Origin: Arenimonas sp. GDDSR-1
Lineage (GTDB): Bacteria > Pseudomonadota > Gammaproteobacteria > Xanthomonadales > Xanthomonadaceae
NCBI RefSeq assembly: GCF_025980345.1
Contig: NZ_JAPDUI010000003.1
Coordinates: 1 to 60,291 of the forward strand
Direction: 5' to 3'
Length of the DNA stretch: 60,291 nt
Under the pieces are notes generated by a model. The model had not been told where the DNA came from. It saw only the letters and a list, made by a program, of their open reading frames with translations, and did not search any database. The position numbers and the translations under genes were made by a program. Below are positions 1 to 60,291 of the stretch, piece after piece. Each line of letters opens with the position of its first letter. Positions within the stretch are counted from its first letter, which is position 1.

Positions 1-395
1 GCCAGACGATCATTCTTGAGGACTTCCGGACTGCCGTTGCAGTTCAGATTTGATTTAACGATGACCGGCCCATCCCATTCCGGATGCAAGCTCAGTTGCG
101 CCATGCTGACCGTGGTTTTGCGGATATCGGCCACCCGCGCATTCAAGCAACGCCTGAAAGATCCCGCGAAATCCAGATAGTCTGCAGGCACGCAGGTCAG
201 ATCGACATGCAATATGGCCAAATCGGCCCCCGGGTTCTTCGCCTCAAGGCCATGGACGATTTCGACCTGGTGGCCCCGGTGGGTCAGTTCCATGGCCATT
301 CGGCCGATCAGGTAAGGGCAGTTATAGCCATTTCCGTCCTGCCGTGGCCAGAGAATGCGGTCAAGTGCGTGGGAAAGAATTGCAATGGCCGCCAT
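1..395 (-). CDS. Hypothetical protein, 3' end beyond the left edge
   Basis: Open on the minus strand from an ATG at 395 to the window edge, at least 131 codons without a stop. The N-terminus reads MAAIAILSHALDRILWPRQD and continues into a region with HRGHQVEIVHG and later PVIVKSNLNCNGSPE. The last motif resembles the lysine-containing nucleotide-binding strand of ATP-grasp-like proteins, but that is only an impression. Codon use and the absence of stops support a real gene. No signal peptide or membrane segment is visible. It is divergent from trhO with about 100 bp between the starts. I do not recognise the family; the C-terminal part is missing, so no function is assigned. Confidence 0.6.
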   Translation of the reverse strand, partial: MAAIAILSHALDRILWPRQDGNGYNCPYLIGRMAMELTHRGHQVEIVHGLEAKNPGADLAILHVDLTCVPADYLDFAGSFRRCLNARVADIRKTTVSMAQLSLHPEWDGPVIVKSNLNCNGSPEVLKNDRL

Positions 396-462
396 CGTTC
401 AAAGTCCGTGCTGTTATCTGAATGGAATGCGTCCATTTAATCATAGGCAGGCAGTCAGTGGG

Positions 463-491
463 TTTTCGGCAGGGGAGCGCTGCGTTAAAAT
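463..491 (+). promoter_or_regulatory. Candidate trhO promoter, possibly giving a leaderless mRNA
   Basis: TAAAAT at 486-491 matches the -10 consensus at five of six positions. TTTTCG at 463-468 is a poor -35, 17 bp upstream. The -10 ends only 7 nt before the ATG at 499, so transcription would start at or next to the start codon and leave no room for a Shine-Dalgarno sequence; none is visible. Confidence 0.35.
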
Positions 492-498
492 AGAACGC

Positions 499-1248
499 AT
501 GTCGGATATCCTCAATATCGCCGCTTACCGTTTCGTCACCATTGTCGACGTCGATGCCGTTGCCGTGCGCGTCAAGGCCCTGTGCGAACAGCTCGAACTC
601 AAGGGGACGGTATTGGTTTCGCCCGAAGGTCTGAATGTTTTTCTGGCCGGATCGGATCCGGCGATCCGCGGCTTTCTGGAGGCGTTGCAGGCCGATGTCC
701 GATTCCGGGATATCGGCGTCAAATACAGCCGGAGCAGCTTCGTGCCGTTCAAACGGCTGCGGGTCAAGCGTAAACGGGAAATCATCACCTACCGCGATGA
801 ACGGTTGGCTCCGGAAAATGGACGTGCCCCCAGTGTGACTCCGGAAACACTGGCGCACTGGCTTGATCGGGGCTGCGATGATGCCGGGCGCGAAGTGGTC
901 CTGCTCGACACCCGCAATGCCGAAGAGGTCGTGTACGGGACCTTCGCGGGCGCGTTGACATTCCCGATCGCCAAGTTCACCGAATTGCCGGAAGCCGTCG
1001 AATCCCAAAAAGAGGCCTTGGCCGGAAAAACCGTGGTCAGTTTCTGCACCGGCGGCATCCGCTGCGAGAAATCGGTGCTGCGCATGCAGGCCGACGGGTT
1101 CAGCGACTGCTATCAGCTCGAGGGCGGCATTCTCGGTTATTTCGAAAAAATGGGCGGCAAGCACTATCAGGGCCGTTGTTTCGTGTTTGACGACCGCATC
1201 GCGCTGGATCCGAATCTGGATCCGCTCATCGAAACCCCGGGGTTCTGA
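499..1248 (+). CDS. trhO: tRNA uridine(34) hydroxylase TrhO (rhodanese family)
   Basis: 249-residue cytosolic protein of the YceA/TrhO family, which hydroxylates C5 of uridine 34 in tRNA anticodons, the first step to 5-carboxymethoxyuridine-type modifications. The N-terminal acylphosphatase-like part (about 1-95) contains the family strings GTVLVSPEGLN and FKRLRVKRKREI. The rhodanese domain (about 115-220) carries the loop SFCTGGIRCEKS with Cys183 and Cys189. The start at 499 was preferred to the in-frame codon 144 bp upstream because family homology begins at MSDILNIAAYRF. There is no obvious ribosome binding site and a -10-like element lies 7 nt before the ATG. Length and motifs match the family; confidence is high. 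Confidence 0.93.
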   Translation: MSDILNIAAYRFVTIVDVDAVAVRVKALCEQLELKGTVLVSPEGLNVFLAGSDPAIRGFLEALQADVRFRDIGVKYSRSSFVPFKRLRVKRKREIITYRDERLAPENGRAPSVTPETLAHWLDRGCDDAGREVVLLDTRNAEEVVYGTFAGALTFPIAKFTELPEAVESQKEALAGKTVVSFCTGGIRCEKSVLRMQADGFSDCYQLEGGILGYFEKMGGKHYQGRCFVFDDRIALDPNLDPLIETPGF

Positions 1249-1256
1249 GTATTTCC

Positions 1257-1595
1257 TCAGAGCAGGTTGAGCCCCGCTTTCGGGGCAAACGTACCGACAG
1301 TCTTCCCGGTCTTGGCATCGCGCACGGCGATGGTCGATAGCGCCGGGTTTTTGGCATGGTGTTCTTCGAAAACCGGGGACAGGAGTGCTTCCTTTTCCCA
1401 GATATAGAGACCGTAGAAATCGTCAGTCACATAAACGATCAGGACGGTGGCTTTGGCGGCGCCGACCTTGTAGTAAAAGCGCCCTTGCGTGATGTTGACC
1501 GCTGCGGGCTCGGCGGCGGTTGGTGCGGCCTCTGCGCTTGCGTAAAGCAGAAGGGCCAGCGCGATGGACGCGGGCAGAATTCGATTCATGGACAT
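1257..1595 (-). CDS. Small secreted protein of unknown function
   Basis: 112 residues from ATG 1595 (alternatives GTG 1598 and ATG 1589). The N-terminus has a typical Sec signal peptide, [20 protein letters not shown], with likely cleavage after AEA or ATP. The mature part of about 85 residues contains [12 protein letters not shown] and [17 protein letters not shown], suggesting a small beta-rich periplasmic domain; there are no cysteines. I do not recognise the family. The gene begins about 10 nt after the 3' end of tRNA-Ala on the same strand, with no terminator between, so it may be co-transcribed with the tRNA and released by tRNA 3' processing. It ends 8 bp from the convergent trhO stop. 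Confidence 0.7.
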
Positions 1596-1605
1596 CACTG
1601 AAAAT

Positions 1606-1681
<76 letters not shown>

Positions 1682-1714
1682 ATGCGACTATGCTAATCCA
1701 AGAAGCTCCGGGCT

Positions 1715-2803
1715 TCAAGCCGGATCAAGAACGGCTTTGAACGGTTCGGCCAGCAGCGTCTGACGCCAGCCCTGCAGGGCGCTTGGCCAGGTGCCGGTTT
1801 CCAGCAGGAATTCCAGATGCTTGCGCGAACACAGCAGGCCTTCGGGAAGCTCCAGCTCCTGGGCTTTGGCCAGAACCGCCTGCTGCAGGGCTTTCAGGCG
1901 CGCTTTGGCCACGGCATCGGGCTCGCGGGCCAGCGGTGCGCGGCGCTCTTCGTCATCGAAGGGCTTCTGAAGCAGGGCGAACAGGTGCTGGCGGGCGCTT
2001 TTCGGCGATTTGGGATAACGCGAAAAGATGGCGTCGATGTCTTCGACTGCGGCGATCGGATTGCGCGCCAGCGCGAAGGCGGCATCGTTGTCGATGATCC
2101 AGCGTTTCGGTTTGTTGCGCTCGATGGCGCGGGCATCGCGCCAGCGCAGGATGCGCCGCAGCCGCAGCTGCGCCTCGGCGTCAAGCGGCTGGTTGCTGCG
2201 GATGCTCAGGTGTGGATGGGCTTCCGGCTGCTCATCGGCCGCGGCATTGACCGCACGTGCACAGTCGGCATCCAGCCACGCACGGCGTTGCAGTCCATCC
2301 AGACGCCCGGCCAGCTGCGCATGCATCGGCAGGATGTAGCGGACATCATCGGCGGCATAGTGCTTCTGGGATTCCGTCAAGGGCCGCTGCAGCCAGTCGG
2401 AGCGCGTTTCACCTTTTTCAAGCGTCACGCCGCAGAGCTGTTCCACGAGTTTCAGATAGCTCAGGCTGGCGCCGAGACCGCACAGTGCCGCGGCGGTCTG
2501 GGTGTCGAACACCGGCGTGGGGACCGCGCCGCAACCGGCCTTGAACGCCTGCAGGTCTTCGCTGCAGGAATGCATGATCTTCAGCACATCCGGATTTTCC
2601 AGAAGCGGTTTGAGCAGCAGGGCCACTTCCGGTTTGCCGGCATCGATCAGCGCGATTTCTTCGCCGATCACGATCTGGACCAACGCCAACTGCGGATAGT
2701 AGGTGCGTTCGCGGATGAACTCGGTGTCCATGCCGATCAGTCGGGCGTCGGCATGGGTTTGTAAAAAGCGGGTTAAATCGGACGGGGTGTCCAGCCAAAT
2801 CAT
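1715..2803 (-). CDS. rnd: Ribonuclease D
   Basis: 362-residue 3'-5' exoribonuclease of the DEDD-y family, which trims the 3' ends of tRNA and other small RNA precursors. DTEF with Asp26 and Glu28 gives exonuclease motif I. Motif II is around HSCSEDLQAF, and motif III is YAADDVRYI with the Tyr and Asp of the DEDD-y class. The C-terminal half holds HRDC domains (for example RRILRWRDARAIERNKPKRW). The start at 2803 (MIWLDTPSDL) matches the family N-terminus; an in-frame ATG at 2818 adds only MQETA. The gene lies 33 bp upstream of tRNA-Ala on the same strand, fitting its role, and is divergent from the lipoprotein gene at 2870. Length is close to the 375 residues of E. coli RNase D. Confidence 0.94.
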   Translation of the reverse strand: MIWLDTPSDLTRFLQTHADARLIGMDTEFIRERTYYPQLALVQIVIGEEIALIDAGKPEVALLLKPLLENPDVLKIMHSCSEDLQAFKAGCGAVPTPVFDTQTAAALCGLGASLSYLKLVEQLCGVTLEKGETRSDWLQRPLTESQKHYAADDVRYILPMHAQLAGRLDGLQRRAWLDADCARAVNAAADEQPEAHPHLSIRSNQPLDAEAQLRLRRILRWRDARAIERNKPKRWIIDNDAAFALARNPIAAVEDIDAIFSRYPKSPKSARQHLFALLQKPFDDEERRAPLAREPDAVAKARLKALQQAVLAKAQELELPEGLLCSRKHLEFLLETGTWPSALQGWRQTLLAEPFKAVLDPA

Positions 2804-2869
2804 AGCGGTTTCTTGCATCTTGGGATAAGGTAGCTTAACTTGCCGCCGCCCTGATTGCCCAGACATTTC

Positions 2870-3877
2870 ATGATTCCACGCCTGCCCGCATCGATGAAGT
2901 GCCTGATTCCGCTCGGAATGGTTTTGGCATTGGCGGCCTGCAAGGCACGGGATCCCTTGCCGGCCCCCGCAATGGCGGTCAAATCCGGCACCGAAGGCCT
3001 GCAGCCCGGCCATATTTTTTCAGACCGGCTTGCCCGCGCCGACTACGGCCCTGAACTCATCGTCATTCCCGCCGGGCGCTTCGAACTGGGCGCCGTCGGC
3101 AAGGACCGCAACGCCCCGGCGTCCGAGAAACCGGCGCATGCCGTCGAATTGCAGCGCCCGTTCGCCATGACCCGTGCCGAAATCACGGTCGACGAATTCG
3201 CGGCATTCATCGCGAGCAGCGGTTACCGAAGCCTGGCCGAACGCACCGGCGGCAGCGAGATTTTCGATCTGGCCAGCGGTCGCCTCATCCGTGCCGAGGG
3301 CGTCAACTGGCGTCTGGACCATATCGGCAAACCGGCCCGCGGTGATTATCCGGTCGTCCATGTCGCCTATGCCGATGCCTTCGCCTATGCGGCATGGTTG
3401 AGCCGGCGGACCGGACGGCACTACCGTCTGCCCAGCGAAGCCGAGTGGGAGTATGCCCTGCGCGCCGGCACGGATACCGTATTTCCCTGGGGCAACAAAC
3501 CCAAACAGCTGGATAAAGGCAACCTCACCGGCAACGGCGACCTCTTCCCGAACGGCCGTAACTGGCGCAATGCCATCACCGGCTACAGCGACGGGTATTG
3601 GGCGCTTGCTCCGGTTCGGCGTTATTCCAGTGAAGGCTGGGGCACTTTCGATATGCTCGGCAATGTGTCGGAGTGGGTCGAGGACTGCTGGCACGAAAAT
3701 TACCGGCGCGCTCCGGCCAGCGGCGAGGCCTGGGTCAATGAAGGCTGCACGCACCGGGTCATCCGCGGCAGCGCCTGGCTGAGCTCGATGGAGCAATCCC
3801 GGTCTTCGTTCCGCATGGCCATGCCGGCCGAACGCACTAATGCCCGTCTGGGCTTCCGTCTGGTTCGGGAACTGTAA
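2870..3877 (+). CDS. Sulfatase-modifying-factor (FGE/SUMF1) domain lipoprotein
   Basis: 335 residues from ATG 2870; ATG 2894 would give a shorter signal, and a TTG at 2855 is also possible. The N-terminus is a lipoprotein signal, MKCLIPLGMVLALAACKA, with lipobox LAAC, so the protein is probably membrane-anchored and periplasmic. The body is an FGE-sulfatase domain: PAGRFELGAVG, AYAAWLSRRTGRHYRLPSEAEWEYALRAG, FDMLGNVSEWVEDCW, RVIRGSAW and ARLGFRLV. The paired cysteines that formylglycine-generating enzymes carry after the RVxRGxxW motif are absent here (RGSAWLSSMEQSRSSFRMA), so it is unlikely to be a true FGE. Related domains occur in PvdO, EgtB-like and accessory proteins; the function is unknown. 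The 3' end overlaps gluQ by 41 bp, convergently. Confidence 0.85.
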   Translation: MIPRLPASMKCLIPLGMVLALAACKARDPLPAPAMAVKSGTEGLQPGHIFSDRLARADYGPELIVIPAGRFELGAVGKDRNAPASEKPAHAVELQRPFAMTRAEITVDEFAAFIASSGYRSLAERTGGSEIFDLASGRLIRAEGVNWRLDHIGKPARGDYPVVHVAYADAFAYAAWLSRRTGRHYRLPSEAEWEYALRAGTDTVFPWGNKPKQLDKGNLTGNGDLFPNGRNWRNAITGYSDGYWALAPVRRYSSEGWGTFDMLGNVSEWVEDCWHENYRRAPASGEAWVNEGCTHRVIRGSAWLSSMEQSRSSFRMAMPAERTNARLGFRLVREL

Positions 3878-4730
3878 GCGCCGGCAGCAGGCTTGCATCG
3901 AAGCCTCCCAAGGCCCGCGCCAGATTGGCTTCGGGAGCCAGATTCCGTTGCAGGATCCGCGCATCCTGCCCCAGATGCCCGTAGGCCAGGCATAGGGCAT
4001 TGAACCGGTCTTCGGCATCCAGATCCGCGGCCCATTGCGATTTGCTCAGCTTCCGGCCATCCGGAGCACATACCAGGCCGATATGACAGTATGCCGGTGT
4101 CGGCAGGCCGAGCTGCTGTTGCAGAAAGATCTGCCGCGGGGTCGAAGCCAGCAGGTCGGCGCCGCGCACGACCTGGGTGATGTTCTGGGCGGCATCATCC
4201 ACGACCACGGCCAGTTGGTAGGCATAAAATCCATCAGCACGCCGGAGCACGACATCACCGGTTTCGGCGGCCAGGTTCTGGCTCTGCGATCCATACACCC
4301 CGTCGGTGAATGCGATGGTCCGGTCAGCGACGCGCAGACGGATGGCGGCGCGTGCCGGATCGGCGGCCGTCACGCAGCGGCGGTGGATGCCGCCCTGATC
4401 GGCCAGCTGCTTGCGTGAACAGCTGCAGTAAAACGCCTTGTCCTCGCGCAGCAGCTTCGTCAGCGCCGCATCGTAAAACGCCGCGCGTTCGGACTGATAC
4501 AGCACCGGTTCATCCGGGACAAGGCCGAAGTCGGCCAGTGTTTTCAGCTGCATTTCGGCCATGCCGGTGATTTCACGCGGCGGATCAATGTCTTCGATGC
4601 GGATAAGCCATTGCCCGTGCTGGCTTTTCGCCATGAGATAACTGGCCAGAGCTGCCGTCAATGAACCGAGGTGCAGTGGACCGGTCGGCGAGGGCGCAAA
4701 ACGGCCGCGGGCAGGGGGTGTCGGGGTCAC
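3837..4730 (-). CDS. gluQ: Glutamyl-Q tRNA(Asp) synthetase
   Basis: 297-residue truncated glutamyl-tRNA synthetase homologue that attaches glutamate to queuosine 34 of tRNA-Asp rather than to a tRNA 3' end. The class I signatures are GRFAPSPTGPLHLGSLTAAL with HLGS at residues 20-23 and KLSKS near residue 238. The zinc-site cysteines CSCSRKQL and HRRC are present, and the C-terminal anticodon-binding domain of GluRS is missing, as expected. Its TAG stop at 3837-3839 lies inside the end of the convergent lipoprotein gene. The start is ATG at 4730. Full-length GluRS would be about 470 residues, so the family call is firm. Confidence 0.93.
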   Translation of the reverse strand: MTPTPPARGRFAPSPTGPLHLGSLTAALASYLMAKSQHGQWLIRIEDIDPPREITGMAEMQLKTLADFGLVPDEPVLYQSERAAFYDAALTKLLREDKAFYCSCSRKQLADQGGIHRRCVTAADPARAAIRLRVADRTIAFTDGVYGSQSQNLAAETGDVVLRRADGFYAYQLAVVVDDAAQNITQVVRGADLLASTPRQIFLQQQLGLPTPAYCHIGLVCAPDGRKLSKSQWAADLDAEDRFNALCLAYGHLGQDARILQRNLAPEANLARALGGFDASLLPALTVPEPDGSPDGH

Positions 4731-4740
4731 GGAAAATTCA

Positions 4741-4768
4741 CTTGAAATCCGGAAAACTGGCTACAATT
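4741..4768 (+). promoter_or_regulatory. Candidate heat-shock (sigma-32-like) promoter of htpX
   Basis: CTTGAAA at 4741-4747 is identical to the classical sigma-32 -35 motif. CTACAATT at 4761-4768, 13 bp further on, is a partial match to the CCCCAT-type -10. It lies 40 bp before the start of htpX, a heat-shock gene in other proteobacteria. Only one half is a good match, so this is tentative. Confidence 0.35.
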
Positions 4769-4808
4769 CATTATCACGCAACACTGACCAACCTGAAAGG
4801 GGTTTTCC

Positions 4809-5696
4809 ATGTTCAAACGCATTGCTTTGTTCCTCGCCACCAATATGGCCGTGCTGGCTTTGCTCAGCATCGTGCTCAGCGTGCTGCAGAGCTTCGGCAT
4901 CAATCTCGGCAACAACGGCACCTTGCTGGTGTTTGCGGTCATCTTCGGTTTCGGCGGCTCGCTGTTCTCGCTGATGATTTCGAAGTGGATGGCCAAACGC
5001 ACCACCGGCATGCATCTGATCGAAAATCCGCAGAACGAACTGGAACAGTGGCTGGTGTCCACCGTCCGTCGCCAATCCGAAAAAGCCGGCATCAAGATGC
5101 CGGAAGTCGGCATCTACGACGCCCCGGAAATCAACGCCTTCGCCACCGGCCCGAGCCGTAACAACTCACTGGTGGCGGTGTCCACCGGCCTGCTGCGCTC
5201 CATGAGCCGCGATGAAGCCGAAGCCGTACTCGGTCACGAGGTCAGTCACGTCGCCAACGGCGACATGGTGACCATGGCCCTGCTGCAGGGCGTGATGAAT
5301 ACCTTCGTCATCGTTCTGTCGCGCGTGGTCGGCCGTGTGGTCGATTCGGTGGTGTTCGGCAACCGTGATGGTGTGGGTTTCGGCTATTACATCGTGGTCT
5401 TCGTGCTCGACATGGTGTTTGGCCTGTTCGCCTCATTCATCACCGCCTGGTTCAGCCGTCAGCGCGAATTCCGGGCCGATGCCGGCGGTGCCAGCCTGGC
5501 CGGCAAGGAAAAGATGATCGCGGCGCTGCAGCGCCTGGCGCAGAACCACGGTCAGAGCACGCTGCCGACCCAGATTGCCGCGTTCGGCATCTCCGGCGGT
5601 CTGAAGTCGGGCATCGGCGCCCTGATGATGACCCACCCGCCGCTGGAAGTCCGTATCGAAGCCCTGCGCAGCAGCGGTTCAGCGGTCACGCGCTGA
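4809..5696 (+). CDS. htpX: Membrane zinc metalloprotease HtpX
   Basis: 295-residue M48B protease of inner-membrane quality control, which degrades damaged membrane proteins alongside FtsH. Two N-terminal membrane segments (about residues 4-26 and 38-58) are followed by the zinc site HEVSH at 143-147 in [13 protein letters not shown]. Two further hydrophobic segments follow (about 155-175 and 190-213), and the third zinc ligand lies in [21 protein letters not shown] precedes the ATG as a ribosome binding site. Length is nearly identical to E. coli HtpX (293). A possible heat-shock promoter lies upstream and a strong terminator follows 20 bp after the stop. The flanking genes are unrelated, so it is probably monocistronic. 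Confidence 0.96.
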
Positions 5697-5714
5697 GCGA
5701 TATCCAGCATCCGG

Positions 5715-5743
5715 AAAAAAACCGCCGTAAGGCGGTTTTTTTT
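5715..5743. terminator. Bidirectional intrinsic terminator between htpX and fimX
   Basis: The stem AAACCGCC / GGCGGTTT with loop GTAA is flanked by an A-run on the left and a T-run on the right. It serves the convergent htpX (plus) and FimX-like (minus) genes; its last base touches the fimX stop codon. Confidence 0.92.
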
Positions 5744-7827
5744 CAGGTGCTGAAATCGAAATTCATCTGGGTCAGAGGCGGCGACAGGAAATTGCCCTGG
5801 ATCCAGTCGACGCCGGCACTGAACAGCAGGCTGACGGTATTGGCATCGGACACGAACTCGGCCACGGTGGATTTGTCGAGGTTGCGCGCGTTCTGCACGA
5901 ATTCGCGGATTTTGGCCTGGTGATCCGGGTTTTTGTCGAGATCCTCGACGAAGCTTCGGTCGATCTTGATCAGATCGGCGTCGAAATGGCTCAGCATCTT
6001 GACCGAGTCCACGCTGGTGCCGAACTGGGTCAGGCAGATGCGCACGCCGAGTGCGCTCATCGCCGACTTGAAGCTCTGCGCCTGCTTGAGCCGGGTGATC
6101 ATCTGCGATTCGGGAAGTTCCAGAATCAGGCGCCAGCCTTCGACGGCGTTGGCCATCAGGGATTTCGCGACCAGATCGATGAGGGTATTGTCCTGCAGCG
6201 ACTCCGGCGAAATCTTGACGAAAATCTGGGTGTCGATGTTGCGCGACTGTTTTTCGGCCAGAAGACTGATGGCCTGACTGACCACCCAGCGGTCGATGTC
6301 GTCGCTCAGGCCGTGGCGCTGCGCGATGGGCAGGAAATGGTCGGGCAGGATCGCCTCGCCATCGGCCGACTGCAGCCGGATCAGCAGTTCATAGCTGTCG
6401 ATCAGTTCGTCCTGGTTGAGATTGATGATCGGCTGGTAATTCAGAATGAACTCGCCATTGACCAGCGCCTTTTCGAGCCGGTCCTTCCAGGCCTTGTCGA
6501 GTTCGACATCGGCGCGTTCGCCGGCACCGGGGTCGAACACTTCGAAACGGTTGCCGCCGAGGCCGTCCATGGATTGCAGAAGATGGTTGCCGCGGTTCAG
6601 GATCTCCGGAACGCTGGCATTCTGTTCGGTAATCTGCACGCCGGCAACGCTGACGCTGAAGGTGATGGCGTTTTCACCGACTTCCATCAGCAGATTGTCG
6701 AACGCCACATGGATTTTCTCGCATAGCGCCAGGGTATGTTCATAGCGGCTTTCGGCGCAGATTACGGCAAGCGTCTGGTCGCGGTAATGGCAGCAGATGC
6801 CGTCGTTCATCACCAGGGTCGACAGCCGTGCCGCGAATTCCACCAGAACCTGGTCGGCAACGGTCATGTCCAGATTCTTGGTGCGCATTTCGAACTGGTT
6901 GGCTTCAACCAGAAGTATGGCCTGGCCGCCTGAACCCGAGCTGGAAACCTTGGCGACCATGGCCTCCAGCTGGTTCATGAAATACTTGCGGTTGAACAGC
7001 ATGGTGTTCGGATCGCGGTCCTTCAGTTCCTTCAGCTGTTCGCTGAGGCGGCTGTCGGCCATCTGCGGACGGGCGACCAGCTGCAGGCAGGACTCGCCGT
7101 CATAGCTCGCCGGGGACATCTCCAGCTCGACTTCCGAGGGCGGCATTTTTTCCGGATGCAGAATCACCCGGATGGACGGCGGGCATTGCTTGGTTTTGGC
7201 GAAATCCTTCAGGATGGCCTTGAAATCCTTCTGCTGGCTGTCATCGATCAGATCGAGAATCGGCATGCCTTCCAGATCGTCGAAATTGGCGTAACCGAAC
7301 ATCTGCAGATAGGATTCGTTGGCATGGATGTGCATGCCTTCATGGATATAGGCGATCGGATCGCGTGATGACTCGATCAGATTGTTGCAACGGCGTTCCG
7401 ACTCGCGCAGATCGGCTTCGAAATGCCGGATCTGACGGCGGTTGAGCAGGGCATGGAACTGCTGGCGGATGACATGCTGGATCTGTTTCGGCTCATCCCG
7501 GATGACCGTGTCGGCGGCTCCTGCGGCCAGTGCGTTGAGGACGCCGGCGTCGTCCAGATGCGCCAGAACGGCAATGACCGGGATGTCCTTGCCCCTGCGC
7601 TGTATGATGTCGGTCACGGCGGGCAAGGGCAAAAGGGTGCCTGCGGCATCGACCATGACCAGATCGATGCGGCTGCCATCGAGCAGTTGTTCGAAATGCT
7701 CGCTGTCATCCGCACGCTCCGGACGGACGGCGATACCGCCGTTCCGGATGTGACTGATCAGGAACTCCGCCTGTTCGAGCTGCTCCTCGACCAGCAGCAG
7801 GCGTAGCGCTTGTTCAGGTTTTGACAT
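5743..7827 (-). CDS. fimX: FimX-like c-di-GMP receptor (REC-PAS-degenerate GGDEF-degenerate EAL)
   Basis: 694 residues, very close to Pseudomonas and Xanthomonas FimX (about 690), a polar regulator of type IV pilus assembly. Domains in order are a receiver-like domain (about 10-125), PAS (about 145-260), GGDEF (about 275-430) and EAL (about 445-690). The receiver lacks the phospho-acceptor pattern (DLVMVDAAG). The GGDEF signature is lost (YRDQTLAVI), and the EAL glutamate motif is replaced by YELLIRL. Catalysis is therefore unlikely, while retained parts such as LNYQPIINL and [12 protein letters not shown] fit nucleotide binding. It starts at ATG 7827 with AAGGACGG as ribosome binding site and appears monocistronic. 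Inferred role: c-di-GMP sensing for pili; no pil genes are in this window. Confidence 0.85.
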
Positions 7828-7879
7828 AAGAAGTCCGTCCTTGCTTTTGATAACAATAGCAAAAAATGGCGCTTACGGG

Positions 7880-8887
7880 CTAGTAAAGCGGGGATTTGTT
7901 CGGCTCTCCGGCGATTTCACGGACCAGTTTCGGAACCAGATAGCCCGGCAAGGCCGCCATCAGTTCCCGGTGCAGGGCAATGGCCCGTGCGTCGGGAACC
8001 GAAAAATGCGCAGCGCCCTGAACCCGGTCCAGTTGATGCAGATAATAGGGAAGCACGCCGAACTGGTGCAATCCCTCCGACAGCAGCTGAAGGCTCAGGG
8101 CGTCATCGTTGACGCCGGCCAGCAGCACGGACTGGTTGAGCAGGGTCGCCCCTGTCTGCCGCAGGCGCTGGAGCGCCTCACCGACATCCGGTCCGAGTTC
8201 GTTGCCATGATTGGCATGGATCACCACCGTGACCGGCCAGGGCAGGTCCGACAGCCATTCCAGCAGTTCCGCGTCCACGCGCTCCGGCAGCACCACCGGC
8301 AAGCGGGTGTGCAGGCGCAGACGCTTCAGGTGCGGTATGTGTTTCAATGCATCGGTCAACTGCGCCAGTTTCGGGGTGGCCAAAGACAGCGGATCGCCGC
8401 CGGAAAGAATCAGCTCATGGATGCCGGCATCGTTGCGCAGGTAATCGACGGCCTCCCGCCATTGGCCCGCTGCCGCCGTTTCTTCCGCATAGGGAAAATG
8501 CCTGCGGAAACAGTATCGGCAATTGATCGCGCAGGAGCCGGTTGCCACCAGCAACGCGCGGCCACGGTACTTGTGCAGAACCCCGGCAGCGCCGCGCGAC
8601 ATCAAATCGCCGACCGCGTCGAAGCTGAAGCCCGGAGACAGGACGTCCTCTTCCAACAGGGGCAGCACTTGCCGCAGAAGGGGGTCGTGGATGTCGCCGT
8701 GGCGCATTTTGGCCGCGAAACCGCGTGGCACCCGGAAAGCGAAGCCGGCCCGGGCCGTGGCCGATATCCGGTCCGAAAACCCCGTCAAACCGAGCAATTC
8801 CAGCAGTTCCAGCGGGTCACGCAGGCTGTCGCGCCAGAGCTGCTGCCAGTTCGGGATTTGAGCGGGGAGGGGTTTGACGGGTATCAT
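7880..8887 (-). CDS. epmB: EF-P--(R)-beta-lysine pathway enzyme EpmB (lysine 2,3-aminomutase family)
   Basis: 335-residue radical-SAM enzyme that converts (S)-alpha-lysine to (R)-beta-lysine, which EpmA attaches to Lys34 of EF-P. The cluster-binding motif [11 protein letters not shown] has the CxxxCxxC spacing. [12 protein letters not shown] is the conserved SAM/substrate segment, and [17 protein letters not shown] contains the PLP region of the family. Homology starts at [16 protein letters not shown], giving ATG 8887; the much longer open frame upstream runs antisense through efp and is not coding. It is divergent from efp, 87 bp apart, the classic arrangement. EpmA is not in this window. 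E. coli EpmB has 342 residues. Confidence 0.94.
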
Positions 8888-8898
8888 AGAAGGCTGGA

Positions 8899-8919
8899 AC
8901 GGCCGGAAAGGCCGTGTTT
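8899..8919 (+). other. Stem-loop in the efp/epmB intergenic region
   Basis: ACGGCC (8899-8904), loop GGAAA and GGCCGT (8910-8915) are followed by GTTTT. It lies in the 5' region of both divergent genes. The T-run is short, so it is not a clear terminator; it could be a weak attenuator or mRNA 5' structure for efp. Confidence 0.35.
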
Positions 8920-8974
8920 TCAATACGGTATTGTAACCCGCGGCCGGTCCGCCGGTGAATTTCAGGAGCAGGCA

Positions 8975-9541
8975 ATGGCCACTTACGGCATGAATGATGT
9001 GAAGAACGGCATGAAGATTCTGGTCAACAACGACCCGTGCGTGATCACCGAAACCGAATATGTGAAGCCGGGCAAGGGTCAGGCCTTTACCCGTGTCAAA
9101 TACCGCAGCATCAAATCCGGCCGCGTGGTGGAAATGACCATGAAGGCCACCGACAATGTTGAAGCCGCCGATGTGATGGATACCGACATGCAGTTCCTGT
9201 ACGCCGATGGCGAGTACTGGCACTTCATGCAGCAGGAAACCTTCGAGCAGGTCCAGGCCGACAAGAATGCCATGGGCGATGCCTGGAAGTGGCTGAAAGG
9301 CGAAGAAGACTGCGTGGTCACGCTCTGGAACGGTCTGCCGATCGCGGTCCAGCCGCCGAATTTCGTTGAGCTCAAAATCGTCGAAACCGATCCGGGCGTG
9401 CGCGGCGATACCTCGGGCGGCGGCGGCAAGCCGGCCAAGCTGGAAACCGGCGCGACCGTGCGCGTTCCGCTGTTCGTGGCGCAGGATGAAATCATCAAAG
9501 TCGACACCCGCTCCGGCGAATACTTCAGTCGCGTCAAATAA
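8975..9541 (+). CDS. efp: Translation elongation factor P
   Basis: 188-residue EF-P, which binds between the P and E sites and relieves ribosome stalling on polyproline runs. Family landmarks are [28 protein letters not shown] with Lys34 at the modification site, and [15 protein letters not shown] in the third domain. The lysine at 34 with neighbouring epmB indicates beta-lysylation rather than the EarP/rhamnose-arginine system of some relatives. AGGAG at 8964-8968 lies 6 nt before the ATG at 8975. The next gene starts 10 bp after the stop. Confidence 0.97.
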
Positions 9542-9551
9542 GGCTTTGGCC

Positions 9552-10049
9552 TTGCGCATCCTCGGATTCATCTTCATCGTTTCGGCCGCATCCCTTGCGC
9601 ATGCGGCCAAGCCGGACCCGGCGGTGTATCCGAATCCCAACATCTACCGTGATCCGGCGATTGCCAGGACGCCAGGTCAGGGGTTTGCCAAGGTCATCCG
9701 GGAATTCTGTCCGGGGCAGGGTCGCGGCCAGATTCATTTTCTGGAGGTGGATGGGCAGCTCATCCGCATCCGCAAAACCTGGCCGACCTATCTTGAGCTG
9801 GCCCCCGGCCATCACCGTTTGAGTCTCGAGTTCATGGCCCCGGCCAGCGATATCTGGAGCAGCTGGAACGGCAAGGCCGACGTGTCGGCAGACATCGAAG
9901 CGGGCAAAACTTACCTGATCCGCTATCAGCGCACGGCAGTCGATGCTTTCCGCGTGGCGATAGTCCCGTATCCGCAATTTGATGGTGTCGGCCTGTCCAC
10001 GCAGGTCTGCGATCAACTGCCGTTTCCCGACGTTGGAGTGCATCAATGA
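9552..10049 (+). CDS. Hypothetical secreted protein, TTG start
   Basis: 165 residues if translation begins at TTG 9552; AAGG at 9540-9543 overlaps the efp stop and would serve as ribosome binding site. The N-terminus RILGFIFIVSAASLAHAA is a good Sec signal, cleaved after AHA. The mature protein has two cysteines (REFCPGQG and TQVCDQLPF) and strands such as LELAPGHHRLSLEF and AGKTYLIRYQRT, typical of a small beta-sandwich periplasmic protein. I do not recognise it. The stop overlaps the mtaD start as ATGA, so the two are probably translationally coupled. No ATG is available for this frame near the signal peptide, hence the non-standard start. Confidence 0.65.
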   Translation: MRILGFIFIVSAASLAHAAKPDPAVYPNPNIYRDPAIARTPGQGFAKVIREFCPGQGRGQIHFLEVDGQLIRIRKTWPTYLELAPGHHRLSLEFMAPASDIWSSWNGKADVSADIEAGKTYLIRYQRTAVDAFRVAIVPYPQFDGVGLSTQVCDQLPFPDVGVHQ

Positions 10050-11407
10050 CGGCGTTGCATGATGGCGCGCGGGCAATGGAGCGCATCCACTGCGATTGGC
10101 TGATTGAAGCGGGTTGGATCATCCCCGTGCAACCGGCCGGGCAGGTGCTGGAATCGCATGCAGTGGTCATCGACGGCGACCGCATCACCGCCATCCTGCC
10201 GATTGCCGAGGCGCGTGCCCGTTACGCCCCGGAAGCCCATGTGCAACGCCCTGGCTCGGTGTTGATGCCCGGCCTGGTCAATGCCCACACCCACAACCCG
10301 ATGAGCCTGATGCGCGGCGTTGCCGATGATCTGGCGCTCATGCCCTGGCTCAATGCACACATCTGGCCGATCGAGCGCGCGGTGATGACGCCGGATTTCA
10401 TCGCCGACGGCATCGAATTGGCCGTGGCTGAGATGATCCGCGGCGGCACCACCTGCTGCAATGAAAACTATTTCTTTCCCGATGCCCAGGCGCGCACCTA
10501 CGACCGTCTGGGGTTCCGCGCCGCCATCAGCATCCCGGTCATCGATTTCCCCTCGGCCTGGGCGTCCAGCCAGGACGAGTACTTCGACAAAGGCCTGGCC
10601 GTGCATGATCAATACCGATCGCATCCGCTGCTCAGCTTCAGCATGACCCCGCACGCGCCCTATACCGTGTGCGATGCCAGCTTCGAGCGCATCCGCCGCT
10701 ACGCCGAACAGCTCGATCTGCCGGTGCATTGCCACATCCATGAAACCGCGCAGGAAATCACCGATTCGCTCAATCAGTACGGCCAGCGTCCGCTGGCGCG
10801 TCTGGATCGGCTCGGTTTGGTCAATGAGCGCCTGACCGCCGTACACATGACCCAGCTGACGCCGGCGGAAATCGCCCTGTGTGCGGCCCGCGGCGTGTCG
10901 GTGGTGCATTGTCCGCAATCCAACCTCAAACTCGCCTCAGGCTTCTGTCCGGCCGGCGATCTGCTGGCGGCCGGCGTCAATCTGGCCATCGGTACCGACG
11001 GCTGTGCCAGCAACAACGATCTGGACATGTTCGACGAACTGCGCACGGCCGCACTGCTGGCCAAAGCGGTTTCCGCAGACGCCACCATGTTCAAAGCCGG
11101 TCAGGCCCTGCATGCCGCCACCTTGGCAGGAGCGCGTGCCATGGGTCTCGAGCAGCTCATCGGTTCCCTCGAACCGGGCAAGCAGGCCGATATCATTGCC
11201 ATCGATCTGGACCGGATTGAAGCCGCGCCTATTTATGATGTGGTTTCCCAGCTGGTCTACGCTGGTGCCCGGCATTGGGTCGGGGATGTCTGGATCGCCG
11301 GCCGTGCCAAAATGCTCAAACGCGAATTGCAGGACATGGACGAGACGCGCATTCTTTCCAGCGCTCGCCGCTGGCAACAGACCATCCGGGAGATACCGCG
11401 CGCATGA
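10046..11407 (+). CDS. mtaD: 5-methylthioadenosine / S-adenosylhomocysteine deaminase
   Basis: 453-residue amidohydrolase of the TRZ/ATZ family, deaminating methylthioadenosine (and S-adenosylhomocysteine) to the inosine forms. Metal and substrate motifs are GLVNAHTHNPMSLMRG, the HCHIHETAQE segment and IGTDGCASNNDLDMFDELR. The start at 10046 has GGAG eight bases upstream; ATG 10076 (MERIHCDW) is a possible later start. The order mtaD-ubiG-mupP resembles the Pseudomonas aeruginosa PA3170-PA3172 region, which favours the methylthioadenosine role over other deaminases of the family. It connects functionally with mtnBDC at 31.8-33.6 kb. It overlaps both neighbours by 4 bp. Confidence 0.88.
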   Translation: MTALHDGARAMERIHCDWLIEAGWIIPVQPAGQVLESHAVVIDGDRITAILPIAEARARYAPEAHVQRPGSVLMPGLVNAHTHNPMSLMRGVADDLALMPWLNAHIWPIERAVMTPDFIADGIELAVAEMIRGGTTCCNENYFFPDAQARTYDRLGFRAAISIPVIDFPSAWASSQDEYFDKGLAVHDQYRSHPLLSFSMTPHAPYTVCDASFERIRRYAEQLDLPVHCHIHETAQEITDSLNQYGQRPLARLDRLGLVNERLTAVHMTQLTPAEIALCAARGVSVVHCPQSNLKLASGFCPAGDLLAAGVNLAIGTDGCASNNDLDMFDELRTAALLAKAVSADATMFKAGQALHAATLAGARAMGLEQLIGSLEPGKQADIIAIDLDRIEAAPIYDVVSQLVYAGARHWVGDVWIAGRAKMLKRELQDMDETRILSSARRWQQTIREIPRA

Positions 11408-12108
11408 ACGCCAATGTCAATCCGCAGGAAATCGAAAAATTCGGCGCGCTGGCCAGCCGCTGGTGGGACGCCAATGGCCCGCAGCGTCCCCTGCATGAAC
11501 TCAATCCTGTCCGCCTGGATTACGTCCGCCGTATCCGGCCGCTGTCCGGTCTGCACGTACTCGATGTCGGCTGCGGCGGCGGCCTGCTGACCGAAGCCAT
11601 GGCCGCTGCAGGCGCGCGCGCAACCGGCATTGATTTGTCGGAGCAGTTAATCGATATCGCCCGTCTGCATTTGCTGGAGTCGGGTTTGCAGGCTGAATAC
11701 CGCGTGGTTTCCGCCGAGGCCATCGCCGCCCAACAGCCGGGCGCTTTCGATGCAGTGACCTGCATGGAAATGCTCGAGCACGTGCCCGATCCGCAGGCCA
11801 TCGTGCAGGCCTGTTTCGATGTCCTGAAGCCGGGCGGCACACTTTTCCTGTCCACCATCAACCGCACCCCGGCCGCATTCGCATTGGCGGTGGTCGGTGC
11901 CGAATACGTGGCGCGTCTTTTGCCCAAAGGTACCCACGATTACCGAAGTTTCATTAAACCCTCGGAGCTGGCATCCGCGCTTCGACATTCCGGGTTTGTT
12001 CTGGAAGACGTCAGCGGCCTGCATTACAACCCGATGACGCGCAAGGCATCAATCGGTAGCAACACCTCGGTCAACTACCTGATGACGGCGCGCAAGCCCG
12101 ATGTCTGA
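11404..12108 (+). CDS. ubiG: Ubiquinone biosynthesis O-methyltransferase UbiG
   Basis: 234-residue SAM-dependent methyltransferase for the two O-methylations of ubiquinone synthesis. Motif I is VLDVGCGGGLLTEAMA, motif II lies around FDAVTCMEMLEHVPDP and motif III is LKPGGTLFLSTINRT; the family string KFGALASRWWDANGPQRPLHELNPVRL is recognisable at the N-terminus. The ATG at 11404 overlaps the mtaD stop (ATGA). The downstream gene begins 8 bp before the ubiG stop. Length matches E. coli UbiG (240). Confidence 0.95.
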   Translation: MNANVNPQEIEKFGALASRWWDANGPQRPLHELNPVRLDYVRRIRPLSGLHVLDVGCGGGLLTEAMAAAGARATGIDLSEQLIDIARLHLLESGLQAEYRVVSAEAIAAQQPGAFDAVTCMEMLEHVPDPQAIVQACFDVLKPGGTLFLSTINRTPAAFALAVVGAEYVARLLPKGTHDYRSFIKPSELASALRHSGFVLEDVSGLHYNPMTRKASIGSNTSVNYLMTARKPDV

Positions 12109-12772
12109 GTCGATTGCACCGCTGGTTCTGTTCGATCTGGACGGCACGCTTCTGGATAGCGCCCGCGATCTGCACGCCGCCATGGCGGTCTTGCTGGCCG
12201 AAAAGGGCGAGCCGCCGGTTGACTTCGAGGTATTCCGTCCCGTGGTGTCCAAAGGCGCACGCGCCATGCTCAAACGCAGCTTCGTGGCCGCCGACGAGCA
12301 GCAGCGCGAGGCCCTGCTGCCGGAATTCCTCGCACACTATGAAGGTGCGCTCGCCGCCCACAGCCGTTTGTTCGAGGGCGTCGCGGAAGTACTTGCGCAC
12401 ATCGAATCCCGGCAGGCGCGCTGGGGCATCGTCACCAACAAGCCCTTCTATCTGGCCGAACCTCTGGTTGAAAAGCTGGGCTGGTCGCAACGCAGCGCCA
12501 TTCTGCTCGGCGGCGACAGTTTGCCGCGCAAAAAACCGGACCCCGATCAGCTGCTGCATGCCTGCGCGGTACTGGGCGAGCTTCCGGAACGGGTGGTGTA
12601 TGTCGGTGACGACGAGCGGGATGTGCAGGCCGCCAATGCCGCCGGCATGCGTTCCATCGGAGCACTCTGGGGTTACCGTCCCGATGATGACGATCCGGAG
12701 CGCTGGCAGGCCGATGCTCTGGCTGAAACGCCGCTGGAGCTGATCGTCCGTGGACTGCTGCGAAGCCGCTGA
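12101..12772 (+). CDS. mupP: HAD phosphatase, probably N-acetylmuramic acid 6-phosphate phosphatase MupP
   Basis: 223-residue HAD-superfamily hydrolase of the phosphoglycolate-phosphatase type. Motif I is VLFDLDGTLLDSARDL with the nucleophile and general-acid aspartates, motif II is WGIVTNKP, and motifs III/IV are RKKPDPDQL and VVYVGDDERDVQAANAAGM. The cap domain is the small helical one of the Gph/PgmB group. Sequence alone cannot separate Gph from MupP. The place directly after ubiG, as in Pseudomonas where MupP serves peptidoglycan recycling, favours mupP. It overlaps ubiG by 8 bp and the next gene by 1 bp (TGATG). Confidence 0.78.
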   Translation: MSESIAPLVLFDLDGTLLDSARDLHAAMAVLLAEKGEPPVDFEVFRPVVSKGARAMLKRSFVAADEQQREALLPEFLAHYEGALAAHSRLFEGVAEVLAHIESRQARWGIVTNKPFYLAEPLVEKLGWSQRSAILLGGDSLPRKKPDPDQLLHACAVLGELPERVVYVGDDERDVQAANAAGMRSIGALWGYRPDDDDPERWQADALAETPLELIVRGLLRSR

Positions 12773-13512
12773 TGTCCGCGTCCGACGCCCTGCAGAGCTT
12801 TACCGGAAAATACCAGGCGCAATGGCCGGAGCTGTCGCTGTTGCAGGGATTCCTGCCGGAAAGATGCCGGCCGTTGGCTTCAGCATGGGGCGCGCTGCTG
12901 TGTGAGCTGCAGGACTGCGCTTTCGCCATCGAGCAGGAAGCCGTGCGTACGCCGAAATCACTCTGGTGGGCCGATGAATTGCAGCGGATGGCATCCCGGC
13001 AGGCGCGTCATCCCTTGACCATCGCCTTGCAGGACGAGGATGCCGGTTATGACCGCATCGCCGGCCCCTTGCTGGCTGTTTCCGCCAAAGTGCCCCTAAG
13101 GGCGGGAAATACCGAAGCGCTGCATCGGCAATTGCTGCCCTTGACCGCCGCGCTCGCCGGAACCGAAGCGGCGCTGTTCGGCGGCGGCAACGGGCACGAC
13201 AGTACGGTCATTGCCGTCCAGCTGCTGCTGATGCGCCTGCCCGGCGGATTGCAGGCCTTCGATCGGGCCATGGTGCCGATGCATCTGCTGGCGCGCCATC
13301 AGGCCATGGAAGCACCCACGCAGAAACTTTCGGACGATTGGCTCGGCGAGCTGCGTGCACTGCTGCCGGAGCAGACGGCCGGTAATGCCTACCGCGAGGC
13401 GCAACGGCGGTTCATCCGACGACGTTTGTCGGCGATGCAATCCGGCAAACAGCCGAGGCTGACGCCCGCTTATGCCTGGGATGCCTGGCGGGCCGTCCGC
13501 CGTTTCCGCTGA
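12772..13512 (+). CDS. Squalene/phytoene synthase-like protein of unknown function
   Basis: 246 residues, probably cytosolic and all-helical. The stretch ALLCELQDCAFAIEQEAV, then SLWWADELQRMASRQARHPLTIAL, recalls the KLxWWrxEl...HPl pattern of the squalene/phytoene synthase superfamily, including NDUFAF6-like members. The aspartate-rich DxxxD catalytic motifs of true prenyl synthases are not evident, so it may be a non-enzymatic relative. The start codon overlaps the mupP stop by one base, making it the last gene of the mtaD operon. It converges on pyrC with 6 bp between stops. The gene is clearly real, with sensible codon use; the family assignment is moderate. Confidence 0.6.
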   Translation: MSASDALQSFTGKYQAQWPELSLLQGFLPERCRPLASAWGALLCELQDCAFAIEQEAVRTPKSLWWADELQRMASRQARHPLTIALQDEDAGYDRIAGPLLAVSAKVPLRAGNTEALHRQLLPLTAALAGTEAALFGGGNGHDSTVIAVQLLLMRLPGGLQAFDRAMVPMHLLARHQAMEAPTQKLSDDWLGELRALLPEQTAGNAYREAQRRFIRRRLSAMQSGKQPRLTPAYAWDAWRAVRRFR

Positions 13513-13518
13513 TCAGGG

Positions 13519-14550
13519 TTAAACCACTTTCCAGCGCAGGCTCTCGCCCGCCTTGAGCGGAGTCAATGCCGAGTCACCCAGAGGCTGTTGCGAAGGGACG
13601 GTCCACGATTCGCGTTTGAGTGTGATCCGGTCGGTATTGCGCGGCAGTCCGTAGAAGTCGGCACCGTAAAAGCTGGCAAACCCTTCCAGCCGGGCCAATG
13701 CGCCGGCGTCTTCAAATGCTTCCGCATACAGTTCGATGGCGGCATGCGCGGTATAGATTCCGGCGCAGCCGCAGGCCGCTTCCTTGCTGCCGGTGGCGTG
13801 CGGCGCGCTGTCGGTTCCGAGAAAGAACTTCGGACTGCCGGAGACCGCAGCCGCCACCAAGGCCTGCCGGTGCGGTTCGCGCTTGAGTACCGGCAGGCAG
13901 TACATGTGCGGGCGGATGCCGCCCTGGAACAGGGCATTCCGGTTGTACAGCAGATGGTGAGCGGTAATTGTGGCGGCGACATTGGCCGGTGCTGCGGCCA
14001 CGAATTCGGCGGCCTGACGCGTGGTGATGTGTTCCAGCACTATTTTGAGCTGCGGGTAGCTGCGCAGCAGCGGCACCAAATGGCGTTCGATGAATACGGC
14101 TTCCCGATCGAATATGTCGATGTCGGCATCGGTCACTTCGCCGTGCAGCAGCAGCGGCATCCCGCAGGCCTCCATGGCTGCAATGGCTTCCGCGGCCTTT
14201 GCCAGGTCCGTAACGCCGGAATCGGAGTTGGTCGTCGCGCCGGCAGGATAATATTTCACCGCATGCACAAAGCCGCTGTCCTTGGCGCGCCGGATTTCAT
14301 CGGCGGTGGTGTTGTCGGTCAGGTACAGGGTCATCAACGGCTGGAAGGCGGTGCCTGCCGAAGCCTCAAGCAGTCGGGTCCGGTAGGCATCGGCATCGGC
14401 CACACTCAGCACCGGCGGCTTCAGGTTCGGCATGACGATGGCGCGTCCGAACACGCGTGCCGTGTCCGGCACCACGCTGTGCATGGCGGCGCCATCGCGG
14501 AAATGGATGTGCCAGTCGTCCGGGCGGGTCAAGGTCAGGGTATCGGTCAT
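13519..14550 (-). CDS. pyrC: Dihydroorotase PyrC
   Basis: 343-residue class II dihydroorotase, forming dihydroorotate from carbamoyl aspartate in pyrimidine synthesis. Zinc ligands and active-site segments are [26 protein letters not shown] (the carboxylated lysine), [24 protein letters not shown] and LGTDSAPH. Homology begins at [16 protein letters not shown], giving ATG 14550; an in-frame ATG at 14589 would overlap yidD and is less likely. It lies 14 bp downstream of yidD and probably shares its transcript. E. coli PyrC has 348 residues. Confidence 0.95.
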
Positions 14551-14564
14551 GGCTGATTCAGGGC

Positions 14565-14804
14565 TCAGGAGTGGGAGTGGCCGCGGCATTTGTCCGGTAC
14601 CGGATCAAAGCCGCCGGGATTGAACGGATGGCAACGCAGCAGGCGGGCGGCGGTCAGATACACGCCTTTGAAAAATCCGAAACGCTCGATGGCCTGCATG
14701 GAATAATTGGAGCAGGAGGGGGTGAAACGGCAGGTTTGGCCCAACAGGGGGCTGATCATCACCTGGTAAGCGCGCAGCAGCCATAGGGCCAGCGTTTTCA
14801 GCAT
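14565..14804 (-). CDS. yidD: Membrane protein insertion efficiency factor YidD
   Basis: 79-residue membrane-associated protein of the YidD family, which aids YidC-dependent insertion. The signature [28 protein letters not shown], together with [17 protein letters not shown], is diagnostic, including the three conserved cysteines. yidD usually lies in the rpmH-rnpA-yidD-yidC cluster near the origin; here it precedes pyrC instead. The C-terminus ends in CRGHSHS. The ATG start at 14804 faces the dksA-like gene across 85 bp. Confidence 0.95.
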
Positions 14805-14823
14805 AAAATATCACCGCAACATC

Positions 14824-14852
14824 TTGCGAAGGACTATAGTGTAGGCTATAAA
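14824..14852 (+). promoter_or_regulatory. Candidate sigma-70 promoter of the dksA-like gene
   Basis: TTGCGA at 14824-14829 and TATAAA at 14847-14852 are separated by 17 bp, four and five matches to consensus respectively. This leaves a leader of about 30 nt with GAGGA at 14876-14880 before the GTG start. Confidence 0.5.
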
Positions 14853-14889
14853 AGATGTCCTGAGCCTAAACCAATGAGGAACACCCCAC

Positions 14890-15951
14890 GTGGCTAGCAA
14901 AAAAACGGTAAAACCCGGCAAAAAGCCGGTCGTCCGCAAGCCGGCCGGTAAGGCCGCCAAGCCCGCGAAGAAGACGGTGAAAAAAGCCGCCGCCAAACCG
15001 GCAAAAGCCAAGAAGCCCGTTGTCAAAGCCAAAGCGCCCGCGAAGAAACCGTCCAAGCCCGTCAAAAAGCCCGTAGCCAAAAAACCGGTGACCAAGAAAG
15101 CGGCCGCCAAGCCGGTGAAAAAATCCGCCGTCAAGAAAGCACCCGCCAAGAAAGCACCGGTCAAGAAGGTTCCCGTAAAAAAGGCACCGGCCAAAAAACC
15201 GGTCCTCAAGGCAAAGAAATCACCCGCCAAAAAACCGGCACTTGCCAAAGCCAAGCCGGCCAAAAAACCGTTGGCCAAGGCCATTGCCAAGAAGCCTGCA
15301 CCCAAACCCGTAAAAAAAGCCGCCGTCACGCCCAGCAAATCGATCGCCAAGGCCCCTGTCAGCAAGAAACCCGAAGTCAAAAAGCCTGAAGTGAAGAAAC
15401 CTGTGCCTGTAGCCGCAAAAGTACCCGAAAAACAAATTCCCCCGCCGCCCGCTCCCAAGCCCGTCCGCAAAGGCGCCCGAGCCGGCTATGTCAAACGTGA
15501 AGTGGTTACCGAGAAAGCCCTGAAGCAGAAATCCGTGCGCCGCGTGCAGTTGCCTCCCGGCTACAAGCCGAGCGAAAAAGAAGAGTACATGAACGATTAT
15601 CAGCTCGAGTACTTCCGGCAGAAGCTGCTGGCCGAGCGTGAAAATCTGCTCAATGCGACCCAGGAAACCATCAACGAGCTCAAAGAAGAAGCCCGCGACG
15701 TCGGCGATGAGGCCGAACGCGCGTCCCGCGAAACCGAGAACTTCTTCGAACTCCGGACCCGTGACCGTTACCGCAAACTGCTTTATAAAATCGACAAGAT
15801 CATCGCCACCATCGATGACGGCACCTACGGGTATTGCGTCGATACCGGCGAGGAAATCGGCATCAAGCGTCTGGAAGGGCGTCCGATGGCGGAACGCACC
15901 GTGGATGCGCAGGAGCGCTGGGAACACAAAAAGAAGCAACTCGGCGATTGA
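14890..15951 (+). CDS. dksA: DksA-type RNA polymerase-binding protein with a histone-H1-like Lys/Ala/Pro-rich tail
   Basis: 353 residues from GTG 14890, with GAGGA nine bases upstream. Residues 1 to about 200 are almost entirely Lys, Ala, Pro and Val in degenerate repeats such as KKPVAKK, KKAPAKKAPVKK and AKPAKKP, like eukaryotic H1 tails. Residues about 225-353 form a DksA domain: YMNDYQLEYFRQKLLAERENLL, the coiled-coil tip region DVGDEAERASRETENFFELRTRDRYRKLLYKID, and GTYGYCVDTGEEIGIKRLEGRP. The usual CxxC...CxxC zinc site is reduced to one cysteine (CVDT...TVDA). DksA binds the RNA polymerase secondary channel with ppGpp. The tail should bind DNA or RNA non-specifically (inference). Long Lys-rich N-termini are known for xanthomonad DksA proteins. 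A strong terminator follows. Confidence 0.88.
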   Translation: MASKKTVKPGKKPVVRKPAGKAAKPAKKTVKKAAAKPAKAKKPVVKAKAPAKKPSKPVKKPVAKKPVTKKAAAKPVKKSAVKKAPAKKAPVKKVPVKKAPAKKPVLKAKKSPAKKPALAKAKPAKKPLAKAIAKKPAPKPVKKAAVTPSKSIAKAPVSKKPEVKKPEVKKPVPVAAKVPEKQIPPPPAPKPVRKGARAGYVKREVVTEKALKQKSVRRVQLPPGYKPSEKEEYMNDYQLEYFRQKLLAERENLLNATQETINELKEEARDVGDEAERASRETENFFELRTRDRYRKLLYKIDKIIATIDDGTYGYCVDTGEEIGIKRLEGRPMAERTVDAQERWEHKKKQLGD

Positions 15952-15964
15952 TCCGCGCCTGCCT

Positions 15965-15997
15965 GAAAAAAGCCCCGGCATGTCCGGGGCTTTTTTT
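15965..15997. terminator. Intrinsic terminator between the dksA-like gene and DUF885 peptidase gene
   Basis: AAAAAAGCCCCGG, loop CATGT, then CCGGGGCTTTTTTT: a GC-rich stem with A-run and T-run, functional in both directions for the convergent genes. It overlaps the first bases of the minus-strand stop region. Confidence 0.93.
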
Positions 15998-17750
15998 ATT
16001 TCGCATCAAGCGCCGGGTAAAAGCGCCAGTCCGGTTTCAGATCCGGATCGGGATCCGTGCCCATCAGCCGGCTGCGGACCACGGAGACCGGCATGGGGCC
16101 TCCTTTCAGGATGGCATCGTGGAATTCACGATCGGTCATTTTTCCCGATTCGACCAGCTCCCGCCGCAATTCCCAGAACTGCAGCCCGCCGAGCATGTAG
16201 GCGGCCTGATACAGCGGGCCGTAATCGCCGGCGAAACTGCGGCGGACTTCCGCAGCGGCATTGGCCCGTTCATGGCCGACGCGTTCGACCAGCATGTCGA
16301 TGGACTGCTGCGGCGTCATGGTGCCCATGTGGAAGGACAGCGAAAACAGGATGCGGGCGGCACGGTGGCTGCGCCAGAACAGCATGCCCAGCTTCTGTTC
16401 GGGGGTTTTCGCGAAACCCTTCTGGTACAGCAGGAATTCCCAATACAGGGCCCAGCCTTCGGTCCAGAACGGCGTGCCGAACAGCTCGCGGTGGCTGTTG
16501 TAGCGGCTGTTGTAGAAATGCTGCAGATGATGACCCGGGATCAGTTCATGATGCACGACCGCCCGTGAGAAATAACGGTTGTTGCCGCGCAGAGCCATGG
16601 CCTGTTTTTCGGCCGGCATGCTGTCGTGCGGGTAGGCGACCCAGACGTCTTCGCCGCCGAGGAAAAACGGCGCCTGAAGCTGGTATTCGGGGCTGAGCAT
16701 GGTCATCCGCCAGTCGCGCTTGGCCAGTTCGGGCACGGTCACCAGACGGTTGCGTTCCACGTAATCGATGGCCTCGTCGGCGAGCTTGACCACGTACTGC
16801 GGCTGATCACCGACCGCCGGACCGTCTTTTTTGATTTGTTCAAGCGCGTCATGCCAGTCGGCATAGCCCATTTCGGCGGCGGCTTTGCGCATCTCTTCCT
16901 GGCACCAGCGCAATTCGCGTTCGGCCAGCTGCACGATTTGTTCCGGTGTATACGGAATCATTTCATAACGCAATGCCGCTTCCACGGCATCGCGGCCGAT
17001 CGGGTCGCCGATGATGGTTTCCGGATCGGCGGCCTTGGCGATGTCGTTGCGCAGGAATTTGGCAGTCGACTCGAGCTGTTTGTCGAGCGCTTCGTAGGAT
17101 TTCGCGACCTGTTTGGTATAGGCCGGATCATATCCGTTATAGAAGGTATGCCATTGCTTGAAATCCTCGCGGAAGGCGGAAAGCAGCTTCGACGCGCGCA
17201 GGGCAATCACCGGCGACGGCGCGGGAGCGGAACGCAATCGGCTTTCCTCGGCTGTCAGGGCGCTGGCGGCGCGATCGATCAGTTGCCTGGCTCTGGCCGC
17301 ATCAAGCGGCATCAGCGCCCGGCGCTGCTCAGCCAAGGCAATCAGCGGTGCCACCTCCGGCAGGAGCTTCAACGCCTCGGCATTGCGCGCGTGCTCGAAA
17401 TCCAGTTGGCTGAGCCGGTACGTCAATTCGCGCCGGAACAGAGCGGCATCGATGCGGTCCTCGGCGGAGAATTTAGCCCTGTCGAATTCGCCGAGACGGG
17501 CCTGCCAACCCAAGTAAAGACTACGCAGCGCATTTTCGCGGGCGATGCCAGCGGTGATGTCGTAGGTATGTTCGGTGCTGTCCAGGTCATGCTGGAAGCG
17601 CTGGATGAAAAACGCCAGCGCATGCTGCGAAACCGGGATTTCCGCGCGTTGCGGAATGTTCTGCGGTCCCATGGGGCTGGAGGCCTTCGAGGGCGTTGCA
17701 GCCAATAGCGCGGCAATGGCGGTGCTGAGCAGGGCAGGGCGAAAATTCAT
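15996..17750 (-). CDS. DUF885 family secreted metallopeptidase-like protein
   Basis: 584 residues. The N-terminal signal peptide NFRPALLSTAIAALLAATPSKA sends it to the periplasm. The DUF885 signature AVVHHELIPGHHLQHFYNSR contains an HE...H zinc-type motif, followed by GTPFWTEGWALYWEFLLYQKG with the downstream glutamate. The family is predicted to be zinc-dependent peptidases, but substrates are largely unknown. The start at 17750 overlaps the sufE stop by 4 bp (ATGA), so it is the last gene of the cysS-sufE-DUF885 run. Length (about 580-600) is normal for the family. Confidence 0.88.
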   Translation of the reverse strand: MNFRPALLSTAIAALLAATPSKASSPMGPQNIPQRAEIPVSQHALAFFIQRFQHDLDSTEHTYDITAGIARENALRSLYLGWQARLGEFDRAKFSAEDRIDAALFRRELTYRLSQLDFEHARNAEALKLLPEVAPLIALAEQRRALMPLDAARARQLIDRAASALTAEESRLRSAPAPSPVIALRASKLLSAFREDFKQWHTFYNGYDPAYTKQVAKSYEALDKQLESTAKFLRNDIAKAADPETIIGDPIGRDAVEAALRYEMIPYTPEQIVQLAERELRWCQEEMRKAAAEMGYADWHDALEQIKKDGPAVGDQPQYVVKLADEAIDYVERNRLVTVPELAKRDWRMTMLSPEYQLQAPFFLGGEDVWVAYPHDSMPAEKQAMALRGNNRYFSRAVVHHELIPGHHLQHFYNSRYNSHRELFGTPFWTEGWALYWEFLLYQKGFAKTPEQKLGMLFWRSHRAARILFSLSFHMGTMTPQQSIDMLVERVGHERANAAAEVRRSFAGDYGPLYQAAYMLGGLQFWELRRELVESGKMTDREFHDAILKGGPMPVSVVRSRLMGTDPDPDLKPDWRFYPALDAK

Positions 17751-18172
17751 GCGGACTCCGCGGTTTGTTGGATGAAGGCCAGCAGGGCCGAAAAACCGTT
17801 GCTGCGTGTCGGTGACAGGTGCCTGCTCAGACCGATGGTCTGGACGAAATCCGCAGGCGTGCCGCGGATTTCTTCAGCAGAACGCCCTGAGTAGACCCGA
17901 AGTGCCAGATAAACCAGACCGGAAACGATGCTGGAATCGGAAGCCGCCGAAAAAAACAGCCGGCCATCCCGGACATGCGGCACGATCCAGACCTTCGACT
18001 GGCAACCCTGCAGGCGGTTGGCTTCGGTTTTCCATTCCTCGGCGAAGGGCGGCAGGCGTTTGCCGAGATCGATCAGATACTGGTAACGCTCCGACCAATC
18101 GCCGAAGAAGGCGAATTCTTCGACAATGGCGTCTTGGGCCTCTGCAGCCGTGGGCTCTGTCGGCAAAAGCAT
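17747..18172 (-). CDS. sufE: SufE-like sulfur acceptor protein
   Basis: 141 residues. SufE accepts persulfide sulfur from the cysteine desulfurase SufS and passes it to the SufBCD scaffold. The conserved active cysteine is Cys57 in ANRLQGCQSKVWIV, preceded by RYQYLIDLGKRLPP and followed by ASDSSIVSGLVYLALRVYSGRS, all standard for the family. It lies between cysS and the DUF885 gene with 1-bp and 4-bp overlaps. sufS and sufBCD are not in the window. Confidence 0.93.
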   Translation of the reverse strand: MLLPTEPTAAEAQDAIVEEFAFFGDWSERYQYLIDLGKRLPPFAEEWKTEANRLQGCQSKVWIVPHVRDGRLFFSAASDSSIVSGLVYLALRVYSGRSAEEIRGTPADFVQTIGLSRHLSPTRSNGFSALLAFIQQTAESA

Positions 18173-19542
18173 CAGGCCCGCTTCCAGCGCACACCCTGAG
18201 GGGTGTCTTCCAGCAGAATGCCCTCATCGGCCAGCTGCTTGCGGATGGCATCGGCACGGGCGAAATCCCGGTTACTCTTGGCAGCAACGCGTTCATCGAC
18301 CAGACCCTGGATCCGGGCGTCATCGCTGCCGTCCGCGCCTTTGGCAAACCACGCTTCGGGAGTCTGCTGCAGCAGACCGAGCGCGGATGCCGCACCCAGA
18401 AGCTGAGCTTTCAGGTGCGCGCGTTCGGCCGCATGCTCGCTGCGCCGGGCCTGGCCGGCCAGATTCGCGATTTCAGCCAGGGCCTGGGGCGTGTTGAGGT
18501 CATCGCACAAAGCCATTTCGATGCTTTCCGGAATGGCCATGGTACCGGCTTCGACATCGCCCAGATCCCGAAGCGTGCCGTACAGACGGTCGAGCGTTTT
18601 CACACTCTGCTCGATCAGCGCATCGGACCAGTCCAGCGGCTGCCGGTAGTGCGCGGACAGCAGGGCATAACGCAGGGCTTCCGGCGGGTGTCTTTCCAGC
18701 AGCTCATGCAGGATGCTGACATTGCCGACCGATTTCGACATCTTGCTGCCGCCGAAATTGAGCATGCCGTTGTGCAGCCAGAAGCGCGCGAACACCTTGC
18801 CGCCATGCGCGCAGGTGCTCTGCGCGATTTCATTTTCATGATGCGGAAACTGCAGGTCGACGCCGCCGGCATGGATATCGATGGTTTCGCCCAGATGCGC
18901 CTCGCTCATGGCCGAGCATTCGATGTGCCAGCCCGGTCGGCCGATGCCCCAGGGCGAGTCCCAGCCGGGCAGGTCGGGGGTAGAGGGTTTCCACAGCACG
19001 AAGTCGCCCGGGTGGCGCTTGTAGGGCGCCACTTCAACGCGAGCGCCGGCAATCATTTCATCCAGACTGCGGCGCGACAGTTGTCCGTATTCGGCGTAGC
19101 TGTCGACCGCGAACAGCACATGGCCTTCGGCGGCATAGGCATGACCGGCGGCGATCAGGCGTTCGATCATCGCGATGATGTGCGGGATGTGGTCGGTGGC
19201 ATGCGGTTCGATGTCGGGCGGCTGGATGCCGAGCGCGGCCATGTCGGCACGGTAGATGGCAGTGTATTTGTCGGTAATGGTCGAGATCGGTACATCCAAG
19301 GCCTTGGCGGCGGCGTTGATTTTGTCATCGACATCGGTGATGTTGCGCGCATAGGTCACTTTTGCATAGCGCCGGCGCAGCAGTTTGATCAGGACATCGA
19401 ACACCACCGGACCGCGGGCATTGCCGATATGGACATAGTTATAGACCGTCGGGCCGCACAGATAGACGGTGACGTTGGCCGCGTCGGCAGGGCTGAAAGC
19501 TTCCAGCCGGCGGTGCAGATTGTTGTATAAATGAAGGCTCAT
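18172..19542 (-). CDS. cysS: Cysteinyl-tRNA synthetase
   Basis: 456-residue class I synthetase charging tRNA-Cys. [21 protein letters not shown] contains the zinc cysteine and the HIGN form of [18 protein letters not shown] and HHENEIAQS carry the remaining zinc ligands, and SKMSKSVGN is the KMSKS loop. The ATG at 19542 has no Shine-Dalgarno sequence; TAAAAT on the minus strand (19554-19549) ends 6 nt before it, so the mRNA may be leaderless. It heads the cysS-sufE-DUF885 run and is divergent from the arginine operon. Confidence 0.96.
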
Positions 19543-19597
19543 GGGCTTATTTTAGCAAGCTTTGGCCGGCGGTTTAGCCCGAATTCAGCGCAAACCC

Positions 19598-19626
19598 TTG
19601 CCGGAGCGGGGAATTTGGCCCATAAT
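19598..19626 (+). promoter_or_regulatory. Promoter of the arginine operon leader
   Basis: TTGCCG (19598-19603) and CATAAT (19621-19626) are separated by 17 bp, four and five matches to the sigma-70 consensus. The expected start of transcription is about 19633, which coincides with the ATG of the leader ORF. No ArgR-type box is evident nearby. Confidence 0.55.
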
Positions 19627-19632
19627 CAAGCG

Positions 19633-19728
19633 ATGAATCCGGATTTCTCCGCCGTTGAACTGCTCTCGTCCGCGCGTCTTGCGTCGTCGATGACGTCGCG
19701 TGCCCGCCGACCGTTGCCGAAAAGTTAG
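19633..19728 (+). CDS. Putative arginine leader peptide of the argF attenuator
   Basis: 31-codon ORF ending at TAG 19726-19728. It contains four arginine codons: CGT at 19675 and then CGT, CGC and CGA at 19699, 19705 and 19708. The C-terminus reads SRARRPLPKS. An in-frame ATG at 19690 would give a 12-residue version that keeps the Arg cluster. There is no Shine-Dalgarno sequence; the -10 element ends 6 nt before the first ATG, so leaderless translation is plausible. The Arg cluster lies 18-30 nt before the antiterminator strand, the distance needed for a stalled ribosome to leave that strand free, while a ribosome at the stop codon would cover it. No earlier plus-strand gene reads into this region. 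Function is inferred from geometry; the peptide itself is not of a known family. Confidence 0.6.
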   Translation: MNPDFSAVELLSSARLASSMTSRARRPLPKS

Positions 19729-19785
19729 CTGGGTCTCCGGATTTTTTGTCTTTTCCATTGAAACCCAGCCCCGGCTGGGTTTTTT
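19728..19785 (+). promoter_or_regulatory. Transcription attenuator of the arginine operon (antiterminator/terminator switch)
   Basis: GCTGGGT occurs twice, at 19728-19734 and 19774-19780. Each copy can pair with the single ACCCAGC at 19763-19769. Pairing of the first copy gives a 7-bp antiterminator; pairing of the second gives the terminator hairpin. The two structures exclude each other. The first copy starts within the leader stop codon, so a terminating ribosome would mask it and favour the terminator, while a ribosome stalled on the upstream Arg codons would favour read-through into argF. No strong protective 1:2 hairpin was found. Confidence 0.65.
19761..19785 (+). terminator. Intrinsic terminator upstream of argF (attenuator terminator)
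   Basis: AAACCCAGC (19761-19769), loop CCCG and GCTGGGTTT (19774-19782) run into a six-T tract at 19780-19785. It reads only on the plus strand; the opposite side has just three T. It lies 26 bp before argF, with no plus-strand gene other than the leader ORF for the previous several kilobases. Confidence 0.85.
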
Positions 19786-19811
19786 CGTTTCCGCACCCCT
19801 CGAAGGATTCC

Positions 19812-20831
19812 ATGATGCAGCACTTTCTCAACACGCAGGATTGGTCGGTGGACGGCCTGCAGTACCTGTTGGCCAAGGCCAGCGAGTTCAAGGCCAATAA
19901 GCTCGGCGACCAGCTCAAGGGCCGTTCGATCGCGCTGCTGTTCTTCAACCCCTCGATGCGCACCCGGACCAGCTTCGAGCTCGGCGCGTTCCAGCTGGGC
20001 GCGCATGCCGTGGTGCTGCAGCCCGGCAAGGATGCCTGGCCGATCGAGTTCGAGCTCGGCACGGCGATGGACGGCGATACCGAAGAACACATCATCGAAG
20101 TCGCCAGGGTATTGTCCGGCTACGTCGATCTGATCGCGGTGCGCGCCTTCCCCAAGTTCGTGGATTGGCAGCACGACCGCCAGGACAAGGTGCTGAATGC
20201 CTTTGCCAAATACGCGACGGTGCCGGTCATCAACATGGAAACCATCACCCACCCCTGTCAGGAGCTGGCGCACATCCTCGCCCTGCAGGAGCAGTTCGCC
20301 ACCCGCGACCTGCGGGGCAGGAAGTACGTGCTGACCTGGACTTATCATCCCAAAGCGCTGAATACGGCCGTGGCCAACTCCGCACTGACCATCGCCACGC
20401 GCATGGGGATGGACGTCACTCTGCTTTGCCCGAACGAACAGTATCTGCTGGATGAACGTTACCTGGGTTGGGCCGAATCCAATGCCGCGGCTTCCGGCGG
20501 CTCGTTCACCGTCAGCCACGATATCGCCGCCAGCTATGCCGGTGCCGATGTGGTGTATGCCAAGAGCTGGGGTGCGCTGCCGTACTTCGGCAACTGGGAA
20601 GCCGAAAAACCGATGCGTGAACAGTACAAACATTTCATCGTCGATGAAGCGAAAATGGCGATGACCAATGGCGGCGTGTTCTCGCACTGCCTGCCGCTGC
20701 GCCGCAACATCAAAGCCACCGATGCGGTCATGGACTCCAAGGCCTGCATCGCGGTTCAGGAAGCCGAAAACCGCCTGCATGTCCAGAAAGCCATCATGGA
20801 CACCCTCATCAACCACCCTGAAATCCGTTAA
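19812..20831 (+). CDS. argF': N-acetylornithine carbamoyltransferase
   Basis: 339 residues, the exact length of the Xanthomonas enzyme, which carbamoylates N-acetyl-L-ornithine to N-acetylcitrulline instead of using ornithine. [18 protein letters not shown] replaces the STRTR carbamoyl-phosphate loop. [20 protein letters not shown] carries the acetyl-group recognition region and [16 protein letters not shown] the substrate loop, while [23 protein letters not shown] is the C-terminal catalytic Cys-Leu-Pro motif. AAGGA precedes the double ATG (19812, 19815); the second has better spacing. It is the first structural gene of the arginine operon, behind the attenuator, with 10 bp to argG. Confidence 0.95.
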
Positions 20832-20841
20832 AGGAATCCCC

Positions 20842-22041
20842 ATGTCGAAAGATGTCGTTCTCTCGTTCTCCGGCGGACTGGACACCAGTTTCTGCATCCC
20901 GTATCTGCAGGAGCAGGGCTATGCGGTGCATACCGTGTTCGCCAACACCGGCGGCGTCGGCGCCGAAGAGCTTGCCTACATCGAACGGCGTGCCGCCGAA
21001 CTCGGTGCCGCCAGCCATGTCACGCTTGATCTGGCCCAGGATCTGTTCGAATCGTTCGTGACGCCCTTCGTGTGGTCCGGCGAGAAGTACCAGAATCAGT
21101 ATCCGCTGCTGGTTTCCGACCGCTATCTGATCGTGCAGCACACCCTGGCCCGCTGCGCGGAACTGGGAACGCGAACCGTGGCACACGGCTGTACCGGCAT
21201 GGGCAACGATCAGGTCCGTTTCGACGTGTCCATCCAGTCGCTGGGCGATTACGACATCCTTGCGCCGATCCGCGAAATCCAGAAAGCACATACCCACGTC
21301 CGCCAGTACGAGCAGGACTATCTGGAGCAGCGCGGTTTTGCCGTTCCGGCCAAGCAGAAAGCCTATACCATCAACGAAAACGTGCTCGGCATCACCCTCT
21401 CGGGCGGTGAAATCGATCAATGGCAGGCGCCCGGCCCGGAGCTCAAAGGCTGGTGCGCCAAACGTTCCGATTGGCCGTCCGAAGCACTCGAAGTGCGCAT
21501 TGGTTTCGAAAACGGCGTTGCCGTGAGTCTTGATGGAAACGCCATGCCCGGCGGTGAAATGCTCAAGGAGCTCAATCGCCGGTTCGCCGCCTATGGGGTC
21601 GGTTGCGGCATGTATACCGGCGACACCACCATCGGCCTCAAAGGCCGCATTGTGTTCGAAGCCCCGGGGCTCACCGCACTGCAGACCGCCCATCAGGCCT
21701 TGGAGGAAGCCGTCCTGAGCAAACAGCAGAACCGCTTCAAACCGGTGGTCGGCCGCAAGTGGGTGGAGCTGGTTTATGAAGGATTTTTCTTCGATCCGCT
21801 CAAAGCCGATCTGGAAGCCTATCTGAAGGCCAGCCAGTCCTGCGTCAATGGTGTCGTCACCCTGCGTACCGAAGGCGGTTCGGTCACCGCCATCGCCGTG
21901 GATTCCAAACACATCCTGCAGGCCAAAGGCGCCACTTATGCGCAATCGGCCGACTGGGGCGCGACCGAAGCCGAAGGCTTCATCCGTCTGTTCGGCATGA
22001 GCTCGAATCTGTGGGCGAAGGTGAACGGTGACCGCAAGTGA
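20842..22041 (+). CDS. argG: Argininosuccinate synthase
   Basis: 399 residues. In the acetylated pathway it acts after deacetylation, joining citrulline and aspartate with ATP. The N-terminal pyrophosphatase-loop motif is [16 protein letters not shown], followed by [18 protein letters not shown]. The segments [14 protein letters not shown] and [18 protein letters not shown] are family-typical. AAAGGA precedes ATG 20842. The stop overlaps the GTG start of the next gene. It is somewhat shorter than E. coli ArgG (447) and of the ordinary bacterial type. Confidence 0.93.
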
Positions 22042-23123
22042 ATGACCTCCTGCTGTCGCGCACCTTGACGCATTTAAAGGCCTTGGTGGCGTTCGATACC
22101 CAGAATCCGCCGCGCCGGATCGGTACCGGCGGCATTTTCGATTATCTGCAAGCGCAGCTTCCGGGCTTTACCTGCACGCTGACCGATCACGGCGCCGGGG
22201 CGGTGTCGCTGCTGGCCGTGCGCGGTACGCCGACAACCCTGTTCAATGTGCACCTCGATACCGTTCCGGCGGCCCCGGGCTGGTCGCAGGATCCGCACGT
22301 GCTCTCGGTCGATGAGCACCGCGCCATCGGTTTGGGGGCTTGCGACATCAAGGGCGCCGCAGCGGCCCTGTTGGCCGCAGCCGAAGTGACAAGAGGAGAC
22401 GCCGCATTCCTGTTCAGCAGCGATGAGGAGGCCAATGATGCGCGTTGCATCGCGGCATTCCTGGCAACCGATCATGGCTTTACCGATGTCATCGTGTCCG
22501 AACCCACCGGATGTCAGGCGGTACTGGCGCACCGCGGCATCAGCGCGGCCATGGTCCGCTTCATCGGAATCTCCGGGCATGCTTCGAAAATCAGCGACCC
22601 GATGCAGAGCGCCGTGCACAAGGCACTGCGCTGGGGCAGTGCCGCTCTGGACCTTGCCGCCAGCCAGTCCCATCACCGTTTCGGCGGCTTGACCGGCATG
22701 CCGTTCAATATCGGGAAAATTGAAGGGGGTATCAAAGCCAACATGATTGCCGCGTCGGCCGAACTTCGTCTGGGGTTCCGTCCGTTGCCGACGCAATCGG
22801 CCGCTGAGCTCCATGCCGGATTTGCGGCCTTGATGCCGGACACTGATTACGACATCACTTTCGCCGGACCGCCACTGCCTGCCGGTGACACCGCGCAGGC
22901 CGAACAGCGGCGCCTGCAGGCCCGCGATTTCGCCGATGGCCTGAATCTTCCGATCGGCCACGCCGTCGATTTCTGGACCGAAGCTGCCCTGTTTTCCCAG
23001 GCCGGGCTGAATGCCATCGTGTTCGGGCCGGGCGATATCGCCCAGGCGCACACGGCCGATGAATGGGTCGCGCTGGCGCAGCTGCAGAAGGCCGCAGACC
23101 ACTATAAAACCATCCTGGAATGA
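22038..23123 (+). CDS. argE': N-acetylcitrulline deacetylase (M20 family)
   Basis: 361 residues from GTG 22038, which overlaps the argG stop by 4 bp (GTGA). It is an M20 metallo-deacetylase with metal-site motifs [24 protein letters not shown] (bridging Asp), FSSDEEAND (catalytic Glu pair) and VSEPTG, plus a dimerisation lid between. In Xanthomonas the orthologue removes acetate from N-acetylcitrulline. The position between argG and argAB, with an acetylornithine carbamoyltransferase upstream, supports that substrate over acetylornithine. It ends one base before the next start region. Confidence 0.9.
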
Positions 23124-23124
23124 C

Positions 23125-24453
23125 ATGAACCACGACAGCCCCATCCGCGATACCATCGTGCGCCTGCTCAGCAACATCGGTAGTGCCAAGGAAATCCAGC
23201 AATACCTCAAGCGTTTCTCGCAGCGCGATGCGTCACGCTTTGCCGTGGTCAAAGTCGGCGGTGCCATCCTGCGCGATGATCTCGAGGCGCTGGTCAGTTC
23301 GCTCGGGTTCCTGCAGCAGGTCGGTCTGACCCCGATCGTCATCCATGGCGCCGGACCGCAGCTGGATGCCGAGCTGGCCGCCGAAGGCGTGCGCAAGCGC
23401 ACGGTTGACGGCCTGCGGGTCACCACCCGGAAAGTGCTGAAGACGGTGCGCCGCGTGTGTCTGCAGGAAAATCTGCGGCTGGTCGAGGCCCTGCAGGTGC
23501 AGGGCATCCGCGCCGTGTCGCTCAATTCCGGGGTGCTGGAAGCCAAACTGCTGAATGCCCGGAAATACGGCATGGTCGGGAAAGTGGTCGCCGTGCATAC
23601 CGAAGCCGTGTATTCCGCGATCAAAGCCGGATCGATACCGGTGATTTCCTCGCTCGGCGAAACCGCCGACGGACAGATCGTCAACATCAATGCCGACTGG
23701 GCCGCCAACGAAGTGGTCAAGACCCTGCAGCCCTATAAAATCATCTTCCTGACCAATACCGGCGGTTTGTTGGACGGAGATGACAACATCATCGACTCCA
23801 TCAATCTCAGTACCGACTACGCGCGTCTGATGCAGCAGCCCTGGCTGCATTCGGGCATGAAGGTGAAAATCGAGCAGATTGCCGCGCTGCTGGCCGATCT
23901 GCCGAGCGACAGTTCGGTCTCGATCACCAAGCCCTCGGAGCTGGCCAAGGAACTGTTCACCCACCGTGGTTCCGGCACATTGGTGCGCAAAGGGCAACGT
24001 ATTCTATCGGCCGACCGTTGGTCGAAGATCGACAAGACCCGCTTGCAGAAACTGATGGAATCCGGATTCGGACGCAAGATGAAGGCGGGCTATTTCCGCG
24101 ATAATGTTCCAGCAAAAATCTACTACAGTGCCGACTACCGGGCGGCGTTGGTGCTTCTGGCGGTGGATGGCGCCATGTATCTGGATAAATTCGCCGTTGC
24201 CGACGATGCCCAAGGCGAAGGCCTCGGTGCGGCGGCCTGGTCGGTGATGCGTCAGCACACGCCGAAACTGTTCTGGCGGTCGCGTCACGACAATCCGGTC
24301 AATGCCTTTTATCTGCAGGCGGCCGATGGTTGCCTGAAATGCGGGCATTGGACGGTATTCTGGTATGGCCTTTCCGGCTTTGCGGAAATCGAGCAGGCCG
24401 TGTCCTATTGCCTCGGCAAACCGGCAAGTTTCCACGAGCAGGAGCCGTCATGA
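23125..24453 (+). CDS. argB: Bifunctional N-acetylglutamate synthase/kinase
   Basis: 442 residues. The N-terminal amino-acid kinase domain (about 30-290) has [36 protein letters not shown] and a substrate loop around [12 protein letters not shown]. The C-terminal vertebrate-type acetyltransferase (about 295-442) has [36 protein letters not shown]. Such NAGS/K fusions occur in xanthomonads and a few other bacteria and resemble the mitochondrial urea-cycle enzyme. They make and phosphorylate N-acetylglutamate, the first two steps of the pathway, and are usually feedback-controlled by arginine. The ATG at 23125 follows the previous stop by 1 base; the end overlaps argC by 4 bp. Confidence 0.94.
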
Positions 24454-25406
24454 ACCCCGCCAACCGCATTTACCGCATCGGTCTGATCGGCGCCCGCGGC
24501 CATGTCGGCGGTGAGCTGATCCGTCTGCTGGCGGGGCATCCACAACTCGGGATTGCCTTTGTGTCCTCGCGGGAACGCGAAGGGCAGGCAGTGACTGATT
24601 TCGAACCGCAGGCGCCGGACGGTCTGCGTTATGTCAATTACGGCCCGGGCCAGGCCATCGAGGCCGGCGCCGATGCGGTGATTCTGGCCCTGCCCAATGG
24701 CCATGCCGCGCAATGGGCGCAGGCTTTCGATGCCGCCGGCAGTCCGTCGCTGCTGATCGATCTTTCGGCGGATTTCCGTTTTGATCCCGAATGGTATTAC
24801 GGTCTTCCCGAGCTGACCCGGAGCGGCTATGCCGGACAGCGCCGCATCAGCAATCCCGGCTGTTATGCCACCGCCATGCAGCTGGCCATTGCCCCGATGC
24901 GGGATGTGCTCTCCGGACCGGTCAACTGTTTCGGGGTTTCCGGCTATTCCGGGGCCGGCACCACACCCTCGGATAAAAATAATCCGGAAAAGCTCAGGGA
25001 CAATCTGATGCCGTATGCCTTGGCAGATCATCTGCATGAGCGTGAAGTCAGCACCCGTATGGCAACGTCCGTCCAGTTCATGCCGCATGTGGCCCCGCAT
25101 TTCCGTGGCCTCTCGATTACGGCCAATATGATCTTGGACCAGCGCTTCAGTGCCGATCAGGTCATGGCCCGATACGTGCAACGCTTCGGAAATGAACCCT
25201 GCATCCGGATTGGTAGGGACATTCCCCAGACCAGTGCGGTCGCAGGAACGGTCTTGGCGCATCTCGGCGGATTCACGCTGGCCGACGAGGGCCGCCGTCT
25301 GGTGGTGGTTTCGGTGCTGGACAATCTGCTGAAAGGTGCCGCCAGCCAGGCGCTGCAGAATATCAATCTGGGCCTCGGATTGCCCGAAACCATGGGGGTG
25401 TTATGA
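24450..25406 (+). CDS. argC: N-acetyl-gamma-glutamyl-phosphate reductase
   Basis: 318 residues. Reduces N-acetylglutamyl phosphate to the semialdehyde with NADPH. The Rossmann start [22 protein letters not shown], the catalytic Cys138 in [14 protein letters not shown] and [19 protein letters not shown] are clear. AGGAG lies directly before ATG 24450, which overlaps the argB stop (ATGA). It is coupled to argH by another 4-bp overlap. ArgD is not in the window. Confidence 0.95.
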
Positions 25407-26692
25407 ATCATCAGGTCATCTGGGCCAAGCCCGGCTTTGAAATCAATCACGCCATCCAGAACTTCCTGGCCGGCGATGACATCCTGCTGGATGCCGCACT
25501 GTTTCCCTATGACATCAGCGCCAGCCGGGCGCATGCCCGTGGTCTGGAACGGATCGGCATTCTGGACCGGGAAGAAACCCGGCAGCTGCTCGAACAGCTC
25601 GACCGCCTGGATCAGGCCTTTGCTTCCGGGGATTTCAGCCTTGATGACCGCTTCGAAGACGGACACAGCGCCATCGAATGGTTTCTCACCGAGGCGCTCG
25701 GCGATACCGGCCGCAAGATCCACACCGGCCGCAGCCGCAATGACCAGGTTTTGGTTGCCTCGCGGCTGTGGTTGAAAGACCAGTTGCTGGCCTTGGCGGA
25801 GCTGTGCCGGAAAATCGCCGACGTCAGTCTGCAGCGTGCGGAATCGGAAGCGCTGGTCGCGTTTCCGGGCTACACCCACCTGCAACGGGCCATGGTGTCT
25901 TCCTTGGGCATGTGGTGGGGCGCATGGGCGGAAGCCTACATCGACGACGCCCAACGGGCAGGGCAATGCCTGTCATGGATCGATGCCAACCCGCTCGGCA
26001 GTGCTTCCGGCTTCGGGGTCAATCTGCCGCTGGACCGGGCCTTCTGTTCCGAAGCGCTTGGTTTCGCCCGCACCCAGCAGATCGCGACCTATGCCCAGCT
26101 GTCGCGCGGCAAGTTCGAACTGGCCGCGCTCGACGCGCTACTGTCGGCCATGGGTGATCTGCGCCGTCTGGCCTGGGATCTGTCCTTGTTCAGCACCAGC
26201 GAGTTCGGATTCGTGCATCTGCCGCCGGAATACCAGACCGGCAGTTCGCTGATGCCCAACAAACGCAATCCGGATCTGATCGAGCTGCTGCGCGCTTCCT
26301 ATGCCGTGGTTTCTGGGGCGCGTTCGGAACTGGAGCAGGGATTGTCCCTGCCATCGGGATATCACCGAGACCTGCAATACACCAAGGCGCCGGTCATGCG
26401 CGGCTTCCGGCATGGGCTGGCAGCGCTGGCCCTGGTGCCGGATCTGTTGGCCAAATTGGACTGGAATGCAGAACGGATTGCCTCGGCCATGGAGCCATCG
26501 ATGATGGCGACCGATCTGGCGGTGGATTTTGCCAGAAACGGCGTTCCTTTCAGGGCCGCGTATCAGCAGGCTGCCGATCCGTCGAACTGGCAGGCCCGGA
26601 CCCCGGCGGAAAGTCTTTCGGCCCGGTCCTCCGAGGGTTCAGGCATCAATCTCGGACTTGAGAAACTGAAACAGCGCCTTGCGGCGCTGTGA
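25403..26692 (+). CDS. argH: Argininosuccinate lyase
   Basis: 429 residues of the fumarase/aspartase superfamily, releasing arginine and fumarate in the last step of the operon. [30 protein letters not shown] and the signature [19 protein letters not shown] are present; the last contains the catalytic serine loop. It starts at ATG 25403, overlapping the argC stop. It ends 4 bp before the convergent tRNA-Pro. A perfect hairpin overlaps its last codons. It is slightly shorter than E. coli ArgH (457), as usual for the xanthomonad type. Confidence 0.95.
26671..26690 (+). other. Stem-loop at the end of argH
   Basis: ACAGCGCC, loop TTGC, then GGCGCTGT: an 8-bp perfect stem covering the last argH codons up to the stop. 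No T-run follows, so it is not a typical intrinsic terminator. It may protect the mRNA 3' end or mark the boundary with the convergent tRNA gene. Confidence 0.5.
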
Positions 26693-26696
26693 AAGT

Positions 26697-26773
<77 letters not shown>

Positions 26774-26944
26774 ATTTCGCTATTTTACCGTATTTTGGCA
26801 CCTCAGGAAAAGGCCTTGGCTTGAAATTTATCCGGATGGTGATGCATAACACCCTGTTTTCGGGTGCTGTGCCGCTATTTCGCAGGGAATCTCCGAAACC
26901 GCCGGCAACCCGTTAAAATAAGGGCCTGAACGTAGGAGTCGATT

Positions 26945-28303
26945 GTGATCAAGCCCCGTACCCCCGCCGGCACCCTGGAACTGCTGCCCGGCGAGCAACG
27001 CACTTTCAATCATATGCTGGAAGTCATCCGGCGCAATTACGAGCGTTTCGGGTTTCAGCCGATTGAAACGCCGGTGTTCGAGCTGAGTGAAGTGCTGCTG
27101 ACCAAAACCGGCGGTGAAACCGAGCGTCAGGTCTATTTCGTGCAGTCGACCGGCGCCCTGGAGCAGGGCAGCGCTCCCGAACTCGCCCTGCGTTTCGATC
27201 TGACCGTGCCGCTGGCGCGCTATGTAGCCGAGCACGAACACCAGCTGGCCTTTCCCTTCCGCCGCTATCAGATCCAGCGGGTCTATCGCGGCGAACGCGC
27301 CCAGAAAGGCCGCTTCCGCGAGTTCTATCAGTGCGACATCGATGTGGTCGGCAAGGATGCGCTCTCGGTCCGTTACGATGCGGAAATTCCGGCCGTCATC
27401 CATGCCGTTTTTTCGGAGCTGGCCATCGGGCCGTTCACCATCTCGCTCAACAACCGGAAAATCCTGCGCGGCTTCTTCGAAGCCATCGGCATCGGCGATG
27501 GTGCGCATCAGGCGGCGGTATTGCGCGAAATCGACAAAATCGACAAGCGCGGTGCCGAGGCCGTGGCACAGACCCTGAAAGGCGAGGGCTTCGGTCTGGC
27601 CCACGCGGTCATCGAACAGATTCTCGGGTTCGTGCTCATGCGCTCGAGCAGCCACGCTTCGGCACAGGCCATGCTCGCCGATATCGCCGCGCGTTATCCG
27701 CAGACCGCCGAAGGCGTTGCCGAACTGGCGACCGTACTGACCATGCTCAAGGACCTCGGCGTTCCGGAAAAGAACTACGCCCTGAATTTCTCGATTGCAC
27801 GCGGCCTCGATTACTACACGGGTACCGTGTATGAAACCACGCTGGACGACTATCCGCAGATCGGCTCGATCTGCTCCGGCGGACGCTACGACAACCTCGC
27901 CAGCCACTACAGCAAGTCGAAACTTCCCGGCGTCGGCATTTCCATCGGCGCTAGCCGGCTGTTCTGGCAGCTGCGCGAGGCCGGCCTGATCGCTCCCGAT
28001 CCGCACAGCCACATGGTGCTCATCGGTCTGATGCGCGATGAAGATCTTCCCGAGTCGCTGGCCATGGCCGCCGAGCTGCGTGCTGCCGGTATCGCCTGCG
28101 AAGTGCAGCTGGAAGCCAAGAAACTGGCCAAACAGTTCCAGTATGCCGACAAAGTCGGTTTCAGTTACATGATCCTGTTCGGCGAAAGCGAGCAGGCCAA
28201 GGGCGTGGTCAGTCTGAAGAATCTGGCGACCGGCAAGCAGGTCGAGATCGCCCGTGCCGATCTGCTGCGTTGCCTGAGCCAAGCCAAGGAGTGGGGCTTA
28301 TGA
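26945..28303 (+). CDS. hisS: Histidyl-tRNA synthetase (xanthomonad type)
   Basis: 452 residues from GTG 26945, with TAGGAG 7 bases before it. Class II synthetase: motif 2 is [23 protein letters not shown], the histidine-A motif is [16 protein letters not shown], and motif 3 is [15 protein letters not shown]. The motif 2 and His-A forms are closer to eukaryote-like and alphaproteobacterial HisRS than to E. coli HisRS, and match what I recall of Xanthomonas HisS. It overlaps the ammonia-lyase gene by 4 bp (ATGA), an unusual coupling of a histidine-charging and a probable histidine-degrading enzyme. Confidence 0.94.
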
Positions 28304-30183
28304 AATCAATCACCCTGACCGGTACCGCGCTCAGCCATGAGCAGGTGGTGGCCGTTGCCTATGGCGCCAGCGTGGTTCTGGAGGCCTCACAGCTGCCGAA
28401 AGTGGCCGCAACCGCCGATTTCCTGGCCGAGCAGGTCACCGAGCAGCAACCGCTCTACGGCATTTCCACCGGCTTCGGGTCCAATGCCGACAAACTGCTG
28501 GGCGCGCATCCGATCCGCGACAGCCGGCGCAGCGGCGAAACGCTTCTGCAGGAGCTGCAGCGCAACCTGATCATCACCCATGCCGTATGCGTGGGCGAGC
28601 CGTTCGCACCCGAAGTAGTGCGCGCCATGATGGTCATCCGCATCAATACGCTGATGCGCGGCCATTCCGGAATCCGGGTGGAAACGCTGCAGGCCCTGAC
28701 CGCATTGCTCAATGCCGGCGTGGTACCGGTCGTCCCGAAACTCGGTTCGGTCGGCGCCAGCGGCGATCTGGCCCCGCTGTCGCACCTGGCCATCGTGCTG
28801 CTCGGCGGCGGCGAAGCGTTTTACGACGGCGAGCGTCTGTCCGGTGCCGACGCACTGGCCAAGGCCGGCCTGAAGCCGATTGTGCTGTCGCACAAGGAAG
28901 GCCTGGCCTTGAACAACGGAACCGCACAGATGCTGGCGACCGGCGTGCTGGCCGTGGCCAAGCTGGAGGAGCTCTGCGATACCGCCGATCTTGCCGCCGC
29001 CATGACGCTCGATGCCTTTGCCGGCCGCATGCGCGCTTTCGACGATCATGTGCACGCGCTGCGGCCGCACCCGGGGCAAGTTCATACGGCCAAGCATCTT
29101 CAACAGTTCCTGGCCGGATCCAAACTGACCGACATCGCTTATCATCTGGTGCCGCGTTTCAGGTCCTGGCTGCCCCAATGCTGGCCGGATGCAACGCTGG
29201 ACGCGTTGAACTTCGATATTTCCTGGGATTGGGTGCCGTTCAATCAGCGCCACGGTCGCGAAAAATTCTATCAGCGCTTCAAACCGTTCCGTGGCGGCAA
29301 GAAGCACCAGCCGCAGGACAGCTATTCGCTGCGCTGCATTCCGCAGGTGCATGGCGCCGTCCGCGATGCCATTGCCCAGGCACGGCGGGTGCTTGAAATC
29401 GAGCTGAACGCCGTTACCGACAATCCGCTGATTTTTCCGGGACTGGAAGGCGCCCGCAACATCGAGGATCAGATCGTTTCCGCTGGCCATTTCCACGGCA
29501 TGCCGCTGGCATTGGTGATGAGTTATGTCAAAGCCGCGATCCCGGTCCTGGCGTCCATTTCCGAACGCCGGCTCAACAAGCTGGTCGATCCGGCCACCAA
29601 TGACGGTCTGCCGGCGTTCCTGATCGGCAATGAAGACGGTACCGAAAGCGGTTTCATGATCGTCCAGTACACGGCGGCGGCCATCGTCAACGATCTGGCG
29701 ACCCGCGCCCATCCGGCCTCGGTCTATTCCATTCCGACCAGCGCCAACGCCGAGGACCATGTCTCCATGGGTGCCAACGAGGCCCGCCACGTGCTCGACA
29801 TGGCCCAGGATCTGGGCAAGGTCATCGCGCTGGAAATCTATACCGCCGCCCAGGCGCTGGAATTCCGCAAGGACATGATCAATGCCGCCCGTCGTCTGGC
29901 GGCCAGCCATGATTGCAGCGCACTGGCAGCGAAAATCAACGGTGCGCCGGCGCAAGGCGATGCCGATCATGCCGCGTTCATGGCCGAAGTCGAAGCGCTG
30001 CGTTCCGAGCTCGCCCAGGCCGGTGAATTCACTCCCGGGCGCCCTGTGGCGGCGGCATTGGCCGCTTTGCGCCGGCATATCGCGTTCATGTCGGCCGACC
30101 GCGCCATGGATGGCGAGGTCCAGCGCATGGTTGATCTGGTCGAGCATGGCGAATTGCTGATGGCGGCGAGGGCCGCACAATAA
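28300..30183 (+). CDS. hutH: Histidine ammonia-lyase-like protein, long form with insertion
   Basis: 627 residues of the MIO-cofactor ammonia-lyase family. YGISTGFG carries the catalytic tyrosine. [16 protein letters not shown] holds Ala-Ser-Gly at about 153-155, which cyclises to the MIO group. [16 protein letters not shown] has Thr-His at the selectivity position, nearer the Ser-His of HutH than the Phe-Leu of [19 protein letters not shown] and DNPLIF follow. Compared with about 510 residues for HutH, there are about 50 extra residues between HPGQ (260) and QDSYSLRC (340), rich in aromatic and basic residues, and a longer C-terminus. hutU, hutI and hutG are absent. The start is coupled to hisS. 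Urocanate formation from histidine is the likely reaction; other aromatic amino acids cannot be excluded. Confidence 0.83.
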
Positions 30184-30185
30184 GC

Positions 30186-31757
30186 ATGCGCGCCGGCATC
30201 CTGCTGTCTGCGGCACTGGCGCTCGTTCCGTCACTGCTGCGTGCGCAGTGTGACAGCCGTGTTTACATCGATGCCAACCGCAACGGTGTTTACGATGCCG
30301 GGGAGCGGGGCATTTCCGGTGTCGGCGTTTCCGATGGCGAACACATAGTCCGCAGCGGCCGTGACGGCCGTTACCGGTTGCCCGCGATGGCCGGCAAAAC
30401 CCTGTTCATCATCAAGCCGGCAGGCTATGCGCTGCCCCGGCGCAGCGATGGACTGCCGGATTTTTTTGCCAATCAGGCCGGAAACGCCAAGGGCCTGAAA
30501 TACGGCGGCGTGGCGGATTCCGATACCGGGTGCAAATCGTTCGCCCTGCATCCGTCCGTGCAGTCCGCTGACGCGCCGCTGTCGGTTCTGGTGTTCGGCG
30601 ATCCGCAGCCGAAGTCGGCCGTCGATGTCGATTATTACCGGCGTGACATCATCGCGCCGCTTCGTGGCAATCCGGCAGCAACGCTCGGCATCAGCCTCGG
30701 CGACATCGTGCATGATGATCTGACGCTGCTGCCGGAAATCAAAAAGGCCGACAGCGCGCTCGGTCTGCCGCGTCTGTATGCGGCAGGAAACCATGACATC
30801 GACTTCGATGCCGCCGGCGATGCAGGTTCACTGGAAAGCTTCCGTGCCCAATTCGGGCCGGACACCTTCGCCTGGGAAGAAGAAAAGGCCAATTTCATCG
30901 TCATGGATGATGTGATCTACCGGCCTGGCCTCAAGCCGGGCTATATCGGCGGCCTGCGGGAGTCGCAGTTCCATTTTCTGGCGCGCTACCTGGCTGGAGC
31001 CGACAAAACCAAACTGCTGGTGCTGTCCGCGCACATCCCCTTGTTCCAGAGTGCGGAGGCTCCCGAAACCTTCCGCAGCGCCGATCGCCGCCGTCTGTTC
31101 AAACTGCTCGCGCCGTTCCGGGACGTCCTGCTGTTGACCGCGCACACGCATGCCCAGAATCTCGTCCGGCATGGACCGGACAGCGACTGGCATGGCCCAG
31201 GCCGTCTGTTCGAATACAATGCCGGTGCGGCCTGCGGCGGCTATTGGGCCGGCGAAAAGGATAATGAGGGCCTGCCCGATGCCATGATGAGCGACGGTAC
31301 GCCGAACGGTTATGCCCGACTGCATATCTCAAGCGGGGATTACCGGCTGCAGTGGTTCAATGCCCGCAACCGCCCGGAGGCCGCCATGGCGCTGCATGTC
31401 CCACAGGTGCTCAGACAGGGCGCCTATCCCGGTATCGGTCTTTACGCGAACGTGTTCATGGCGCGTCCGGATACCCGTGTCGAGGTCCGTATCGACGAGG
31501 CTGCGTGGCAACCGATGCAACGGGTCAGCCGCGCCGATCCGCGCGTGCTTGCGCTGAATCTTCGGGATGACGCCGCCCCGGCACTGTCCGGCTATGACCG
31601 GACGCCGGAAGCCACTGTTTCCAGCCATCTCTGGCGTTTTGCCCTGCCCACGGATTTGCCTGCCGGCGAGCACCGCATTCGCGTGCGGGCCATCGATGAT
31701 TGGCTCGGCGAGGTGACTCAGGACGCTGTTTACCGCCTGGATGCGCGGCAGCCTTAA
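30186..31757 (+). CDS. Secreted calcineurin-like metallophosphoesterase
   Basis: 523 residues. The signal peptide is RAGILLSAALALVPSLLRAQ. An N-terminal beta domain (about 25-120) begins SRVYIDANRNGVYDAGERGISGVGV. The central phosphoesterase has the metal motifs VFGDPQP, LGDIVHDD, AAGNHDIDFD, LSAHIPL and LTAHTHAQN. A C-terminal beta-sandwich (about 385-523) closes the protein, the three-part architecture of the MetallophosN/C family. The gene begins 2 bp after the ammonia-lyase stop and overlaps convergent mtnC by 4 bp. Substrate unknown; likely periplasmic or outer-surface phosphodiesters. Confidence 0.85.
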   Translation: MRAGILLSAALALVPSLLRAQCDSRVYIDANRNGVYDAGERGISGVGVSDGEHIVRSGRDGRYRLPAMAGKTLFIIKPAGYALPRRSDGLPDFFANQAGNAKGLKYGGVADSDTGCKSFALHPSVQSADAPLSVLVFGDPQPKSAVDVDYYRRDIIAPLRGNPAATLGISLGDIVHDDLTLLPEIKKADSALGLPRLYAAGNHDIDFDAAGDAGSLESFRAQFGPDTFAWEEEKANFIVMDDVIYRPGLKPGYIGGLRESQFHFLARYLAGADKTKLLVLSAHIPLFQSAEAPETFRSADRRRLFKLLAPFRDVLLLTAHTHAQNLVRHGPDSDWHGPGRLFEYNAGAACGGYWAGEKDNEGLPDAMMSDGTPNGYARLHISSGDYRLQWFNARNRPEAAMALHVPQVLRQGAYPGIGLYANVFMARPDTRVEVRIDEAAWQPMQRVSRADPRVLALNLRDDAAPALSGYDRTPEATVSSHLWRFALPTDLPAGEHRIRVRAIDDWLGEVTQDAVYRLDARQP

Positions 31758-32458
31758 AGCGCGGTAATGTCGCTGAAGCGTTCGGCCCGGGCATGTCCGT
31801 GCGTGGCTTCGCCGGTGCGCGACTGCGGATAGTCCTGCTGACGATCGATCAGTACCGTCTGCCAGCCGGCATCCCTTGCCGCATCCAGTTCCTCGACGAT
31901 GTCGGACAGAAACAGCAGATGTTCCGGAGCCAAACCGATGGCGCCGGCGATGCGGACGTAACTTCCGGCCTCGCGCTTGCCACCGATTTCGGTATCGTAA
32001 TACCCCGAAAACAGCGGACACAGATCGCCGTGGTCGGTATGGGCGAAGAACAGTTTCTGGGCGGGGACCGAGCCGGAACTGTACACATACAGCGGAACGC
32101 CTGCGGCATGCCAACGGCGCAAAGACGCTTCGGCATCCGGGTAGACCGGCGCCTTGTAGGTTGCCTTGGCGTAGCCCTCCACCCAGATCATGCCTTGCAG
32201 TGCTTTCAGTGCGGTGTGTTTCCGGTCCTGATCGATCCACTGCAGCAGGATTTCGGTGACGCCATCCAGGTCGCTGGCCGGAAGGCCGTTCTCTTCGGCC
32301 ACCGTTTTGATCCAGTGCGTCACATCGGCACGCCCATGCTGCTCCTGCAGAAATCGCGGCAGGGCGGCACGCGCATAAGGAAACAGGACGTCCCGCACGA
32401 ACGCGATGGAACTGGTGGTGCCTTCAATATCGGTGACGATGGCCTTGATGGCGCTCAT
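31754..32458 (-). CDS. mtnC: Acireductone synthase (enolase-phosphatase E1)
   Basis: 234-residue HAD-family bifunctional enolase-phosphatase of methionine salvage, turning 2,3-diketo-5-methylthiopentyl-1-phosphate into acireductone. [23 protein letters not shown] is the family-specific motif [18 protein letters not shown] motif II, and [18 protein letters not shown] motif IV. It is the last gene of mtnB-mtnD-mtnC with a 4-bp overlap with mtnD. Confidence 0.95.
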
Positions 32459-33003
32459 GCACGGCCTTCATAGCGCGGAAAGCGCTCGGCAAGTCCGGAG
32501 TCGGTGAAATAGCCGACCCAGCCATCGGCTTCGGTGAAGAAACGGATCGCGGTAAAGCGCGGCGCGGGGCCCATGTCGAACCAGTGCTTGGTGCCGTCCG
32601 GAACACGGATCAGGTCCTGGGTCTGGCACAGTACCTCGTAGACGTGGTCGCCGATATGCAGGGTGAACAGGCCCGAGCCGCGGACGAAGAAGCGCACTTC
32701 ATCTTCCTTGTGGCTGTGCTCGCTCAGGAACTTGGCACGCATGGCGTCGCGCTCGGGATGGTCGGGATTGATGCTGACCACATCCACCGAACGGAATCCG
32801 TTTTCCGCCACCAAGCGGTCGATTTCGGGTTGGTAGGCCGCCAGAATCGATTCGTTGCTGGCATCGTCGGCGATCGGGCGGACCGCCCATCGTTCAAAGC
32901 CGACCCCGACGGCGTTGAGCCGTTCCGCGATGACAGCGGCATCACGGCTTTCGAAAAGCACGGTTTCCGGTGCGGATTCTGAAAAAATACGTAAACGGCT
33001 CAT
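32455..33003 (-). CDS. mtnD: Acireductone dioxygenase
   Basis: 182-residue cupin metalloenzyme. With Fe(II) it gives 2-oxo-4-methylthiobutyrate and formate; with Ni it gives an off-pathway product and [21 protein letters not shown] has the metal-binding His-His-Glu cluster, and GTKHWFDMG supplies the last histidine. It lies between mtnB and mtnC with 4-bp overlaps on both sides. Its iron need may explain the Fur-like box in front of mtnB (inference). Confidence 0.95.
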
Positions 33004-33620
33004 GCGCGGAACCCCAGTTTGGTCATTTCAGCGGTTAAAAGGAATTCAAAGGCGTCCAGGTGACGTTGCGCTTCTTCAACATCACGGCCCCAGGTGTAAA
33101 GACCATGACCGGCAATCAAATAGCCCCAGAATGCCGATTCGACGAAGGCGGGAGCGATGGCTGTGCACAGTGCATGCATGTCCTGCGTATTGGCCACGAT
33201 CGGAATGCGGATGGCGGTCTCGTGGGTTTTGATGCCATTGAACGCCTTCAGCAGTTCGTAGCCTTCGAGGGTGATGAAACCATCCCGTTCGTAGCGCATG
33301 GACAGCAGCGTCTGCGCCAGGGAGTGGGTATGCAACACCGCGCCGGCCTCCGGCCGTTCCCGGTAGATCTGGGTATGCAGCAGGGTTTCCGCGGAAGCGG
33401 TGCGCCCGGGTTCCAGTGCCTTGCCTTGAAGATCGACGGGCATGAAATCGTCCGGACCCAAGCGGCCTTTGTCCCGGCCGCTGACGGTAATCAGACAGCT
33501 ATTTGCATCCGCACGGATGGAAAAGTTGCTGCTGGTCGCCGGCGTCAGATTGGCAGCAGCCAGTTTTGACGTGCAGGCGGTAAGACGTTGCAGTTCGGCG
33601 CTGGTATCAGGAACATTCAT
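33000..33620 (-). CDS. mtnB: Methylthioribulose-1-phosphate dehydratase
   Basis: 206 residues of the class II aldolase/adducin family, dehydrating methylthioribulose-1-phosphate. [13 protein letters not shown], the zinc histidines in [14 protein letters not shown] and [15 protein letters not shown] are characteristic. The ATG at 33620 is the first gene of mtnBDC; a Fur-like palindrome begins two bases upstream. The earlier salvage genes mtnA, mtnK and mtnP are not in the window. mtaD at 10 kb would supply methylthioinosine as in Pseudomonas. Confidence 0.94.
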
Positions 33621-33621
33621 G

Positions 33622-33641
33622 AATAAGAGTCATTCTCAATT
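33622..33641 (-). promoter_or_regulatory. Fur-box-like palindrome in front of mtnB
   Basis: The minus strand reads AATTGAGAATGACTCTTATT. TGAGAAT and its partner TAAGAGT form a 7-1-7 inverted repeat with five of seven positions matching. It is two bases from the mtnB start codon and about 115 bp from the divergent HiPIP gene. The same TGAGAAT half-site occurs in the feoA Fur box. Confidence 0.45.
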
Positions 33642-33756
33642 GGTTGAAATCGATCCAAAAAAATTGCCATTTCATTGACCTGGATTAAGTCAGTGTAGCG
33701 TGCGCTAGGGTATGATTAGCCCATGTCCATTTTCTCACGATTCCAGGAGCCTTACC

Positions 33757-34068
33757 ATGAAATCCCAAGATAACAGCCGTCGCCAATTCCTGATCCGCGG
33801 CCTGGTTTCGGTAGCGGCGTTGCCGTTTGCCGGCGCCATGCTCTCCGCCACGGCTTCGGCCCAGGCCCTGAAGCCGCTGCCGGCGACCAATCCGCAAGCG
33901 GTCGCCCTCAAATACGTCGCCGATGCCAAAAAAGCCGTGGGCGCCAAGCCCGGCAGTAATTGCGCCAACTGCGCGCTGTTCCAGCCGGCAACCAAAGGCT
34001 GTGGCATTTTCGCGGGCTTCGCCGTTGCACCTGCCGGCTGGTGTTCGGCCTGGGCCAAGAAGGCCTGA
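33757..34068 (+). CDS. hip: High-potential iron-sulfur protein (HiPIP)
   Basis: 103-residue precursor. The twin-arginine signal SRRQFLIRGLVSVAALPFAG indicates export of a folded protein to the periplasm, cleaved near ASA. The mature domain of about 70 residues binds one [4Fe-4S] cluster through Cys69, Cys72, Cys82 and Cys96 (NCANC, KGCGIF, GWCSAW). HiPIPs carry electrons from bc1 complexes to oxidases or reaction centres. AGGAG lies 7 bases before ATG 33757; the longer open frame upstream adds no homology. It is probably a single-gene unit, divergent from mtnB and followed by a hairpin and a terminator. Confidence 0.94.
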   Translation: MKSQDNSRRQFLIRGLVSVAALPFAGAMLSATASAQALKPLPATNPQAVALKYVADAKKAVGAKPGSNCANCALFQPATKGCGIFAGFAVAPAGWCSAWAKKA

Positions 34069-34085
34069 TACCGCTTCAGATGGCT

Positions 34086-34108
34086 CCGGTCTCGGAATAC
34101 GAGACCGG
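34086..34108 (+). other. Strong 9-bp stem-loop after the HiPIP gene
   Basis: CCGGTCTCG, loop GAATA, then CGAGACCGG: a perfect 9-bp stem 18 bp after the hip stop. There is no T-run, so it is not a terminator by itself. It may stabilise the hip mRNA, with the true terminator 14 bp further on. Confidence 0.6.
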
Positions 34109-34121
34109 CATGCCGTAAGAT

Positions 34122-34152
34122 AAGCCAAGTTCCCTCCGAGCTTGGCTTTTTT
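34122..34152 (+). terminator. Intrinsic terminator of hip, abutting the rmuC start codon
   Basis: AAGCCAAG (34122-34129) and CTTGGCTT (34141-34148) enclose an 11-nt loop and run into six T at 34147-34152. The next three bases are the rmuC ATG. Confidence 0.85.
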
Positions 34153-35418
34153 ATGTCCTTTGATTCCCTTCACCTGATCCTGCTGCTCCTGCTGCTGGCT
34201 GCAGTCATTGCCGCGCTGACTTTCATGCTGAAAAGGGCGGCCCTTGCCGTGCAATTGGCATTTCTCGCGGATGAAAACCGCAAGCTTTCCGGGCAATCCG
34301 CCGAATTGGCGGCCATCCGCGAAAAATACGCGGCTCTGGAATCCGGTGCTGCTGCGCGGGAAGCCGCCGCCGCCGAACAGTTGCAGCAGCTTTTGTCAGC
34401 CGAAAATCGCCTTAAAGAAAACTTCGAGAACCTGGCCAACCGCATTTTCGATGAAAAATCGACGGCTTTCAAAAGCCAGAGCAAAGAGCATCTGGAAGCG
34501 ATGCTGAATCCGCTCAAGACCCAAATCGGCGAGTTCAGGAATACGGTTCAGCAGACCAATCAGGGCATCCATACCCTGAAGGAATTGAATCTGCGCATGG
34601 CCGAAGAAGCGACCAACCTGACGCGCGCGCTCAAAGGTGACAACAAGGCCCAGGGCGGGTGGGGCGAGCAGGTGCTGGGCCGCATACTCGACGCCTCCGG
34701 CCTGACTGAAGGCCGGGACTACCACGCCCAGTTTTCCTATGTCGATGAAGGCAATAGCCGCAAACAGCCCGATTGCGTCATTTTCCTGCCGGAAAACAAA
34801 GCCATCATCGTCGACTCCAAGGTCTCGCTCACCGCCTATGACCGCTACATCAATGCCGAATCCGTCGTTGAGCGCGAAGTCGCCCTGAAAGAGCATGTGC
34901 GCTCGCTGAAGAACCATATCGACGGGCTGTCGGCGAAAGCCTACGAAGAACTTCCCGGCAAGCGTAATCTGGACTTCGTGCTGATCTTCATTCCGGTCGA
35001 GTCGGCGTTCATCGACGCCCTGCGTGCCGATGATGCGCTCTACACCTACGCGCTGGACAAGAACATCGTGCTGGCCGCGCCCAGCACCCTGCTGGCCACC
35101 TGCAGGACCGTCGCACACCTGCAGAAACTCGACAAGCGCAGCAGCAACGCGATGAAGATCGCGGAGCAGGCCGGAAAGCTGTATGACCAGTTCGTGGCCT
35201 TCAGCACCGACATGGGCAAGGTCAGCAAGGCGCTGGCTGCCGCCCATGAGGCCCAGGAGTCGGCGCTGAAGCGTCTGTCTTCCGGCAAAGGCAATCTGGT
35301 GCGTCAGACCGAACAGCTCAAGGCTCTGGGCGCCAAGACGGCCAAGTCGGTTCCGTTTGCGCTGTTGGAAGACGATCTCCCCGCGCTCGGGGATGACTCG
35401 GAATCCGATCCGGAATAA
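34153..35418 (+). CDS. rmuC: DNA recombination protein RmuC
   Basis: 421 residues. A single N-terminal membrane segment (LHLILLLLLLAAVIAALTFML) is followed by a coiled coil (about 30-120) and the RmuC nuclease-like domain: GDNKAQGGWGEQVLGRILDASGLTEG, QPDCVIFLPENKAIIVDSKVSLTAYDRY and LVFIPVESAFIDAL-type sequence. RmuC limits inversions at short repeats in E. coli. The ATG sits directly on the T-run of the preceding terminator and no ribosome binding site is visible; no other in-frame start precedes it. A shared terminator follows. Confidence 0.9.
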   Translation: MSFDSLHLILLLLLLAAVIAALTFMLKRAALAVQLAFLADENRKLSGQSAELAAIREKYAALESGAAAREAAAAEQLQQLLSAENRLKENFENLANRIFDEKSTAFKSQSKEHLEAMLNPLKTQIGEFRNTVQQTNQGIHTLKELNLRMAEEATNLTRALKGDNKAQGGWGEQVLGRILDASGLTEGRDYHAQFSYVDEGNSRKQPDCVIFLPENKAIIVDSKVSLTAYDRYINAESVVEREVALKEHVRSLKNHIDGLSAKAYEELPGKRNLDFVLIFIPVESAFIDALRADDALYTYALDKNIVLAAPSTLLATCRTVAHLQKLDKRSSNAMKIAEQAGKLYDQFVAFSTDMGKVSKALAAAHEAQESALKRLSSGKGNLVRQTEQLKALGAKTAKSVPFALLEDDLPALGDDSESDPE

Positions 35419-35451
35419 AAAAACGGCGTCCACTTGCGGGGACGCCGTTTT
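35417..35451. terminator. Bidirectional terminator between rmuC and the permease gene
   Basis: AAAACGGCGTCC, loop ACTTGCG, then GGGACGCCGTTTT: a GC-rich stem of about 11 bp with A- and T-runs. It overlaps the rmuC stop codon and serves the convergent permease gene too. Confidence 0.9.
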
Positions 35452-35470
35452 CAATGAAGCATGTTCACGA

Positions 35471-36994
35471 TCACTCGTGCTGTTGCAGGCCTTTCTGCAG
35501 CTGCGAATTACGCATGCCGTACACGAAGTACAGAATGATCGCCGCCAGTACATACCAGCCGAAGAACACCAGAACGCGGGTTTCGACGGTGAAGATCAGG
35601 GCGAAGCAGGCCAGAATGCCGAAAGCCGGCAGAACCGGGTACAGCGGCACGCGGAAGCCGCGCGGAATTTCCGGATGGGTGGTGCGCAGCCAGATCACCG
35701 ACAGACAGACGATGCCGAACGCCGCCAGCGTACCGACCGAGGTCATGTCGCCGAGGGTGTTGATGTCGAAGAACGCGGCCGAGACGGCGGTGATGAAGCC
35801 GACCAGAATGGTGTTGACCCACGGGGTCTTGAATTTCGGGTGCACGGTCGAGAACACTTTCGGCAGCAGGCCGTCGCGGGCCATGGTGTAGAAAATGCGG
35901 GTCTGGCCGTACATCAGCACCAGAATGACCGAGGTCAGGCCGATGATGGCGCCGATCTTGATGGTCTTGGCGAACCAGCCCCAGGCCGGGCCCAGCGCAT
36001 CGACCGCCACCGCGACCGGATCGGGCACGTTCAGCATCTTGTAGTTGACCATCAGGGTCATCACGATCGAGACCAGGATGTACAGGATGGTGCAGATCAG
36101 CAGGGAGCCGATGATGCCGAACGGCATATCCCGTTTCGGGTTCTTGGCTTCCTGACCGGCGGTGGAAACCGCTTCGAAACCGATGTAGGCGAAGAACACG
36201 ATGGAGGCCGCGCGGAAGATGCCGCCCCAGCCGTATTCGCCTTCCTTGCCGGTGGCTTCCGGAATGAAGGGATCCCAGTTGGCTTTCAGGGTGTCGAAAT
36301 GCTGGATGACATACCAGCCGACGATGATGATGAAGGCGATGATGACCGAAGCCTTGATGGCGACGATGACATTGTTGACTTTCGCGCTTTCGGACACGCC
36401 GATGATCAGCAGGCCGGCGAGGGCCAGGCAGATCAGGAAGGCCGGAAGGTTGAACAGGGTGGTGACCGCATTGCCGTCGGCACCGATGACCGCGGCGCCG
36501 TCACGCATCAAGGCATGGCCGAACGGGCCGGTCAGTTCCGGGGGAATCACCAGACCATAGTCGCCCAGCAGGCTGACCACGTACCCGGACCACCCGACCG
36601 CGACCACCGAGGCGGCCAGGCCGTATTCGAGCAGGAGCAGACCGCCCATGATCCAGGCGGCGAACTCGCCGACCGTGGTGTAGCTGTAGGTGTAGGCCGA
36701 GCCGGAAACCGGCAGGGTCGAGGACAGTTCGGCATAGCACAGACCGGCCAGGGCGCAGACCACGCCGGCGACCAGGAAGGAAATCAGAACCGCCGGACCG
36801 GCGTGCAGCGCTGCGGCATTGCCGGTGCGGACGAAGATGCCGGCACCGATGATGCAGCCGACGCCGAGGAAAACAAGGTTCCACGGACCCAGGGTACGCT
36901 TCAGCGTGCTGGTCTCGCTTTCCCTTTGGACTTGTTCAACGCTCTTGCGCATGAGCATGCGCGAAAGAAGCCCATTGCTTGGAGTATTGGCCAT
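35471..36994 (-). CDS. APC-family amino acid permease (cationic amino acid transporter type)
   Basis: 507-residue inner-membrane transporter with about 12 hydrophobic segments. The first helix carries FLGVGCIIGAGIFVRTG, the APC unwound substrate-binding motif. CYAELSSTLPVSGSAYTYSYTTVGE and VFFAYIGFEAVSTAGQEAKNPKRDMPFGI are typical of the CAT subfamily (YfnA/YhdG-like). It probably imports amino acids by proton symport; the substrate cannot be read from sequence. Start ATG 36994. An inverted repeat lies 50 bp upstream. It stands alone between a terminator and the divergent NUDIX gene. Confidence 0.9.
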   Translation of the reverse strand: MANTPSNGLLSRMLMRKSVEQVQRESETSTLKRTLGPWNLVFLGVGCIIGAGIFVRTGNAAALHAGPAVLISFLVAGVVCALAGLCYAELSSTLPVSGSAYTYSYTTVGEFAAWIMGGLLLLEYGLAASVVAVGWSGYVVSLLGDYGLVIPPELTGPFGHALMRDGAAVIGADGNAVTTLFNLPAFLICLALAGLLIIGVSESAKVNNVIVAIKASVIIAFIIIVGWYVIQHFDTLKANWDPFIPEATGKEGEYGWGGIFRAASIVFFAYIGFEAVSTAGQEAKNPKRDMPFGIIGSLLICTILYILVSIVMTLMVNYKMLNVPDPVAVAVDALGPAWGWFAKTIKIGAIIGLTSVILVLMYGQTRIFYTMARDGLLPKVFSTVHPKFKTPWVNTILVGFITAVSAAFFDINTLGDMTSVGTLAAFGIVCLSVIWLRTTHPEIPRGFRVPLYPVLPAFGILACFALIFTVETRVLVFFGWYVLAAIILYFVYGMRNSQLQKGLQQHE

Positions 36995-37042
36995 TAATCT
37001 GCCCTCGAGTAGGTTTTATTTTTTGGGATAATGATCGTTCCG

Positions 37043-37067
37043 GGTAATCCAGACGAACCCGATTACC
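37043..37067. promoter_or_regulatory. Inverted repeat between the permease and NUDIX genes
   Basis: GGTAATC (37043-37049) and GATTACC (37061-37067) form perfect 7-bp arms separated by 11 bp. The place in the divergent intergenic region suggests a regulator binding site or an mRNA 5' hairpin of the permease gene; no factor is recognised. Confidence 0.4.
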
Positions 37068-37129
37068 ATAAGCTAGATGAACGCAGGGGTAAAGCCCTTT
37101 CCGGCCGATTCGGGGAATAATTCGCCACC

Positions 37130-37678
37130 ATGACAGAAATGCGGGACAACTTACTGGAATTGCTGGCGAATTATCGGGCCGCCGGGGCATCGGAAGCCGT
37201 GCTTCGTGAGGAGTTCATCACCCTGGCAGGCACGGCCGCCGATTGCTGCAAGCGCAGCCGGCTGGAAGGGCATCTGACCGGCTCGGCCTGGCTGGTATCG
37301 GCCGATGGCCGGCAAGCGCTGTTGATGCATCACCGGAAGCTGGATCGCTGGCTGCAGCCCGGCGGCCACGCCGATGGCGACTGGAATCTGGCCGCTGTGG
37401 CCTTGCGTGAGGCCCGGGAGGAAACCGGATTATCGGATCTGCAGGTCGATCCGGCGATTTTCGATCTGGACAAGCACCGCATCCCGGCCCGCGGCGAGGC
37501 GCCGGAACACTGGCATTACGACCTCCGTTTTGTGGTGCGTGCAACCGGCGGCCAAGAGTTCTCCGGAAATGCCGAGTCGCTGGCGCTGCGATGGTTCGAT
37601 ATTGCCGCCCTGGCCCACGATGCCGGTTTGGATGCTTCCATCCGGCGCATGGCGCGGCGTTGGCTGGAAAGGAACTGA
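37130..37678 (+). CDS. NUDIX hydrolase
   Basis: 182 residues. The Nudix box GGHADGDWNLAAVALREAREETGL matches GX5EX7REUXEEXGU except that the first glutamate is replaced by Trp; the catalytic REAREE core is intact. It resembles the subfamily with a LEGHLTGSAWLVS start and a late WHYDLRFVVRA strand. It hydrolyses a nucleoside diphosphate-linked substrate that cannot be predicted. It ends 1 bp before the convergent acetyltransferase gene. Confidence 0.85.
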   Translation: MTEMRDNLLELLANYRAAGASEAVLREEFITLAGTAADCCKRSRLEGHLTGSAWLVSADGRQALLMHHRKLDRWLQPGGHADGDWNLAAVALREAREETGLSDLQVDPAIFDLDKHRIPARGEAPEHWHYDLRFVVRATGGQEFSGNAESLALRWFDIAALAHDAGLDASIRRMARRWLERN

Positions 37679-37679
37679 T

Positions 37680-38252
37680 TCAGCCGGCGGAAAGACGCGC
37701 GTCCAGCCGTTGCCGGATTGCCGGCCATTCCCGGTCAAGAATGGAGTAGGTGTAGGTATCGCGCAGACTGCCGTCCTTGTGCCGTTTGTGCTGGCGCAGG
37801 ATACCGTCGCGTCGGGCGCCGAGGCGTTCGATGGCGGCCTGCGAGCGCAGATTCAGGTGGCTGGTGTGGAAATACACGGCGGTCACCGCCATGCCCTCGA
37901 AGGCTTCTTCCAGAAGCAGCCGCTTGCAGGCGGTGTTGACGTGCGTGCGTTGGACGCTGGCCGCGTACCAGGTGTACCCGATGGCCACCGTCGGCGTGGC
38001 GGCATCGATGTCGTAGAAACGGGTCGAGCCGAGCACGCGTCCGGCGGTATCAACAACCGCAAACGGTCGGCATTCGCCACGTTGCTGTCCGGCGAGCGCG
38101 ACGGCGATGTAATTGCGGACCGATTCCAGATCAGGGCCCGGCGCGGTGGTGTAATTCAGCTGCCAGATTGCGCCATCCCCGCTTGCCGCCAGCAGGCCTT
38201 CGGCATGATGCTGTGCCAGCGGCTCGAGCCGAACGCCGTAATCGGTTCGCAT
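37680..38252 (-). CDS. GNAT acetyltransferase (RimJ/RimL type)
   Basis: 190 residues of the acetyltransf_3 group. RLEPLAQHHAEGLLAASGDG and GSTRFYDIDAATPTVAIGYTWYAASVQRTHVNTACKRLLLEEAF are typical, followed by TSHLNLRSQAAIERLGARRDGILRQHKRHKDGSLRDTYTYSI. Substrates may be protein N-termini or small molecules. It overlaps efpL by one base and follows it on the same strand, so it may be co-transcribed with the EF-P paralogue; whether it modifies EfpL (acylation of the tip region has been reported for E. coli EfpL) is speculation. Confidence 0.85.
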   Translation of the reverse strand: MRTDYGVRLEPLAQHHAEGLLAASGDGAIWQLNYTTAPGPDLESVRNYIAVALAGQQRGECRPFAVVDTAGRVLGSTRFYDIDAATPTVAIGYTWYAASVQRTHVNTACKRLLLEEAFEGMAVTAVYFHTSHLNLRSQAAIERLGARRDGILRQHKRHKDGSLRDTYTYSILDREWPAIRQRLDARLSAG

Positions 38253-38815
38253 CAGGCGCGGCCGTTGAATTCGCCGGTGACCGTGGAGACCAGAATTTTT
38301 TCGCCGTTGCTGATGTACTCGGGCACCTGGATTTCGATGCCGGTGCTGAGCTTGGCCGGTTTCGGGCGCTTGGTGGCGGTGCCGCCCTTGAGTTCGGGGG
38401 GCGTATCCACGACTTCCAGTACCACGCTCGGCGGCATCTGGATGGCGACCGGGGCGTCATCGATCAGCTGCACGTAGACGCCCTCAAGGCCTTCGGTGAT
38501 GAAGCCGGCCATGTCGCCGACGATGTTGGCATCCAACTGGTAGGGCGTGAAGTCCTCGCTGTCGAGGAACACGAAGGCATCGCCGTCCATGTACGAGAAG
38601 CTGGCTTCCCGGCGCACCAGATCCAGTTCTTTCAAATCATCGTCTGCGCGCAGGCTGAGATCGTATTTGTTGCCGGCCGGTACCGAGTACATGGTGAAGC
38701 GGAAGGTGACATTGCCGCCGCGGCCCTGCGGTGCAGAGCGCTCGATATCGCGGATCTGGTACACGGTGTTGTTGTATTCGACGACATTGCCTTTTTTGAC
38801 ATCGGAAGCTTTCAT
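38252..38815 (-). CDS. efpL: Elongation factor P-like protein EfpL (YeiP)
   Basis: 187-residue paralogue of EF-P. Domain I has [34 protein letters not shown]; the loop tip carries Arg32 instead of the modified lysine of EF-P, as in E. coli Yei[22 protein letters not shown] closes domain III. EfpL also relieves stalling on proline-rich and some other motifs. EF-P proper is at 8975. It lies upstream of a GNAT gene on the same strand and 18 bp downstream of the SDR gene. Confidence 0.92.
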
Positions 38816-38833
38816 GGGGAAATCCGTAATAGG

Positions 38834-39604
38834 TTATTTGGCGGCCAGACGGACCGAGCCGTCGAGCCGGATGGTTTCGCCGTTGAGGTAGCGGTTCTGC
38901 AGAATGAATGCGGCGGTCGCAGCGAATTCTTCCGGTTTGCCCAGACGGGCCGGGAAGGGAATCGATGCCGACAGCGACTCCTGCACGGCCGGCGGCATGC
39001 CGTCGACCATGGGCGTCCAGAAGATACCGGGGGCTATGGTCATCACGCGGATGCCGAAGCGGGCCAGCTCGCGCGCCATTGGCAGGGTCATGCCGACCAC
39101 GCCGCCCTTGGAAGCCGAATAGGCGGCCTGACCGATTTGGCCGTCAAATGCGGCCACCGAGGCCGTATTGATGATGACCCCGCGCTCGCCGTCTTCGCCC
39201 GGTACGTTGTGCTGCATGACATCGGCCGCGGCCTTGGCGACGTTGAAGCTCCCGATCAGATTGACGCGGATGGTGGTGGCAAACTGCGCCAGCGGCATGC
39301 AGGCCTCACGGCCCAGGACCCTGCCGGCGCCGATGATGCCGGCGCAGTTGATGGCGGCGTTCAGACCGCCCATGAACTCGGCGGCTTTGGCAGTGTTCCC
39401 GGCCACCTGATCTTCGTCGGACACATCGGTGCTGAAATACGTGGCGCTGCCGGCGCCCAGCGTGGTAATGGCTTCGGCGGCTTTCAGGCTGTTGATGTCG
39501 AACAGGGCGACTTTGCCGCCATGGGCAACGATATGCTGGGCGACGGCGAAGCCGAGCCCGGAAACGCCGCCGGTGACGATGGCGCGGGTATCGGAAAGAT
39601 TCAT
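38834..39604 (-). CDS. Short-chain dehydrogenase, 3-hydroxy-2-methylbutyryl-CoA dehydrogenase type
   Basis: 256 residues, classical SDR fold. The NAD site is AIVTGGVSGLGFAVAQ, NCAGI follows, and the catalytic set is NTASVAAFDGQIGQAAYSASKGG with YxxxK. The ending PEEFAATAAFILQNRYLNGETIRLDGSVRLAAK resembles HSD17B10-type enzymes, which oxidise 2-methyl-3-hydroxybutyryl-CoA in isoleucine breakdown or straight-chain 3-hydroxyacyl-CoA. The branched-chain catabolic genes downstream support that reading. A TAAAAT-like -10 and GAGG ribosome site precede the ATG. Confidence 0.85.
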   Translation of the reverse strand: MNLSDTRAIVTGGVSGLGFAVAQHIVAHGGKVALFDINSLKAAEAITTLGAGSATYFSTDVSDEDQVAGNTAKAAEFMGGLNAAINCAGIIGAGRVLGREACMPLAQFATTIRVNLIGSFNVAKAAADVMQHNVPGEDGERGVIINTASVAAFDGQIGQAAYSASKGGVVGMTLPMARELARFGIRVMTIAPGIFWTPMVDGMPPAVQESLSASIPFPARLGKPEEFAATAAFILQNRYLNGETIRLDGSVRLAAK

Positions 39605-39691
39605 GGCAAACCCTCGGTGGAATGTGTCATTTTAGCAAAAATCCGCCGGAAACCTCGTAAAATGGCGGCATATTCTCAGGGGTACCCTCCC

Positions 39692-41893
39692 ATGAAAATC
39701 AAATTCGCCTTGTGTCTCCTGCTGGCCGGCGGGCAAGCCCTTGCCGCCGATGCGCCTTTGCCCTGCCGGGCGGCGGATCCGGATAATCCGCGCCCGCGCA
39801 TCGGTCTGGTTCTTGGCGGCGGCGGCGCACGCGGCATCGCGCATCTGAGCGTGCTCAAGGAAATTGAACGCCAGCACATTCCGATCGATTGCATCGCCGG
39901 CACCTCGATGGGCTCACTGGTCGGCGGCCTGTATGCCTCGGGCATGAGTACGGCCGATATGGAAACCATGCTGCGGACCATGGACTGGACCACTGTCATG
40001 AAAGATACCGTGGGCCGCCAGGACCGCAGTTTCCGGCGTAAACAGGATGATCTGGAATCCCTGGCGCCTGCCAAGCCCGGTATCGGCAAGACCGGACTGC
40101 GGATTTCTTCCGGACTGCTGGCCGGTGAAAACATCCAGCTGTTCCTCGAACGCCAGATCGCGGCTTCCTCGGGCGTGACCGACTTCAATCGCCTGCCGAT
40201 ACCCTACCGGGCGGTGGCGACCGACATCAACACCGGGAAAGCCGTGGTCCTGGATTCCGGCAGTCTGGCCAAAGCCATGCGCGCCAGCATGTCGATTCCG
40301 GGCGCCTTCAATCCGGTCACCATCGACGGCCGTATTCTGGTCGATGGCGGGTTGGTCAACCAGGTGCCGGTCGATGTCGTGCGCGCGATGGGAGCCGATA
40401 TCGTGATTGCCGTGGATGTCGGCACGCCGCTCTCGGCCATCACCTCAGAAAGCAGCGCGCTGGCCATCGGCGACCAGGTCATGGGACTGCTGACGGTGGG
40501 CAATACCCAGGCACAACTGGCGACGCTTGGGCCGAAGGACATCCTGATTCAGCCGGATCTGGGTAAAGAAGTCACTACGGGCTCGTTCGAAAAAGCCGCA
40601 CTGGCGCTTGAAATCGGCGACAAAGCCGCGGCGGCCGCAGCGCCACGTCTGGCGACGCTGGCACGCCCCGAGTTGCCGGCACGCCAGGCAACGCCGATCC
40701 GCGATGCTCAGATGCGGGTGGCGTTCATCGAATTGGATAACCGGACGGAATACGATGACCGCCTGTTCACGCGGCATCTTAATCCGTTGAAGGGGAAACC
40801 CATCGACCGGGACGCCATCGATGATCATATCCATGCCATTTATGGCCAGTACCCGCTGGAACTGGTGACCTATGAGGTGGTCGAGAAACAGGGCGAAACC
40901 GGCCTGAAAGTAACGGTGACCCCGCCGGTGGTCGGCAAGTATTTCGGCGAGTACGGCTTGAACTTCAGCGGCAGCTCGAAAGGACAGTTCCTGTTCAATA
41001 TCACCACCGGTGTCACCATCACGCCGATGAATCCTTCCGGCGGCGAGCTGCGCACGCTGTTGACCCTCGGCGACGAGCCCAGCCTGACCAGCGAGTGGTA
41101 TCAGCCGCTGGCGCCGGCATCGCCGTTCTTCACCGATATCCGTGTCGGTTACGAAAAACCCCTGCTGTCCCTGGTGGACGGCAACGAGAATGTGCTGGTG
41201 GAGTACGCTGCGCCGACGGTGTTCATGAGCGCCAAGCTCGGCCGCGCCTACGGCAACTGGGGCGAGTTGAGCCTGCAGGCCAACATCGCCAATGGCCGGC
41301 TTGAACGCAACATCGGCTCGACGGCGTTTCCCGAGTACGATTACCAGCGCCGCGAGCTTGCGCTCGGATTCACCATCGACACCGTCGATTCGCTCTACCT
41401 GCCGCGCAACGGCAATGTCCTGGAAGCCTCCGTGGTCAGCTCCATCGATGCCTGGGGCAGCGATGACGACTACCGCCAGTTCAATTTCGACCTATTGCAT
41501 GCCCGCGCCCTCGGCAAGCATTCCGGCTTCGCCGGACTGCGCTATCACAATACCTTCAGCGGTGATTCCGGTTTCCAGAACTATTATGGGCTTGGCGGCG
41601 TAACCCGCTTTGCCGGATACCAGGCCCAGCAGCAGTTTGCCGAGAACTACGCGTTGGTGTTTGCCGGTTATAACTTTGAATTAGGCAAGCTGCTCGGCCG
41701 TTCCCTGGTGCTGGGCGGCTCGCTTGAGCGCGGCAAGATCTGGTATGACAGCGCCATCGTTTTCGATGACTACCAGACTCACGGCAGCGTCTACCTTGGC
41801 TTCGATTCCTGGCTCGGACTGCTGATGATGGGCTACGGCCACAGCAACGAAGGCGACAGCAACATCTTCATCGAGCTCGGCAGAACGCGCTGA
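39692..41893 (+). CDS. Patatin-like phospholipase with outer-membrane barrel (PlpD-like, type Vd)
   Basis: 733 residues. The signal peptide is KIKFALCLLLAGGQALA. The patatin domain (about 35-330) has the oxyanion motif GGGGARG, nucleophile Ser72 in GTSMGS and dyad Asp218 in VDGG. A POTRA-like linker (about 345-430) includes GKPIDRDAIDDHIHAIYGQYPLELVTYEV. The C-terminal third (about 435-733) is a surface-antigen-type beta-barrel ending NIFIELGRTR. This is the order found in Pseudomonas PlpD and Fusobacterium FplA, lipases displayed or secreted through their own barrel. AGGGG precedes ATG 39692; the much longer open frame upstream is antisense to three genes and is not coding. Confidence 0.92.
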   Translation: MKIKFALCLLLAGGQALAADAPLPCRAADPDNPRPRIGLVLGGGGARGIAHLSVLKEIERQHIPIDCIAGTSMGSLVGGLYASGMSTADMETMLRTMDWTTVMKDTVGRQDRSFRRKQDDLESLAPAKPGIGKTGLRISSGLLAGENIQLFLERQIAASSGVTDFNRLPIPYRAVATDINTGKAVVLDSGSLAKAMRASMSIPGAFNPVTIDGRILVDGGLVNQVPVDVVRAMGADIVIAVDVGTPLSAITSESSALAIGDQVMGLLTVGNTQAQLATLGPKDILIQPDLGKEVTTGSFEKAALALEIGDKAAAAAAPRLATLARPELPARQATPIRDAQMRVAFIELDNRTEYDDRLFTRHLNPLKGKPIDRDAIDDHIHAIYGQYPLELVTYEVVEKQGETGLKVTVTPPVVGKYFGEYGLNFSGSSKGQFLFNITTGVTITPMNPSGGELRTLLTLGDEPSLTSEWYQPLAPASPFFTDIRVGYEKPLLSLVDGNENVLVEYAAPTVFMSAKLGRAYGNWGELSLQANIANGRLERNIGSTAFPEYDYQRRELALGFTIDTVDSLYLPRNGNVLEASVVSSIDAWGSDDDYRQFNFDLLHARALGKHSGFAGLRYHNTFSGDSGFQNYYGLGGVTRFAGYQAQQQFAENYALVFAGYNFELGKLLGRSLVLGGSLERGKIWYDSAIVFDDYQTHGSVYLGFDSWLGLLMMGYGHSNEGDSNIFIELGRTR

Positions 41894-41897
41894 TCCG

Positions 41898-42392
41898 TTA
41901 CAGGCTTTTCGAAAAGAACCGGTTGCAGCCGCCGTGACCGGTATCGCCCATGGGTTTGTCCAAGGATCGGAATCCGGCTTTGTGATACAGCGCCATGGCG
42001 CTGTCCATGCCGGCGAGCGTTTCGAGGTAGCACAGTTCGAATCCGAAATCGCGGGCCTTGGCCAGGCAGGTCTCCATCAGCGCCTGGCCGGCGCCCAGGC
42101 CGCGCAGCGCCGGCAGGAAATACATTTTCCGCAGTTCGCAGATGCGCGGATTGGTCGCGCCTTCCAGCGGCGCAATGCCGCCACCGCCCATGACCTGGCC
42201 TTCCAGTTCGACCACGAAGTAGGCGCTTCGGGGGGCGTTGTAGGCCTTGCTCATCCAGTCCACTTCCGGATCATGGATGGCGAATCCCTCGCCGTCGGCA
42301 CCGAATTCCGGCATCACGCTGCGGATGATGTAAGCCACGCGTGAATCATCGTGCGGCGTGATCGGACGGATTTTCCAGTTACGGTTTTTCAT
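41898..42392 (-). CDS. GNAT family N-acetyltransferase
   Basis: 164 residues. The acetyl-CoA site is RKMYFLPALRGLGAGQALMETCL, and ETLAGMDSAMALYHKAGFRSLD is the family ending. It begins inside the last 14 bp of the HMG-CoA lyase gene on the same strand, so it is translationally coupled to the leucine-degradation run. Substrate unknown. It converges on the patatin gene with 4 bp between stops. Confidence 0.85.
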   Translation of the reverse strand: MKNRNWKIRPITPHDDSRVAYIIRSVMPEFGADGEGFAIHDPEVDWMSKAYNAPRSAYFVVELEGQVMGGGGIAPLEGATNPRICELRKMYFLPALRGLGAGQALMETCLAKARDFGFELCYLETLAGMDSAMALYHKAGFRSLDKPMGDTGHGGCNRFFSKSL

Positions 42393-43278
42393 GATGCATG
42401 GCCCGGTTGACGTTGCTGGCGCTTGGCCGGCCGAGCAGACGGCTCAGCCAGGCGCCGGTATCGACCAGTCTAGCCAAATCCACACCGGTGGCAAAGCCCA
42501 TGCCGTGCAGGGCGTAAACCAGATCTTCGGTGGCGAGGTTGCCGCTGGCGCCTTTGGCGTAGGGGCATCCCCCGGTACCGGAAACCGAAGCATCGACCGT
42601 GCGTACGCCGGCCTCGAGACAGGCCGTGACATTGGCCAAGGCCTGTCCGTAGGTGTCGTGGAAGTGCACGGCAATCGCCTCCATCGGGATTTCACCCGCA
42701 ACGGCACGCACGAGCGCACGTGCGGCATGCGCGGTACCGACCCCGATGGTGTCGCCGAGGGAGATTTCGTAACAGCCCATGTCTTTCAGGGTTCTGGCCA
42801 GGCGCACCACATCGGCGGTGTCGACCGCACCCTGGTAAGGACAGCCGAGCACGGTGGAGATGTAGCCGCGCACCGCGATGCCATCGGCCATGGCGCGCTC
42901 GATGACGGGCTCGAAGCGTGCGATGCTTTCATCGATGCTGGCGTTGATGTTGCGCATGCTGAACGCCTCCGAGGCGGCAGCGAATACCGCCACTTCCCGG
43001 ACGCCGCAGGCCAGCGCGCGTTCGTAGCCTTTCAAATTCGGCACCAAAACCGGATACCGGCAGCCATCGTCCTTCGGGAGCAGGGCAAACAGCTGTTCGG
43101 CATCGGCCAGCTGCGGCACCCATTTCGGACTGACGAAACTGGTGGCTTCAATCGTTCGCAGTCCGCAATCGGCCAGCCGGCGGATCAGTTCGGCCTTGTC
43201 GGCGGTGGCCACGAAGCCCGGTTCATTCTGCAGGCCGTCACGGGCGGCGACTTCAACGATGCGGACATGGTCAGTCAT
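42379..43278 (-). CDS. liuE: Hydroxymethylglutaryl-CoA lyase
   Basis: 299 residues. Cleaves HMG-CoA to acetoacetate and acetyl-CoA, the end of leucine breakdown. The TIM-barrel start VRIVEVAARDGLQNEPG contains the catalytic Arg-Asp. IAVHFHDTYGQALAN holds metal-binding histidines and SGTGGCPYAKGASGNLATEDLVY the signature cysteine. The start at 43278 overlaps the liuD stop by 8 bp; the longer frame upstream has no homology. Length matches bacterial HMG-CoA lyases (about 300). Confidence 0.95.
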   Translation of the reverse strand: MTDHVRIVEVAARDGLQNEPGFVATADKAELIRRLADCGLRTIEATSFVSPKWVPQLADAEQLFALLPKDDGCRYPVLVPNLKGYERALACGVREVAVFAAASEAFSMRNINASIDESIARFEPVIERAMADGIAVRGYISTVLGCPYQGAVDTADVVRLARTLKDMGCYEISLGDTIGVGTAHAARALVRAVAGEIPMEAIAVHFHDTYGQALANVTACLEAGVRTVDASVSGTGGCPYAKGASGNLATEDLVYALHGMGFATGVDLARLVDTGAWLSRLLGRPSASNVNRAMHHEKP

Positions 43279-45265
43279 GCACGGGATCCCAGCAGAAAAT
43301 TCCGGCATCGGCATCCAAAACACTTCCGGCTTCGGCCAGAATGCCGGTGATGCGGCCATTGCCCGGCGCCTTGATGCTGAGCTCCATTTTCATGGCCTCC
43401 ATGACGGCCAGCTCCTCGCCGGCAGCGACTTTCTGCCCGGACTGCGCTTTAAGCAGCACCAGTTTTCCGGGCATGGGGGCGCGGATAAATCCATCGGAAC
43501 GGTCGGATCCCTCATTGACGTCGCTGCCCGGAATCCGGATCTGCCAATGCGAGCGCCGCCGGCCATCGTGCACGACCAAGGCGTTATCGCAGCGGAAGCA
43601 ATGCAGATCGTGGTGGCGTCCCTCCATCTCGAGCGACAGGGTTGTTGCATTTCCGCCCCGCACCTTCGCCGCGAATTCACGGCCCTCAGCCGAAACGGTC
43701 AAGCGGCCCTCGACCAGCCGGAGCCGGTAAAGAACGAAGTCCGCATGATGTTTCAGCGCGACGCGGAACGCGCCGTGGCCGTAGGGACGCCAGAAATCGC
43801 GTTGCGACCAGGGGTCGCCGGCAGATTCCGGCACAGCGTGTTCCGCCGCCTTCAGGCTGAAATAAGCCGCTGCCGCGACATGCCAGTCGGGTAACTGCTC
43901 CGGTTTTTTCAGGACATCGTCCAGATTCCGGTCGAGAAAGCCGGTGTCGATGTCGCCCTGCTGTACTGCCGGGTGCGCGACCAAATCCTCGAGAAATCCG
44001 ATGTTGCTGGGCAGACCGAAGATCTGGCAGCCGGCCAGGGCGTCCTGCAGGCGGTGCAGGGCGGCTTCACGGCTGTCGGCATGCACGATGAGCTTGGCCA
44101 GCATCGGGTCATAGTAAACGCTGACCGTATCGCCCTCGCGGAAACCGCCGTCGATGCGCAGGCCGGTGCCGGTTTCAGGCAAGTGCAGCTGGCGAATCGT
44201 GCCGCTACCGGGCATGAAATTCAGATCCGGATTTTCTGCATACAGGCGCACCTCGATGGCGTGACCCCGGTGGCGGATGGCGTCCTGCGACAGCGGGAGC
44301 GGGCGGCCGGCGGCGACTTCAATCTGCCAGCGGACCAGATCAAGGCCGGTGACCATTTCGGTGACCGGATGCTCGACCTGCAAGCGGGAATTGATTTCCA
44401 TGAAGTAAAAATCGCCGTTGGGCGCCACGATGAACTCGACGGTTCCGGCATTGCGGTAATCCACCGCGCGCGCCGCGGCCACGGCCGCTTCGGCCATGCG
44501 TGCACGGTGATCGGCATCCAGAAAAGGCGAGGGCGACTCTTCGATGACCTTCTGGAATCGACGCTGCGCCGAGCATTCGCGCTCGCCGATGTGGATGGTG
44601 TTGGCGTGGCTGTCGGCAAAGATCTGGAACTCGATATGGCGCGGCTTTTCGATATAGCGCTCAAGCAGGACACGGTCCTTGCCGAAGGCGTTGCGCGCCT
44701 CACGTTGGCAGGATTCGAGCGCCGCCGCGAAAGCCGCCGGCTCATGCACGATGCGCATGCCTTTACCGCCGCCGCCGTGCGCGGCTTTGATCATCAGCGG
44801 ATAGCCGATGGCGTCGGCTTCGCGCTGCAGGTGAGCGGCGTTCTGGTCCTCGCCGCCGTAACCGGGCACGACCGGTACGCCGTGCGCGGCCATCAAGGCC
44901 TTGGCGCCGGCCTTGGAACCCATGGCCCGCATGCTGGCGGCTTTCGGGCCGATGAACACCAGACCTGCGGCTTCCACCATTTCGGCGAACTCGGCGTTTT
45001 CGGAAAGAAAACCGTAGCCGGGATGGATGGCCTGGCTGCCGGTGGCCCGTGCCGCATCCAGAACGGCCTGCCGATTCAAGTAACTGAGAGTTGCCTCCGG
45101 CGGGCCGATGCAAACCGATTCATCGGCCATGCGGACATGCTCGGCATGGCGGTCGGCTTCCGAATACACGGCCACGGTGGCGATGCCCAGTTGCCGGCAG
45201 GTGCGCATGATGCGGCAGGCGATTTCACCGCGGTTGGCGATGAGGATTTTGTCAAACAGGCTCAT
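43271..45265 (-). CDS. liuD: Methylcrotonyl-CoA carboxylase, biotin-carboxylase/biotin-carrier subunit
   Basis: 664 residues. Biotin carboxylase domains (about 1-450): KILIANRGEIACRIMRT, KAAHGGGGKGMRIV (ATP loop), GERECSAQRRFQKVIEE and FMEINSRLQVEHPVTEM. A linker domain follows, and the C-terminal carrier domain has AVMEAMKMELSI with the biotinyl lysine in AMKM. With LiuB it carboxylates 3-methylcrotonyl-CoA. The ATG overlaps a 24-codon ORF by 4 bp upstream and the gene overlaps liuE downstream. Confidence 0.94.
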   Translation of the reverse strand: MSLFDKILIANRGEIACRIMRTCRQLGIATVAVYSEADRHAEHVRMADESVCIGPPEATLSYLNRQAVLDAARATGSQAIHPGYGFLSENAEFAEMVEAAGLVFIGPKAASMRAMGSKAGAKALMAAHGVPVVPGYGGEDQNAAHLQREADAIGYPLMIKAAHGGGGKGMRIVHEPAAFAAALESCQREARNAFGKDRVLLERYIEKPRHIEFQIFADSHANTIHIGERECSAQRRFQKVIEESPSPFLDADHRARMAEAAVAAARAVDYRNAGTVEFIVAPNGDFYFMEINSRLQVEHPVTEMVTGLDLVRWQIEVAAGRPLPLSQDAIRHRGHAIEVRLYAENPDLNFMPGSGTIRQLHLPETGTGLRIDGGFREGDTVSVYYDPMLAKLIVHADSREAALHRLQDALAGCQIFGLPSNIGFLEDLVAHPAVQQGDIDTGFLDRNLDDVLKKPEQLPDWHVAAAAYFSLKAAEHAVPESAGDPWSQRDFWRPYGHGAFRVALKHHADFVLYRLRLVEGRLTVSAEGREFAAKVRGGNATTLSLEMEGRHHDLHCFRCDNALVVHDGRRRSHWQIRIPGSDVNEGSDRSDGFIRAPMPGKLVLLKAQSGQKVAAGEELAVMEAMKMELSIKAPGNGRITGILAEAGSVLDADAGIFCWDPVHD

Positions 45266-45336
45266 TCGCCATCCCGGGAGTCGAGGTTGTCGCGGTTGCG
45301 GTACCGCAGGCCTTCGCTGATGACCGGAGGTTTCAT
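45262..45336 (-). CDS. Possible 24-residue micro-ORF between liuC and liuD
   Basis: ATG at 45336 overlaps the liuC stop (ATGA), and the TGA at 45264-45262 overlaps the liuD ATG (ATGA), so the ORF exactly fills the gap between the two genes. It begins MKPPVISEGLRYR and ends NLDSRDGE, is charged, and uses common codons. CGGAGG-type purines do not clearly precede the ATG. It could be a real small protein or simply a coupling device carrying ribosomes from liuC to liuD. No family is recognised. Confidence 0.45.
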   Translation of the reverse strand: MKPPVISEGLRYRNRDNLDSRDGE

Positions 45337-46124
45337 TGTTCGATCCAGCCGCTTGGCCGTTTTTCCAGAAAAGCGCTCAGGCCCTCCTGTCCTTCGGTGC
45401 TGACCCGTAGACGGGCAATCAGCTCGGCGTTGGCTTTGTCCTGATTCTCCATCTGCAGTTGCGTTCCTGCCGGGCTGAATTCACGGATCAGTTGTTTGGC
45501 GGCCGCAACCGCCTTCGGTCCGGCTTTGCCGATCCAGTGCACGATGCGGTCGATGCTCTCGTCGAGCCGGGCCGCCGGTACCGCCTCATGCAACAGGCCG
45601 ATGTGTAGCGCCTGCGCGGCATCGAAGATTTCCGCCGACAGGAAATAACGGCGTGCATGACGCGTGCCGATGGCGGCAATGACATACGGGGAGATGACCG
45701 CCGGCACCAGGCCGAGTTTGACCTCGCTGAGGGTGAATTTGGCGGTATCCACACCCACGGCGATATCGCAGCAAGCCAGCAGACCGACGCCGCCGCCGTA
45801 GGCCGAGCCATTGACGCGCGCCAGAACCGGTATCGGCAGGTTGTCCAGCCGGCGCAGACAGCGGGCCAGGGCCATGGCATCTTCGAAATTTTCGTTTTCC
45901 GGCGCTTGCGCCATGTCGCGCATCCAATTCAGATCGGCGCCGGCTGAAAAAGTGCTGCCGGCACCGGTCACCACCAGACAGCGGGCGCGGGTGGCTTCCA
46001 CTTCCGCCAACGCTTCCTCCAGATCGGAAATCAGACCGGCATCGAAGGCATTATGGCTGGCCGGCCGATTCAGGGTCAGGGTCGCCAGCGTGCCGCGGCG
46101 TTCGAGCAGGACGGTATCGGACAT
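45333..46124 (-). CDS. liuC: Enoyl-CoA hydratase/isomerase, probably methylglutaconyl-CoA hydratase
   Basis: 263-residue crotonase-fold enzyme. TLNRPASHNAFDAGLISDLEEAL, VVTGAGSTFSAGADLNWMRDMA (oxyanion hole) and VLARVNGSAYGGGVGLLACCDIAVG are diagnostic; SEVKLGLVPAVISPYVIAAIG resembles the AUH/LiuC group. Between the two methylcrotonyl-CoA carboxylase subunit genes, hydration of 3-methylglutaconyl-CoA to HMG-CoA is the expected reaction. It precedes the micro-ORF and liuD. Confidence 0.9.
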   Translation of the reverse strand: MSDTVLLERRGTLATLTLNRPASHNAFDAGLISDLEEALAEVEATRARCLVVTGAGSTFSAGADLNWMRDMAQAPENENFEDAMALARCLRRLDNLPIPVLARVNGSAYGGGVGLLACCDIAVGVDTAKFTLSEVKLGLVPAVISPYVIAAIGTRHARRYFLSAEIFDAAQALHIGLLHEAVPAARLDESIDRIVHWIGKAGPKAVAAAKQLIREFSPAGTQLQMENQDKANAELIARLRVSTEGQEGLSAFLEKRPSGWIEQ

Positions 46125-46190
46125 GGTCTGGGAATTCCAAAAAGGAAATGATAACGGATATCCCGCCGGACCGGTGGCGGTGCAAACCCG

Positions 46191-47543
46191 TCAGAACGCG
46201 TCGGTGCGTGCAAACGTGTTCTTCCGTGTCTGCCAGGCGCCTTTGCTGAAATCCGGAAAATCCACAGCACGGTTGCCTTCGGCGATCGATTGTTCGCTGA
46301 GCGGGGTAATCGCGCTCCAGGCCGCGGCGTCATATACATCCTGCGGCGTGGCAATGCCGCGCTTGGCGCTTTCGATGAACGCATGCAGCACAAAGAAGTC
46401 CATGCCGCCGTGGCCGGCGCCTTCGGCATCCGCGGCATATTTCTTCCACAGCGGATGGTCGTATTTTTCCAGCCAGGGCGCGGCCGGTTCCCATTTGTGG
46501 TGCGGGCTGACGCCCTCGATATGCAGGGACTGGTTGAGGTCCATCCACAGGCCCTTGCTGCCCTGAACGCGGAAGCCGAGCGAATACGGGCGGGGCAGGG
46601 ATGTGTCGTGCTGCAGCAGCACCGTCTCGCCGTTGGCGCAGGCGATCTGGGTCGTGACCACATCGCCCAGTTTGAAACGTACCGCCGCATTCGGATGGTC
46701 TTTGCCGCCTTTGGCGACCACATAGTCGTGCAGCCCCTGGGCGCGCGTGGCATAGGAACTCAGCCGGGTGAAGCGGTTGCCGCGGTTGATGTCGGCCATC
46801 ATCGCCAGTGGACCGACGCCGTGGGTCGGGTACAGATCGCCGTTGCGGTCGATGGCGTGCTGGGTGCGCCAGCGTGCCTCCGAATAGCCCTTTTCACCGA
46901 ATTCCACACCGCTGTCGTAGGGTGTTCTGCCGTCGTTGAATTTGACGCCGCGCAGATCGTGCTGGTAACCGCCCTGCAGATGCAGCAGGTCGCCGAACAG
47001 GCCTTGGCGGACCATGTTCAGCACGGCGATCACGTCGCGCCGGTAGCACACATTCTCCAGCATCATCACCTGCGCCCCGTGTTTTTCGGCGGCATTGACC
47101 ACATCCCAGTGGTCCTGCAGGGTCAGGCCGAGCACCACTTCGGTGCCGACATAGCGGATGCCGCGCTCCAGGGCATCGATGATCATCGGTTTATGCCATT
47201 CCCAGGGGGTGGCGATGATGACGGCATCCAGATCGCGCCGCTCCAGCAGCCTGCGGTAGGCATGCACATCCCCGGTGTAGATTTCAGGCGCGTTCTTCCC
47301 CGATGCGGCCACCAGGGCATTGCCGTCACGCAGCATCCCGGCGTCGATATCGCACAGGGCCACGACGGCGACATCGTCACGGGCCAAGGCCAATTCCAGG
47401 TGGTTCTGGCCGCGCAGACCGACGCCGATCAGGCCGATCCGGACGGTTTTCCGGCTTTTGGCGTTCAAGGCGTCGGGTGCGATGAATAGGCCGGCAGCCA
47501 GTGCGGCACCGGACTGCAGGAAATGGCGGCGATCGGGGTTCAT
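46191..47543 (-). CDS. Gfo/Idh/MocA oxidoreductase, GH109-like
   Basis: 450 residues. The twin-arginine signal NPDRRHFLQSGAALAAGLFIAP implies export after folding with its cofactor. The Rossmann site is VRIGLIGVGLRGQNH. Long segments match GH109 alpha-N-acetylgalactosaminidases, which use NAD in the reaction: ENVCYRRDVIAVLNMVRQGLFG, GEKGYSEARWRTQHA, NGDLYPTHGVGPLAMMADINRGNRF, RPYSLGFRVQGSKG and GHGGMDFFVLHAF. It probably removes alpha-GalNAc from glycans, though the function is not proven by sequence. The start is ATG 47543; the frame upstream lacks homology. It stands inside the split leucine-degradation cluster. Confidence 0.87.
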   Translation of the reverse strand: MNPDRRHFLQSGAALAAGLFIAPDALNAKSRKTVRIGLIGVGLRGQNHLELALARDDVAVVALCDIDAGMLRDGNALVAASGKNAPEIYTGDVHAYRRLLERRDLDAVIIATPWEWHKPMIIDALERGIRYVGTEVVLGLTLQDHWDVVNAAEKHGAQVMMLENVCYRRDVIAVLNMVRQGLFGDLLHLQGGYQHDLRGVKFNDGRTPYDSGVEFGEKGYSEARWRTQHAIDRNGDLYPTHGVGPLAMMADINRGNRFTRLSSYATRAQGLHDYVVAKGGKDHPNAAVRFKLGDVVTTQIACANGETVLLQHDTSLPRPYSLGFRVQGSKGLWMDLNQSLHIEGVSPHHKWEPAAPWLEKYDHPLWKKYAADAEGAGHGGMDFFVLHAFIESAKRGIATPQDVYDAAAWSAITPLSEQSIAEGNRAVDFPDFSKGAWQTRKNTFARTDAF

Positions 47544-47664
47544 GGTCAATCCGTTCAGTGGGCGGCGGGTGGTTTCAGCGTACCCCCGGAATCCCGGCTT
47601 GTGAAGACCGCCTGAATGCGTCAGCGGTTTGACTGAAATCAACAGCATTTTCACCACTTAGCGC

Positions 47665-47686
47665 TATAATGAGAATAATTCCCATT
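47665..47686 (+). promoter_or_regulatory. Fur box overlapping the feoA promoter -10
   Basis: TATAAT at 47665-47670 is a perfect -10. It overlaps TGAGAAT-A-ATTCCCA (47670-47684), a 7-1-7 Fur-type palindrome with six of seven paired positions. The position gives repression by iron-loaded Fur of the ferrous iron uptake genes that follow. No good -35 is seen. Confidence 0.75.
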
Positions 47687-47698
47687 TGGAAAACTGGC

Positions 47699-47938
47699 AT
47701 GGATTTGAGCCAATTGGCTGCCGGAAAAGAGGCCCGTGTGGTTTCCGTGACGCCCTCCAGCGACGCGGATGGCATCGCCCTGCGCTTGCTCGACCTCGGC
47801 TTTGTCCCGGGTGAAGCTGTGCGCTGCGTGGCTCTGGCGCCGTTCGGCGGTGATCCGATGTTGGTGCAGATCGGCTTCACACGCTTCGCGTTGCGGGCCT
47901 CCGAGGCCGCGCGGGTCAGGGTTTCGGTGGACGCATGA
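47699..47938 (+). CDS. feoA: Ferrous iron transport protein FeoA
   Basis: 79-residue SH3-like cytosolic protein. MDLSQLAAGKEARVVSV, DGIALRLLDLGFVPGEAVRCV and RFALRASEAARVRV are characteristic. FeoA interacts with FeoB. The ATG at 47699 lies directly behind the Fur box; the stop overlaps the feoB start (ATGA). Confidence 0.94.
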   Translation: MDLSQLAAGKEARVVSVTPSSDADGIALRLLDLGFVPGEAVRCVALAPFGGDPMLVQIGFTRFALRASEAARVRVSVDA

Positions 47939-49767
47939 AAACCCTGAATGTGGCTTTGGTCGGCAACCCGAACTGCGGCAAGACCGCGTTGTTCAATCTT
48001 CTGACCGGGAGCCGGCAGAAAGTCGCCAACTACGCCGGCGTGACCGTCGAGCGCAAGGAAGGCCAATTCGTGGTGGATGACCGACCGGTGCGCATTCTCG
48101 ATCTGCCCGGCGCTTACAGCCTTACGGCCACCAGTCCCGATGAGGAAATTACCCGTGAGATCTGCCTTGGCAGTGCCAAGTACGGCTTCCACCCCGATCT
48201 CCTGATCTGTGTCGTCGATGCCACCAATCTTCGCCTGCATCTGCGTTTCGTGCTGGAGTTGAAAGCCCTGGGCAAGCCGATGCTGGTTGCGCTGAACATG
48301 ATGGATGCCGCCCAAAAGCGCGGCATCACCATTGACGTGCCGGCCCTGGCCGCTGCGCTTGGCGTGCCGGTGATTCCCACCATCGCGGTATCCTCGCGCG
48401 GTGCCGACGCCCTGAAAACCGCGCTCGCGAAGGATGTCAGCGCATTGCCGCCGCTGGAATGGAACGCCGGAGCCCGGGACGACATGCACCAGCAGGTCCG
48501 GCGCATCCTGGGCGATTGCGTCAGCATGCCGCGCGCGACCTCGCAGACCGATGACCGGCTTGACCGCTGGCTGTTGCACCCGGTGTTAGGCCCCGTGGTG
48601 CTGTTCAGCCTGCTGTTTTTCATGTTCCAGGCCGTATATGCCTGGGCGGCGCCATTCCAGGACGGCATTTCGGCCTCGGTGGCCTGGCTTTCCGGTTTTG
48701 CCGGAACGCTGCTGCCGCAGGGCATACTGTTGAGCCTGCTACAGGATGGCCTGCTGGCCGGCCTGGGCACCGTGCTGGAGTTCCTGCCGCAGATCCTGAT
48801 CCTGTTCGCCTTCATCCTGGCGCTGGAAGAAACCGGTTATCTGCCGCGTGCGGCATTCCTGCTCGACCGCTTCATGTTCCTGTGCGGACTGACGGGACGC
48901 TCGTTCATTCCCCTGCTGTCCAGTTATGCCTGTGCCATTCCCGGCATCATGGCCACGCGGTCGATCCAGGATCCGCGCGACCGCCTGGCCACCATCATGG
49001 TGGCGCCATTGACCACCTGCTCTGCGCGGCTGCCGGTCTACACGCTGCTTATCGGCGCCTTCATTCCGGAAACCAAGGTCGCCGGACTGTTCAATCTGCA
49101 GGGGCTGGTGCTGTTCGGGCTGTATCTGTTCGGCATCGTCAGCGTATTTGCGGTGGCCTGGGTGATGAAAATGCTCAATCGCCGGAAATCCGAGCATGCG
49201 CTGCTGCTGGAACTGCCGTCGTACCGGATGCCGAATTTACGCGATCTGGCCATCGGCCTCTGGGACCGCATGCGCATCTTCCTGCGTCGCGTCGGCGGCA
49301 TCATTCTGAGCCTGACCGTGCTGCTTTGGTTCCTGTCCAGTTTTCCGGCCCCGCCGGAGGGATTCACCGGACCGGCCATCGATTACAGTTTCGCCGGCCG
49401 CATCGGGCATGCCCTGGCACCGTTGTTCGCCCCCATCGGTTTCAACTGGCAGATCGTACTGGCTCTCATTCCCGGCATGGCCGCGCGGGAGGTGGCGGTT
49501 TCGGGCCTGGCGACGGTGTATGCGCTGTCCGGCGATGAGGCCGGCATCAGTCAGCTGGGCGGCATTCTGGCCGCGCAGTGGAGCCTGGCCACCGCGCTCT
49601 CGGTGCTGACCTGGTATGTGTTCGCCCCGCAATGCATTTCCACCATCGCCACCATCAAACGTGAAACCAATTCCTGGAAATACACCGGCTACGCCGTGTT
49701 CTACCTGTTCGGCCTGGCCTATCTGTTTTCCTTTCTGGTCTACCAGACGGCGGCGGCACTGGCATGA
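47935..49767 (+). CDS. feoB: Ferrous iron transporter FeoB
   Basis: 610 residues. The N-terminal G domain has VGNPNCGKTALFNLLTG (G1), VTVERKEG (G2), LDLPGAYSL (G3) and LNMMDAA (G4). The membrane part has two Gate motifs with SYACAIPGIMATR and GMAAREVAVSGLATVYALSG. It moves Fe2+ into the cytosol. It is shorter than E. coli FeoB (773), mainly in linker and C-terminus, as is common in this group. It overlaps both neighbours by 4 bp. Confidence 0.96.
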   Translation: MKTLNVALVGNPNCGKTALFNLLTGSRQKVANYAGVTVERKEGQFVVDDRPVRILDLPGAYSLTATSPDEEITREICLGSAKYGFHPDLLICVVDATNLRLHLRFVLELKALGKPMLVALNMMDAAQKRGITIDVPALAAALGVPVIPTIAVSSRGADALKTALAKDVSALPPLEWNAGARDDMHQQVRRILGDCVSMPRATSQTDDRLDRWLLHPVLGPVVLFSLLFFMFQAVYAWAAPFQDGISASVAWLSGFAGTLLPQGILLSLLQDGLLAGLGTVLEFLPQILILFAFILALEETGYLPRAAFLLDRFMFLCGLTGRSFIPLLSSYACAIPGIMATRSIQDPRDRLATIMVAPLTTCSARLPVYTLLIGAFIPETKVAGLFNLQGLVLFGLYLFGIVSVFAVAWVMKMLNRRKSEHALLLELPSYRMPNLRDLAIGLWDRMRIFLRRVGGIILSLTVLLWFLSSFPAPPEGFTGPAIDYSFAGRIGHALAPLFAPIGFNWQIVLALIPGMAAREVAVSGLATVYALSGDEAGISQLGGILAAQWSLATALSVLTWYVFAPQCISTIATIKRETNSWKYTGYAVFYLFGLAYLFSFLVYQTAAALA

Positions 49768-49997
49768 GCGGCGTGTGGCAATGGCTTCTGGTGTATGCGC
49801 TGGTGATCTGGTGCTGCTGGCGGCTGTTGCGTAAATATCTTCCGGATTCGCTCTGGCAGGCGCAGGCGCGTCTGAGTTACTTTTTCGAACAGCGTACGCC
49901 GGCGTGGTGCCGCCGGCTGGGTCGCGCGCTCAGGCCGGCGGTGGTCATTCCGCAGGGCTGCAGCAGCCATTGCACCTCCTGCCGGAGCTGCGCCTGA
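49764..49997 (+). CDS. Small FeoB-associated membrane protein with Cys-rich tail
   Basis: 77 residues. One N-terminal membrane segment (GVWQWLLVYALVIWCCWRLL) is followed by a basic amphipathic stretch and the tail QGCSSHCTSCRSCA with four closely spaced cysteines. It is coupled to feoB by ATGA. It occupies the position of FeoC and recalls Cys-rich FeoB-associated membrane proteins; a metal or Fe-S binding role in Feo regulation is inferred. It converges on the diguanylate cyclase gene. Confidence 0.75.
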   Translation: MSGVWQWLLVYALVIWCCWRLLRKYLPDSLWQAQARLSYFFEQRTPAWCRRLGRALRPAVVIPQGCSSHCTSCRSCA

Positions 49998-50000
49998 GAT

Positions 50001-51167
50001 TCAGCCGGCGAGCGCGACCACCTTGTTGCGGCCGCCCTGTTTGGCCACATAGAGCGCCTGATCGGCACGGTCGAGGAAGTCTTCGAGATTTTCATCGGGG
50101 CGCATGCGTGAAAGGCCGATGCTGACCGTACAGCGCAACAGTCCCTCACGGGTCTCGAACGGTCGGATGCCGATGGCCAGCCGGATGCGTTCGGCCATGG
50201 CCGCTGCCATGTCTGCCGGCGCGCCGTTCCAGAACATCGCGAATTCCTCGCCGCCCAGCCGCACGCAGAGATCATGCGGCCGCACCAGGCTCTCCAGACG
50301 CCGCGCCATTTCGGTCAGCACCTGATCGCCGACGGCATGTCCGAACCGGTCGTTGATGGTTTTGAAATGGTCGATGTCGATCACGGCCAGATTGATCTCG
50401 GGCGTCCCATCCCGCAGCGCGCGCTGGTGCAGGCGTTTGAAGCGGTTGGCCATGCCGCGCCGGTTGAGCAGGCCGGTCAGCTCGTCGAATTCGGCCAAGG
50501 CCATCATTTTCTTCTGCAGGTCATCGTTGATCAGCAGCAAAATGGCGAAGCCCTGCATCACCAGCGCGGCGATGAAAACCAGCAATGCGGTCGAATTGAC
50601 GGCCAATACCGGCCCATCGCCGGTCGGAAAAATCGCAATCATTCCGCGCAGCAGCAGCCGCCCCAGCAGCAGCGCAATCAGAAAGGTACCGAAACCAAGC
50701 GCAAAGCCGCGTTCACGGCGGTAGGCATGCAACAGATCCGACAACGCCACCGCAGTCAAACCGGCGGCCACCGCCAGTGTGAGGGCCAGCGGGAGTGCAT
50801 ACTCCGGCACAGACCGGCTCAGAATCCAGAGCATGGCGGCGGTCAGGCTGGTCACGGCGCCAATTAGACGCCAGTGCAGTGGCCGACCGAGATAGGATTT
50901 GACCGCCAGCAGGATGAAAGCGGCGTTCAACAGCACGCCGTACTGGCCCATCAGTGCGGCAGTAGATGGTGTTTCACTGGTCGGGCCATAATCCCGCAGC
51001 AGCTGGAAACCGGCCGTCGCCGCGAAGCTGCCGAACCAGAACCACAGACCGAAACGGCCCTTGGCATGGATGGCACCGGCCAGAATCACGACCGTTGAAA
51101 TCAACGCCAACATCTGGTGCACGACCAGAAGCGTTGTGATATCCAAATCCTGAAGTTGCGCCCCCAT
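50001..51167 (-). CDS. Membrane-bound diguanylate cyclase
   Basis: 388 residues. Seven or so N-terminal hydrophobic segments (about 10-215) form a sensor-like membrane domain of no recognised class. The GGDEF domain (about 225-385) has DELTGLLNRRGM, VIDIDHFKTINDRFGHAVGDQVL and the active loop RLGGEEFAMF, so it should make c-di-GMP. No RxxD inhibitory site is evident just before the GGEEF motif. It follows liuB on the same strand by 9 bp, an unexpected partner, while the FimX-like c-di-GMP receptor is at 5.7 kb. Confidence 0.9.
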   Translation of the reverse strand: MGAQLQDLDITTLLVVHQMLALISTVVILAGAIHAKGRFGLWFWFGSFAATAGFQLLRDYGPTSETPSTAALMGQYGVLLNAAFILLAVKSYLGRPLHWRLIGAVTSLTAAMLWILSRSVPEYALPLALTLAVAAGLTAVALSDLLHAYRRERGFALGFGTFLIALLLGRLLLRGMIAIFPTGDGPVLAVNSTALLVFIAALVMQGFAILLLINDDLQKKMMALAEFDELTGLLNRRGMANRFKRLHQRALRDGTPEINLAVIDIDHFKTINDRFGHAVGDQVLTEMARRLESLVRPHDLCVRLGGEEFAMFWNGAPADMAAAMAERIRLAIGIRPFETREGLLRCTVSIGLSRMRPDENLEDFLDRADQALYVAKQGGRNKVVALAG

Positions 51168-51176
51168 CCGTTTATT

Positions 51177-52784
51177 CTACATCCGATAGACGGCTGCCGG
51201 CCCGCGTTCGATCGGCGCGTTGAGCGACGCCGAGAGAGCCAGGGCCAGAACACGTCGGGTGTCGGCCGGATCAATCACGCCGTCATCCCAGAGCCGGCTG
51301 CTGGCATAAAACGGATGCCCCTGGCGTTCGTATTGTTCGCGGATCGGCTGCTTGAATTCGGCTTCCTGTTCCGGGCTCCAGTCGCCGCCTTTGGCCTCGA
51401 TGCCATCGCGTTTGACCGTGGCCAGCACCGAAGCCGCCTGCTCGCCGCCCATCACCGATATCCGCGCATTCGGCCACGACCACAGGAAGCGCGCGCCATA
51501 GGCGCGGCCGCACATGGCGTAATTGCCGGCGCCGAAACTGCCGCCGATCAGCACGGTGAATTTCGGCACGTGCGAACAGGCCACGGCGGTGACCATCTTG
51601 GCGCCGTCCTTGGCGATGCCGGCCTGCTCGTATTTGCGGCCGACCATGAAGCCGGTGATGTTCTGCAGGAATACCAGCGGAATGTTGCGCTGGTTGCATA
51701 ACTCGATGAAATGCGCGCCCTTCAGTGCGCTTTCCGGGAACAGGATACCGTTGTTGGCGACGATGCCGACCGGAAAGCCATGCAGATGGGCGAATCCGGT
51801 GACCAGCGTCTTGCCGTAACGGGCCTTGAACTCCTGGAATTCGGAGCCGTCGACCAGGCGGGCGATGATTTCACGGACATCGAACGGACGCCGTGCATCC
51901 TTCGGTACGATGCCGTACAGCTGCTCGGCCGGATAGGCCGGTTCGGCCGGAGCTTTGAGGGCCACGGTTCCGGGTTTATCGCGGTTGAAATTGGCGACGA
52001 TGTTCCGGGCAATCGCCAGGGCATGCTCGTCGTTTTCGGCCAGATGGTCGGCCACGCCGGAAATACCGGTGTGCACCTCGGCACCGCCCAGACTTTCGGC
52101 ATCGACGATTTCCCCGGTGGCGGCCTTCACCAGCGGCGGGCCGCCAAGGAAGATGGTGCCCTGGCCGCGGACAATGATGCTTTCATCGCACATGGCCGGC
52201 ACATAGGCGCCGCCGGCGGTGCAGGAACCCATCACCACCGCGATCTGCGGGATGTTGCGGGCGCTCATGCGCGCCTGATTGTAGAAAATACGGCCGAAGT
52301 GTTCCCGGTCCGGGAATACTTCATCCTGCAAGGGCAGAAACGCACCGCCGGAATCGACCAGATAGATGCAGGGCAGGTGGTTTTCCAAGGCGATCTCCTG
52401 CGCCCGCAGGTGTTTCTTGACCGTCATCGGGAAGTAGGTGCCGCCTTTGACCGTGGCGTCGTTGGCCACCACCACCACTTCCAGGCCATGCACGCGCCCG
52501 ATGCCGGTGATGATGCCGGCCGCAGGCGCTTGATCGTCGTATTGGCCGTCGGCGGCCAAAGCCGAGAGTTCGAGGAAGGCACTGCCCGGGTCGAGCAGGG
52601 CATCGATGCGTTCGCGTGGCAGCAGTTTGCCGCGTGCCGTGTGTTTGGCGCAGGCGGCCTCGCCGCCGCCCAGAGCCACCGCGGCCAGTCGGGCATTCAG
52701 CGCGTCGCGTTGCTCCAGCATGGCGGCGCGATTGGCGGCGAACTCCTCGGAGCCGGTATCGATGGTGCTGGTCAGTTTCGGCAT
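51177..52784 (-). CDS. liuB: Methylcrotonyl-CoA carboxylase, carboxyltransferase subunit
   Basis: 535 residues of the acyl-CoA carboxyltransferase family. Family strings are [96 protein letters not shown] and [40 protein letters not shown]. It forms the 3-methylcrotonyl-CoA carboxylase with LiuD, whose gene lies 6 kb away across feoAB rather than adjacent. Start ATG 52784. Confidence 0.95.
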
Positions 52785-52820
52785 GGAATGTTTTCGCGCC
52801 CGTTTCCGTCTAGTTTACCC

Positions 52821-52850
52821 AAAAAAAAACCGCCGTTGCCGGCGGTTTTT
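52821..52850. terminator. Intrinsic terminator after the Ala-rich lipoprotein gene
   Basis: AAAAACCGCC, loop GTTGCC, then GGCGGTTTTT with a long A-run on the left. Read on the minus strand it ends the lipoprotein transcript before liuB. Confidence 0.88.
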
Positions 52851-52871
52851 CCAACAATCGCAGAGCGATTA

Positions 52872-53180
52872 TTACTTCTTGGCTTCTTCAGCGGCCGGAG
52901 CGGCAGCGTCGGCGGCCGGAGCGGCAGCGTCGGCAGCAGCAGCGGTGGCGTCAGCGGCAGCAGCGGTGGCGTCAGCGGCAGCGGCGGTAGCGTCGGCAGC
53001 AGCGTCAACGGCCGGGGCGGCAGCGTCAGCAGCAGCGGCGGTGGCGTCAGCAGCAGCTTCGGTGGCGGCAGCGGCTTCGGCGGTGGCGTCAGCAGCGGCT
53101 TCGGTGGCTTCTTCTTGCTTCGAGCAGGCGGTCAGGGCCAGTGCGAAAGCCAGAGCGATGATGGTTTTGTTCAGGGACAT
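52872..53180 (-). CDS. Alanine-rich repetitive lipoprotein
   Basis: 102 residues. The lipoprotein signal NKTIIALAFALALTACSK has the lipobox LTAC. The mature 80-odd residues are more than half alanine, in repeats of ADATAAA and ADAAAPA with aspartate about every seven residues, and end EEAKK. Such a sequence would form one long alanine helix with a charged stripe. The encoding DNA has matching imperfect 21-bp repeats, prone to length change. GAGGAAA precedes the ATG. It has its own terminator and stands between liuB and the thiolase gene. No known function; a spacer or envelope-structural role is possible. Confidence 0.82.
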   Translation of the reverse strand: MSLNKTIIALAFALALTACSKQEEATEAAADATAEAAAATEAAADATAAAADAAAPAVDAAADATAAAADATAAAADATAAAADAAAPAADAAAPAAEEAKK

Positions 53181-53216
53181 GGGTATTTCCTCAAAGTTTC
53201 AATATTGAATTTGATT

Positions 53217-53242
53217 AAAAAAACGTGCGTTATCACGCACGT
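53217..53242 (-). terminator. Intrinsic terminator downstream of the thiolase gene
   Basis: On the minus strand ACGTGCGT, loop GATA, then ACGCACGT runs into seven T (53223-53217). It ends the ldh-ivd-thiolase transcript 70 bp after the thiolase stop and just before the lipoprotein promoter region. Confidence 0.88.
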
Positions 53243-53311
53243 AGAACTAATCATGCCAGTATTTCTGAAATAGTCAAGTATTTGTGAGTAAAAAGTAAAA
53301 TAAATGTTCAG

Positions 53312-54487
53312 TTAAGCCAGTTCGATGGCCATGGCCGTGGCCTCGCCCCCGCCAATACAAAGGCTTGCAACGCCTTTGCGCAGGCCCCGGGCTTGCAGCG
53401 CATAAATCAGGGTGACCAGAATCCGGGCCCCGGAAGCCCCGATCGGATGGCCAAGTGCGCAAGCCCCGCCATTGACGTTCACTTTGTCGTGGGACAGCCC
53501 CAGTTCGTGGATCGGGGCCATCGCCACGGTGGCGAAGGCTTCGTTGATTTCGAACAGATCAACCTCGGTGGCACTCCATCCGGCTTTCGCCAAAACGGAC
53601 TGGATCGCGCCGACCGGTGCGGTAGTGAACCACTCCGGAGCTTGGGCAAACGAAGCCTGGGCCACGATGCGAGCAATCGGTTTCAGACCGTGGGCAGCGG
53701 CGTAGCTTTCCGAGCTCAGAACCAATGCGGCGGCACCGTCATTGATGCTGGACGAGCTGGCCGCGGTAATGGTGCCGTCTTTCTTGAATGCGGCGCGCAG
53801 GGTCGGAATTTTGTCGATGTTGCATTTACCGGGCTGTTCGTCACTGGCGATCTGTACTTCGCCTTTACGGCCCATCACCGTCACCGGCGCGACTTCGGCA
53901 TCGAAAGCGCCGCTTTGCTGGGCGTTCAGGGCACGGCGCACCGATTCGGCGGCAAACGCGTCCTGCTGCTCGCGGGTAAACCCGTATTTGGCCACGCACA
54001 GTTCGCCGAAAACGCCCATGGACTGTTTGTCGTATGGGTTGGTCAGGCCGTCCCAGGCCATGTGGTCGAGCATTTCGGCGCTGCCGTAGCGGATGCCGGT
54101 GCGCGAACCCATCAGCAGGTGCGGGGCATTGGTCATGGATTCCATGCCGCCGGCAACGACCACGTCCGCTGAACCGGCTTTGATCAGGTCATGGCCGAAC
54201 ATGACGGCCTTCATGCCGGAACCGCAGACCTTGTTGAGCGTGGTGGCGCCGGCCTTCATGGCGACACCGGCCGCGATGGCGGCCTGACGTGCCGGCGCCT
54301 GGCCCAGGCCGGCCGGAAGCACACAGCCCATCAGCACTTCATCGACATCATCGCCGCTGACGCCGGCCTGATCCAGGGCAGCCTTGATGGCGGTGGCGCC
54401 CAGTTGCGGGCTGGGCACGCCGGTGAATTGGCCGAGCAGGGCACCAAGTGCGGTACGTTTGGCGCCGAGAATGACGATCGAGCTCAT
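53312..54487 (-). CDS. atoB: Acetyl-CoA C-acetyltransferase (thiolase)
   Basis: 391 residues. The acylated Cys88 lies in TTLNKVCGSGMKAVM. NVNGGACALGHPIGASGARILVTL gives the active-site histidine and SLCIGGGEATAMAIE the second cysteine. The length is that of biosynthetic/acetoacetyl-CoA thiolases. In this context it would split acetoacetyl-CoA or 2-methylacetoacetyl-CoA from leucine or isoleucine. It is third in the ldh-ivd-thiolase run, 19 bp after ivd. Confidence 0.93.
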   Translation of the reverse strand: MSSIVILGAKRTALGALLGQFTGVPSPQLGATAIKAALDQAGVSGDDVDEVLMGCVLPAGLGQAPARQAAIAAGVAMKAGATTLNKVCGSGMKAVMFGHDLIKAGSADVVVAGGMESMTNAPHLLMGSRTGIRYGSAEMLDHMAWDGLTNPYDKQSMGVFGELCVAKYGFTREQQDAFAAESVRRALNAQQSGAFDAEVAPVTVMGRKGEVQIASDEQPGKCNIDKIPTLRAAFKKDGTITAASSSSINDGAAALVLSSESYAAAHGLKPIARIVAQASFAQAPEWFTTAPVGAIQSVLAKAGWSATEVDLFEINEAFATVAMAPIHELGLSHDKVNVNGGACALGHPIGASGARILVTLIYALQARGLRKGVASLCIGGGEATAMAIELA

Positions 54488-54506
54488 GTTGTTTCCTTTT
54501 CCGGGG

Positions 54507-55664
54507 TTATTGCCGGCCGTCGAACAGTTCGCGTCCGATCAGCATGCGGCGGATTTCGTTGGTGCCGGCGCCGATGGCATACAGCTTTGCATCGCGCAGG
54601 ATGCGGCCGGCGTCGTAGTCGTTGATGTAGCCGTTGCCGCCAAGCGATTGGATGCACTCCAGCGCGACCTGGACCGCCGCCTCACTGGCATGCAGCAGGC
54701 AGGCGGCGGCATCCACGCGCGAGCGTTCACCGGCGTCATAGGCGCGGGCCACGGCATAGGCGAAGGCGCGCGAGGACTGCAGCGCGGTGTACATGTCGGC
54801 GATTTTGGCCTGCATGATGCCGAAGCTGCCGATGGCGGCATCGAACTGGCGACGCTCGCGTACATAGGGCAGAGTCAGGTCGAGCGCGGCCTGCATCAGG
54901 CCGATCGGGCCGCCGGAAAGCACCAGACGTTCGGTGTTCAGGCCGCTCATCAGCACCTTGACGCCCTCGTGCACGGTGCCGAGGACGTTTTCGGCCGGAA
55001 TTCTGCAGTTTTCGAACACCAGTTCGCAGGTGTTGGAGCCGCGCATGCCGAGTTTGTCGAGTTTCTGCGCGGTGCTGAAGCCGGGCATGCCTTTCTCGAC
55101 CAGAAAGGCGGTCATGCAGCGGCTGCCGGCGTCTTTGCCGGCGGTGCGCATGTACACGATCAGCACATCGGCATCGGGACCGTTGGTGATCCACATCTTG
55201 CTGCCGTTCGCGGTCCAGACGCCGTCTTGCAGCTCGGCATGGCAGGCCATGCCGCCGACCACATCCGAACCGGCGCCCGGTTCGCTCATGGCCAAGGCAC
55301 CCACCCATTCGCCACTGCACAGTTTCGGCAGGTATTTCGTCCGCTGGGCTTGCGTGCCATTCAGATGCAGGTTCTGCACGCACAGATTGGAATGCGCGCC
55401 GTAACTCAGGCCGACCGAACCCGATGCCCGGGAAATTTCCTCCATGGCCACCAGATGCGCAAGGTAGTCCATGCCGGAGCCGCCGAATTCCTCGGCAACG
55501 GTGATGCCGAGCAGACCCATGTCGCCCATCTTGCGCCAGAGATCGGACGGAAACTGGTTATCGCGGTCGATCTGCGCCGCCCGCGGCGCGATTTCGGTTT
55601 CCGCGAAACGCCGTACGCTGTCGCGCAGGGCGTCCAGATCCTCGCCGAGTCCGGTCAGTGCCAT
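54507..55664 (-). CDS. liuA: Isovaleryl-CoA dehydrogenase
   Basis: 385-residue FAD-dependent acyl-CoA dehydrogenase. [72 protein letters not shown] and [44 protein letters not shown] match the IVD group closely. It oxidises isovaleryl-CoA to 3-methylcrotonyl-CoA, passing electrons to ETF. It begins 4 bp after the ldh stop. Length is typical (about 387). Confidence 0.94.
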
Positions 55665-55668
55665 GCCA

Positions 55669-56769
55669 TCAACCGGCGCGGCGGCCGTGGAAGCGCGGCG
55701 CGTGCTGGCCCAGATGCGGCAGCCGCAGCTTGCCGATGGCGGTGATGCGCTCTTCGGCCATGCGGTCGGCCGCCATGTAGGTCGGAATGCCGTCGCGGGC
55801 GCTGATTTCGAAGATGCGGCCGAGGTTGAAATAAATGGTACGCAGCATGCGCATGGCGCGCTCGCGGTTGTAGCCGTCGATTTCCAGCGACACGTTCATC
55901 AGACCGCCGGCGTTGACGGCGTAATCCGGCGCGTAAAGGATGCCGCGGCGCTGCACTTCATCGCCGATCTCGTTGCTGGCCAGCTGGTTGTTGGCCGCGC
56001 CGCAGATGATTTTGCATTTCAGGCGCTGCAGGGTCGCTTCATTGACCGTGCCGCCGAGTGCGGTCGGCGAATACACTTCGGCGTCCACGTCGTAAATCTC
56101 GTCGAGGGATACCGCTTCGCAGCCGTAATCGTCAACCGCGCGTTGCACGGCGTCTTTGTTGATGTCGGTGACGAAGATCTTGGCGCCGCGTTCGTGCAGC
56201 AACTTGACGAATTCCATGCCGACATGGCCGACGCCCTGTACGGCGTAGCTGTACTTGCCCACGTCCTCGTTGCCGAATTTGACCTGCAGTGCCGACATCA
56301 GGCCCTGCAGGGTGCCGAACGCGGTGAACGGCGAGGGATCGCCAGAACCGCCGTGCACCTGATGCACGCCGGTGACGAATTCGGTTTCGCGGTACACGTA
56401 TTCCATGTCGTTGACGTCGATGCCGACGTCTTCGGCGGTGATGTAGCGGCCGTTCAGCGAATTGACGAAGCGGCCGAAGGCGCGGAACAGCGCCTCGGAT
56501 TTATCCTTGCCCGGATCGCCCCAGATCACCGCCTTGCCGCCGCCCAGATTCAGGCCGGACACCGCCGCCTTGTAGGTCATACCGCGGCTCAGGCGCAGCA
56601 CGTCGTTCAGGGCGTCCTGTTCGCTGGCGTAGTTCCACATGCGGGTGCCGCCCAGTGCCGGGCCGAGTACGGTGTTGTGGATGGCGATGATGGCCTTCAG
56701 GCCGGCATCCTTGTTGTGGCAGAACACGACTTCCTCGTGTTCGGTTTTGCTGATGCTTTCGAAAATCAT
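55669..56769 (-). CDS. ldh: Leucine dehydrogenase (Glu/Leu/Phe/Val dehydrogenase family)
   Basis: 366 residues. The substrate-binding half has [23 protein letters not shown] and [15 protein letters not shown] with the catalytic lysines. [16 protein letters not shown] follows, and the NAD half has [29 protein letters not shown]. It deaminates leucine, valine or isoleucine to the oxo acids. As first gene of ldh-liuA-thiolase it fits leucine entry into this pathway. The oxo-acid dehydrogenase is not in the window. The upstream region is 72 bp to the oxygenase gene. Confidence 0.92.
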
Positions 56770-56841
56770 GGCGAGCTCCGCTTCCGGGAAAAATCAAAAC
56801 GCCCAAGGCGCGGCGTATTATAAGTCAAATGCAGAGCGGGG

Positions 56842-58194
56842 CTAGAGCGCGCGGTGGGTTTCCTGACGCATCCACAATGTGCAAATCCACTTAACGCCTT
56901 GTTTTACCGGAGTGCCTGCATGCAGGCTGGTGGCGCAGGGTTTTCCGTCGGACAACAGGTTGTCGAAACAGACGATTTGCCCCTGTTCGGGCCTCAATTC
57001 CAGCGAAAGCAGCGGGAAGTTGGTTGTACCGCCGGAATCGGGGGCCTGCAGATATGCGATGACCGTACGCAGGCGCTGGCCGGAACCGCCGTTTTCCAGG
57101 GCTATGAAATGGTTCGGGGGCAGGTTGTCGCGATGCAACCGGAACTCCTGGCCGGGCAGGTAGCGGAGCATGGTCAGCTGTTCGGAATTCGCCAGTGGCA
57201 GCTTCGCGGCATGGGCCATTTTCCGCTGCAGGAGATTCAGATAAACCTGCTCGAATTCGGGCAGGAAGTAAAAGTCATGGCTGCTGCGTTCGGCACTCAA
57301 CTGGCTTTTGCCGTTTTCATCGACAACAATGGAGGGCTCCAGATTGGGCGCTCCAAGGCATTGGATGTAGAGGCATTCTTCTCTGCTCAAGGCATTGTTG
57401 AAGGCAAGCAGCTGATTGGCGCTGTGCAGGATTTGCCCGTCCGTCAGGTATTCGACCTGCTGCAGATCACTGAAATCGAATTCGGTATGGGTGCCGATGG
57501 CCGGGGCTCTGCTCGGCTCCGGGGCGGTGAATCCGTACTGCAAATCGGGCTCCCGGACCGGCATGTTCCAGTCCCGGGACAGTGCCAGAATGCTGTTTGC
57601 CCGGGCAGGGTCAGCCTTGCAGAGCCGCCCGGATGCAAGGCGTTCACCCAGCAGGGCCATGGCCACGATACTGCCGTTCAGTGCAGCCAGCTCGAGCATA
57701 TCGGTGCTCGCCCGTTGCTGCTCCGGATTGCCATAGCGACCGAAATACACCGCGGCGTCGCATAAAGCGTTCGGGTGTCCGGCACGGCAACAAAAGGCCA
57801 TGCGTTCAGCCAGTGTGTTCCAATTCAGAGCTTCGGCCGTTTCAGTCAAACTGGTGTACGCCAGCCGGTAGACCGCCGGCGGATAGCCGAGTTGCTCGGC
57901 CTGACGCAGATGATGCATGCCGCGCTGAATATCCTCATCGGGAGGATTTTCGAAAAACTGCCGCTTCTCGGTGGCCTTCACCGGCAAGGCATTTTTGCCT
58001 TGATTGGCAGGCGTAGCATCGGGTGTGGAATGATCCGTATTTTGTATTAACAAAATATTGGCTAATTCAAAATGCGCGATCGAATTGCCTTGGTTTGCTA
58101 ATACTTGCAGCAGGCTCTTGGCCTCGGCAATCTGGTTCGTGCTCAGCAGCTGTTTTGCCTGCGCCAATTGCTCTTGCTGGAGATTTGAGTTCAT
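56842..58194 (-). CDS. 2OG-Fe(II) oxygenase with N-terminal Sel1/TPR-like repeats
   Basis: 450 residues, cytosolic. Residues 1-215 contain helical repeat units such as AKSLLQVLANQGNSIAHFELANILL, LRQAEQLGYPPAVYRLAY and LLGERLASGRLCKADPARA, like Sel1 repeats. The C-terminal domain (about 255-450) is a prolyl-4-hydroxylase-type oxygenase with HxD in EFRLHRDN and the second histidine and 2OG-binding lysine in SLHAGTPVKQGVKWICTLWM. It may hydroxylate a protein recruited by the repeats; the substrate is unknown. Start ATG 58194, divergent from icmF. It is on the same strand as ldh but 72 bp upstream of it. Confidence 0.85.
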   Translation of the reverse strand: MNSNLQQEQLAQAKQLLSTNQIAEAKSLLQVLANQGNSIAHFELANILLIQNTDHSTPDATPANQGKNALPVKATEKRQFFENPPDEDIQRGMHHLRQAEQLGYPPAVYRLAYTSLTETAEALNWNTLAERMAFCCRAGHPNALCDAAVYFGRYGNPEQQRASTDMLELAALNGSIVAMALLGERLASGRLCKADPARANSILALSRDWNMPVREPDLQYGFTAPEPSRAPAIGTHTEFDFSDLQQVEYLTDGQILHSANQLLAFNNALSREECLYIQCLGAPNLEPSIVVDENGKSQLSAERSSHDFYFLPEFEQVYLNLLQRKMAHAAKLPLANSEQLTMLRYLPGQEFRLHRDNLPPNHFIALENGGSGQRLRTVIAYLQAPDSGGTTNFPLLSLELRPEQGQIVCFDNLLSDGKPCATSLHAGTPVKQGVKWICTLWMRQETHRAL

Positions 58195-58277
58195 CAGGCG
58201 ATTTTACCGTTAAGTCGCTTAATTATTGCCTATCGCGGTACAATTGTCATCGTTCGATTCCGTGCCGTAGGTGTCCC

Positions 58278-60291
58278 ATGTCGTCCACTTCTCCCGCGCC
58301 CACCCGTCAGCCGATGACGGATAAAGCCCCGCTGCGTTTCGTCACCGCCGCCTCGCTGTTCGACGGCCACGATGCCGCTATCAACATCATGCGCCGGCTG
58401 ATCCAAGCCCAGGGCGCGGAAGTGGTGCATCTGGGCCACAACCGCTCGGTCGACGACGTGGTGCGCGCGGCCCTGCAGGAAGACGCCGATGGCATCGCAC
58501 TGTCCAGCTATCAAGGCGGCCATGTCGAATACTTCAAATACATCATCGATCGCCTGAACGAAGCCGGCGCTTCGCACATCCGCGTGTTCGGCGGCGGCGG
58601 CGGTACCATCACGCCCGATGAAATCGCCGAGCTGGAAGCCTACGGGGTGGAGCGCATCTACCACCCGAACGACGGCATGAGCATGGGCCTGGTGGCCATG
58701 ATCGAAGATCTGGTGGCCCGCACCCAGCGCGCCAGTGATGCCAAGCCCGGGCGCAGCGACGGCGCCGGCGATGAATACGCCATCGGCCGTCTGCTGACTG
58801 CCATCGAGCAGGAAGGCTTCAGCGAAACCGAACTGCAGAACCTGCGCCGACAATGGCAACTGGCGGGTGCTAAAACCCCAGTAATCGGCCTCACCGGCAC
58901 CGGCGGCGCCGGCAAGAGCTCGGTCACCGACGAATTGCTGAACCGCTTCCTGCAGCATTTCCCGGAAATGCGCATCGCGGTGATTTCGGTCGATCCGACC
59001 CGCCGCCGCAGCGGCGGCGCCCTGCTGGGCGACCGCATCCGCATGAACAGCCTGCGCTCGCCGAATCTGTTCATGCGCTCGATGGCGACCCGCCGCCAGC
59101 ACATGGCTACCAATGCCGTGCTGAAAGACGCCATCGCCTGCCTGAAAGGTCAGGGCTTCGATCTCGTCATCGTGGAAACCGCCGGTATTGGACAAAGCGA
59201 TTCGGAGATTGTCGATCTGGTCGATTTCCCGGTGTATGTGATGACCTCCGACTTCGGCGCGCCCAGCCAGCTGGAAAAAATCGACATGCTCGATTACGCC
59301 GAGCTGGTGGTGCTGAATAAATTCGACCGCCGCGGCGCGGAAGACGCCCTGCGCGACGTGCGCAAGCAGTGGAAGCGTAACCGCGTGGCGTTCCAGATGA
59401 AAGACGAGGATGTGCCGGTGTATCCGACCATCGCCTCGCAGTTTAACGATCCGGGCGTGAGCTGGATGTTCAGCAATCTGTGCCGGTTGCTCAACGACAA
59501 ACTCCATCCGGTCAGCCCGCAGTGCGATTGGCAGCCGAATGTGGACACCGCGTTGAAGGAACCGCGTGCCACCGTGCTGATTCCCGGCAACCGCACGCGT
59601 TATCTGTCGGAAATCGCCGAGCAGGGCCGTGGCATTAACCGTTCGATTGCCCATCAGGCAGCGCAGGCCGATCTGGCGCAATCCTATTGGCAAGCCCTGC
59701 AGGCCATCGGCGATGGCAAGCTGCCACCGGCACTGGCTCTGTACGAGCCGGCCGATTTGAACGATTCGCTGTCGGACGGTTCGATGCGTCTGCTGCGCCA
59801 GCGTTACCAAGAGTCGGTCAAAGCGCTGTCGGCCGAAGCCGTGCACCTGCTGCGCGAGTGGCCGCAGAAAATGAAATCGGTGACCGACGCGTTCAACGAA
59901 TACCGCGTGCGCGACAAAGTCATCCGCGTCGACAACTACCGCGAGTCGTTGTCGCAGCAGAAAATTCCGAAAATCGCCGCGCCGAAATTCACCGGCTGTC
60001 CAAGGAAAACCTGCCCGGCCATTACCCGTACACCGGCGGGGTGTATCCGTACCGCCGCAGCGGCGAAGACCCGATCCGCATGTTCGCCGGTGAAGGCACG
60101 CCCGAGCGCACCAACCGGCGTTTCCATTACCTGTCGGTCGGCCAGCCCGCCATCCGCCTGTCGACCGCCTTCGATTCGGTGACCCTGTACGGCGAAGACC
60201 CGGCCATCCGCCCGGACATCTACGGCAAAATAGGCAACTCCGGCGTGTCCATCGCCAGCCTGGACGACATGAAGAAGCTGTATTCCGGCTT
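58278..60291 (+). CDS. icmF: Fused isobutyryl-CoA mutase IcmF, apparent frameshift near 59990, 3' end outside window
   Basis: ATG 58278 (GTAGGTG upstream; ATG 58314 possible). The B12-binding domain (about 15-150) has [18 protein letters not shown] and [14 protein letters not shown]. The MeaI-type GTPase chaperone (about 200-430) has [49 protein letters not shown] and [10 protein letters not shown] linker leads to the mutase domain. After APKF (59982-59990) the frame becomes nonsense and stops at TGA 60180. The family sequence continues from 59984 in another frame: [20 protein letters not shown], then [21 protein letters not shown] and [12 protein letters not shown], open to the window end. 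Either a real mutation or a sequence/assembly error. It interconverts isobutyryl- and n-butyryl-CoA, with GTPase-assisted B12 handling, fitting the branched-chain context. Confidence 0.88.

Follow-up and report, generated by a model that had tools for sequence, protein, structure and literature searches.

A probable arginine-type leader-peptide attenuator upstream of argF'GEBCH in Arenimonas sp. GDDSR-1 and related families

Background

Leader-peptide attenuators control the trp, his, leu, ilv, thr, and phe operons. The leader described here, which precedes the arginine biosynthetic operon of Arenimonas sp. GDDSR-1, is like these in having codons of the end product in a short open reading frame (ORF), four strands (1 to 4), a stop codon placed to mask strand 2, and a terminator before the first gene. 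It is unlike them in that it would sense arginine and in its near-leaderless start, which is predicted in the window (the whole stretch of 60,291 nucleotides that was analysed) and supported by RACE in Xanthomonas. Also unlike the classical attenuators, it has three Arg codons that are read by one isoacceptor and end in the rare CGA, and its peptide is frozen in one clade.

In Salmonella, the orf34 leader of speF has consecutive Arg codons and a conserved peptide core, and pausing at low arginine favours expression, as described in the available part of the report (PMC6386406). It shares with the arginine leader its small size, its place upstream of a gene, its Arg codons, and a conserved core. 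According to the same part of that report, orf34 acts through mRNA structure, RNase G, and Rho before the ornithine decarboxylase gene, whereas the arginine leader has an intrinsic terminator and stands before arginine biosynthesis. When three leader peptides were compared with Pfam, no match was found up to an E-value of 10, including the family of orf34/speFL (DUF2618, PF10940), and none was found in NCBIfam.

Another leader peptide precedes carA in P. aeruginosa, for which attenuation and possible pyrimidine control have been proposed (cited in PMC4997734, from an excerpt of that paper). As far as this excerpt describes it, it is similar to the arginine leader in its position before a gene of arginine and pyrimidine synthesis and differs in the proposed control by pyrimidines. 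A simple scan of 26 genomes of the order revealed no evident Arg attenuator before carA: Arg-rich frames are found in 17 of the 26, and a six-T run lies within 450 nt upstream in L269 alone, where it is not beside the frame.

The arrest peptides with RAPP or RAGP motifs (SecM, ApdA, and ApdP) are also comparable. Their arrest is demonstrated, and they are found upstream of protein localization genes, in the available portions of two reports (PMC10951233, PMC12992588). Like these peptides as described there, the arginine leader is a short ORF upstream of the gene that would be regulated and has a frozen core with Arg-Ala near the catalytic centre; unlike them, it is without Pro-Pro or Gly-Pro.

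A search of open-access titles and abstracts (subscription papers being outside its scope) returned, among the matches listed, nothing on attenuation by arginine of an arginine biosynthetic operon in this group; no open-access paper was found for the leader peptide string.

Results and Discussion

Operon and leader anatomy

In the window, argF' encodes N-acetylornithine carbamoyltransferase (19812-20831, plus strand; NCBIfam equivalog PRK04523, 593 bits) and is the first gene that would be controlled. The operon is complete, with the order argF'-argG-argE-argB-argC-argH as identified by NCBIfam models. On the plus strand, argF' is followed by argG for argininosuccinate synthase (20842-22041, start inferred), argE for acetylornithine deacetylase (22038-23123), an argB-type gene for a long form of acetylglutamate kinase of about 442 amino acids (23125-24453, start inferred), argC for N-acetyl-gamma-glutamyl-phosphate reductase (24450-25406), and argH for argininosuccinate lyase (25403-26692). 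Just past argH, a tRNA-Pro(CGG) gene is found on the minus strand (26700-26773). The nearest named relative is Arenimonas maotaiensis, with 93% ArgF' identity.

A sigma-70-like promoter, TTGCCG-17-CATAAT, is found upstream of argF' on the plus strand (19598-19626). Its -35 box (TTGCCG, 19598-19603) and -10 box (CATAAT, 19621-19626) match the consensus at 9 of 12 positions, and the consensus scan found one such promoter where 0.2 are expected in shuffles. From these boxes the transcript is predicted to start at about 19632-19634, at or within about 2 nt of the ATG of the leader ORF. This plus-strand ORF of 31 codons (19633-19728; MNPDFSAVELLSSARLASSMTSRARRPLPKS*) is nearly leaderless by prediction and is kept in relatives. 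Its conserved core, MTSRARR (19690-19710), includes the regulatory Arg codons CGT (19699), CGC (19705), and CGA (19708), so that CGT-GCC-CGC-CGA occupies 19699-19710.

The four strands lie downstream of or within the end of this ORF. Strand 1 (approximately 19708-19722) pairs weakly with the region of strand 2 in a duplex test of 145 relatives, and the pairing is weak in the window itself. Strand 2, GCTGGGT (19728-19734), overlaps the leader stop codon, its first G being the last base of TAG, and lies 20 nt from the first base of the last Arg codon. Strand 3, ACCCAGC (19763-19769), is common to the antiterminator and the terminator. The intrinsic terminator (19760-19785) consists of a hairpin at 19760-19783, in which strand 3, the loop CCCG, and strand 4 (GCTGGGT, 19774-19780) follow each other, and of a run of six T (19780-19785); the argF' ATG at 19812 follows 26 nt further on. 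The ribosome binding site of argF', GAAGGA, is at 19802-19807. In the window the terminator folds at -14.9 kcal/mol (z = -3.8), with none of 200 shuffles as good, and the alternative pairing of strands 2 and 3 folds at -15.8 (z = -1.9), with 9 of 200 shuffles as good.

The leader of the window has a second T run (19743-19748), and its predicted fold has a long-range pairing of AAUCCGGAU with CUCCGGAUU (19635-19643 with 19737-19745). This second T run is absent from L032, the closest named relative of the window, and is possibly a local oddity.

A first-pass annotation of this DNA had described most of these elements, and its description agrees with the sequence in detail. It had placed a promoter between the divergent cysS and argF', where the two boxes are found. 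The 31-codon ORF with Arg codons clustered near its end is base for base as it was given, GCTGGGT at 19728 and 19774 and the single ACCCAGC at 19763 are at exactly the positions reported, and G19728, with which the first GCTGGGT starts, is indeed part of the stop codon. The terminator with its six T and its 26-nt distance from argF' was also located exactly. Since cysS (18172-19542, minus strand) is divergent, no other gene on the plus strand needs a terminator at 19760-19785, as the annotation had said.

Predicted mechanism

The leader has clustered Arg codons, an intrinsic terminator, and an alternative antiterminator that uses the 5' strand of the terminator, which are the features of a trp-type attenuator. 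Together with the conservation, joint strand changes, codon choice, and lack of a detectable ArgR described below, this anatomy makes it very probable that the leader senses charged tRNA-Arg as a trp/his-type attenuator, in which a ribosome decides whether transcription proceeds into argF'GEBCH. The transcript would begin no more than about 2 nt from the leader ATG. With Arg-tRNA(ICG) in short supply, the ribosome would stall at CGT, CGC, or CGA, above all at the slow CGA, and would cover strand 1. Strand 2 (GCTGGGT) would then pair with strand 3 (ACCCAGC), and the polymerase would read into argF'. When Arg-tRNA is plentiful, the ribosome would reach the stop codon on strand 2 and mask this strand. 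Strand 3 would then pair with strand 4, and transcription would end at the T run. In this scheme we infer the transcript start of the window, the positions of the ribosome, the switching, and the direction of the response.

Conservation of the MTSRARR leader

Conservation was observed in 110 loci that were picked by the ArgF' protein alone (the window's own, 29 unnamed relatives, and 80 named loci, with some genomes represented twice). The exact MTSRAR motif is found upstream of argF' in 109 of them. In the remaining locus, L109, inspection by eye showed the variant TTSRTRR, accompanied by the same strands and terminator. These 110 loci reduce to 83 distinct motif leaders.

A degenerate DNA pattern (MTSRAR followed by CG) is found in at least 264 of 398 genomes of the order, and a reversed-pattern control is found in two; the position before argF' was checked for part of the matches. 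Among the matches listed, all f1 genomes have the pattern except G332, whose leader is MASRARR, all genomes of f2 and f12 have it, and 8 of 10 genomes of f3 have it. In the two f3 exceptions argF' is at a contig edge, one match beginning at contig base 1 and the other having about 4 nt upstream. All 12 genomes of f2, f3, and f12 that were first chosen by argF' alone have the pattern just upstream of argF'. One pattern match, L184 (G167, family f9), is not before argF' and was dropped.

A total of 150 distinct MTSRARR leaders were compared; their counts at codons 0 to 6 are partly conditioned by the search pattern, and the key counts were repeated on the argF'-selected loci. The distance from start to motif is 18-20 codons in 140 of the 150, partly by construction (the script took the start nearest 19 codons). 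A Shine-Dalgarno sequence with at least 5 nt of AAGGAGGTGA precedes the leader in 1 of 150 cases and argF' in 41 of 139, and with 4 nt of AAGGAGGTGA the numbers are 15 of 150 and 88 of 139. By strict consensus, a -10 box lies 5-10 nt before the leader ATG in 20 counted cases among the 150 leaders and 24-28 nt upstream in 35. A leaderless start is supported in the window by the promoter consensus and in Xanthomonas by RACE, not across all leaders.

Terminator and strand pairing

A terminator with a score above 18 follows 148 of the 150 distinct leaders, compared with 8 of 750 dinucleotide-shuffled regions. At a lax cut-off of 13 it is found after all 150 leaders and in 124 of the 750 shuffled regions. 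The core of strands 2/3/4 is GCTGGGT/ACCCAGC/GCTGGGT in 53 leaders and GCCGGGT/ACCCGGC/GCCGGGT in 48. After 12 of the 150 leaders without a clear core were left out, 138 were scored for the variable base of strands 2:3:4, which is T:A:T in 69, C:G:C in 56, a wobble T.G:C in 10, and a misfit in three. Two of the misfits (L060 and L080) are script misreadings of strand 4, and the third (L020) is a real mismatch between strands 2 and 3. Among the divergent families, four f8 loci have terminators with CCTGG/CCAGG, and in one of these, L197, strand 2 has changed along (CCAGGTT/AACCTGG).

The strands were also swapped between genomes 40 times. Strands 2 and 3 pair with their own partners at -15.76 and in the best swap at -14.52, and strands 3 and 4 at -18.33 and -15.53. 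The helix of strands 1 and 2 is weak: its own value is -13.63, compared with -13.27 for the best of 40 swaps and -13.37 for the best of 20 letter shuffles. In L188, L189, L192, and L193 the longest uninterrupted pairing of strands 2 and 3 is just 4-5 bp. A tree test of strand change gave 5, 7, and 9 changes with two to three supported independent pairs, mostly in one direction, and is not significant; the table used for it included the misread strand-4 cores of L060 and L080. The weak helix, the short pairings, and the small number of tree changes count against the attenuator, as do the genomes with argF' but no visible leader (L195, L201, L202, and L342).

In 122 of the 139 leaders that were scored, strand 2 begins 21 nt after the first base of the last Arg codon. 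Judging from this spacing and from the classical attenuator model, a ribosome stalled at CGA would cover strand 1 and leave strand 2 free, while a ribosome at the stop codon would cover strand 2.

The terminator is the strongest local feature, and it might be asked if the hairpin is only a plain terminator or an mRNA-stability element, with regulation left to another repressor; the search for regulators covered PF01316 alone. This is very improbable, for such a model gives no function to the extra strand-4 sequence that overlaps the stop, to the clustering of the Arg codons, or to their codon choice.

Codon choice

At the three regulatory positions, CGG is observed in 1 of 450 codons, compared with 35 of 122 at Arg -5, five codons before Met (p = 1e-24). 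In 144 of 150 leaders, the regulatory series ends in CGA, compared with 14 of 1334 Arg codons (1%) that are CGA in argF' of the 80 named loci. The 83 argF'-selected leaders give the same picture (last codon CGA in 80 of 83; CGG in 1 of 249). In the divergent families, CGA accounts for 33 of 99 cluster codons and 32 of 435 Arg codons in argF' (p = 2e-10), and CGG for 1 of 99 and 98 of 435, respectively.

The tRNA-Arg genes found in the window's genome have the anticodons ACG, CCG, TCT, and CCT (30 of 40 tRNA loci scanned). In most bacteria, ICG (from ACG) reads CGT, CGC, and CGA, CGG requires the CCG tRNA, and the I:A pair is inefficient, as stated in the available part of PMC3711424. With its near-exclusive use of tRNA-Arg(ICG) codons and its preference for CGA, the leader would show plainly how codons can be chosen in an attenuator. 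Alternatively, CGA might be kept for pairing with a downstream TCG, which is present in 122 of the 144 CGA leaders and absent from 22.

Other families and ArgR

Families f4 and f6-f10 have in the same place a terminator and an Arg-run ORF, the peptides of which are unrelated to MTSRARR (e.g., ..NPRRRRVLQSTAG, ..ALRRRRRSSQRRAG, and ..VVVRRNRRRINMPG..). Two sets of divergent loci, with five f7 genomes common to both, were compared. In the first set, which is the upstream DNA of 18 of the 21 f4-f11 genomes with an argF' match, an Arg-run leader is found in 13 of 18 loci (12 by script and L194 by eye). No leader was seen in L195 (f5), L201 and L202 (f9), or L203 and L204 (f11); the Arg-rich frames given by the script in L201 and L203 were not counted, having no good terminator downstream. 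In the second set a leader is found in 26 of 28 loci (22 by script and L336, L343, L340, and L349 by eye), L342 (f9) shows none, and L338 is cut by the contig. Among 369 genomes of the class, argF' is found in five, all of them inside the order, and the survey therefore ends at the order.

Of 100 related genomes, ArgR (PF01316) was detected in the five that belong to f11 and in no other, and none is detectable in the window's genome (91% complete). Classical repressor control by ArgR therefore looks unavailable here, PF01316 being the one regulator model that the search covered. By inference, the attenuator stands in for ArgR control in most families sampled.

These comparisons strongly support the reading put forward in the first-pass annotation, that of a ribosome-mediated attenuator of the arginine type. 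Most families sampled have the ORF with its Arg codons, the shared strand, and the terminator in front of argF', and in the 138 leaders scored, with the exceptions given above, the changes in strands 2, 3, and 4 go together. The annotation had also named repressor control as the usual model in Lysobacterales; among the 100 genomes searched, ArgR was found in f11 alone.

Xoo5, an RNA already catalogued

In several f1 relatives, the leader matches an RNA that is already catalogued. The Rfam family RF02242 (Xanthomonadaceae sRNA Xoo5, 124 positions) matches 5 of 12 loci searched, all of f1, with 144 to 69 bits. These five (L030, L042, L029, L083, and L018) are above the gathering score of 50 bits, and the first position of the model always lies 2 nt upstream of the leader ATG. 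Scores below gathering were obtained for the f12 loci L137 (27 bits) and L172 (24 bits), and the window's own leader (L001) has no match at an E-value up to 1.

Xoo5 is an RNA of Xanthomonas oryzae of 124 nt that was cloned, mapped by 5'-RACE, confirmed by Northern blot, and filed as a non-coding sRNA (PMC3039613, in the available part of the text, as for the statements that follow). The gene downstream of it, PXO_00353, is N-acetylornithine carbamoyltransferase (Table 4 of PMC3039613). It is reported that Northern bands of about 130 and about 100 nt are both present in early growth and that the short one alone is present later, that the level of Xoo5 is unchanged in an hfq mutant, and that its deletion leaves the expression of the flanking genes unaffected and gives no growth phenotype in rich or minimal medium (PMC3039613). 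The lack of an effect of the deletion weighs against the attenuator. That part of the text has no mention of an ORF, Arg codons, or attenuation for Xoo5.

Because the model and Xoo5 are equal in length, the first position of RF02242 is inferred to be the RACE end. The Xoo5 data support an expressed, near-leaderless short RNA. In L030, the cloned 3' end of Xoo5 falls 8 nt before the terminator stem, and a terminated RNA there should be about 160 nt. Therefore, termination at the T run is not proven by Xoo5, and the RNA detected may be a processed form.

Xoo5 was described and named as an sRNA and detected as an RNA of 100-130 nt, and these data would also fit a trans-acting small RNA that is merely upstream of argF' and has an incidental ORF. 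This explanation has a slim chance, as the ORF evolves by synonymous changes only, the stop codon is nearly constant relative to strand 2, argF' is adjacent in the loci fetched, and unrelated Arg-run ORFs are found in the same place in other families. The unchanged level in the hfq mutant, as given in the available text, also argues against it. In an attenuator, in turn, Xoo5 would be the coding leader.

Constraint on the leader peptide

Over a span of 13 residues, the identity of non-Arg residues is 80.7% in the MTSRARR clade (f1, f2, f3, and f12), based on 20 loci that were hand-picked for spread, some of them selected by pattern, and 5.6% in 15 f7 leaders aligned ungapped at the last Arg pair. 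The divergence of ArgF' is similar in the sets compared, with a mean identity of 0.78 in the clade and 0.75 in f7. Since the clade sample was partly selected by pattern, the test was repeated on 81 argF'-selected loci.

On the tree of these 81 loci, the numbers of changes at bases 1, 2, and 3 are 0, 0, and 19 for Ala -3, 0, 0, and 24 for Thr 1, 0, 0, and 12 for Arg 3, 0, 0, and 13 for Ala 4, and 0, 0, and 9 for Arg 5. The free position -5 has 9, 7, and 20 changes. Ser 2, Ala -6, and Arg 6 vary little at base 3 too (3, 4, and 1 changes) and are less telling. Residue-specific conservation is thus present near the proposed stall site in the MTSRARR clade, the core residues changing synonymously only. 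Judged from these substitutions, selection in this clade is acting on the amino acids of the leader and not on the RNA alone. With substitutions at the core residues confined to synonymous ones, the nascent chain might take part in control in this clade.

One possibility, which we hold tentatively and at somewhat less than an even chance, is that the MTSRARR leader is a combined sensor, in which the peptide, with R-A-R just added, would delay the ribosome when CGA moves into the A site. In f1, f2, f3, and f12, the attenuator would then be a nascent-chain sensor as well: AxxAxGMTSRARR would slow the ribosome at the last CGA, depending on both Arg-tRNA and the peptide. In favour of this possibility are the frozen non-Arg residues (80.7% compared with 5.6% in f7) and the five positions given above whose first two codon bases never change on the tree. 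In RAPP-like arrest, according to the available parts of the arrest-peptide reports, the stalled ribosome has the third residue of R-A-P-P in its P site and the codon for the fourth in its A site, and R-A-R/R would align with this. The match of R-A-R/R with R-A-P/P of known arrest peptides is a lead.

Several observations weigh against this possibility. RAPP-like motifs can vary little, and RARR is not one of the forms that the same parts of these reports name; when the leader core was compared with RAPP, RGPP, RAPG, and RAGP, it was none of these, being RARR(P). The natural variants MASRARR (L351) and TTSRTRR (L109), which retain the Arg codons and are not in the 81-locus tree, depart from the frozen core; as natural mutants, they would be useful for testing the role of the peptide. 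The constant distance from start to motif is partly an artefact of the script. A leader before ilvC in the same family, seen in seven loci, also retains some non-regulatory residues.

This ilvC leader is attenuator-like, with Leu, Val, and Ile codons (..LVLVLITSPTGAGR..), and is found before ilvC in 7 of 24 ilvC loci, all of f1 (L246, L247, L248, L249, L251, L252, and L255). As a weak control, it retains some residues after the Leu/Val codons, and the peptide argument therefore rests on residues before and between the Arg codons. Another control, a His attenuator, was sought before hisG. No convincing His-rich leader was found in 29 loci; the one weak candidate, in L209, is far upstream and was set aside. 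In L206 and L209, a separate small ORF exists directly upstream of hisG. This ORF may resemble a regulator of the TrpR/YerC type.

If the leader is a combined sensor, a modest drop in charged tRNA-Arg(ICG) would lead to a sharp stall. Codons and peptide would then jointly operate an arginine attenuator that evolved in one clade, and its ancestors would be ordinary Arg-run attenuators, which are still present in sister families.

Conclusions

The leader of argF'GEBCH very probably puts an established mechanism to use in a context where it is new, and its peptide is frozen in a single clade. At the strength given above, it would add an arginine member to the leader-peptide attenuators, and Xoo5, catalogued as a non-coding sRNA, would be reinterpreted as the coding leader of an attenuator. 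Since related families share the attenuator but differ in whether its peptide is free or frozen, they would be a natural experiment on the role of the peptide beyond the regulatory codons. Such a leader would also offer much of the order (Arenimonas, Stenotrophomonas, Lysobacter, and kin) a way to regulate arginine production that needs no ArgR.
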